A stretch of DNA of 34,593 nt from Chloroflexota bacterium (GTDB taxonomy: Bacteria > Chloroflexota > UBA11872). The DNA lies in the NCBI GenBank assembly GCA_009839425.1, contig VXPS01000110.1:1-34593 (forward strand), read 5' to 3'. The stretch's first letter is position 1. Each line of letters opens with the position of its first letter. The notes under the pieces are model-generated. The model ran no database searches, was not told where the DNA came from, and worked only from the letters and a program-made list of their open reading frames with translations. Below, piece by piece: positions 1 through 34,593 of this stretch. Both the position numbers and the translations under genes were made by a program.

Positions 1-288
1 GGCATGATGCTGGTGCAGACGCTCCTTGTTGGAATGGGAATCCTGGCGGGCCCGGCCTACCCGACGACGGTGCTCCCTGATTGGGCCCAGGTGGCCGGCC
101 ACCTGCTTCCCCCGACCTGGATGATTCGCGGTCTCCGAGCGACGCTCGTCTTCAACGACGCCTCAGCCGCGTGGGTGTCGGTCGCGGCGTTACTCGGTCT
201 TGGACTCGTCTTCGGTGTCTGCGGGATATGGCTGTTCAGACGATTCGACCGCGACGCCCGACAGCGAGGGCATCTTGAGGCCTTCTAG
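1..288 (+). CDS. ABC-2 type transporter permease, C-terminal fragment (5' end outside window)
   Basis: Frame open from base 1; LPPTWMIRGLRATL followed by a TM helix and an RRFDRDARQRGHLEAF tail, typical of an ABC-2 permease C-terminus; followed by a second permease. Confidence 0.65.
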   Translation, partial: GMMLVQTLLVGMGILAGPAYPTTVLPDWAQVAGHLLPPTWMIRGLRATLVFNDASAAWVSVAALLGLGLVFGVCGIWLFRRFDRDARQRGHLEAF

Positions 289-1108
289 GGTTCAGCGCGT
301 TGGTCGCGTAGCCGCCGTAGTGCTGGCTGCGTTCGCCCAGATGTGGCGCGAGCACAACCGCTTTCGGGTTGTGTGGGCTGCCCGAATGGTCACAACCTTC
401 CTGTTCCTCGCGCCAATCTTTTTGATGAGCCGGGCTTATGGTTCCGAGGGTTTCGCGGCCAGCGGCGGTGGTCGCGACTTCGTCACCTTCGCGGCCGTCG
501 GTCTTGTGGTTATCGGTGCCGCCACGCGGCCCATGGCGGCGACCATCGCGTACTTCAGAAATGCGAATCGTGTCGGTCTTCTCCCTGCCCTGTGGACGAC
601 GCCCGCCCCACGCTGGGCCCTCGGTCTGGGTGCGTCCCTCGCGGCGCTCACAGATGCGGTAGTTGAGGGCGCAATCGTCATTGCCCTGGCGTTTCTAGTC
701 TTTGGTCCGTCGACGCAGGCCGTGTCGATGTTGGCTGTCATCCCGCTGCTCTTCGGTCTCGCGACGTTCTGGGGGCTTGGTCTCGTGTTCGGCAGCCTGT
801 TCCTGGCCACCCGCTTGTGGGCTGCCGAGGCAGTCGTGAGCGGCATCCTCCTGGCTCTGGCCGGCACCGTATTTCCAATCACGATCCTGCCGTGGTCCGT
901 CCGCTGGCTGAGCTACGCGCTTCCCCACACGTATGTGCTGGACGCCCTGCGCCACCTGGTTCTTGGAACTCCAACCATCGCGCCGCTGCCCGTCGACCTG
1001 GCAATTGCCGGCGCCAGTGCGGTTCTTGCCGTGCTCGGAGGCATCGTTTTGTTTCGGCGAGCCGAACGCGAAGCCGCTCGTCGCGGCGTCATCGGGCTCT
1101 ACACCTGA
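275..1108 (+). CDS. ABC-2 type transporter permease
   Basis: Multi-TM protein with ITILPWSVRWLSYALPHTYVLDALRHLVLG, typical of ABC-2 permeases. The track start at 200 overlaps the upstream gene by 89 nt; an in-frame TTG at 275 preceded by GAGGG (about 5 nt spacing) is a better start. Confidence 0.75.
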   Translation: MRPSRVQRVGRVAAVVLAAFAQMWREHNRFRVVWAARMVTTFLFLAPIFLMSRAYGSEGFAASGGGRDFVTFAAVGLVVIGAATRPMAATIAYFRNANRVGLLPALWTTPAPRWALGLGASLAALTDAVVEGAIVIALAFLVFGPSTQAVSMLAVIPLLFGLATFWGLGLVFGSLFLATRLWAAEAVVSGILLALAGTVFPITILPWSVRWLSYALPHTYVLDALRHLVLGTPTIAPLPVDLAIAGASAVLAVLGGIVLFRRAEREAARRGVIGLYT

Positions 1109-1250
1109 TACTTGGCGACTGGCAGTTGGTTGCGGCCCGAAAAGTACCGGCGCAATCAGTAGCGGCGCGTGCGCGCTGATAACCTCACACGCTGGTCGTT
1201 TCGGTCATGTGCTTTACGATGCTTGGGGTTCCGAGCGATATCTGTTGTGT

Positions 1251-1280
1251 CGTGAACTACGGTTCACGGGGCTGTATATT
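1251..1280 (+). promoter_or_regulatory. Candidate operator palindrome (CGTGAAC-TACG-GTTCACG) followed by a -10-like TATATT
   Basis: Perfect 7-bp arms at 1251-1257 and 1262-1268; TATATT at 1275-1280; lies in the intergenic region upstream of the MMPL gene. Confidence 0.45.
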
Positions 1281-1443
1281 GCCGCGAGTCTCCTCTCCAA
1301 CCCGGGCGGATGAGAGTCAACGTGGACGCAGCGTCCTCCGGTCGCGCCGCTCAGGCGATCTGGCAGCCGTCGCAATCCGTCGCGCGATACCGAAACGCCA
1401 GCGAATCTTTGGTCACCGGTCGTTGCATGGAGGGAGTTAAGCC

Positions 1444-3630
1444 TTGACTGGATATCTGGCCCGCATTAGCGCCCGGCGGCCGCTCGTCACGCTGGCAGTC
1501 TGGCTTGTCGTCGCGGTTGTTGCGGGCGGACTGAGTCAGGCGTTGCTCGATAGCGCCACGACCACCGAACTGAAATTGGGCTCGGGTGCACGATCGCAGC
1601 AAGCGGCGGAACTGCTGGAAGACAGGCTCCGAGGCCCAGAACCGATAACGGAAATCGTAATCGTTCAGTCCGAGAATCTGACCGTCGACGATCCCGCGTT
1701 CAAGACCAAGGTCGAGACGGTATTTGGACAGATCGTTGCCCTCGGTCCCGACGCGGTCACGGCCGGCCTGAACTATTACCTGACCGGTGACGAGCGGCAG
1801 GTATCGCCCGATCGCCGGACCACGCTCATGCCCTTCCGGCTTGCCGGCAACCTCAATGAGGCCGAGGGACACGCCGAGCACATCCTGGGGATCGTCGAAG
1901 CAGCCGACGGGGTGGACGGGTTCCGCGTGCTGACGAGCGGCAGAGCCAGCATTTCCGTTGAGCAGAACGAGCTTGCGTTGCATGACCTGGAGCAGGGCGA
2001 ACGGTTTGGCATTCCCGTGGCCCTGCTCATCCTGGTGGCGCTGTTTGGATCGCTGGTCGCGGCACTTGCGCCGATTGGCCTCGCCATCGTCGCCATCGTC
2101 ATTGCCCTCGGCCTCGTTGCGGTGATCGGCCAGGCGTTTCAGTTGGTGTTCTTCGTCACGCTGATGGTCACGATGATCGGCCTGGCCGTCGGCATCGACT
2201 ATTCGCTGCTCATCATCGCCCGATTCCGCGAGGAAATGGACCGCGGCCTGGACAAGCTCGAGGCGGCCGAGCGCGCCGGCTCGACGGCCGGCCGTACCGT
2301 CCTCTTCAGCGGCGTCACCGTCATGATTGCCATCTGCGGAATGCTGATCGTCCCATTCCTCTTCTTCCAGTCCCTGGCCATCGGCGCCATCCTGGTCGTG
2401 GCCGTTGCCCTGGCGGCCACGTTGACACTGCTTCCGGCCGTGCTGGCGCTGCTTGGACCACGGGTGAACCTGCTGCCGGTGCCGTTGCTCGGCCGCTTCA
2501 AGGTGACCAGCCCCGACCATTCAAAGGCAGGGTTCTGGGAGTTCATTACCGAGAAAGTTATGCGCTTCCCGGTCATCAGCATCCTCGCCATCGCCGTGCC
2601 AATGATCGTGTTGACGATCTTCTACTTCGACATCAAGACCGGCCTGAGCGGTGTCGATGCTTTCCCGGAGGGCACGCAGAGTCGCGAGGCCTTTTATGTC
2701 CTCGAAGAGAACTTCTCGTTCGGCATCGTCAATCCGGTCGAAGTCGTCGTCGACGGCAACGTCAACAGCCCCGAGGTCCAGGGCGCGGTTCAGCGCCTGC
2801 AGGCCACCCTCAGCAATGACCCCAGGTTCCCGATTCCTCCGGTTCCAACCGTCAACGATGCGGGTGACCTGGCGCTCTTGACGCTTGTAATCCACGGGGA
2901 ATCGAGCAGCCAGGCTGCGGTTGACGCCGTCACGGCTTTGCGCGACGAGTACATCCCGGCGGCATTTGAAGGCGTGCAGGCGAACGTTCTGGTGGGCGGT
3001 GTGACCGCCATTACGGCTGATGTGTTCGAGATTGTTGAGATCTACACGCCCTTCGTATTCCTGTTCGTCCTCGGATTCAGCTTCATCGTGCTGATGCTGG
3101 TCTTCCGCTCGATCGTCATCCCGATAAAGGCCGTCATCATGAACCTGCTGTCCGTGGGCGCCTCCTACGGATTGCTGGTCCTGGTTTTCCAGAAAGGCGT
3201 GGCGACCGAACTGCTGGGGTTCCGCCACGCGGAAGTCGTGGATGCCTGGATCCCGCTGTTCCTGTTTTCCATCCTGTTCGGACTCTCCATGGACTACCAC
3301 GTATTCCTGTTGAGCCGCATCCGTGAACGCTACGACCACACCGGGGACAACGCCGAGGCGGTGGCGTACGGGCTGCGCTCGACTGCCGGGATCATTACCG
3401 GGGCGGCCCTGATCATGGTCGCCGTGTTCGGCGGCTTTGCGCTGGGCGAAACCATCATCAATCAGCAGGTCGGCTTCGGGTTGGCCGTCGCCGTGTTCCT
3501 TGACGCGACTCTCGTCCGATCCGTATTGGTTCCGGCTAGCATGGAGGTACTGGGCAAGCGCAACTGGTACTTGCCCTCATTCCTGCGCTGGCTACCCGAC
3601 GTGAGGGTTGAACCCGCCGAGGACGAATAA
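1444..3630 (+). CDS. MMPL/RND-superfamily transporter
   Basis: 728 aa, two halves each with large extracytoplasmic loop; GLAVGIDYSLLIIARFREE and LFGLSMDYHVFLLSRIRE motifs typical of MMPL; TTG start. Confidence 0.92.
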   Translation: MTGYLARISARRPLVTLAVWLVVAVVAGGLSQALLDSATTTELKLGSGARSQQAAELLEDRLRGPEPITEIVIVQSENLTVDDPAFKTKVETVFGQIVALGPDAVTAGLNYYLTGDERQVSPDRRTTLMPFRLAGNLNEAEGHAEHILGIVEAADGVDGFRVLTSGRASISVEQNELALHDLEQGERFGIPVALLILVALFGSLVAALAPIGLAIVAIVIALGLVAVIGQAFQLVFFVTLMVTMIGLAVGIDYSLLIIARFREEMDRGLDKLEAAERAGSTAGRTVLFSGVTVMIAICGMLIVPFLFFQSLAIGAILVVAVALAATLTLLPAVLALLGPRVNLLPVPLLGRFKVTSPDHSKAGFWEFITEKVMRFPVISILAIAVPMIVLTIFYFDIKTGLSGVDAFPEGTQSREAFYVLEENFSFGIVNPVEVVVDGNVNSPEVQGAVQRLQATLSNDPRFPIPPVPTVNDAGDLALLTLVIHGESSSQAAVDAVTALRDEYIPAAFEGVQANVLVGGVTAITADVFEIVEIYTPFVFLFVLGFSFIVLMLVFRSIVIPIKAVIMNLLSVGASYGLLVLVFQKGVATELLGFRHAEVVDAWIPLFLFSILFGLSMDYHVFLLSRIRERYDHTGDNAEAVAYGLRSTAGIITGAALIMVAVFGGFALGETIINQQVGFGLAVAVFLDATLVRSVLVPASMEVLGKRNWYLPSFLRWLPDVRVEPAEDE

Positions 3631-3639
3631 CTCCGCGAT

Positions 3640-4848
3640 ATGGATCCAGGGACATCGCGAGCTGCTGGGGCGGATCTACCAACCTGCTATCGCGATGGTT
3701 ACGCCAGGGCGCGTGCGCTCGATGCGAAGGTAGCCGCCAACTACGTCGCCCACACCCGCATTGGCGATCCGGTGGCCGACGCAATGATGGCCGCGCTGGA
3801 AGAACTCGGCCCGCGAGAATCGTGGCGGATTGTTCAGGCCGCCATGGACAATTTGGAGGACGAAAGCACGCTGAACGATGCGCCGCGCGAAGTCCGGGAC
3901 TTCTTTGAGGAGTTGAAGACCCCGCCCGATTGGGTGGACGAGGCGTCGCTGATCCCCGGGATGCGCATGTTTCATCGCAATTCCAGGATCATCCTGGGGG
4001 CGTTCGTCGGCGGGACGCTGGTCGAAGGGTTCGCGACCAATATCAGCAAGTCGTTCTTTACGACTGGCCGGCTGCGCGAGCAGGGCGTTCGACGCTTGAA
4101 GCAAAACAACCGGCACATGCTGGAGATGTTCGTCCCTGGTGGCATGGATCGAGGCGGCGATGGCTGGAAACTGTCAGTTCGAGTCCGCATGGTTCACGCC
4201 CAGGTTCGGCGCCTGCTCGCAAACTCAGGCGATTGGGACTTTGATGAACTGGGCGAACCCGTGAGCGCCGCGCACCTTGGCTTTGCCATTACGGCCTTTT
4301 CCGCGCGACTGCTTAAGCACATGAAGAGTCTGGGCGCCGTCTATGACGACGAAGAACGCGCCAGTTTCATGCAGGTTTGGCGCTATAGCGGCTACCTGAT
4401 GGGCATTCCCGAGTCGATCTTGTACCGAGATGAAGCCGAAGCGTTGCGAATCTTCGAGATTGGCGGGATCTGTGAGCCCGAGCCGGACTTCGAGTGCATC
4501 GCAATGGCGAACTCACTGATCAACTCCGCCCCGCTGCTGATCGGGCTGACCGACCCCGAACAGCGCCGCCACCTTGCCAAGTACGTCTACCGGGTATCCC
4601 GCGCGCTCATCGGCAAGGACCTTGCGAACAAGCTCAAATATCCGCGCAGCCCAACGATCGGCGTTCTGCCCTGGTTCCGCATGCAAGGCCGAATCGAACG
4701 CACGTTGGGCCGGCTCTTTCACAAGCACCTGCAACAGACCAACTACACCAATCTCACGTCGTTGCTTGAAGTGTCGGTCTTTGACGAGGCCGGAATCAGC
4801 TACAAGATGCCTGATCATGTGTACGCTGAAGAATCCACCAAGTGGTAG
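3640..4848 (+). CDS. MpaB/DUF2236-type (latex-clearing-protein-like) oxygenase family protein
   Basis: GAFVGGTLVEGFATNISKSFFTTGRLREQGVRRLKQNNRHM...RVRMVHAQVRRLL...WRYSGYLMGIPE matches the DUF2236/MpaB layout. Confidence 0.8.
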   Translation: MDPGTSRAAGADLPTCYRDGYARARALDAKVAANYVAHTRIGDPVADAMMAALEELGPRESWRIVQAAMDNLEDESTLNDAPREVRDFFEELKTPPDWVDEASLIPGMRMFHRNSRIILGAFVGGTLVEGFATNISKSFFTTGRLREQGVRRLKQNNRHMLEMFVPGGMDRGGDGWKLSVRVRMVHAQVRRLLANSGDWDFDELGEPVSAAHLGFAITAFSARLLKHMKSLGAVYDDEERASFMQVWRYSGYLMGIPESILYRDEAEALRIFEIGGICEPEPDFECIAMANSLINSAPLLIGLTDPEQRRHLAKYVYRVSRALIGKDLANKLKYPRSPTIGVLPWFRMQGRIERTLGRLFHKHLQQTNYTNLTSLLEVSVFDEAGISYKMPDHVYAEESTKW

Positions 4849-4874
4849 CTCGACTTAGAGCGCGAGCGACCTGA

Positions 4875-4898
4875 CGACTCCCGGCGAAACGGGCGTCG
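4875..4898. terminator. Hairpin between convergent genes (CGACTCCCG-GCGAAA-CGGGCGTCG), terminator-like but without a T-run
   Basis: 9-bp stem with one mismatch, located between the stop at 4848 (+) and the stop of the GNAT gene at 4992 (-). Confidence 0.35.
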
Positions 4899-4991
4899 CC
4901 TGAATCTCAGATAGGTCAGCAAGCCCGTAGCGATGCTGGGCGGGCGACGAGACTCCAGCCGGTCGGCGCAGACAAGTCCGCACCGCGTCAA

Positions 4992-5738
4992 TCAGGATTG
5001 AGCGGAGTCCGCCACAGTCTTCGAGTTGCCAGTCTGCCGCCGGTCCAGGCGCAGACGGCCGCGCGTGCCCGCAAGGTCTTTGAGTCGCGAGGACTCTTCC
5101 CATGTGCCGTCAACGTAGCCAGCCTGCTTGTAAAACTCGCGTGCGGCGCGGTTTTCGGCCAGCACGTACAGGCTGCAGGCGGACGACTGGCGATCCGCGT
5201 GCTGGTGCACATCGGCCAGCAATGCCTTGGCTACGCCGTTGCCCCGGTGCTTTGGGAACACCGCCAGGTACGGGATGAACCAATGATCCGCCGGTACGGC
5301 AGGGCTTGCGCGGATCAGCATCCGTAGCCTCGGCAAGAGCCGGAAAAACCGCCACGGACCGTACACGCGCAGGTAGGCCAACATCGTGGCTCGGTAGCGT
5401 CGCGCCAACTCCGTCCACGGCGCGTGGGACACCATGCCGGCCACCTGGCCGTGGACCTCGGCCAACGTAACGAGGTCGTAGCTCCACAGCGTCCCGGTTC
5501 GAGCGAAGAGCCGCTCCAGGTAGCTCGTGGAAGCCCCCTCGACTCCGAGACCAAACACGGCGTCCGCCAGTTCCGGAGTCAGCGCTTCGCGCAGCAGATG
5601 ACCTGCGGAACGCTTGTCCTCCAGTCGGGCGCGACGGAGCTTTGGCCCTGCCGCCGTGGGCCGGAGACGCTGAGCGACGTTGAGATCAATGTCGGCAACG
5701 GCTTCCGCCGTCGCACTCGCCAGCACAGCCCCGCTCAT
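4992..5738 (-). CDS. GNAT family N-acetyltransferase
   Basis: HWFIPYLAVFPKHRGNGVAKALLADVHQHADRQSSACSLYVLAENRAAREFYKQAGY: acetyl-CoA binding motif and GNAT C-terminal pattern. Confidence 0.85.
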   Translation of the reverse strand: MSGAVLASATAEAVADIDLNVAQRLRPTAAGPKLRRARLEDKRSAGHLLREALTPELADAVFGLGVEGASTSYLERLFARTGTLWSYDLVTLAEVHGQVAGMVSHAPWTELARRYRATMLAYLRVYGPWRFFRLLPRLRMLIRASPAVPADHWFIPYLAVFPKHRGNGVAKALLADVHQHADRQSSACSLYVLAENRAAREFYKQAGYVDGTWEESSRLKDLAGTRGRLRLDRRQTGNSKTVADSAQS

Positions 5739-5891
5739 TCTCCGGGCGGCCTCCCAACGCGTACCGGATAAAATCTATTTTGCGGAGACTAGCGGCTATC
5801 TGTCGAGCGGGCGTGAAGCCTGTGTGCAAGTCCTATGCACGCGGCCAACGAGAATCTGGTCAAATGCCGCAGGCGCAAACCTGGCGGCGTT

Positions 5892-7730
5892 TCACCACCC
5901 CAGCGCGTGCCCGATGATTCCTTTCGGCGACACCGCTCCCGCGATCACGCCGCCCGGCCCGCCGTATCGGATCCCCATCGGCTTGCCGTTGGCCCAGTCA
6001 TCGGTGACTTCCACCTCGTGCCCGCGTCGCTCGAGTTCCACCAGCACCTCGCCGCTGATGCGTCCCTCGGCCACCAGCCGTCCCGGGTATGCCTCGCGCG
6101 GGTAGAACGACGACGGGAAATGCACGGAGTGCACCGTCGGCGCGTCCAGCGCTTCCTGCAGGTTCATGCCGAAGTGCACGCAGTTCAGGAAGAACTGCAG
6201 CGTCCATTGATCCTGCCCGTCGCCGCCCGGCGTGCCGAACACCATATGCGGCTCGCCGTTTCTCGTCACCAGTGATGGCGTCAGCGTCGCCCGCGGCCGC
6301 TTGCGCGGCGCCAGCGCGTTGGGCCGCAGTGGGTTCAAATAGAACATCTGTCCGCGCGTGCCCAGCGGAAAACCCAGGCCTCGAATAACCGGCGAAGTCC
6401 CCAGCCACCCGCCGCTCGGCGTGGCCGCCACCATGTTGCCCTCGTGGTCCACGGCGTCCAGGTGCGTGGTGTCGCCCACGTGCGCGTGGCCCAGCCCCAG
6501 GTCCCGAACCTCGCGCGCTGCCACCTGCAGCGCCCGCCGGTTGTCCTCCGCTACCTCATTCGTCGCGTAGGCCGGGAATCCGCCGCCCGCGTCGCCCGGT
6601 CGCATGTCCCGTGACGCCTGCTCGCCCACCAACGCCCGACGCTCGTCCGCGTAGTCCTTCGATAGCAGCCGCTCGAACGGCACGTCGTCGAACTTCGGAT
6701 CGCCGTAATGCGCCTCGCGGTCGGCAAAGGCCAGCTTGGCGCACTCGATCAGCGTGTGCAGGTAGTTCGCCGAGTTGTGCCCCATCGCCGCCAGATCAAA
6801 ACCCTCCAGCAGCGTCAACTGCTGAAGGAACACCGGACCTTGCGTCCAGCTCGAGCACTTATGCACGTCCAGGCCGTGGTAGTTCACGGACACCGGCTCG
6901 TTGAACTCCGCTTCCCAGTCCGCGAAGTCCTCGAAGCTCAGCAATCCGGCGTGCGCCGAGCCGCTGGCGTCTTCGACCGGCGTGCTGATGAAGTCCAGGA
7001 TTCGCTCGGCAATCTCGCCCTTGTAGAAGGCGTCGCGCGCGGCCTCGATGCCCGCTATACGGCCGCGTCCTGCGGCCGCTTTCTCCGCTCGACACAGGAC
7101 GCGCAACGTCGCCGCCCACTCGGGATTCCGATGCAACTCGCCCACCTCTGGCGCCTTGCCGCCGGGCAGGTACACCTCGCCGGAGCTTGGATACAGCTCC
7201 GTGAACTTGTCCACGTTGCTGGCCAGGCTGTTGTACAGGCTGTCGTAGACCGGATACCCGTTCTCGGCCAGGTCGATTGCCGGCTGCAACACTTCGCCGA
7301 AGCTCAGGGTTCCAAACCGCGCCAGCGCCGCCGCCCAGGTACCCACCACGGCGGGCACGCAGGCCGGCAGGTAGCCGTCGCCCGGGACCAGGTCGATCCC
7401 GTGCTCCCGGCACCAGTCGATCGTGAACGCCTGCGCCGACCAGCCCATGCCGCTGAGCTCGTACACCTTGCCTTCGCGCGCCGAATAGATCAGCGTCGGC
7501 ACTTCGCCCGCCAGCCCGTTGCTCTGCGGCTCCAGCAGGTTCAGGCAAAAGCACATCGCCGCCGCCGCGTCGATCGCGTTGCCGCCCTGCTCCATCATCC
7601 GGAACCCGGCGGCCGTCGCCAGGTAATGCCCCGAGGTCACCACCCCTCGCCGTCCCATCACCACCGGCCGCGTCGTAAACCCCGTCCGCATCCCCACGCT
7701 GCGATCACCCAAAAACGTCGTAATCGTCAT
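5892..7730 (-). CDS. Gamma-glutamyltransferase family protein
   Basis: GMRTGFTTRPVVMGRRGVVTSGHYLATAAGFRMMEQGGNAIDAAAAMCFCLNLLEPQSNGLAGE; candidate catalytic Thr in DTTHLDAVDHEGNMVAATPSGG; GTPGGDGQDQWTLQ. Confidence 0.92.
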   Translation of the reverse strand: MTITTFLGDRSVGMRTGFTTRPVVMGRRGVVTSGHYLATAAGFRMMEQGGNAIDAAAAMCFCLNLLEPQSNGLAGEVPTLIYSAREGKVYELSGMGWSAQAFTIDWCREHGIDLVPGDGYLPACVPAVVGTWAAALARFGTLSFGEVLQPAIDLAENGYPVYDSLYNSLASNVDKFTELYPSSGEVYLPGGKAPEVGELHRNPEWAATLRVLCRAEKAAAGRGRIAGIEAARDAFYKGEIAERILDFISTPVEDASGSAHAGLLSFEDFADWEAEFNEPVSVNYHGLDVHKCSSWTQGPVFLQQLTLLEGFDLAAMGHNSANYLHTLIECAKLAFADREAHYGDPKFDDVPFERLLSKDYADERRALVGEQASRDMRPGDAGGGFPAYATNEVAEDNRRALQVAAREVRDLGLGHAHVGDTTHLDAVDHEGNMVAATPSGGWLGTSPVIRGLGFPLGTRGQMFYLNPLRPNALAPRKRPRATLTPSLVTRNGEPHMVFGTPGGDGQDQWTLQFFLNCVHFGMNLQEALDAPTVHSVHFPSSFYPREAYPGRLVAEGRISGEVLVELERRGHEVEVTDDWANGKPMGIRYGGPGGVIAGAVSPKGIIGHALGW

Positions 7731-7904
7731 TCGCTATCACTCCGTCCGACGCCAGCGCGGCCACAGATCGCAGCTTAGCCCGATCCCCGCACCGCCATTG
7801 GTCCAGCGCCCAGTCACGCGAGCCACGGACGAAGAGTGTCGACGGAACCCTTCACGCCCTCGCTACGTACTATCCCAACGAAGAGCTCCGGAGCCCCACC
7901 ACCC

Positions 7905-7920
7905 TCGAGTGAACACTCGA
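7905..7920 (+). promoter_or_regulatory. Perfect inverted repeat TCGAGTG-AA-CACTCGA abutting the likely start codon of the RCC1-repeat gene
   Basis: 7905-7911 and 7914-7920 are exact reverse complements; ATG at 7920-7922 starts MTRQRRRVPLLIAALVALLVA. Confidence 0.4.
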
Positions 7921-9896
7921 TGACTCGCCAGCGACGGCGAGTTCCGCTATTGATCGCCGCCTTGGTGGCGCTGTTGGTCGCATTGACGCTGGTGTTTGCA
8001 TTGCAGCCAAACTCCGGCTTCAGGTACATCGCCGTCAGTAGCGGCGATTACCACACCTGCGCCCTCCGAGAAGACGGAACGCCGGTCTGCTGGGGTGCAC
8101 AGCTGAACGATGAGTCGCCAGGCCTCGGCCAGGTGGGCTGGGGCCAATCCTCGCCGCCGGCCGGATTGCGGCTCATCGCAATCAGCAGCGGCGCTTACCA
8201 CACGTGCGGCCTTCGTGAAGACGGTACGCCCGTGTGCTGGGGCGCCCAGCTCAACGAAAAGTCGCTAGGCCTCGGCCAGGTGGGCTGGGGTGACGACGAG
8301 TTCGGAAGAGCGTCGCCCCCTGTCGGCGAGCGATTCAAGTCCATTTCAAGTGGCTTCGATCACACCTGCGCAGTTCGTCTGGACGGTTCGCTCTCGTGTT
8401 GGGGCGAGGACGGCAATGGTCAGGTCTCACCACCCACGGGGCACTCGTTCACCGAAGTCAGCAGCGGCCAGGGTTACAGCTGTGCTCTACGCGAAGAAGG
8501 CGCCGCCGTCTGCTGGGGACGCACCATTTACCAGAGCGCGGAAATCTTCGACGGGCAGCAGTTTTCCGCCATTAGCAGTGGAGCGCTTCACTTCTGCGCC
8601 CTGCGGACCGACGGCACCCCCGTCTGCACCGTGGATGAGGTCTTTCTCGACGAGCTGCCACCCGAAGGCGAGACGTTTTCGGCAATTAGCACTGGATTTG
8701 AGCACGTCTGCGCCCTTCGACCTGACGGTACGCCGGTGTGCTGGGGCGGCAACAGCTACGGACAGGCCACGCCACCTGCCGGGGAGCGCTTTGTCGCCAT
8801 CACCAGCCACGTCGAACACACGTGCGGCCTCCGAGCGGATGGCACGCCGGTGTGTTGGGGCGCCGCCGATCCGCTCATCGATCAGGGTCAGGCTTCTCCG
8901 CCGCCGGGGGAACGGTTCGTCGCCATCAGCAGCGGCGACGCATTTACCTGCGGCCTCCGTGCGGACGGTACCGACACCTGCTGGCGCTTTTACCCCACGA
9001 CACACGGCGTCGACCGGAAGCGCGATCGCGTTCACCTCTATCTCGGCCTCTTGGTCCCGGAAGGCATCAGCAGTCGTGGCTTTAGTGCCATTGGCGAGCG
9101 TGCGCTTGCTGTGGCCAGTGCCGGCAATCGGTTCACCTGCGCCCTCGACACGGACGGCGCTGCGGTGTGTTGGGGCATCGACGACTACGGCCAGGCGTCG
9201 CCGCCGGAAGGCGAACGCTTCACCTTACTTAGCAGCGGGGAACGCCACGTGTGCGCGCTGCGCGGCGACGGCACACCCGTCTGTTGGGGCGACCCTGCAC
9301 AGGGACGCACCACACCGCCTGATGGCGAGAGGTTCGTCGCCCTCCAAAGCGGCTGGGCGCACACCTGCGGGCTTCGCTCCGACGGTGGTGCCCTCTGCTG
9401 GGGCCGGGATGACTACGGTCAAGCGTCGCCGCCATCAGGCGATAGATTCGTGGACATCGCGAGTGGACAAGCGCACACGTGTGGAATTCGCGAGGACGGG
9501 AATCCCGTCTGCTGGGGTCGGAACGATGTACGACAAGCCTCGCCTCCGGAAGGCGCGGCGTTGGTTGCCATTAGCAGCGGTCTGGACCACTCGTGCGGTC
9601 TCGCCGCGGACGGCGGCCCGATTTGCTGGGGCGATGACGACAGCGCTGTCGTCCGGGTGCAAGTTGTCGACCAATTGACGTCAATTGTCAGTGGTCGCGA
9701 TTTCGCCTGTGGCCTGCGACCCGATGGGACTCCCGTGTGCTGGGGCGACGACGATGCGGCATTCCCGCAGGGCGAAGGGTTGATGGCCCTTAGCCTCGGG
9801 CTCACCCACAGTTGCGGCCTGCGTCCGGACGGCCGACCTGTCTGCTGGGGCGACGGCTACGAAGCGCCAGTCGGATCCGCCCGTCAGTCGAACTAA
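7920..9896 (+). CDS. RCC1-like repeat protein with N-terminal membrane anchor or signal; about 15 repeats
   Basis: Repeats of the form F.AISSG..HTCGLR.DGTPVCWG....GQASPP.GER. ORF is open from 7836, but ATG 7920 (MTRQRRR + TM) is the likely start. Confidence 0.85.
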   Translation: MTRQRRRVPLLIAALVALLVALTLVFALQPNSGFRYIAVSSGDYHTCALREDGTPVCWGAQLNDESPGLGQVGWGQSSPPAGLRLIAISSGAYHTCGLREDGTPVCWGAQLNEKSLGLGQVGWGDDEFGRASPPVGERFKSISSGFDHTCAVRLDGSLSCWGEDGNGQVSPPTGHSFTEVSSGQGYSCALREEGAAVCWGRTIYQSAEIFDGQQFSAISSGALHFCALRTDGTPVCTVDEVFLDELPPEGETFSAISTGFEHVCALRPDGTPVCWGGNSYGQATPPAGERFVAITSHVEHTCGLRADGTPVCWGAADPLIDQGQASPPPGERFVAISSGDAFTCGLRADGTDTCWRFYPTTHGVDRKRDRVHLYLGLLVPEGISSRGFSAIGERALAVASAGNRFTCALDTDGAAVCWGIDDYGQASPPEGERFTLLSSGERHVCALRGDGTPVCWGDPAQGRTTPPDGERFVALQSGWAHTCGLRSDGGALCWGRDDYGQASPPSGDRFVDIASGQAHTCGIREDGNPVCWGRNDVRQASPPEGAALVAISSGLDHSCGLAADGGPICWGDDDSAVVRVQVVDQLTSIVSGRDFACGLRPDGTPVCWGDDDAAFPQGEGLMALSLGLTHSCGLRPDGRPVCWGDGYEAPVGSARQSN

Positions 9897-10057
9897 CGTT
9901 CACGACCATAGCCATAGGCCAGACGGTGTCCGGACGCACCCTTACCCTGATCCTGACGCCGGTTCAGCCCAAGATCTACTACCCGGTGACGGACCGATGG
10001 GCCGGCCGTCATGAGCGGCAGACGTACCGGACTTCGGAAAGAGGGGTGGTTGAGTGA
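9897..10057 (+). pseudogene. 5'-truncated toxin remnant (BrnT-like C-terminal region) upstream of antitoxin
   Basis: In the 9812..10057 frame: IAIGQTVSGRTLTLILTPVQPKIYYPVTDRWAGRHERQTYRTSERG resembles the C-terminal part of BrnT-like toxins; its TGA stop (10055-10057) overlaps the antitoxin GTG start (10054-10056). Confidence 0.5.
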
Positions 10058-10341
10058 GTAAGACGAAGAAGCAGACTCGGATTCCGACGTTCAACAGCCG
10101 CGAGGAAGAGGCCGAGTTTTGGGACACGCACGACACGGCTGACTTCGAGGACGAGTTCGAGCGCACCGAGGTGCGCTTCGCCAAGAACCTCTCCCAGGGC
10201 ATCACAGTGCGCTTTACGGCTGAGACCCTCGAGACCCTGCGGGCGACGGCCCAAAGAAAAGGCATCGGCCCAACGACGCTGGCTCGTATGTGGATCCTCG
10301 AGCGCCTCGAAGCGATTGACCAGGGGACTGCCGCGCCATAG
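10054..10341 (+). CDS. CopG/BrnA-type antitoxin
   Basis: FNSREEEAEFWDTHDTADFEDEFERTEVRF...ITVRFTAETLETLRATAQRKGIGPTTLARMWILERL: acidic N-terminus plus ribbon-helix-helix-like C-terminus. Confidence 0.78.
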   Translation: MSKTKKQTRIPTFNSREEEAEFWDTHDTADFEDEFERTEVRFAKNLSQGITVRFTAETLETLRATAQRKGIGPTTLARMWILERLEAIDQGTAAP

Positions 10342-11120
10342 CTCAGGACTTCGCCGGCGACCTGTTTGACTCGAAGCGCTCCGCCGAACTCTACGCCCGC
10401 GCTCGCCCCTACCACCACGACCTCGTCATCCAGCGAATCGCGGCCAAACTGGAAATCGACGACCGTCTCGACGACGTGCTCGACGTCGCCTGCGGAACCG
10501 GGCTGTCCTGCATCGCCTTGAAGCAGATCGCAAAGCGAATCGTCGGTTCCGACATCTCAGCCGCCATGCTCGCCCAGGCTGAGCGCGACGAGCGCATTGA
10601 CTACCTGCGCTGTCCGGCCGAGGCCCTACCCCTGGCCAGCCGGTCCTTCGACCTCCTAACCGTCTCGTCCGGCTTGCACTGGTTCGAGCGACACGCCTTC
10701 CTGGCGGAAGCCAGCCGCGTGCTCAGGCCCCGCGGCTGGCTCGTCATCTACGACAACTTCTTTTCCGCCAATCTTCGCGGCAATCCGGCCTTCAAACCCT
10801 GGTTCAATTCGACCTACCTTCAGCGCTTCCCCACGCCCCTTCGCGACAACCAACCTCTTGGCGATCAGTCGGCCAGACACGCCGGCTTTCACTTGCTCGC
10901 GCAGGAGAAGTACGCCAACGTCGTTTTCTTCGATCGAGAGCAGTTGGTCGACTACTTGCTCACCCAGACCAACGTCCTCGCGGCCATCCAGGGTGGCGAT
11001 TGGACCCTCAACGACGCCCGGACCTACCTCACGGACGAAGTCAGCCCCTACGTCCCATCATCCGAGCCGCAAGCCTTCGACTTCGGCGGCCCGATCGCCT
11101 ACCTGCGCAAGATCGGCTAA
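10338..11120 (+). CDS. Class I SAM-dependent methyltransferase (start codon uncertain; possible ATA)
   Basis: VLDVACGTGLSCIALKQIAKRIVGSDISAAMLAQAE (motif I) and downstream Mtase fold. Convincing N-terminus AQDFAGDLFDSKRSAELYARARPYHHDLV lies upstream of the first canonical start (GTG 10476). Confidence 0.85.
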   Translation: MAQDFAGDLFDSKRSAELYARARPYHHDLVIQRIAAKLEIDDRLDDVLDVACGTGLSCIALKQIAKRIVGSDISAAMLAQAERDERIDYLRCPAEALPLASRSFDLLTVSSGLHWFERHAFLAEASRVLRPRGWLVIYDNFFSANLRGNPAFKPWFNSTYLQRFPTPLRDNQPLGDQSARHAGFHLLAQEKYANVVFFDREQLVDYLLTQTNVLAAIQGGDWTLNDARTYLTDEVSPYVPSSEPQAFDFGGPIAYLRKIG

Positions 11121-12442
11121 CCCGACACCACGCTCCGCGCCATTTCCTTCAGCGTCGGCCGCTTGCCGTACATCAGCAGGTAGGCCCGGAACAACCGCAT
11201 CGCCAGCCACAGCGCGCCCGACGCACTCGCCGCCAGAACCAGCAGCGCCGCGACGGTCTCCAGCGGTCCCATCGCGCCAATAGCAAGGCGAATGAAACCA
11301 GTGACGGGCGCCGTGACCGGGATGTACGTCAACACCCGAGCCACGGTGCCCTCCGGTTCCGTAAACAGGATGAAGTTCAGCCAGACCGGAATGAAGGCCG
11401 GCACGATAACGATGGCCGAAATCTGATTGGCCTCGCGCAGCGAGGTCGTTATCGCTCCCACGGCCGCCATCAGCGATGCGAAAAGCGCGTAGCCGAACAG
11501 GAAATACCCGGCCGCGATCGCAATGTCGCCGACGCCCGGCATGGTCAGAAAGTCGGCCGGAATGTCCACGATCCGGCCGACCACTAGCACGCCCACCCCG
11601 ACGGAGGCCAGCCACGCCGCCATCTGCAACAGCCCCGCCGCGCCCAGGCCAAGGAACTTGCCCAGCAGCAGCGCGTCCGGCTTGACCGACGACAGCAGCA
11701 CCTCCATCACCCGGTTTTCCTTCTCCTCCACCAGCGCGTTAAGGACATAGCCTGAACTGAAGAAGACGGAAAACAAGAGCGAAATGCCGGCAACGGCAAA
11801 GAACGCCGCCCGGCCAATGTCGAACCCCGCCGACTCGTCCTCCGCTCCGTCCGGCCGGACTTCCTCCACCGCGAGTGTGAAGGGGACCTGGAGCCGCTCG
11901 GCCAATCCGGCCGGGACCTCATCGGCGAACAGATTCGAAAGCACGAACCCGCGCAGCGTCCCGCTATACGAGGGACCGTCCGGTCCAAAGACGCCCCCGT
12001 CGTCGGCGATCTGAACCCGCACGACCGTTCCCGTCTCGGCAAAGTCGGGCGGGAACACGAAGAGAGCGGCGATCTGCTCGTCCATGAGCGCCGCTATGCC
12101 GGCCTCACGATCCGACACCGGTACGAACACTGCGCCAGGCTGTTCCTGGTATGCGCCAAACAGCGCCGGACCGTCCGTAAGGTCTACGTAGCCCAGTCTT
12201 GGCGTCTCAGCGCTGGACTCGGCGCTCGATGAGGTCTCGGCTTCGGCGTCCTCCCGCGTCACCAGCGTGAAGATCGCAAAGCCCGCCACCGCCAGCGCCA
12301 CCAGCACCGATACGGCCGCCGTCAGGATGATGTATGAGGGACGGGTGACGGCCGTCCGGAACTCGTGCCTAGTCACAATGCGAACGCTACCCACCGGGGC
12401 GCGCCCCTTCATCCGGCGTCCCGTTCCCGTTGGCGCTCCCAT
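11117..12442 (-). CDS. ABC transporter permease, NatB-like
   Basis: RIVTRHEFRTAVTRPSYIILT N-terminus, large extracytoplasmic domain, VLNALVEEKENRVMEVLLSSVKPDALLLGKFLGLG signature. Confidence 0.88.
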   Translation of the reverse strand: MGAPTGTGRRMKGRAPVGSVRIVTRHEFRTAVTRPSYIILTAAVSVLVALAVAGFAIFTLVTREDAEAETSSSAESSAETPRLGYVDLTDGPALFGAYQEQPGAVFVPVSDREAGIAALMDEQIAALFVFPPDFAETGTVVRVQIADDGGVFGPDGPSYSGTLRGFVLSNLFADEVPAGLAERLQVPFTLAVEEVRPDGAEDESAGFDIGRAAFFAVAGISLLFSVFFSSGYVLNALVEEKENRVMEVLLSSVKPDALLLGKFLGLGAAGLLQMAAWLASVGVGVLVVGRIVDIPADFLTMPGVGDIAIAAGYFLFGYALFASLMAAVGAITTSLREANQISAIVIVPAFIPVWLNFILFTEPEGTVARVLTYIPVTAPVTGFIRLAIGAMGPLETVAALLVLAASASGALWLAMRLFRAYLLMYGKRPTLKEMARSVVSG

Positions 12443-13373
12443 CAGCGCCGCCTACGATTTGCAGGAATATCTCCTCCAGCGTCGGCGCCTCACGCTCGAA
12501 CCGCTCGATCTGCACGCCCGCATCCAGTAGCGACCGCAGCACGCCCTCGGCCGAACCGTCGTCGTCCAGGCTGATTCGCCAGCCATCGCCGTGCGACTCA
12601 ACGGTCGCCACGCCCGGCAAGCTCAGGGCGTACGGCAGGTCCGATGCGCACTCCACCAGTAGCCGGTCGCTCGCGTGCTGCCGTCGAATCTCCCGTACGC
12701 CGCCGTTCAGCACGATCTCGCCGCGGTTGATCATCACCACCCGGTCGCAGAGTTCCTCCACGTCCGTCATCTGGTGCGTCGAGAACAGCACGGCCACCCC
12801 GTCGTCTCGCAATTCGGCCACCGTGTTCTTCATCAGTCGCACGTTGACCGGATCCAGGCCCGAGAACGGCTCGTCCAGCACCAGGAAGTCCGGCTTGTGC
12901 TGAATCGTCGCCGCAAACTGCAGCAACTGCCGCAGCCCGCGGCTCAGCTCGCCCACCTTCTTGGGGCGGTGTTCCGTCAGGCCCAACCGCTCCAGCGCGG
13001 CGTCTGCCAGCCCCGGCGCCTCCTGTGTGGGAACTCCCTTTAACTCCGCCATGTATTTCAGGATCGGCGGGATGCGCAGCCCCGGATACAGCCCGCGCTC
13101 CTCCGGCAGATAGCCGATGCGCCGCCGCGCCGCGTCATCGATCGGCGCGCCAAACACCTCCACCGTGCCGCGGTCCGGCGCAAAGATGTCCAGCATCATC
13201 CGAATCGTGGTGCTCTTGCCCGCGCCGTTGGGCCCCACAAAGCCCACCACCTCGCCCTGCGCGATCTCCAGCGAGACATCCCGCACCACGTCCAGCGCCC
13301 CAAACCGCTTCCACAGGGCGCTGGCCCGCACCGGAACGCCGTGCGGTCCACCGTCGGATGCAAGAGCCGCCAT
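12387..13373 (-). CDS. ABC transporter ATP-binding protein, NatA-like
   Basis: Walker A GPNGAGKSTT, signature LSRGLRQ, Walker B FLVLDEPFSGLDP. ORF is open to 13448; start at the internal M (MAALASDGG, about 13373) is more likely. Confidence 0.9.
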   Translation of the reverse strand: MAALASDGGPHGVPVRASALWKRFGALDVVRDVSLEIAQGEVVGFVGPNGAGKSTTIRMMLDIFAPDRGTVEVFGAPIDDAARRRIGYLPEERGLYPGLRIPPILKYMAELKGVPTQEAPGLADAALERLGLTEHRPKKVGELSRGLRQLLQFAATIQHKPDFLVLDEPFSGLDPVNVRLMKNTVAELRDDGVAVLFSTHQMTDVEELCDRVVMINRGEIVLNGGVREIRRQHASDRLLVECASDLPYALSLPGVATVESHGDGWRISLDDDGSAEGVLRSLLDAGVQIERFEREAPTLEEIFLQIVGGADGSANGNGTPDEGARPGG

Positions 13374-13493
13374 GGCGGAGAGTCTATGCCCCACCGTTAC
13401 CCGCGACCGTGATGAACACCCCACAAGCGGAGCCATGCGACGGAGCAACCATGCTTGTGATGACCTGAGCGCAAGGTATTCTTTTTGTGTACT

Positions 13494-13631
13494 ATGCTGC
13501 CTGTTGACCGGAATGATCAGTTGGACGACTGGCGGTCGTTGCTCAGAAGCGTGGCCGCCGGCGACGTGATCCTTACGCCGTTCGTTGATGCGGATGGCTT
13601 ACAGAGCGAGAGAGAGCAATTCGATGGGTGA
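13494..13631 (+). CDS. Small ORF (45 aa) directly upstream of and overlapping the glycine-rich gene
   Basis: ATG 13494: MLPVDRNDQLDDWRSLLRSVAAGDVILTPFVDADGLQSEREQFDG, stop 13629-13631; overlaps ATG 13624 of the next gene by 8 nt. Not in the supplied ORF list (too short). Confidence 0.35.
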   Translation: MLPVDRNDQLDDWRSLLRSVAAGDVILTPFVDADGLQSEREQFDG

Positions 13632-14655
13632 CCCAATGATCCGTGTCATGAAGCGGCGACCAGTGTCGTCAGGATTCTGGGTGCAGGACTTCCGGGGCGG
13701 CGACCTGATCTACGCGGACGCCCACCTGGAGGCTGGCAGCTCGGTGGTGTCAGCCTATCCGGTCATGGACCGGTGCGACGCCTATCGCGTCGAGCGCGCG
13801 GTCGATTGGATTCTGAATGCGGCGGCGGCTAGCCGGGATCGGGTCGCGCGAGCCTTCCGCGCGATCTATCCAGGGAGCCGCGTTGAGTCCGAGGTGCTGC
13901 CGTCGGATTGGTGGGGCCGACAGCTTGACGGCGTCATCGGCATCGATTTTTCGGCGTACTTCGGGCATGAAGCTGCGGTGACGGCGGACCGCAGCCGGGC
14001 GGGGCTGGTGATTGACGACAGCACGACTCTCATCAATGTCAGTGGATTCACGACCGTATCTGGCAGCCAGGGGTATCGAGGCTCGGGCCCGGGTGGCGGT
14101 GGTGGACTCTTCAATGGCGGTTACGCGGGCGGCGGTGGACATGGAACGGCCGGTGAGAAGGGTCGGCGGACCGATGGTGCTGGTGCCCTTGGAGGTCCAG
14201 CGATCCCGGCAGTCTGCGCCATTGAGGCGCTTCGCTCGGGCACTTATACAGCCACAACGCTGTCGATGGGCGGCAGTGGCGGGACGGATGGGCATGAAGG
14301 CGGTGATGCCGGAGACGGCATTGTCCGTATTTCGTCCGGGAAGATCACGGAGTCCATGGACCGGAGCTTTACCGGTTCACAGGCGAGCCATAGCTACGGG
14401 GGCGCGGGTTCTGGCGGTGGTTACTACATTGTGAGCCGCCGAGGCTATAGCTTGGCCTCCGGCACGACAGTTGAGCTAGCGGGTGGTGCTCGACAAGGGT
14501 CCAGCAGCACCCGTTACCCAGGTGCGGGGGGCAATGGTCGGTTCACGACCTTCACGGTTGATCAGCCCACAATCGACGGCACCGTTTCCAACGGAGTTCT
14601 TACCCACTTCCAGATCTACCCGTCGATTCCACTTGGCGCTGTTCGTGTGATGTAA
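13624..14655 (+). CDS. Glycine-rich surface or phage-tail-like protein of unknown function
   Basis: GSGPGGGGGLFNGGYAGGGGHGTAGEKG...GGSGGTDGHEGGDAGDGIVRISSGKI...GGAGSGGGYYIV. The track starts at 13585; ATG 13624 is the likelier start. Confidence 0.6.
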   Translation: MGDPMIRVMKRRPVSSGFWVQDFRGGDLIYADAHLEAGSSVVSAYPVMDRCDAYRVERAVDWILNAAAASRDRVARAFRAIYPGSRVESEVLPSDWWGRQLDGVIGIDFSAYFGHEAAVTADRSRAGLVIDDSTTLINVSGFTTVSGSQGYRGSGPGGGGGLFNGGYAGGGGHGTAGEKGRRTDGAGALGGPAIPAVCAIEALRSGTYTATTLSMGGSGGTDGHEGGDAGDGIVRISSGKITESMDRSFTGSQASHSYGGAGSGGGYYIVSRRGYSLASGTTVELAGGARQGSSSTRYPGAGGNGRFTTFTVDQPTIDGTVSNGVLTHFQIYPSIPLGAVRVM

Positions 14656-14679
14656 CAAGGAGTTGCCAGCTTGGCGATA

Positions 14680-14720
14680 CCTTGATTCGGTCTGCTCCGG
14701 GTTCCCCGCGGCAATCAAGG
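14680..14720. other. Intergenic stem-loop candidate (CCTTGATT...AATCAAGG)
   Basis: Exact 8-bp inverted repeat 14680-14687 / 14713-14720 enclosing a GC-rich 25-nt segment, just after the glycine-rich gene; no T-run. Confidence 0.3.
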
Positions 14721-14888
14721 GGAGAACTTTCGATGAACCGGTGCAGCAGCCGGCGGTTCACACGAGGATCGGCAAGTCGACAACCACCCAAGGCTGCGTA
14801 GGCGCAAACGTCACCGGGATGCCACAAGCGCACCGCTCCACCGCCGACTACGATACGCAGGCAACGGCTTCGCGGGGAGGGTGAACGA

Positions 14889-15743
14889 ATGCCGGTAGGA
14901 AGTGGATCGCATCGCTACGAGCGCGTGCAGGGGTGGCCGCAGCTGCCGGCGGACATCTACCTGGGCTGGATTGGCAGCGTGGGCGTGGACAGCCAGGGCC
15001 GCGTCTACTGCTTCTGTCGCGGTACCCACCCCATGGTCGTCTTCGACGCCGACGGCCGCGTCGTCGACACCTGGGGCGACGACCTGCTTAACCACGCCCA
15101 CGGCGTCTATGTGGACGCCGACGAGCACCTCTGGCTCACCGACCGCTACGCCCACGTCGTCTGGGTCACCACGACCGAAGGTCAAGTCGTCCGCCGAATC
15201 GGGTATCCCAACTTCACCAGCGCCGACGGCGGCCTCTTCAACCACCCCACCAACACCCACCTCGGCGCCGATGGGTCCATCTACGTGTCAGACGGCTACG
15301 GCGACACTCGCTGCCACCGCTTCGCGCCCACCGGTCAATTGCTCAACAGCTGGGGCGAGCCGGGCACCGGTCCCGGCCAGTTCGACCTGCCGCATGGCAT
15401 CTGGGCCCTCAGCGATGACCGCATCCTGGTCGCCGATCGCGAAAACCACCGCATCCAGATCTTCGATCCCGACGGTGTCTACATGGACCAATGGACCGGC
15501 TATCGCCAGCCCTCCGACTTCTACGTCGACGAGGACGCCGGCGTCATCTACCTGGCCGAAGTCGGCGGTCGAGTCTCGATTCTCGACCTGACCGGCCGGA
15601 TCATCACCTCCTGGGAAGACCCCGGCGACGGCGGCGCAACCTTCAGCGCCCCCCACGGCATCTGGGTCGACCCCGAAGGCGCCATCTACATGGGCGAAGT
15701 CCAGCGCGACGACGCTCTCTATAAATTCGAACCCATCAGCTGA
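14889..15743 (+). CDS. NHL-repeat (six-bladed beta-propeller) protein
   Basis: Repeats such as GTGPGQFDLPHGIWALSDDRILVADRENHRIQIFDPDG and HGVYVDADEHLWLTDRYAHVVWV. Confidence 0.88.
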   Translation: MPVGSGSHRYERVQGWPQLPADIYLGWIGSVGVDSQGRVYCFCRGTHPMVVFDADGRVVDTWGDDLLNHAHGVYVDADEHLWLTDRYAHVVWVTTTEGQVVRRIGYPNFTSADGGLFNHPTNTHLGADGSIYVSDGYGDTRCHRFAPTGQLLNSWGEPGTGPGQFDLPHGIWALSDDRILVADRENHRIQIFDPDGVYMDQWTGYRQPSDFYVDEDAGVIYLAEVGGRVSILDLTGRIITSWEDPGDGGATFSAPHGIWVDPEGAIYMGEVQRDDALYKFEPIS

Positions 15744-15910
15744 CGAATAGGCCGTCGCTGCAATGCGGACGGCGCGTCGGTTCCGGTCGGTGGCCGTTTC
15801 GCGGCCGTGACGGGCGCTGGCGGGTACGGGCGGCCGCGATGCGAACGGATCCGGCGTTGCACGTAGCAATGATGCGCCGGTATTGACAAGACCGGTGGTA
15901 CGGTTCGGGT

Positions 15911-16669
15911 GTGACCAGTGCACTCCCGGCGGCCGTGTTTTTTGATGCGTACGGCACGCTGATTCACTTTCCGGCCGACCCCTCGCCGTTCGCCTACATG
16001 GCCGACGCGGTGCGGCGGGCAGGGGTGGACTTGCCGCGCGAGCGCCTGGATGCGGCGTTGAACGCCGAGATGCGCTACTTCAAGGCCCACTTCGCCGGGG
16101 TTCGGACGGCGGAGGACTTTGAACGGCTCAAGCTTGACGATGCCCGGGTGTATGTGGATGAGCTTGGAGACACCGGTCCCGTGCGCCTGGACGTTGCCCA
16201 CATGGCCGCCGAACTGCACGAAGCCTTTGCGACACGGGTGCTTCCGGATTCCCTGCCGGCGATCGATGCGGTCCAGGCGGCCGGGGTGCGGGTTGGCGTG
16301 CTCAGCAACTACAGCTACCTGCTGCCGCTGGTGCTGGACGGGTTGGGGCTGGCCGACCGGCTGGACCCGGTCGTGTTCTCGGCAGCCGTGGGCGCCGAGA
16401 AACCGGATCGGCGCATATTCGAGACGGCGGCCGCGGCCGTTGACGCGAAGCCGGCGGATTGCGTGCTGATCGGCGACGACCTGCAGAATGACGTAGCGGG
16501 CGGGCGTGGTTGCGGCATGCCGGTGGTGTGGATCGCGCGCGATGGGGCAACCGCTCCTCCGGGCGTGGCGACGGCCCGAGACCTGGCAGAGGCGGCGCGC
16601 ATGGCGCTGGCGCCCGGGTGGCGGATGCTCTCGCTCACCGAGCCTGGGCGTTCAGGGAGGGACGCCTGA
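15911..16669 (+). CDS. HAD-superfamily hydrolase (HAD-IA)
   Basis: FFDAYGTLI, GVLSNYS, GAEKPDRRIF, LIGDDLQNDVAGGRGCGM motifs; GTG start. Confidence 0.9.
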   Translation: MTSALPAAVFFDAYGTLIHFPADPSPFAYMADAVRRAGVDLPRERLDAALNAEMRYFKAHFAGVRTAEDFERLKLDDARVYVDELGDTGPVRLDVAHMAAELHEAFATRVLPDSLPAIDAVQAAGVRVGVLSNYSYLLPLVLDGLGLADRLDPVVFSAAVGAEKPDRRIFETAAAAVDAKPADCVLIGDDLQNDVAGGRGCGMPVVWIARDGATAPPGVATARDLAEAARMALAPGWRMLSLTEPGRSGRDA

Positions 16670-16670
16670 C

Positions 16671-17090
16671 GTGCCCCTTGCCACGCTGCGTGTCACGACC
16701 TCGTCTCGGACGTCGGTACATCCGATCGGCCGGCAGATCCAGGCGGCAATCGAGGGCAAGGTTCGGCGCGACTGTTTGCTGCTGGTCAGCGTTCCGCACA
16801 CGACGTGCGCCGTGACGCTAAATGAGCCTGAGCCAGGTCTCCTGGACGACTTTGCGCGGGCGTTGGAGCGCTTGATTCCGTGGGATGGGGACTACGCGCA
16901 CAACCAGGGGGCCGAGGACAATGCGGCCGCGCACGTGCGGGCCAACCTGATCGGTCACCAGGTGCTGTTGCCGGTGACGGCCGGGCGGCTGCAGATAGGC
17001 GTGTGGCAGGACGTGCTGCTGGTCGAATGCGACGGGCCGCGAAGCCGGACGGTCGACATTCGGCTACTGGCCGACCCGGACTCCAGCTAG
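16671..17090 (+). CDS. YjbQ/UPF0047 family protein
   Basis: VPHTTCAVTLNE...NAAAHVRANLIGHQVLLPVTAGRLQIGVWQDVLLVECDGPRSR; GTG start at 16671. Confidence 0.9.
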   Translation: MPLATLRVTTSSRTSVHPIGRQIQAAIEGKVRRDCLLLVSVPHTTCAVTLNEPEPGLLDDFARALERLIPWDGDYAHNQGAEDNAAAHVRANLIGHQVLLPVTAGRLQIGVWQDVLLVECDGPRSRTVDIRLLADPDSS

Positions 17091-18612
17091 AGCCCGCGTC
17101 TCTCCAGGTCGGCCAGGAAGCGGTTCCCGAAGGGCAGGGGCTGGCGGTAGCCGGGGCGGTCGGCTGAGGCGGACCAGTTACGCAGTCGTAGCTGCCGGGT
17201 GATGAGCGCGTCCGCTTGGGCCAGATAGGCGGCGGCTTCCCGGTCGCCCTGGCGCACCACGGCAATCGGGTCACCGGTCAGCACGTGCCAGGTCTTGGCG
17301 CCCGGGTGCGCCGGGCTGCGCATGGCCTGCGCGGCGGCCTGGATCAGCGGCGTGCGGTTGTACGGCTGCTGGTTTGGGTCCAGGTACGCCGGGTCCTCGA
17401 GCGTTTCCAGCCGCACCGGGGTCAGCAGATTGGTGCGGGCGAGCGCGCGTTGCGCCGGGGAGTCAAGCAGGAAACGGGCAAGGGTCCAGGCGGCGTCCGG
17501 CTCGGCGCTGTGCGACGAAATCGCCACGCACAGCTCGTTGGCCTCGGTGCGGGATTCACGGCCTTCCCAGGCGGGCAGCGGCGCCACGGCCCAGGGCAGG
17601 GTGGCACGGACCCAGCGTCCCACGTCAGTATGGTCGATGTGCATGGAAGCCAGGCCGCCGCTGAAGGGCGCCACGAACCGATAAGCCGTCGGTAGTTCGA
17701 TCGCCAGGTTGGTCTGCCAGCTGGTCAGCCGTTGCAGGCGCTCCTGGCGCTGGGGCGTCGTGAGGGTCGATGCCCGCTGCTCGGCGTCGAGAAAGTCATC
17801 GCTTCCCTGGGCCAGAACGGGGCGCGCGTACGCCGGGATGGCCGTGAGTCCGAATCTCTCCACGCGCTGATTGTTGGCGATGACCAGGCGTCGCGCGGCC
17901 TCCTCGAATTCGGCCACAGTCCAGGGAGATTGCCAGCTCATCGGCGCCGTGACGCCCACCGACTCGAGGTGTTGCGCGTTGTAGAGCACGCACTGGTGCG
18001 TGGTCCGATGCTGAGTGTCGAGATCTCGCCGCCGGCGCCGGTCCGGGCCACTGGGGCGCCGGGCGCCGCTTCGCGCAGGTCGGCGTCCATATCAACGCGC
18101 GCAGCCAGTCCGTGGAGAAAGCCCGCCGCCGTGAAGTCGAAGACGTCCTCGGGTTCGATTCGAGTGACGTCTGGTCCCTCGCCTCTTCGCAGGCGAGTCC
18201 GCAGCCGGTCGGAGGTCAGCGCGTTGTCCAGGCGCGCCTGCACCGTGACCCAGGGGATTGCCTTCCGAAACTCCTGCTCGATCTCGCGAAAGGCGCCGAG
18301 CAGCACCCGGGGGCCCCAGGTTTCGAACTGAATGGTGGCGGCGGGAGATTGGGAGGCGACGACGCTTGCGGACGCAGCTAAGGGCCGCGATGCGGCCGGT
18401 TCCGGGGTTGCGGTGGGTAGCGGCGGCGGTTGCACGACTGCCACCGGCGGCAGAGTCACTGGCGGTAGCTCAGACCCGCTCCGGTCCAACGTGCATGCAG
18501 CCAAAAGCCCGCTGCCCGCGATCAGGCTGGCCCGCATCAGTGCCCGACGCGAGAGCTCCGCGGGGTTTGCGGCCGACCGCGGCTTGCGGCGTGCCGGAGG
18601 CAGCGTGCTCAT
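17087..18612 (-). pseudogene. ABC-type extracellular solute-binding lipoprotein, frameshifted near 17985-18010
   Basis: N-terminal ORF 17938..18612 (SRRALMRASLIAGSGLLAAC lipobox; RFETWGPR-type start of the mature domain) and C-terminal ORF 17087..17989 (LYNAQHLESVGVTAPMSWQSPWTVAEFEEAARRL) join by a one-frame shift at GPRTSA / VLYNAQ. Confidence 0.8.
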
Positions 18613-18737
18613 GTGCGGGCCGCGTCGGGCAGGAGCATCAGAAATGACGGGTAAGTCCTGGTTGCTCGAGGCTCACTGGCTATTCTGACCTGAACTCCTC
18701 CACCGCTGGCGAACTCGAAAGGCTTCGCGCCATCGAC

Positions 18738-20918
18738 GTGCTGCTCTGGGCTGGCGCCTTGGCGGTGTTGTCCATTCTCGGACTGCCGTGGGCGTTCCTT
18801 TTGTGTCGACGTTTGCCCTCGCGTGGCGTGCTGCTGGCGGCGCCGGTTGGGCTGTTCCTGGCCCATTATCTCGCCTGGGCCGGACTCTCAACGGGCCTGC
18901 TCAGCAATGGCCGCGGATACGCAGCCGCCACGCTGGTGGCGTTCGCCACGCTCAGCGCGTTGCTGACCTGGATGCTGCGTCCACATCTAGGTGATTTGCG
19001 CGGCCGCGGGCGCCTGTGGGTGGTGGGCTGCATCTCGTTGCTGGTGCTGTTTGTGGTGGGCGCTGGACTTCGCTGGCTCAATCCCGAGATCGGCGGAACG
19101 GAGAAGCCCATGGACCTGGCACTGCTCAACGCCACCGCCCATGCGACGTCCTTTCCCCCGCCCGATCCGTGGTTTGCCGGCGAGACCATCAACTATTACT
19201 ACCTCGGGTACTCCATGGCCGCGTTCGGTCTGCATCTCAGCGGCGCGGAGCCGGCCGTCGGCTACAACCTGGCCCTGGCCGCGCTCTTTGCGCTTGGCGG
19301 CGTGGCTGCCGCTTCCGCCGGCTACGACCTGGCCGTGCTGACGGGCGCCGGGAGGCGAGCCCGCAAGGCGGCGGCCGTGCTGGCACTCATGCTCACCATG
19401 GTGGCCGGCAATCTGGCCGTCCTGCGCGACATCTTCTCGGAGAGCCCGGACGCGCCCACAGGCTTCTGGAGGGGCATTGGCTGGAATGCCTCGCGCACAA
19501 TTCAGCGCGAGGACGCCGGCCAGGTGATCGACTACACGATCAATGAATTCCCGGCCTTCTCCTTCGTCCTGGGCGACTTGCACCCGCACGTGATGGCGCT
19601 TCCGATCACGCTGATGGCCGTCTCGCTGGCCGTGCAGTGGATGGTGGCGGGGGCGCGGCCGCAGCCCGATTCCCTGGCCGAGCGACTCGCGCGCGGCGCC
19701 CTAACGGGGCTGGTGCTGGGAGGTCTCTATGCGCTCAATGCCTGGGACGCGCCCACGTTCGCGGGCCTGGTGCTGGCGGCTGGCGTGCTGGCGGCCTGGC
19801 GTGTGCGGTCGCGACTGCTGGCCCTGGTGCCCCCAACCGCCGCTGCGCTGATCGTGGCCGTCGCCGCCTGGCTGCCCTATACCCTGAACTATGCGCCCGG
19901 CAGCCGTGGGATCGGCGTTGTGACGGTCAGAAGCGAGGCAATCGACTACTTCCAGGTGTTCGGACTGCTGTTGGGCGCGGCGGTCGTGACTCTGGCCGTC
20001 CTGCTCTGGGATGTCCGGCCGGACGGCCGCCTCTTTCTGGTCATCCTGCTCGCCGCTGGCGCCGGGGCTACGCTGATCGCACGCGGGGAGGTGGTGGTTG
20101 CGCTGGCCGCGCTGCTCGTTCTCAGCGTCTATGCGCTCTGGACCCACCGGGCCGAGCCGGGGCTCGCGGCGCTGCTCTGGCTGCTGGTTGCCGGCCTGGG
20201 GCTCCTGACGGTCGTTGAGGCTGTCTACGTCGACGACTTCTTTGGTCCGCCTAACGAACGTATGAACACGGTGTTCAAGCTGCACTACCAAGCCTGGAGT
20301 CTGCTGGCGATTGCGGCCGGACCAGGCCTGGTTCTGGCCTGGCGGCGGCTTACCCAACCGGGCGGGTTGCGCCTGACGCTCACGCGCGCGATCGCGCTGA
20401 CCGTGTTTGCGCTGCTGGCGGTCCCGGCGCTGACCTATCCGATCGTCGCCACCAAGGCCAAGTCCGAGGCCAGTTCGGTGTCCGGATCGTTGGACGGACT
20501 GGCCGCCGACCGGCTCGGCCGACCCTCGGAGGTTGCCGCGGCCGAGTGGCTGCGCAGGCACGCCCCGGGCGGCGCCGTGCTGCTTGAGGCGCCCGGCCGC
20601 GCCTACTCCGGCGACTCGCGAATGTCCACCTGGACGGGAATCCCGAGCGTTATCGGCTGGACCCAACACGAAGAGCTGTGGCGGGAGTCCGATCCGCGGA
20701 TCGCCGCTCGTACGGCCGATACCGACACCGCCTACCGGACCGACGACTCGGCGCTGCGGCGCGCGGTGCTGGACCGCTATAGCGTGACACACGTCGTGGC
20801 CGGCGACAGCGAGCGTGACCGATATGGGCCCGAGGTCGTGGACCGCCTGGGCCAAGACCTCACGGCGGTCTTCACCGCGGGCGGCACCACGATCTTCCGG
20901 GTTGGAGCGGGCCGGTGA
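18738..20918 (+). CDS. DUF2298 / Chlor_Arch_YYY (TIGR03662-like) polytopic membrane protein
   Basis: 726 aa, very hydrophobic, with ETINYYYLGYSM (YYYxG motif at 19194-19208) and DFFGPPNERMNTVFKLHYQAW; GTG start. Confidence 0.88.
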   Translation: MLLWAGALAVLSILGLPWAFLLCRRLPSRGVLLAAPVGLFLAHYLAWAGLSTGLLSNGRGYAAATLVAFATLSALLTWMLRPHLGDLRGRGRLWVVGCISLLVLFVVGAGLRWLNPEIGGTEKPMDLALLNATAHATSFPPPDPWFAGETINYYYLGYSMAAFGLHLSGAEPAVGYNLALAALFALGGVAAASAGYDLAVLTGAGRRARKAAAVLALMLTMVAGNLAVLRDIFSESPDAPTGFWRGIGWNASRTIQREDAGQVIDYTINEFPAFSFVLGDLHPHVMALPITLMAVSLAVQWMVAGARPQPDSLAERLARGALTGLVLGGLYALNAWDAPTFAGLVLAAGVLAAWRVRSRLLALVPPTAAALIVAVAAWLPYTLNYAPGSRGIGVVTVRSEAIDYFQVFGLLLGAAVVTLAVLLWDVRPDGRLFLVILLAAGAGATLIARGEVVVALAALLVLSVYALWTHRAEPGLAALLWLLVAGLGLLTVVEAVYVDDFFGPPNERMNTVFKLHYQAWSLLAIAAGPGLVLAWRRLTQPGGLRLTLTRAIALTVFALLAVPALTYPIVATKAKSEASSVSGSLDGLAADRLGRPSEVAAAEWLRRHAPGGAVLLEAPGRAYSGDSRMSTWTGIPSVIGWTQHEELWRESDPRIAARTADTDTAYRTDDSALRRAVLDRYSVTHVVAGDSERDRYGPEVVDRLGQDLTAVFTAGGTTIFRVGAGR

Positions 20919-22618
20919 GCGCCGGCACGCACTCGGTCGGGGGTTGGCTGTCGCGCCCGGGCTGGTTTGGCTGGTCGCGCGGGGAGTGGCTGCTTTACGT
21001 CCTGATTCTGGCCGCCGCCGCGGGCCTGCGCTTCTTCGATCTGGGCGAGCGGGTCTATCACCACGACGAAGCAATTCACGCCAAAGAGTCCAACGACATG
21101 ATCAACGGCAAGCAGTTCCGGTATGACCCGGCGTACCACGGGCCGCTGCTGTATTTCGGCAATGTGGTCGTGTTCCTGGCCGCCGGGGTCACCGATGGCC
21201 TGGGGCGCGTGATCCCGGCGCTGTTTGGCGTGGCTTCGGTGGGCGCCCTGCTGATTTTCCGCCCGGAATTGGGCCGCACCGGCACGCCGCTGGCCATGGC
21301 GGCAATGACTATCTCCACGTCGTTCCTCTACTACTCGCGATTCCTGCGGATGGACATCTATGTGGCGCTGTTCACGCTGCTGCTCATCGGCTCCGTGATG
21401 CGCTATCTGGAACAGCCGCGGCGGCGCTGGATCTACCTGGCCTGGGCGACGCTGGGGCTCTCGCTGGCGACTAAGGAAAACACCTTCATTCACGGGTTTG
21501 CGCTGTTGATGGTTCTGATTGCCGTGGGTGGGCTGGCCTACCGCGCCTGGCGCCGCGGACCCGGCGCGTCTCCCCTGGGAGACCAGGCGCTCAATGCGTT
21601 TCGGTCGTTGGGATACGACGTCGAGCATGTGGTCTACGGCGCTCTGACCTTTGTGCTGATCGTGTTTGCGTTCTATACGTCGTTCCTCACCCACCTTCCG
21701 GGTTTCCGTGCGGCGTTCACCAGTTCCATCGAGTACTGGACCAGCGTCCATGAGTCCGAGCGGGTCAATCAGCCGTGGTTCTATTACGCGATGTTCCTGG
21801 GTCTGTACGAGCCGTTTGCGCTCTTGTTTGGTGCGGTTGCCCTGGTTCGCGGGCGCAGTGCCAGGCACTTGCTGCCGTTTGTGCTGGGCGTGTGGATCGT
21901 CGTGACGTGGATCGTCTATTCGGCGGCCGGCGAGAAGGCGCCGTGGCTGGTGCTGCACCTGCTGTGGCCGCCGATGTTGCTGGCGTGCTGGTGGGTGGGC
22001 CGCTGGTTCGATGAGACCCGTCCTCGCATTCCTCGATTCGTTGTGGGGCTGCTTAGCACCGGCCTGCTCTTCTGGACCCTGTGGTTCGCCGTTCCAATTA
22101 CGTACGAGCGGGGCAGCGTGCCCAACGACCTGGTCGTGTACGTGCAGTCCACGGATGACGTGAAGACAGTCGCCACGATCGCGGACGAGGTCGCCAGGCG
22201 GACCGGTCAGGGCGAGAAGCTGTCCATCCTCATCGACAACAACTACGCCTGGCCGACGGTCTGGTACCTGCGCGACTACACGGACGCGCTGTACACGAAG
22301 GACATGAACCTGGAGGACGCCCAGCAGGCGCAGATCGTGCTCATGTCGCCGTCCAGTGCCGACACACTGGGCATCCAGCTTCCCGAATTCGTGGGCCGAC
22401 GGATGAAGCTGCGGTGGTGGTTCCCGGAGCACACGTACAAGAGCTGGAGCCTGGGATTCCTGGGCGAGTTCCTGGCGGATCCGCAAGCGCGGACTTCGTT
22501 CCTACACTGGTTATTGACGCGCGAGGAGCCGCCGGTTCCCAAGGGCTCGTATGACTTCATGCTGTATGTGCGAACCGACCTGCTGAACGAGGGACCGCTG
22601 GGGCCGTTCCGGCTGTGA
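20915..22618 (+). CDS. TIGR03663-like membrane protein, distantly related to dolichyl-phosphate-mannose mannosyltransferases
   Basis: VYHHDEAIHAKESNDM (DE) and DPAYHGPLLYF (HGP) motifs; polytopic; starts in a 4-bp overlap with the YYY gene. Confidence 0.88.
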   Translation: MSAGTHSVGGWLSRPGWFGWSRGEWLLYVLILAAAAGLRFFDLGERVYHHDEAIHAKESNDMINGKQFRYDPAYHGPLLYFGNVVVFLAAGVTDGLGRVIPALFGVASVGALLIFRPELGRTGTPLAMAAMTISTSFLYYSRFLRMDIYVALFTLLLIGSVMRYLEQPRRRWIYLAWATLGLSLATKENTFIHGFALLMVLIAVGGLAYRAWRRGPGASPLGDQALNAFRSLGYDVEHVVYGALTFVLIVFAFYTSFLTHLPGFRAAFTSSIEYWTSVHESERVNQPWFYYAMFLGLYEPFALLFGAVALVRGRSARHLLPFVLGVWIVVTWIVYSAAGEKAPWLVLHLLWPPMLLACWWVGRWFDETRPRIPRFVVGLLSTGLLFWTLWFAVPITYERGSVPNDLVVYVQSTDDVKTVATIADEVARRTGQGEKLSILIDNNYAWPTVWYLRDYTDALYTKDMNLEDAQQAQIVLMSPSSADTLGIQLPEFVGRRMKLRWWFPEHTYKSWSLGFLGEFLADPQARTSFLHWLLTREEPPVPKGSYDFMLYVRTDLLNEGPLGPFRL

Positions 22619-23949
22619 AAGTTGTGATCGTCGGCGCCGGAATCACCGGCCTGGCTCTGTCGCATGAGCTGCTGAAGCTGGGCCACGGCGTCACGCTGGT
22701 TGAGGCGGCGCCGCGGCCGGGCGGCGAGCTGGCGACGGTGGAGGTGGGCGGGGAGCCGGTGGAGCGGTTCTACCACCATCTGTTCACCCACGACAGCTTC
22801 ATGATCGGCCTGGCGGAAGAGCTGGGTGTCGGGAACCGGCTGGAGTGGCCGGAGCCGGAGATGGGCTACTACCTGGGCGGCCGGCTCTACCCGTTCACCT
22901 CGCCGCTGGATCTGCTGAAGTTCGGGGCATTGAGCCCGTGGGCGCGGCTGCGGCTGGGGCTTGGATCGGTACTGCTGCAGCGCCGACGCGACTATGGGCC
23001 GTTTGAAGACCGGACGGCGGCGGAGGTGTTGCCGCGGTATGTGGGCCGCGAAGCGTTCGAAGCCATCTTCGCCTCGATGCTGCGGGCCAAGTTCGCGGGG
23101 CACTGGGAATCGGTGTCGATGGCCTGGATGTGGGCGCGGCTGATGGCCCGGGCGCGCACGCGGACGGCCGACAAGCGGCGGGAACGGCTGGGGTATTTCC
23201 GCGGGAGTTTCCGGGTGATTGTGGACGCGCTGGCGGACTCGGTGACAAAGCGTGGGGCGGAGCTGCGGCTGGCTTCGCCGGTGCAAGAGATCACGATCGG
23301 GGAGCCGGGCGCGCCGGCTTTGCGGGTGAATGACGAGCCGCTGGAGGCGGACGCGGTGGCGGCGACGGTGGGGCTGCCGATCATCCGGCGGCTGCTGCCG
23401 GCGTCACGGCGCGGGTTCACGGACTCGCTGGCGGCCACGTCGTATGTGGGGGCGTGCGTGGCATTGATCCAGATTCGCGAGCAGCTGTCGCGCTATTACT
23501 GGACCAACATCGGCGACCGCGACCTGCCGTTTGCCGGGCTAATCGAGCACACGAACTACGTCGATCGCGAGCGCTACGGCGGCAAGCGGCTGCTGTACGT
23601 GAGCAATTACCTGCCGCCGGAGCACGAGTTTTTCCAGCTGGACGACGACGTGCTGATCGAGCGGTTCGTGGATCCGATTGCGAAGGTGTTTCCGACGTTT
23701 CGGCGGGAGCACATCGAGGAGGCGTGGGTGTCGCGGGATCCGGTGGCGCAGCCGGTGATCGAGGCCGGATACCAGCGACGCAAGCCGCCGTATCCGTCGC
23801 CGATTCCCGGGTTCTACATCTGCAACACGGCGCAGATTTACCCGGAGGACCGGGGGACGAACTACAACGTGCGGATAGCGAAGGAATGCGCGGCGCAGCT
23901 GGAAGCTGATGCGCCGAAGCTGGTCGCGCGGCGGAGCGCGGACACCTAG
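22615..23949 (+). CDS. NAD(P)/FAD-dependent oxidoreductase (amine oxidase / protoporphyrinogen oxidase-like)
   Basis: N-terminal VVIVGAGITGLALSHELLKLGHGVTLVEAAPRPGG Rossmann motif; PIPGFYICNTAQIYPEDRGTNYNVRIAKECA C-terminal FAD motif; 4-bp overlap with the upstream gene. Confidence 0.9.
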   Translation: MKVVIVGAGITGLALSHELLKLGHGVTLVEAAPRPGGELATVEVGGEPVERFYHHLFTHDSFMIGLAEELGVGNRLEWPEPEMGYYLGGRLYPFTSPLDLLKFGALSPWARLRLGLGSVLLQRRRDYGPFEDRTAAEVLPRYVGREAFEAIFASMLRAKFAGHWESVSMAWMWARLMARARTRTADKRRERLGYFRGSFRVIVDALADSVTKRGAELRLASPVQEITIGEPGAPALRVNDEPLEADAVAATVGLPIIRRLLPASRRGFTDSLAATSYVGACVALIQIREQLSRYYWTNIGDRDLPFAGLIEHTNYVDRERYGGKRLLYVSNYLPPEHEFFQLDDDVLIERFVDPIAKVFPTFRREHIEEAWVSRDPVAQPVIEAGYQRRKPPYPSPIPGFYICNTAQIYPEDRGTNYNVRIAKECAAQLEADAPKLVARRSADT

Positions 23950-24674
23950 CCACCGCCCCAGACCCGGATGCGGCCCCGGCCGCCGACTTCTGGAACTGCG
24001 TGCGACACGTCGACCTGGGCGCAGTAGATCACGTCGTCCCACAGGCCGACGGGCTCGAGCGCCTGCCCGCTGCGGGAGGCGGCCAGGGCGGCTTCGGCGG
24101 AGGGGTAGGCGCCGGCCACGTGGAGCGCGGCGACGGCTGATTCGTCGAGGGTGAGGTCCGGTGACGCGTCTCGCAGGCGCTGGACGATCACGCCGGCCGT
24201 GTAAACGTCGTCCAGCGCCAGGGCGCCGCTGCGGCCGGCGCAGGCGATGGTGATGGTTGGGGCGTCGGGGTCCTCCAGCAGGCAATCAGCCACCGCGCCC
24301 GCGTTGCGGAGTCCGGCGATGCAGGTGCGGCGCGAGTGGCCCCAGCGTTCGATGGCGTAGGCGCCGTTGGTGGTGGAGAGGACGGCGCGGCGGCCGGTCA
24401 GGTCGGCGTGTTGGAACTCAAGCGGCGAGTTGCCGTGGTCGAAGCCCTGGGGCGGCAGGCCGCCGCGTTCGCCGCAGAGGAGGGTGCCGGGGCCGAGCTG
24501 CCTGGCGGCCTCGCGGGCGGCGTCGACGTCGCCCGCAATCCAGACCTCGGGGTCACCGGCCTCGGCCATCGCAACGAGGGTGGTGGTGGCGCGGATCACG
24601 TCCACAACGGCGCAGACGCCCTGGGGATCGGGGGGCAGGGTGCCGGGGAGGAGTTCGACGCGGACGAGGGTCAT
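23946..24674 (-). CDS. comB: 2-phosphosulfolactate phosphatase family protein (ComB-like)
   Basis: VVDVIRATTTLVAMAEAG, LCGERGG, GFDHGNSPLEF, VLSTTNGAYAI, CAGRSGALALDDVYTAG; ATG at 24672-24674 (track start 24761 is too long). Confidence 0.85.
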   Translation of the reverse strand: MTLVRVELLPGTLPPDPQGVCAVVDVIRATTTLVAMAEAGDPEVWIAGDVDAAREAARQLGPGTLLCGERGGLPPQGFDHGNSPLEFQHADLTGRRAVLSTTNGAYAIERWGHSRRTCIAGLRNAGAVADCLLEDPDAPTITIACAGRSGALALDDVYTAGVIVQRLRDASPDLTLDESAVAALHVAGAYPSAEAALAASRSGQALEPVGLWDDVIYCAQVDVSHAVPEVGGRGRIRVWGGG

Positions 24675-26035
24675 AGGCGAATGGTCTGCCAGCGGCCGGA
24701 CGCAAAGCGGATCAGGGAGGCGACGGCGATGGTGACGTAGTTGACTCCGGCGCCGATCCACAAGCCGGTGAGACCGAAGCCGAGGACGACGCCGAGGACG
24801 AGGGCCAGGGGAACCCGGATGGTCCAGAGGGCGAGCAGGGAGATCAGCAGCATGGCGCGGGTGTCACCGGCGCCGCGCAGGGCGCTGGGCAGGATGGTTG
24901 CCAGCCCCACGACGGGCATGAACAGCCCGATCGTTCGCACCGGCAGTTCGCCCGCGTCCAGCACTGCCGGATCCGTTGTGAAGACCGACATCAGCGCCCG
25001 CGGAAACAGGAACACCACCACGCCCACCAGCGTGGAGACCAGCGTGCCGGCGATGGCCGCCTCGCGCCCGTAGCGGTGGGCCAGCTGCGGGTCTCGCGCT
25101 CCCAGGCTCTGGCCCACGGCCGTGGAGGCGGCGACGCCCAGGCCAAGCGATGGCATGTAGGCCAGCGACATGATGGGGCCGACGACGTTCTGGGCGGCGA
25201 ATGACACCGTGCCCAGCTGCAGGCCGATGATGCTGAACGCCATGATCCCGCCGATGGTGATAAACATTTCGCCGACGGCGGGCCCGGAGACCCGCAGCAG
25301 GCGCCGCTGCATGGTCCAGTCGGGCCGGTAGGAGCCGAAGCTGCCGGCGCGGTGGGGGGTGCGGTAGATGGCGACGAGCATGAAGATCGCGGTGGCCAGG
25401 CGGGCGACGCCCATGGCCACGGCAATGCCCAGCAGGCCGAAGCCGGCGGTCACCAGCACCAGGCCAACCACCAGGTCGACACCGGCCATCAGCACCGAGC
25501 CGAGCATGGGGGTGCGGGTGTCGCCGACGCCGCGCTGGACGGCGCCAACCATCACCACCACGGTTTGCAAGGGGGCGCTGATGGCGCTGATGGCCAGGTA
25601 GGGGGCGGCCATGGCGACGATGTCCTCGGAGCCGCCGACCAGGCGAAGAATCGGGTCGGCCCAGAGGACCAGGACGAACACGGAGATGAAGGAGGCGAGA
25701 ACGGCGGTGAGCATGCCCTGGCGGCCTGCCGTGTGAGCCGTGGCGAGGTCGCGCGCGCCAAAGGAGCGGGCCACCAGCGCCAGGCACCCGATGCTCATGC
25801 CAAAAAACAGCGAGAAGGTAAAGAACATCAGGAAGTTGGAGATGCCGGCCGCCGCCAGGGCCTCGGCGCCCAGGCGGCCGGCGAGCGCGGTGTTGATCAT
25901 GAACAGCGCGCTCTGCATCAGGTTCTCGAGCATGGCCGGCCAGCCGAGCGCGAAGAGGCGGCGGCGGATCTGACGCAGGGGCAGTTGAGGTGGGCCCGCG
26001 GCGGGGGAGGGCGCAACCGGACGCGCAGACGGCAA
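24671..26035 (-). CDS. MATE family efflux transporter
   Basis: Twelve-TM-like protein; GWPAMLENLMQSALFMINTALAGRLGAEALAAAG and GLGVAASTAVGQSLGARDPQ motifs. Confidence 0.9.
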   Translation of the reverse strand: MPSARPVAPSPAAGPPQLPLRQIRRRLFALGWPAMLENLMQSALFMINTALAGRLGAEALAAAGISNFLMFFTFSLFFGMSIGCLALVARSFGARDLATAHTAGRQGMLTAVLASFISVFVLVLWADPILRLVGGSEDIVAMAAPYLAISAISAPLQTVVVMVGAVQRGVGDTRTPMLGSVLMAGVDLVVGLVLVTAGFGLLGIAVAMGVARLATAIFMLVAIYRTPHRAGSFGSYRPDWTMQRRLLRVSGPAVGEMFITIGGIMAFSIIGLQLGTVSFAAQNVVGPIMSLAYMPSLGLGVAASTAVGQSLGARDPQLAHRYGREAAIAGTLVSTLVGVVVFLFPRALMSVFTTDPAVLDAGELPVRTIGLFMPVVGLATILPSALRGAGDTRAMLLISLLALWTIRVPLALVLGVVLGFGLTGLWIGAGVNYVTIAVASLIRFASGRWQTIRL

Positions 26036-26266
26036 CCGGCTTCCCCCGAAATGTCAGCGACCGAGAGTGGTTCGAAGGGATTCTAAGGCGGGGCGGGGTG
26101 GCCTGTGGCGACGGTGCTGAATGGCGACGCCTTGACCGGCAGACCCTCGCCCCGACCCTCTCCCACTGGCGAGTGAGGAAGAGGGGACCGGGGTGCGTTC
26201 GACGATCCGATCGGAGCGGGTTTGGGGGGCGATTGACGCGCGGTGGTTCAGCGGTTGGGGGTGCAC

Positions 26267-26320
26267 GGAAGACCCTCACCGCATGCCGGCGGGACGCCGG
26301 AGGCTTCCTCTCTCTCCTAG
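26267..26320 (+). repeat. Dispersed hairpin-bearing repeat, copy 1 left half (interrupted by IS)
   Basis: CGGAAGACCCTCACCG + CCGGCG-GGA-CGCCGG hairpin (26286-26300) + CCTCTCTCTCCTAG; parallels copy 2 at 30041-30112. Confidence 0.55.
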
Positions 26321-26921
26321 GAGACCTTTGCAAACCCGGGTGGGCGCCGCATGGTGACGACCAGCAGCTTGACCACCGAGGATCGTGGCGATGCATTGGT
26401 CGACCCAGCCGCTGGAATTGATCGACGCCTGGCTGCCGCCGCGAGTGGGCCGCAATGTACGGCTGGAGCGGCTGACCGAGCTCATCGACTGGACGCCGCT
26501 CGCGGTCTTGGTCGCCGACCTGCACGCCGCGCCGGTGCGGCGGCTGAGCACACATCACCCCCGACTGAGCCCGGCGGCGCGCCACCGCCAGGCCCGGATC
26601 GACCGGGTGCGGCGGCCGGTGGAGCATGTGTTTGGGACGTTGAAACGCTCCTACGGCTACCAGCGGGTGCGTTACCGCGGCCTGGCCTGCAATTCCGCCG
26701 AGATGTGGTTCAAGGTGCTGGCCTACAACCTGCGCCGCGCGGACCGGCTGCCGACCGACGCCCCCGCCTAGCCCTCGGCGCATTGCGTCCTCGCCCCGGT
26801 CCGGGGCGGGGTCGACCCGCCGCCACGGGCGGCCACCGGGGCTGTCGCACCTCTCGCCCCATCCCATCACGCGACCGCGCCGTCCTTCGGCGCTGCCCAG
26901 GGCGCATTGCGCAGAGGTCTC
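26321..26921 (+). mobile_element. Internally deleted IS5-like insertion sequence (about 600 bp)
   Basis: Left end GAGACCTTTGC and right end GCAGAGGTCTC (inverted, one mismatch), flanked by CTAG (26317-26320) and CTTG (26922-26925); contains a short transposase ORF. Confidence 0.65.
26385..26771 (+). pseudogene. IS5-family transposase with internal in-frame deletion (N-terminal piece fused to C-terminal piece)
   Basis: LERLTELIDWTPLAVLVADLHAAPVRRL (N-terminal-like) joined to RLSPAARHRQARIDRVRRPVEHVFGTLKRSYGYQRVRYRGLACNSAEMWFKVLAYNLRRA (C-terminal-like); only 128 aa. Confidence 0.75.
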
Positions 26922-26983
26922 CTTGGAGAGGGTGAAGAGTCGCCGTACTTTCGAGGGCGAGGGGCGTTATGCAAAGGTTTCCC
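26922..26983 (+). repeat. Dispersed hairpin-bearing repeat, copy 1 right half
   Basis: CTTGGAGAGGGTGAAGAGTCG...TCGAGGGCGAGGGGCGT... parallels 30091-30150 (CTTGGAGAGGGTGAAGAGCCG...TCGAGGACCACGGGCGT). Confidence 0.55.
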
Positions 26984-27017
26984 AACAACCCTTCAACCGG
27001 ACGAAAGGACCACGGGC

Positions 27018-27848
27018 ATGCCGTACATCCCACGCGCTGAGGCGCTGAGGCGCCTGCGGGCCACGCTGGATGCCGGTCAGCCGATCATCGGCTGCGGCGC
27101 CGGCACCGGCATCACGGCCAAGTTTGCCGAGCAGGGCGGCGCGGACCTGATCATCATCTATAACTCGGGGCGATTCCGGATGGCGGGCCGCGGGTCGCTG
27201 TCAGGGATGATGCCCTTCGGCGACGCCAACGCCATCGTGGTGGACATGGCGTCCGAGGTGCTGCCGGTGGTGCAGGACACGCCGGTGCTGGCGGGCGTCT
27301 GCGGGACCGACCCGTTTCGGCTGATGCCCACGTTTCTTAAGCAGCTCAAGGCTATGGGCTTCGACGGCGTGCAGAACTTTCCGACGGTCGGTCTGATCGA
27401 CGGCATCTTCCGCCAGGGCCTGGAAGAGACCAACATGGGCTTTGGCCTGGAAGTGGACCTGATCCGCCAGGCCAATGAGCTGGACATGCTGACCTGTCCC
27501 TACGTGTTCGACCCCGATCAGGCGGTAGCCATGAGCCGGGCCGGTGCGGACGTGCTGGTGCCGCACATGGGCCTGACCACCAAGGGCTCGATCGGGGCGA
27601 CGACGGCGCTGACGCTGGACGACGCGGTGGCCAGCGTGCAGGCCATTCACGACGCCGCCGTGGCCGAGAAACCGGACTCGGTGGTGCTGTGTCACGGCGG
27701 GCCGATCGCCGACCCCGGCGACGTGCGCCACGTCCTGGCGAACACCGAAGGCGTGGCCGGGTTCTTCGGCGCCTCCAGCATTGAGCGCCTGCCGACCGAA
27801 GTCGGCATCCGAGAGCAGGTCGAGGCACTGAAAGCGGCCAAGGGCTGA
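27018..27848 (+). CDS. Phosphoenolpyruvate hydrolase-like TIM-barrel family protein (PF09370-type)
   Basis: [63 protein letters not shown]...[14 protein letters not shown]...[16 protein letters not shown]; ...[14 protein letters not shown]. Confidence 0.88.
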
Positions 27849-27891
27849 TTGTGTTCGGCGACCCGCCGCCTGCCTGATTGAGGGGGCGCGC

Positions 27892-28197
27892 TTGGCCCAG
27901 TTGCCCAAGGACGACAACATAGTCGCGGCCGCACCGCTCACCGGCGAGCACCGATTCGATGTCCCGGGATTCCAAGCCGTCTTTCAATGCACGTCGAATG
28001 TCCATGTCTGTCAGTAGGATCTGGACAACTTTGTGGCCGATCTCGGAGCCGTGCGCGACGAATACGACGTTCCGTTCTTCTACAACTTCCACCGCCCGGC
28101 GCGGGACGAGCGGACGGCCGCTGCACTCGCGTCGCTGGACGAAACCTCGCAAGGCATCATGGTTCTGCACCACGCGCTGCTGGAGACCTATGCATAA
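27892..28197 (+). pseudogene. ThuA-like (trehalose-utilisation domain) pseudogene: in-frame stop and IS-truncated 3' end
   Basis: LAQLPKDDNIVAAAPLTGEHRFDVPGFQAVFQCTSNVHVCQ*DLDNFVADLGAVRDEYDVPFFYNFHRPARDERTAAALASLDETSQGIMVLHHALLETYA*; TAG at 28015-28017; ending lies in IS-end sequence GAGACCTATGCATAA. Confidence 0.6.
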
Positions 28198-28350
28198 CTG
28201 CGGTGTGCGCGGCCACGGGAGCGCGGGGGGCGCGGTGCAGGTTGCAGGCAAGGCATTTGAACCACAGTTCCACAGCGCTCCGTGCCAGTCCCACGTACGG
28301 GACGGTCTGACACCCGAGGCTCGGCTTCTGGGTCCTGAAGACGTGCTGCA
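28183..28350 (-). mobile_element. Remnant of a second, diverged IS5-like element (C-terminal transposase fragment plus one terminal repeat)
   Basis: Minus-strand QHVFRTQKPSLGCQTVPYVGLARSAVELWFKCLACNLHRA aligns by eye with EHVFGTLKRSYGYQRVRYRGLACNSAEMWFKVLAYNLRRA of the first element; the end at 28183 reads GAGACCTATGCATAA. Upper boundary uncertain. Confidence 0.65.
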
Positions 28351-28464
28351 TCGGTGCCCGGCGCGGCGTGAGCAGAGCAGTGCGCTGCGACTGCCGAGAG
28401 GGCAGGTCGCCCGACAAAGTCGCTGCCTACGCCCTTGCAGGCGCGAAGATTGGGGCTTGGTCTG

Positions 28465-29247
28465 ATGGCGCCGGGGGTTGACCTGGACTTTCGGCCGGAG
28501 GTGCCGGCGTTTGATGCGAATGCGGCGCTGGGGCGGCGGCATGACCGGCGGGTGGCGGTGGACGATGCAGCCGGGTTGCTGGCGGAGATGGATCGGGCCG
28601 GGGTGGAGCGGGCGCTGGTGTACGCGCCGCATGCGGCGGCGTTCGACTCGGCAGAGGGCAACGCGGGGCTGCTGGAGGCGATTGGCAGCGAGTTGCGGCT
28701 GGCGCCGCAGTTCGAGGGCAACCCGACGTTCGACGACCTGGACGAGACCGCGGCGCAGATCGAGGCGGCCGACGTGCGGGCGGTGCGGATGGTGCCGACC
28801 CTGCATCACTACCCGTTCAGATCGTGGGTGGTCGGCGAATGGCTGGAGTGGCTGTCGGCGCGGGGCATCCCGTTGTGGCTGCCGGCCAGCTACGAGACGA
28901 ACTGGCACGACGGCGCCGACCTGGACCCGCACGCGGTTCACGAGACGGTACGCCAGTTCCCGGACCTGACCGTGGTGCTGTGCGAGGTGCACTATGTGCA
29001 GGCCTCGTGGGCGCCGCCGCTGTTGCGGAGCCTGTCGAACCTGTCGATCGAGGTTTCGCGGTACGTGATCGCGGATGGGATCGCGCAGTTGCTGGAGATT
29101 GTGGGGCCGGAGCGGGTGCTGTTCGGGTCGCGTTTCCCGGAGCAGGCCATCGCGCCGCAGCTGTATCACCTGCACCGGCTGGGGCTGAACGAGACCGACC
29201 TAAGGGCCGTGTGCGGGGGCAACCTGGCGCGGCTGTTGAGGATGTAG
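28465..29247 (+). CDS. Amidohydrolase-family (COG2159-like) TIM-barrel protein lacking the HxH motif
   Basis: PAFDANAALGRRHDRRVAVDDAAGLLAEMDRAGVERALVY...IVGPERVLFGSRFPEQAI...NLARLLRM; ATG at 28465. Confidence 0.8.
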   Translation: MAPGVDLDFRPEVPAFDANAALGRRHDRRVAVDDAAGLLAEMDRAGVERALVYAPHAAAFDSAEGNAGLLEAIGSELRLAPQFEGNPTFDDLDETAAQIEAADVRAVRMVPTLHHYPFRSWVVGEWLEWLSARGIPLWLPASYETNWHDGADLDPHAVHETVRQFPDLTVVLCEVHYVQASWAPPLLRSLSNLSIEVSRYVIADGIAQLLEIVGPERVLFGSRFPEQAIAPQLYHLHRLGLNETDLRAVCGGNLARLLRM

Positions 29248-29251
29248 CGCG

Positions 29252-30013
29252 ATGGACACACCGGTCATCGACTTTCACAGCCATGCGGGTAGCTGGGGCA
29301 GGTACGGCGTGGATGCCGACTGCGACCTGTACCTGAAAGTGATGGACGCGGCGGGGGTGGACCGGACCTGCATTAACTGCATCTGGTTCGGGGACGCCCG
29401 GCGTGGCAACGACCTGGTGATGGAGTACGTGAAACGGGCGCCCGACAGGTTCATCGGGGTAGCGTTCGCGACGCCGCACTATCCCGAGGAGGCGGTGAAG
29501 GAGCTGGAGCGGGCGGTGCACCAGTTGGGCATGGCGTACGTGAAGATCTACCCCGACTACTTCGGACGCCCGAACGACGACCCGGCCTACTTCCCGATCT
29601 ACGAGTGGGTGGACGAGCAGGAGATGGCGGTGATGTGTCATGCGACCTACCCGTTCGATCCGCCGGGGACGACCATCCAGGGCCGGTTCACGGCGCTGAG
29701 CGATCGCTTTCCCAACGTGCGCTGGGTGATGGCGCATACGGCGGGGACGCTGGACGCGGACGCCGCGGAGACCGCGCGGGTGCTGCCGAATGTCTACATG
29801 GAGACCTGTAGTTCGCGTACGGCGCTCGGCGCCACCGAGTTCAACGTGGAGCGCGCGGGCGAGGACAAGGTGCTGTACGGCTCCGACATGGCGCTGATGG
29901 ATGCGCGGCAGCAGATTGCGAAGGTCGTGACGGCCGACATTCCGCGGCGGGCCAAGGAGAAGATCCTGGGGTTGAATGCCATGCGGCTCTTGCGTTTGGA
30001 CGGTCGACCATAG
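29252..30013 (+). CDS. Amidohydrolase family (amidohydrolase_2) protein with intact metal motifs
   Basis: VIDFHSHAG (HxH), VMCHATYP, WVMAHTAGT, KVLYGSDMAL, NAMRLLRL. Confidence 0.88.
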   Translation: MDTPVIDFHSHAGSWGRYGVDADCDLYLKVMDAAGVDRTCINCIWFGDARRGNDLVMEYVKRAPDRFIGVAFATPHYPEEAVKELERAVHQLGMAYVKIYPDYFGRPNDDPAYFPIYEWVDEQEMAVMCHATYPFDPPGTTIQGRFTALSDRFPNVRWVMAHTAGTLDADAAETARVLPNVYMETCSSRTALGATEFNVERAGEDKVLYGSDMALMDARQQIAKVVTADIPRRAKEKILGLNAMRLLRLDGRP

Positions 30014-30040
30014 GCTTGCGTAACCCGCGGCTGGTTGCGC

Positions 30041-30150
30041 GGAAGACCCCTCACCGGTTTCGGCCGAAGACGGCCGAACCTGCCTCTCCCCTTGGAGAGG
30101 GTGAAGAGCCGCTGCGCGATCGAGGACCACGGGCGTCGGTAAGAGGTCTC
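30041..30150 (+). repeat. Dispersed hairpin-bearing repeat, copy 2 (uninterrupted)
   Basis: GGAAGACCCCTCACC, hairpin GGTTTCGGCC-GAAGAC-GGCCGAACC (30056-30080), hairpin CCTCTCC-CCTT-GGAGAGG (30083-30100), GTGAAGAGCCG, ...AGAGGTCTC. Confidence 0.6.
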
Positions 30151-30165
30151 TAAAGGGGGAGCGGC

Positions 30166-31416
30166 ATGAACGAGCGATTGGCGGCGCAGACGGGTGAGGC
30201 GGCGGCGATGCTGGACCTGGGGGCGACCCACGACTTTGGCGACGACGACATCGCGGCGGTGGCCGAGGTGCTGCGGTCGGGCCACGTGGGGCTGGGGCCG
30301 AAGGTGGTGGAGTTCGAGGAGGCGTTTGCGGCGAAGCACGGGGCAAAGCACGCGGTGACGGCCAGCTCGGGCACGGCGGCGATGCATGTGTGTATCGGGG
30401 CGCTGAACCCGGAGCCGGGCAGCGAGATCATCGTGTCGCCGTGGACGGCGGGCGGGTCGATCATCGGCGCGATCCTGCACAACTGCGTGCCGGTGTTCGC
30501 GGACGTGGACGACACCTACACGCTGGATCCGGCGGACGTGGAGGCCAAGATCACGCCGCGCACCCGGGCGATCATGGCCGTGCACCTGTTCGGCAATCCG
30601 TGCGACATGAACGCGCTGCAGGCGATTGCCGACCGGCATGGCCTGGCGCTGATCGAGGACTGCTGCCAGGCGCATTTCGCCGAGTCGCAGGGGCGAACCG
30701 TGGGGACGGTGGGCGACATCGGCGGGTTCAGCTTTGGCGGCAAGCACCTGTCGGCGGGCACCGGCGGGGCGGTGGTGACGAACGACCAGGCCCTTTGGGA
30801 ACGCGCCATCCTGTTCCGCGACGCGGCGCTGCCGCGCGACAACGGGCCGCTGCAGGGGCAGCCGTACGCCAACTACTTCCTGGCGCCGAACTACAAGATG
30901 GGCGACCTGATGGCGGCGGTGCTGCGCACCCAACTGGAGAAAGTGGACGGATACATCGACCGGAAGATCGCGACGGCCGAGGCGATCATCGATGGGCTGT
31001 CGGACATGGATGAGATCACGCCGCAGCGGGTGCGGCCCGGCGACCGTCACACGTACTGGGTGCTGGGCTTCACGCTGGATACGGACACGCTGGGGTGCTC
31101 GGCCTGGGACTTCGCGGAGGAGGTCAGCCGGGCGGGCGTGCCGCTGGGCGGGCCATACGTCGGGTCGGGCCGCCACGGGCCGCTGTACCGCAACCCGTTC
31201 CTGGCGGGGCCGCATGGGTACGGCCAGAGCCGGTTTCCGTTCGACTTCGACCGCGAGACGCCTATGGACTACTCGCAGGTGGAGTGCGCGCGCGGCGAGG
31301 ACATCATGGGCCGCGGGGTGTCGCTGCAGATGACGCCGAACATCAGCGAAGAAGCCGTGGAGACCATCGTTTCGACCGTGAGGAAGACGACGGCCGCGTA
31401 CCTGTCGAGTCGCTAG
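30166..31416 (+). CDS. DegT/DnrJ/EryC1/StrS family PLP-dependent aminotransferase
   Basis: FGDDDIAAVAEVLRSGHVGLGPKVVEFEEAFAAKHGAKHAVTASSGTAAMHV; LIEDCCQAHFAESQGRTVGTVGDIGGFSFGGKHLSAGTGGAVVT (PLP Lys region); GGGGGA-type RBS upstream. Confidence 0.92.
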   Translation: MNERLAAQTGEAAAMLDLGATHDFGDDDIAAVAEVLRSGHVGLGPKVVEFEEAFAAKHGAKHAVTASSGTAAMHVCIGALNPEPGSEIIVSPWTAGGSIIGAILHNCVPVFADVDDTYTLDPADVEAKITPRTRAIMAVHLFGNPCDMNALQAIADRHGLALIEDCCQAHFAESQGRTVGTVGDIGGFSFGGKHLSAGTGGAVVTNDQALWERAILFRDAALPRDNGPLQGQPYANYFLAPNYKMGDLMAAVLRTQLEKVDGYIDRKIATAEAIIDGLSDMDEITPQRVRPGDRHTYWVLGFTLDTDTLGCSAWDFAEEVSRAGVPLGGPYVGSGRHGPLYRNPFLAGPHGYGQSRFPFDFDRETPMDYSQVECARGEDIMGRGVSLQMTPNISEEAVETIVSTVRKTTAAYLSSR

Positions 31417-31467
31417 GTTGATGGTGCGGGCGGGTTGGGCCCGCGCGGGCGGCCTGGAGGGAGCGGC

Positions 31468-31926
31468 GTGAAGACGTTTGTGTACGAGTCGTCGATCTGG
31501 TTGCCAAGACCGCTGGACGAGGTGTTCGCGTTTTTTTCGGACGCTTCGAACCTGGAAGTCATCACGCCGCCGTGGCTGAGTTTCAGCGTGGTGACGCCGG
31601 CGCCGATCGAGATGCGGCCGGGGACGTTGATCGACTACCGGTTGCGGTTTCGCGGGTTTCCGTTGCGGTGGCGGAGCGAGATCACGTCGTGGGACCCGCC
31701 GCACCGGTTTGCGGACGCGCAGGTGAAGGGTCCGTACCGTCAGTGGATCCACGAGCACACGTTCGTTGAGAAGGACGGCGGGACGCTGGCCGGAGACCGG
31801 GTGGAATACGCTGTGTGGGGCGGCGCGCTGGCGAATGCGCTGGTGGTGCGCCGCGACGTGGAGCGCATCTTCGACTACCGCAGGCAGACGCTGACGGCGA
31901 TGTTCGGCAGCGGGGACGATTCATGA
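31468..31926 (+). CDS. SRPBCC family protein
   Basis: FVYESSIWLPRPLDEVFAFFSDASNLEVITPPWLSFSV...YRLRFRGFPLRWRSEITSWDPPHRFADAQVKGPYRQWIHEHTF; GTG start at 31468. Confidence 0.88.
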   Translation: MKTFVYESSIWLPRPLDEVFAFFSDASNLEVITPPWLSFSVVTPAPIEMRPGTLIDYRLRFRGFPLRWRSEITSWDPPHRFADAQVKGPYRQWIHEHTFVEKDGGTLAGDRVEYAVWGGALANALVVRRDVERIFDYRRQTLTAMFGSGDDS

Positions 31927-31955
31927 GCCTTCAGATGCAAAGGAGCCGCTGAGCG

Positions 31956-32969
31956 GTGCGACTGGCAATCATCGGGGCGCAGCACGGGCACGTGCTGGGG
32001 ATTACGCGGCAGCTCGTTGCCGAAGACGGCGTGGAGCTGGTGGCCGTGGCGGAGGCGGAAGCATCGGTGCGGGAGGAGACGGCGTCGGCCTTCGGGGTGC
32101 CGGGCATTGCGGATTACCGCGAGCTGCTGGACGGGTCCATCGACGCGGCGGCACTGGCGCCGATCAATAACGAAAAGGGCGACGTGGCGGTGTCTTGCCT
32201 GGAGGCAGGGGTGAGCGTGCTGCTGGACAAGCCGGCGGTGACCACGCTGGACGACCTGAATCGGCTGGAGGCCGCGGCGGGCGGCTCGGCGGCGCTGAGC
32301 TGCGCGCTGACGCTGCGGTTCAGCGGTCCGTACCTGGCGGCCCAGCGGGCCATCGAGGCGGGCGAGATCGGGCAAGTGGTGTCGTCGATGGCGCAGCGGC
32401 CGCACAAGTGCGGGCCGGCGCGGCGGCCGGCCTGGTTTTTCGACAGGGAGCTGAACGGCGGGGCGCTGCTGGACCTGTGCATCCACGACGTGGACGCGGT
32501 GCGCTGGCTGCACGGCTGCGAGCCGACGGGCGTGGCGGCACAGCACGGGGCGACGCGATTTGCCGAGTACCCGACGTTCGCGGATCACGCCGAGGTGTGG
32601 CTGCGGCTGGAGGACGGCGGGTCGGCGTTCCTGCGGGCCTCGTGGCTGACGCCGGACAGCGCGCCGTATCACGGGGACTGCCGGATGTTGATCGAGGGCA
32701 CGGACGGGTCGATCGAGATTCGGACCACGGCCGAGGACTCTTGCACCATCGACAAGGGCGGCAGGCAGCGGACGTTGACGGACTTCGAGGGGCCTTCGCT
32801 GGACACGCCCACGGCGGATGCGCCGAATGCGCTGGCGCGCGATTTCATTTCGGCAGCTCGGGGCGAAACTGACCTGGCAATTACGGCGGCGGACGTGATT
32901 GCCTCGCACCGGTGGACGTTGCTGGCGCGGGACGCGGCCGACCATGGGACGCTGGTTACCGGTTCGTAG
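31956..32969 (+). CDS. Gfo/Idh/MocA family oxidoreductase
   Basis: RLAIIGAQHGHVLGITRQL, VLLDKPAVTTLDDLNRLEAA, GGALLDLCIHDVDAVRWLHG. Confidence 0.9.
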   Translation: MRLAIIGAQHGHVLGITRQLVAEDGVELVAVAEAEASVREETASAFGVPGIADYRELLDGSIDAAALAPINNEKGDVAVSCLEAGVSVLLDKPAVTTLDDLNRLEAAAGGSAALSCALTLRFSGPYLAAQRAIEAGEIGQVVSSMAQRPHKCGPARRPAWFFDRELNGGALLDLCIHDVDAVRWLHGCEPTGVAAQHGATRFAEYPTFADHAEVWLRLEDGGSAFLRASWLTPDSAPYHGDCRMLIEGTDGSIEIRTTAEDSCTIDKGGRQRTLTDFEGPSLDTPTADAPNALARDFISAARGETDLAITAADVIASHRWTLLARDAADHGTLVTGS

Positions 32970-33026
32970 GGTCCGGCGGCTAAGGTTCAACCAATCAGAT
33001 TTGGCTGGTAGATCACAGGGGAGCGC

Positions 33027-33935
33027 GTGATGGCCTGGAGTTTTGAGCAGATCGACGGCCCGTACGGCAACGTCACCGAGGGTCCGGCCTGGGACGGGGA
33101 GGCTCTGCTGTTCACGAGCATCCAGCAGAGCCGGATCATGCGCTACGACCCGACGACGGGGGAGTCGACGGTCCACCGCGAGGGCACCAACTACTGCAAC
33201 GGGCTGATGTTCGACCCCAACGGCGTGCTGTACGGCTGCGAGGGCGGCGCGCGTCGGGTGGTGCGCTACAACGACGATGGGACGACGACCGCGCTGACGG
33301 ACGGGTTCGACGGGCAGCGGCTGAACATTCCGAACGATATGGCGATCGACAACGTGGGGCGCATCTGGTTCACCGACCCGTATTACGAAGGCGCCGCGGG
33401 CGATTGGACCGAGGATCGCGGGAACAAGGATCTGGACCACGATTCGGTGTACCGGTTGGATCCGCAGGATGACGGGTCGTGGGTGACTAGCCGGGTCACG
33501 TTCGACACGACGCGGCCGAACGGGCTGCTGTTTTCGCTGGACCACTCGGTGCTGTTCGTGGCGCAGAGCGGGCGGCGTGAGGACGAGCACCGGCAGCTGC
33601 GGTCGTACCCGGTCAACGACGACGGCTCGCTGGGCGAGATGTCGGTGCTGCACGACTTTGGCGCGCACCGCGGGATTGACGGGATGGTCCTGGATACCGA
33701 CGGATACATCATTGCGACGGCCGGCTGGGACCAGGGTGGACCGGGTTCGTCGGTGTATGTGTTTGCGCCGGACGGCGAGGTGATCGAGCGGCACCCGGTG
33801 CCGGTGGCCAATCCGACCAATTGCACGTTTGGCGGGGATGACCTGTCAACGCTGTACGTGACCAGCATCGGCGGGTACCTGCTGCGGGTGGAGACGGAGC
33901 GGCAGGGGCGGTTGCACTACCCAGCGGCGGGGTAG
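33027..33935 (+). CDS. SMP-30/gluconolactonase/LRE family protein
   Basis: EGPAWDGEALLFTSIQQSRIMRYDPTTGE, LNIPNDMAIDNVGRIWFTDPYY, TRPNGLLFSLDHSVLFVAQS, CTFGGDDLSTLYVTS. Confidence 0.92.
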   Translation: MMAWSFEQIDGPYGNVTEGPAWDGEALLFTSIQQSRIMRYDPTTGESTVHREGTNYCNGLMFDPNGVLYGCEGGARRVVRYNDDGTTTALTDGFDGQRLNIPNDMAIDNVGRIWFTDPYYEGAAGDWTEDRGNKDLDHDSVYRLDPQDDGSWVTSRVTFDTTRPNGLLFSLDHSVLFVAQSGRREDEHRQLRSYPVNDDGSLGEMSVLHDFGAHRGIDGMVLDTDGYIIATAGWDQGGPGSSVYVFAPDGEVIERHPVPVANPTNCTFGGDDLSTLYVTSIGGYLLRVETERQGRLHYPAAG

Positions 33936-33993
33936 TGGTCATTGGCGCCGAAAACGGCGACTCGGGTGGTGACTCCGGGTTAGGGCCGAGTCG

Positions 33994-34593
33994 GTGAGTG
34001 TCGGCAGCTCGCGGCGGGCCGTGCTTGTGGTCGCCGTTGGCCTGATGGCGCTGGCTGGCTGCGGGGAGGGGAGCGGGCCGACGACCGCGACGCCGGCGCC
34101 AGCGGTCGCCATCGAGTCGACGCCGACGCCCGAGCCGACGCCCGTCGAGGCACCGCCAGCTACCCCGGACACGACGCCGGGTCCGGCACTGCCGCCGCTG
34201 CCTGGCACCGGGGCCGATGGGCAGCCGATCAAGACCGAGGCGTACTCGCTTGAGGACTACGCGACGGACGTGGGCAAGGACGGGAGCCGTACGCGGCGCG
34301 GGCAGGGCTCGGAAAGTTCGATCGTCTCGCTGCCGCCGGGCGAGAGCTTCTACGTGACGTTCAGCGTGACTCTCAACTTTGGGATTGTGCAGATTGCGTG
34401 GAGCTCGGTTGGCGGCGATTCGAGGGACGCGACGCCTGAAGCCGGCCGGACGCCGTCCGGTGAGCCTGAGTCGGTGGCAAGCGGAACCGCGCAGATCGCG
34501 TTGGACGATGGGACCGCCTTGATCGGTCCGGTCAGGACCGCAATTGCGCTCCAGATTCAGTCGAGTGACACCGGGTCACGGTGGACGCTGAGG
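33994..34593 (+). CDS. Secreted lipoprotein of unknown function, 3' end outside window
   Basis: GTG at 33994: VSVGSSRRAVLVVAVGLMALAGCGEGSGPTTATPAPAVAIESTPTPEPTPVEAPP...; lipobox LAGC then Pro/Thr linker; frame open to window end (absent from ORF track). Confidence 0.7.
   Translation, partial: MSVGSSRRAVLVVAVGLMALAGCGEGSGPTTATPAPAVAIESTPTPEPTPVEAPPATPDTTPGPALPPLPGTGADGQPIKTEAYSLEDYATDVGKDGSRTRRGQGSESSIVSLPPGESFYVTFSVTLNFGIVQIAWSSVGGDSRDATPEAGRTPSGEPESVASGTAQIALDDGTALIGPVRTAIALQIQSSDTGSRWTLR

Follow-up and report, generated by a model that had tools for sequence, protein, structure and literature searches.

The window, by which we mean the whole 34,593-nt stretch of DNA that was analysed, contains three consecutive genes on the + strand, the strand of all features given below. 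Gene 1 (18738-20918) encodes a 726-aa polytopic membrane protein of the TIGR03662/PF10060 (DUF2298) family with a predicted GT-C-like fold. Gene 2 (20915-22618) encodes a 567-aa protein of the TIGR03663 (Agl23) family with a predicted GT-C fold, and gene 3 (22615-23949) a 444-aa FAD oxidoreductase of the NF005560 (PRK07233) family, in the amine-oxidase/HpnE/phytoene-desaturase branch. All three start with GTG. Read from the sequence, 4-nt GTGA start/stop overlaps join genes 1 and 2 (20915-20918) and genes 2 and 3 (22615-22618), and a GGAG lies 8 nt upstream of the gene 2 GTG (20903-20906). A scan of positions 18300-24300 for the sigma-70 consensus identified no promoter, about the chance expectation.

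To evaluate the gene calls, the three genes were compared with those of the closest relative, L032, which belongs to the same genus. The proteins were 87, 93 and 96% identical for genes 1, 2 and 3, respectively. Substitutions at codon positions 1/2/3 numbered 65/46/155 in gene 1, 33/19/144 in gene 2 and 27/5/100 in gene 3. The concentration of differences at the third position shows that all three are genuine reading frames kept by purifying selection. The -4 overlaps also occurred in both genera sampled from the window's family (L032 and L033); in other families most of the corresponding spacings fell in the range of about -20 to +120 nt, a few lying outside it and some of these being larger. 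The arrangement of three genes overlapping by GTGA at both junctions, pointed out in a preliminary description of this DNA, is therefore present as claimed, and the three-gene operon is real and conserved.

In profile searches, gene 1 scored 485 bits against TIGR03662 (curated cut-off, 300) over residues 2-722 and matched PF10060 with an E-value of 4e-104. The YYYxG motif that had been taken to mark this family lies at residues 153-157 (YYYLG; 19194-19208) and is conserved across Chloroflexota: in an alignment of 21 sequences, Y154 and G157 were invariant and Y153 and Y155 nearly so. Three acidic residues, E122, D143 and D280, were also invariant, without alignment to any known active site. 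Gene 1 had no sequence match in the PDB. Its AF2 model (pLDDT 89.2, pTM 0.92) matched AglB (E 5e-7), AftA (1.5e-5), ArnT (5e-4) and the C-mannosyltransferase DPY19 in Foldseek, each with a probability of 1.00 and with TM-scores to GT-C enzymes of only 0.30-0.45.

Gene 2 belongs to TIGR03663, as had been proposed from its DE and HGP motifs: it scored 273 bits against a curated cut-off of 126 and also matched PMT_2 (4e-8). The DE pair forms part of an HHDE motif (residues 49-52; 21059-21070) that aligns with the 'DE' following the first transmembrane helix of ArnT, and the HGP motif spans residues 75-77 (21137-21145). D51 and E52 (19 sequences), as well as H75 and G76, were invariant across Chloroflexota. 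The family profile matched ArnT 5ezm with an E-value of 4.6e-6. The AF2 model (pLDDT 87.7) matched ArnT with TM-scores of 0.58/0.61, as well as AglB, ALG12 and Pmt4. Across the two proteins, GT-C matches with a Foldseek probability of 1.00 comprised AglB, ArnT, AftA, DPY19 and Pmt4. The comparison with GT-C glycosyltransferases suggested in the preliminary description thus returned GT-C folds for both models. Since the models match GT-C enzymes and the gene 2 profile matches ArnT, both proteins are GT-C-like, the case being stronger for gene 2 than for gene 1. Any relation between the two would be one of fold only, because a sequence-profile comparison gave an hhalign probability of 0.7%.

Neither family was thought to have an assigned function. 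For gene 2, this view is outdated: Agl23 has experimental support, as the purified protein from Haloarcula hispanica translocates Man5GlcNAc2-PP-dolichol in liposomes and substitutes for Rft1 in yeast (PMC11182771). The connection of Agl22/Agl23 with hexose-P-dolichol is attributed to Lu et al. 2020, as cited in PMC11182771. Our literature search found no mention of PRK07233 or TIGR03663 by name. The activity of purified Agl23, together with the NCBIfam name of TIGR03663, 'flippase activity-associated protein Agl23', raises the prospect that genes 1 and 2 encode flippases or scaffolds only, without transferase activity. The GT-C folds predicted for both proteins argue against this, as does the invariant D51-E52 pair, whose alignment with the ArnT 'DE' is what catalysis would predict. 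We consider a flippase-only role on balance unlikely, although it retains appreciable weight. The two proteins could be transferases, flippases or both. STT3/AglB (PF02516) was over the cut-off in 0 of 13 genomes of the window's genus.

Gene 3 scored 461 bits against NF005560 (curated cut-off, 252) and matched PF01593 (Amino_oxidase) at 1e-31. It has a GxGxxG FAD-binding motif at residues 7-12 (22633-22650), in which G7, G9 and G12 are invariant. Near the C-terminus, the family alignment revealed a signature, QxYPEDRGTNY (residues 407-417; 23833-23865), in which Q407, Y409, P410, D412, R413, G414, N416 and Y417 were invariant among 19 sequences. Each NF005560 member scanned also matched HpnE, PDS, ZDS and CrtD, and the best PDB match of gene 3, over most of its length, was phytoene desaturase 5mog. 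HpnE and PDS are distant relatives, at 58-79 bits, with PPOX and amine oxidases scoring close behind.

Two more specific identities for gene 3 were rejected. The next best equivalog after NF005560 was HpnE (TIGR03467), at 57-58 bits against a cut-off of 283. Gene 3 is not HpnE, because the genome has a separate, true HpnE (415 bits), which lies on another contig beside tandem SQS_PSY genes. A UDP-galactopyranose mutase (UGM), for which the preliminary description had suggested a model search, fared no better: gene 3 had no match to PF03275 (GLF) in Pfam, and UGM structures, among them 1i8t as a distant match, scored 42-45 bits, well below both PPOX and phytoene desaturase (72-79 bits for the latter).

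To examine whether the flavoenzyme is linked to the other two genes more widely, each of the three families was sought in one common set of 301 Chloroflexota genomes. TIGR03662 was over its cut-off in 193 genomes, TIGR03663 in 191 and NF005560 in 201. The first two families, previously described as sporadic, are thus each found in about 64% of the sampled genomes. According to a comparison of coordinates, at least 34 of the 301 genomes, representing 12 families, had NF005560 on the 3' side of TIGR03663 and in the same orientation, either immediately next to it or no more than about 3.5 kb away; by chance, such proximity anywhere, with neither order nor strand required, would be expected in roughly 5 genomes. 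Among the linked genomes were all 18 sampled members of the window's family, one of them cut by a contig end. In a tree, the window's flavoenzyme fell in a fully supported clade with the TIGR03663-linked copies of its order. The oxidoreductase beside the TIGR03662/TIGR03663 pair, noticed at first in this one stretch, is therefore conserved in relatives.

Gene maps of 40 loci gave the usual order as ftsY - TIGR03662 - TIGR03663 - PF03706 - NF005560. The first gene is one that we take to be ftsY from reading the sequence of cluster c1, with no profile match behind the name. The PF03706 gene (LPG_synthase_TM; TIGR00374, flippase-like), usually located between TIGR03663 and the flavoenzyme gene, is absent from this place in the window's family; in the window's genus it occurs elsewhere, where its neighbours are Wzy_C and GT4 genes. 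This normal member of the set had been overlooked in the preliminary description. Among 80 named loci fetched solely by similarity to the flavoenzyme, 56 had TIGR03663 upstream in the same orientation and 64 had PF03706; this sample is biased towards its query, itself TIGR03663-linked, and part of the remaining loci are cut by contig ends. One Chloroflexota locus had a DPMS-like GT2 gene inside the cluster. In some Thermomicrobiales the flavoenzyme gene instead follows secD/secF/H+-pyrophosphatase genes, and in much of Chloroflexota the flavoenzyme gene lies at a different locus from TIGR03663. Overall, the link between the flavoenzyme and TIGR03663 is frequent, not universal.

To investigate the flavoenzyme outside Chloroflexota, we sought NF005560-type proteins in 72,556 plasmid records. 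Eight records contained one: seven from Pseudomonadota and one from Embleya (Actinomycetota). TIGR03663 proteins had no tblastn match in the plasmid records, and a single scan of genome contigs gave matches in Chloroflexota only. In 7 of 7 Pseudomonadota plasmids, including two unannotated records in which the operon was recognised by tblastn, the gene order was DPPR synthase - DprE1 - DprE2 - epimerase - flavoenzyme - GtrA. The first gene encodes a UbiA/HAD prenyltransferase of the DPPR-synthase type (PRK08238), the DprE1 and DprE2 homologues scored 319-373 and 161 bits, respectively, and the epimerase is NAD-dependent. This operon is a decaprenyl-phospho-arabinose type pathway with a flippase; such a pathway with its flippase is described in PMC11127046, and noeCHOP in PMC5080398. 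In Embleya, the flavoenzyme gene overlaps a GT2 gene; among solved structures, the best relatives of this GT2 are the GtrB-type sll0501, ArnC and dolichol-P-mannose synthase. DPMS-like GT2 genes are also present in the window's genus. DprE1 was over the cut-off in none of the 13 genomes of that genus, the best matches reaching about 53-55 bits over the N-terminal FAD-domain part only. As the sugars therefore differ between contexts, the shared item is polyprenyl phosphate, and the common factor of the flavoenzyme contexts in three phyla is a polyprenyl-monophosphate sugar.

These contexts bear on two further readings of gene 3. As a hopanoid- or carotenoid-type, HpnE-like isoprenoid enzyme, gene 3 would have been co-transcribed with genes 1 and 2 by chance. 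The nearest equivalog and the tandem SQS_PSY genes of the genome fit such an enzyme, but that pair already has its true HpnE alongside, and linkage in 12 families and, independently, in two other phyla is unexpected for a hitchhiker; we regard this explanation as improbable. Alternatively, gene 3 could be a UGM-like enzyme interconverting pyranose and furanose forms of a lipid- or nucleotide-linked sugar, a reading that draws on the shared Rossmann FAD fold and on the furanose context in Pseudomonadota. The sugar of a decaprenyl-phospho-arabinose type operon is, however, already a furanose from the start (PRPP), and with the missing GLF domain and low UGM scores, such a role is highly improbable.

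We propose that the operon encodes a module glycosylating with polyprenyl-P-linked sugars at the membrane, in which the gene 3 flavoenzyme tailors the polyprenyl carrier, and assign this reading a probability of about 0.5. The donor sugars would be carried on polyprenyl, or dolichyl-like, monophosphate. The products of gene 2 (Agl23-type) and gene 1 (DUF2298) would use the polyprenyl-P-sugar, translocate it or both, on the outside of the cytoplasmic membrane. The gene 3 product would be a dedicated flavoenzyme chemically altering the donor's polyprenyl carrier. If HpnE and phytoene desaturase are taken as models, its likeliest reaction would be a reduction or other redox change of the isoprene chain. 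We infer such a change because the nearest characterised relatives (HpnE, CrtD, ZDS and PDS) act on isoprenoid chains; the substrate and reaction of gene 3 are likewise inferred, as is the direction of flipping or transfer by the module. Counting against a carrier-redox role, the window's genus encodes geranylgeranyl-reductase-like enzymes, which could themselves saturate isoprene chains. The preliminary description had the enzyme modifying a lipid-linked sugar, a polyprenol or a surface glycan; the context in two other phyla strengthens the lipid-linked sugar and polyprenol part, and the interpretation as a whole is partly supported.

The chief alternative to carrier modification is that the enzyme acts on the sugar. 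In this case the flavoenzyme would oxidise or reduce the sugar, not the lipid, of the polyprenyl-P-sugar, as DprE1 does, and the GT-C proteins would then transfer the modified sugar. Consistent with such a role, the Pseudomonadota flavoenzyme gene sits between DprE-type sugar-modifying enzymes and GtrA. By contrast, DprE1 and DprE2 are already provided by that operon, gene 3 belongs to the HpnE/PDS branch and not to DprE1's family, and the Chloroflexota operon is without a partner SDR or other sugar enzyme. We therefore judge sugar modification unlikely.

Carrier modification can also be put in a narrower form, in which the NF005560 flavoenzyme would saturate the alpha (phosphate-proximal) isoprene, producing dolichyl-type phosphate for the Chloroflexota Agl23/GT-C systems and also in archaea and in the arabinofuranose pathway of Pseudomonadota. 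In Haloferax, loss of geranylgeranyl reductase leaves the alpha position still partly saturated (PMC10821996), and the archaeal enzyme for this step appears not yet to have been assigned. We put this version forward as a speculation that is distinctly doubtful.

The system is of a known kind, lipid-linked-sugar GT-C glycosylation, and its new element is a little-studied flavoenzyme. Independent gene contexts in three phyla tie the understudied, widespread NF005560 family to polyprenyl-phosphate-sugar metabolism and point to an additional step in the polyprenyl carrier pathway, and DUF2298 is now linked to the GT-C fold. Should the flavoenzyme indeed modify the carrier, it would supply a step so far missing from the synthesis of glycan carriers in prokaryotes, one directly testable in tractable Pseudomonadota.

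Among known enzymes, HpnE hydroxysqualene dehydroxylase and plant-type phytoene desaturase share the FAD superfamily of gene 3 and are its nearest sequence relatives; gene 3 differs from HpnE in falling far below its cut-off, in its distinct C-terminal YPEDRGTNY signature and in coexisting with a separate HpnE. Among known pathways, decaprenyl-phospho-arabinose synthesis, noeCHOP and the Pseudomonas D-Araf cluster resemble the present case in that gene 3's family lies inside the DPPR synthase-DprE1-DprE2-GtrA plasmid operon. They differ in that the window's genus has no DprE1, and the account of the mycobacterial pathway in PMC11127046 does not include the flavoenzyme. Agl22/Agl23 of Haloarcula hispanica shares with the window's system an Agl23 protein, gene 2 being over the TIGR03663 cut-off, and the extracellular use of a lipid-linked hexose donor. 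Unlike the archaeal pair, the window's system is bacterial, its Agl23 gene is coupled in translation to those for a DUF2298 protein and a flavoenzyme, and its operon is without the GT2 (Agl22) gene, DPMS-like GT2 genes being located elsewhere in the genome. Finally, three-component periplasmic glycosylation (GtrA/GtrB/GT-C; PMC11127046) follows the same logic of polyprenyl-P-sugar synthase, flippase and GT-C enzyme, from which the window's system is set apart by its other GT-C families and its extra, conserved flavoenzyme.

Next to the operon, the gene for an extracellular solute-binding lipoprotein (window 17087-18612, minus strand) was broken into two overlapping frames of 224 and 300 aa. 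Comparison with L032, the locus of the closest relative, revealed a single 596-aa ORF as the counterpart of both frames and placed the break at ~17986-18001 of the window. The split is either a frameshift particular to this strain or an assembly error. Downstream of the operon, an ORF of 668 aa (window 24864-26870, minus strand) overlapped one of 454 aa. The longer ORF had no match in a Pfam search and is probably not the true gene; the shorter was kept in L032.

A protein with an MPAB/Lcp rubber-oxygenase catalytic domain, encoded at window 3640-4848 beside an MMPL transporter gene, is possibly a further polyisoprenoid-active enzyme, 14 kb away from the operon. On another contig of the genome, tandem SQS_PSY genes were followed by a true HpnE gene (G000:C118:13499-16452), which suggests that squalene is made in this genus via the hpnCDE route.

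In Thermomicrobiales (loci L134, L139, L143, L153 and relatives), the gene for the NF005560 flavoenzyme occurred 3' of secD-secF, in most cases with an H+-pyrophosphatase gene in between. This setting is a second conserved context of the flavoenzyme, one without TIGR03663. The TIGR03663 proteins of many other Chloroflexota families carried a C-terminal NHL-repeat-like domain, absent from the window's version, and totalled 900-1100 aa (e.g., at loci L041, L048 and L062).
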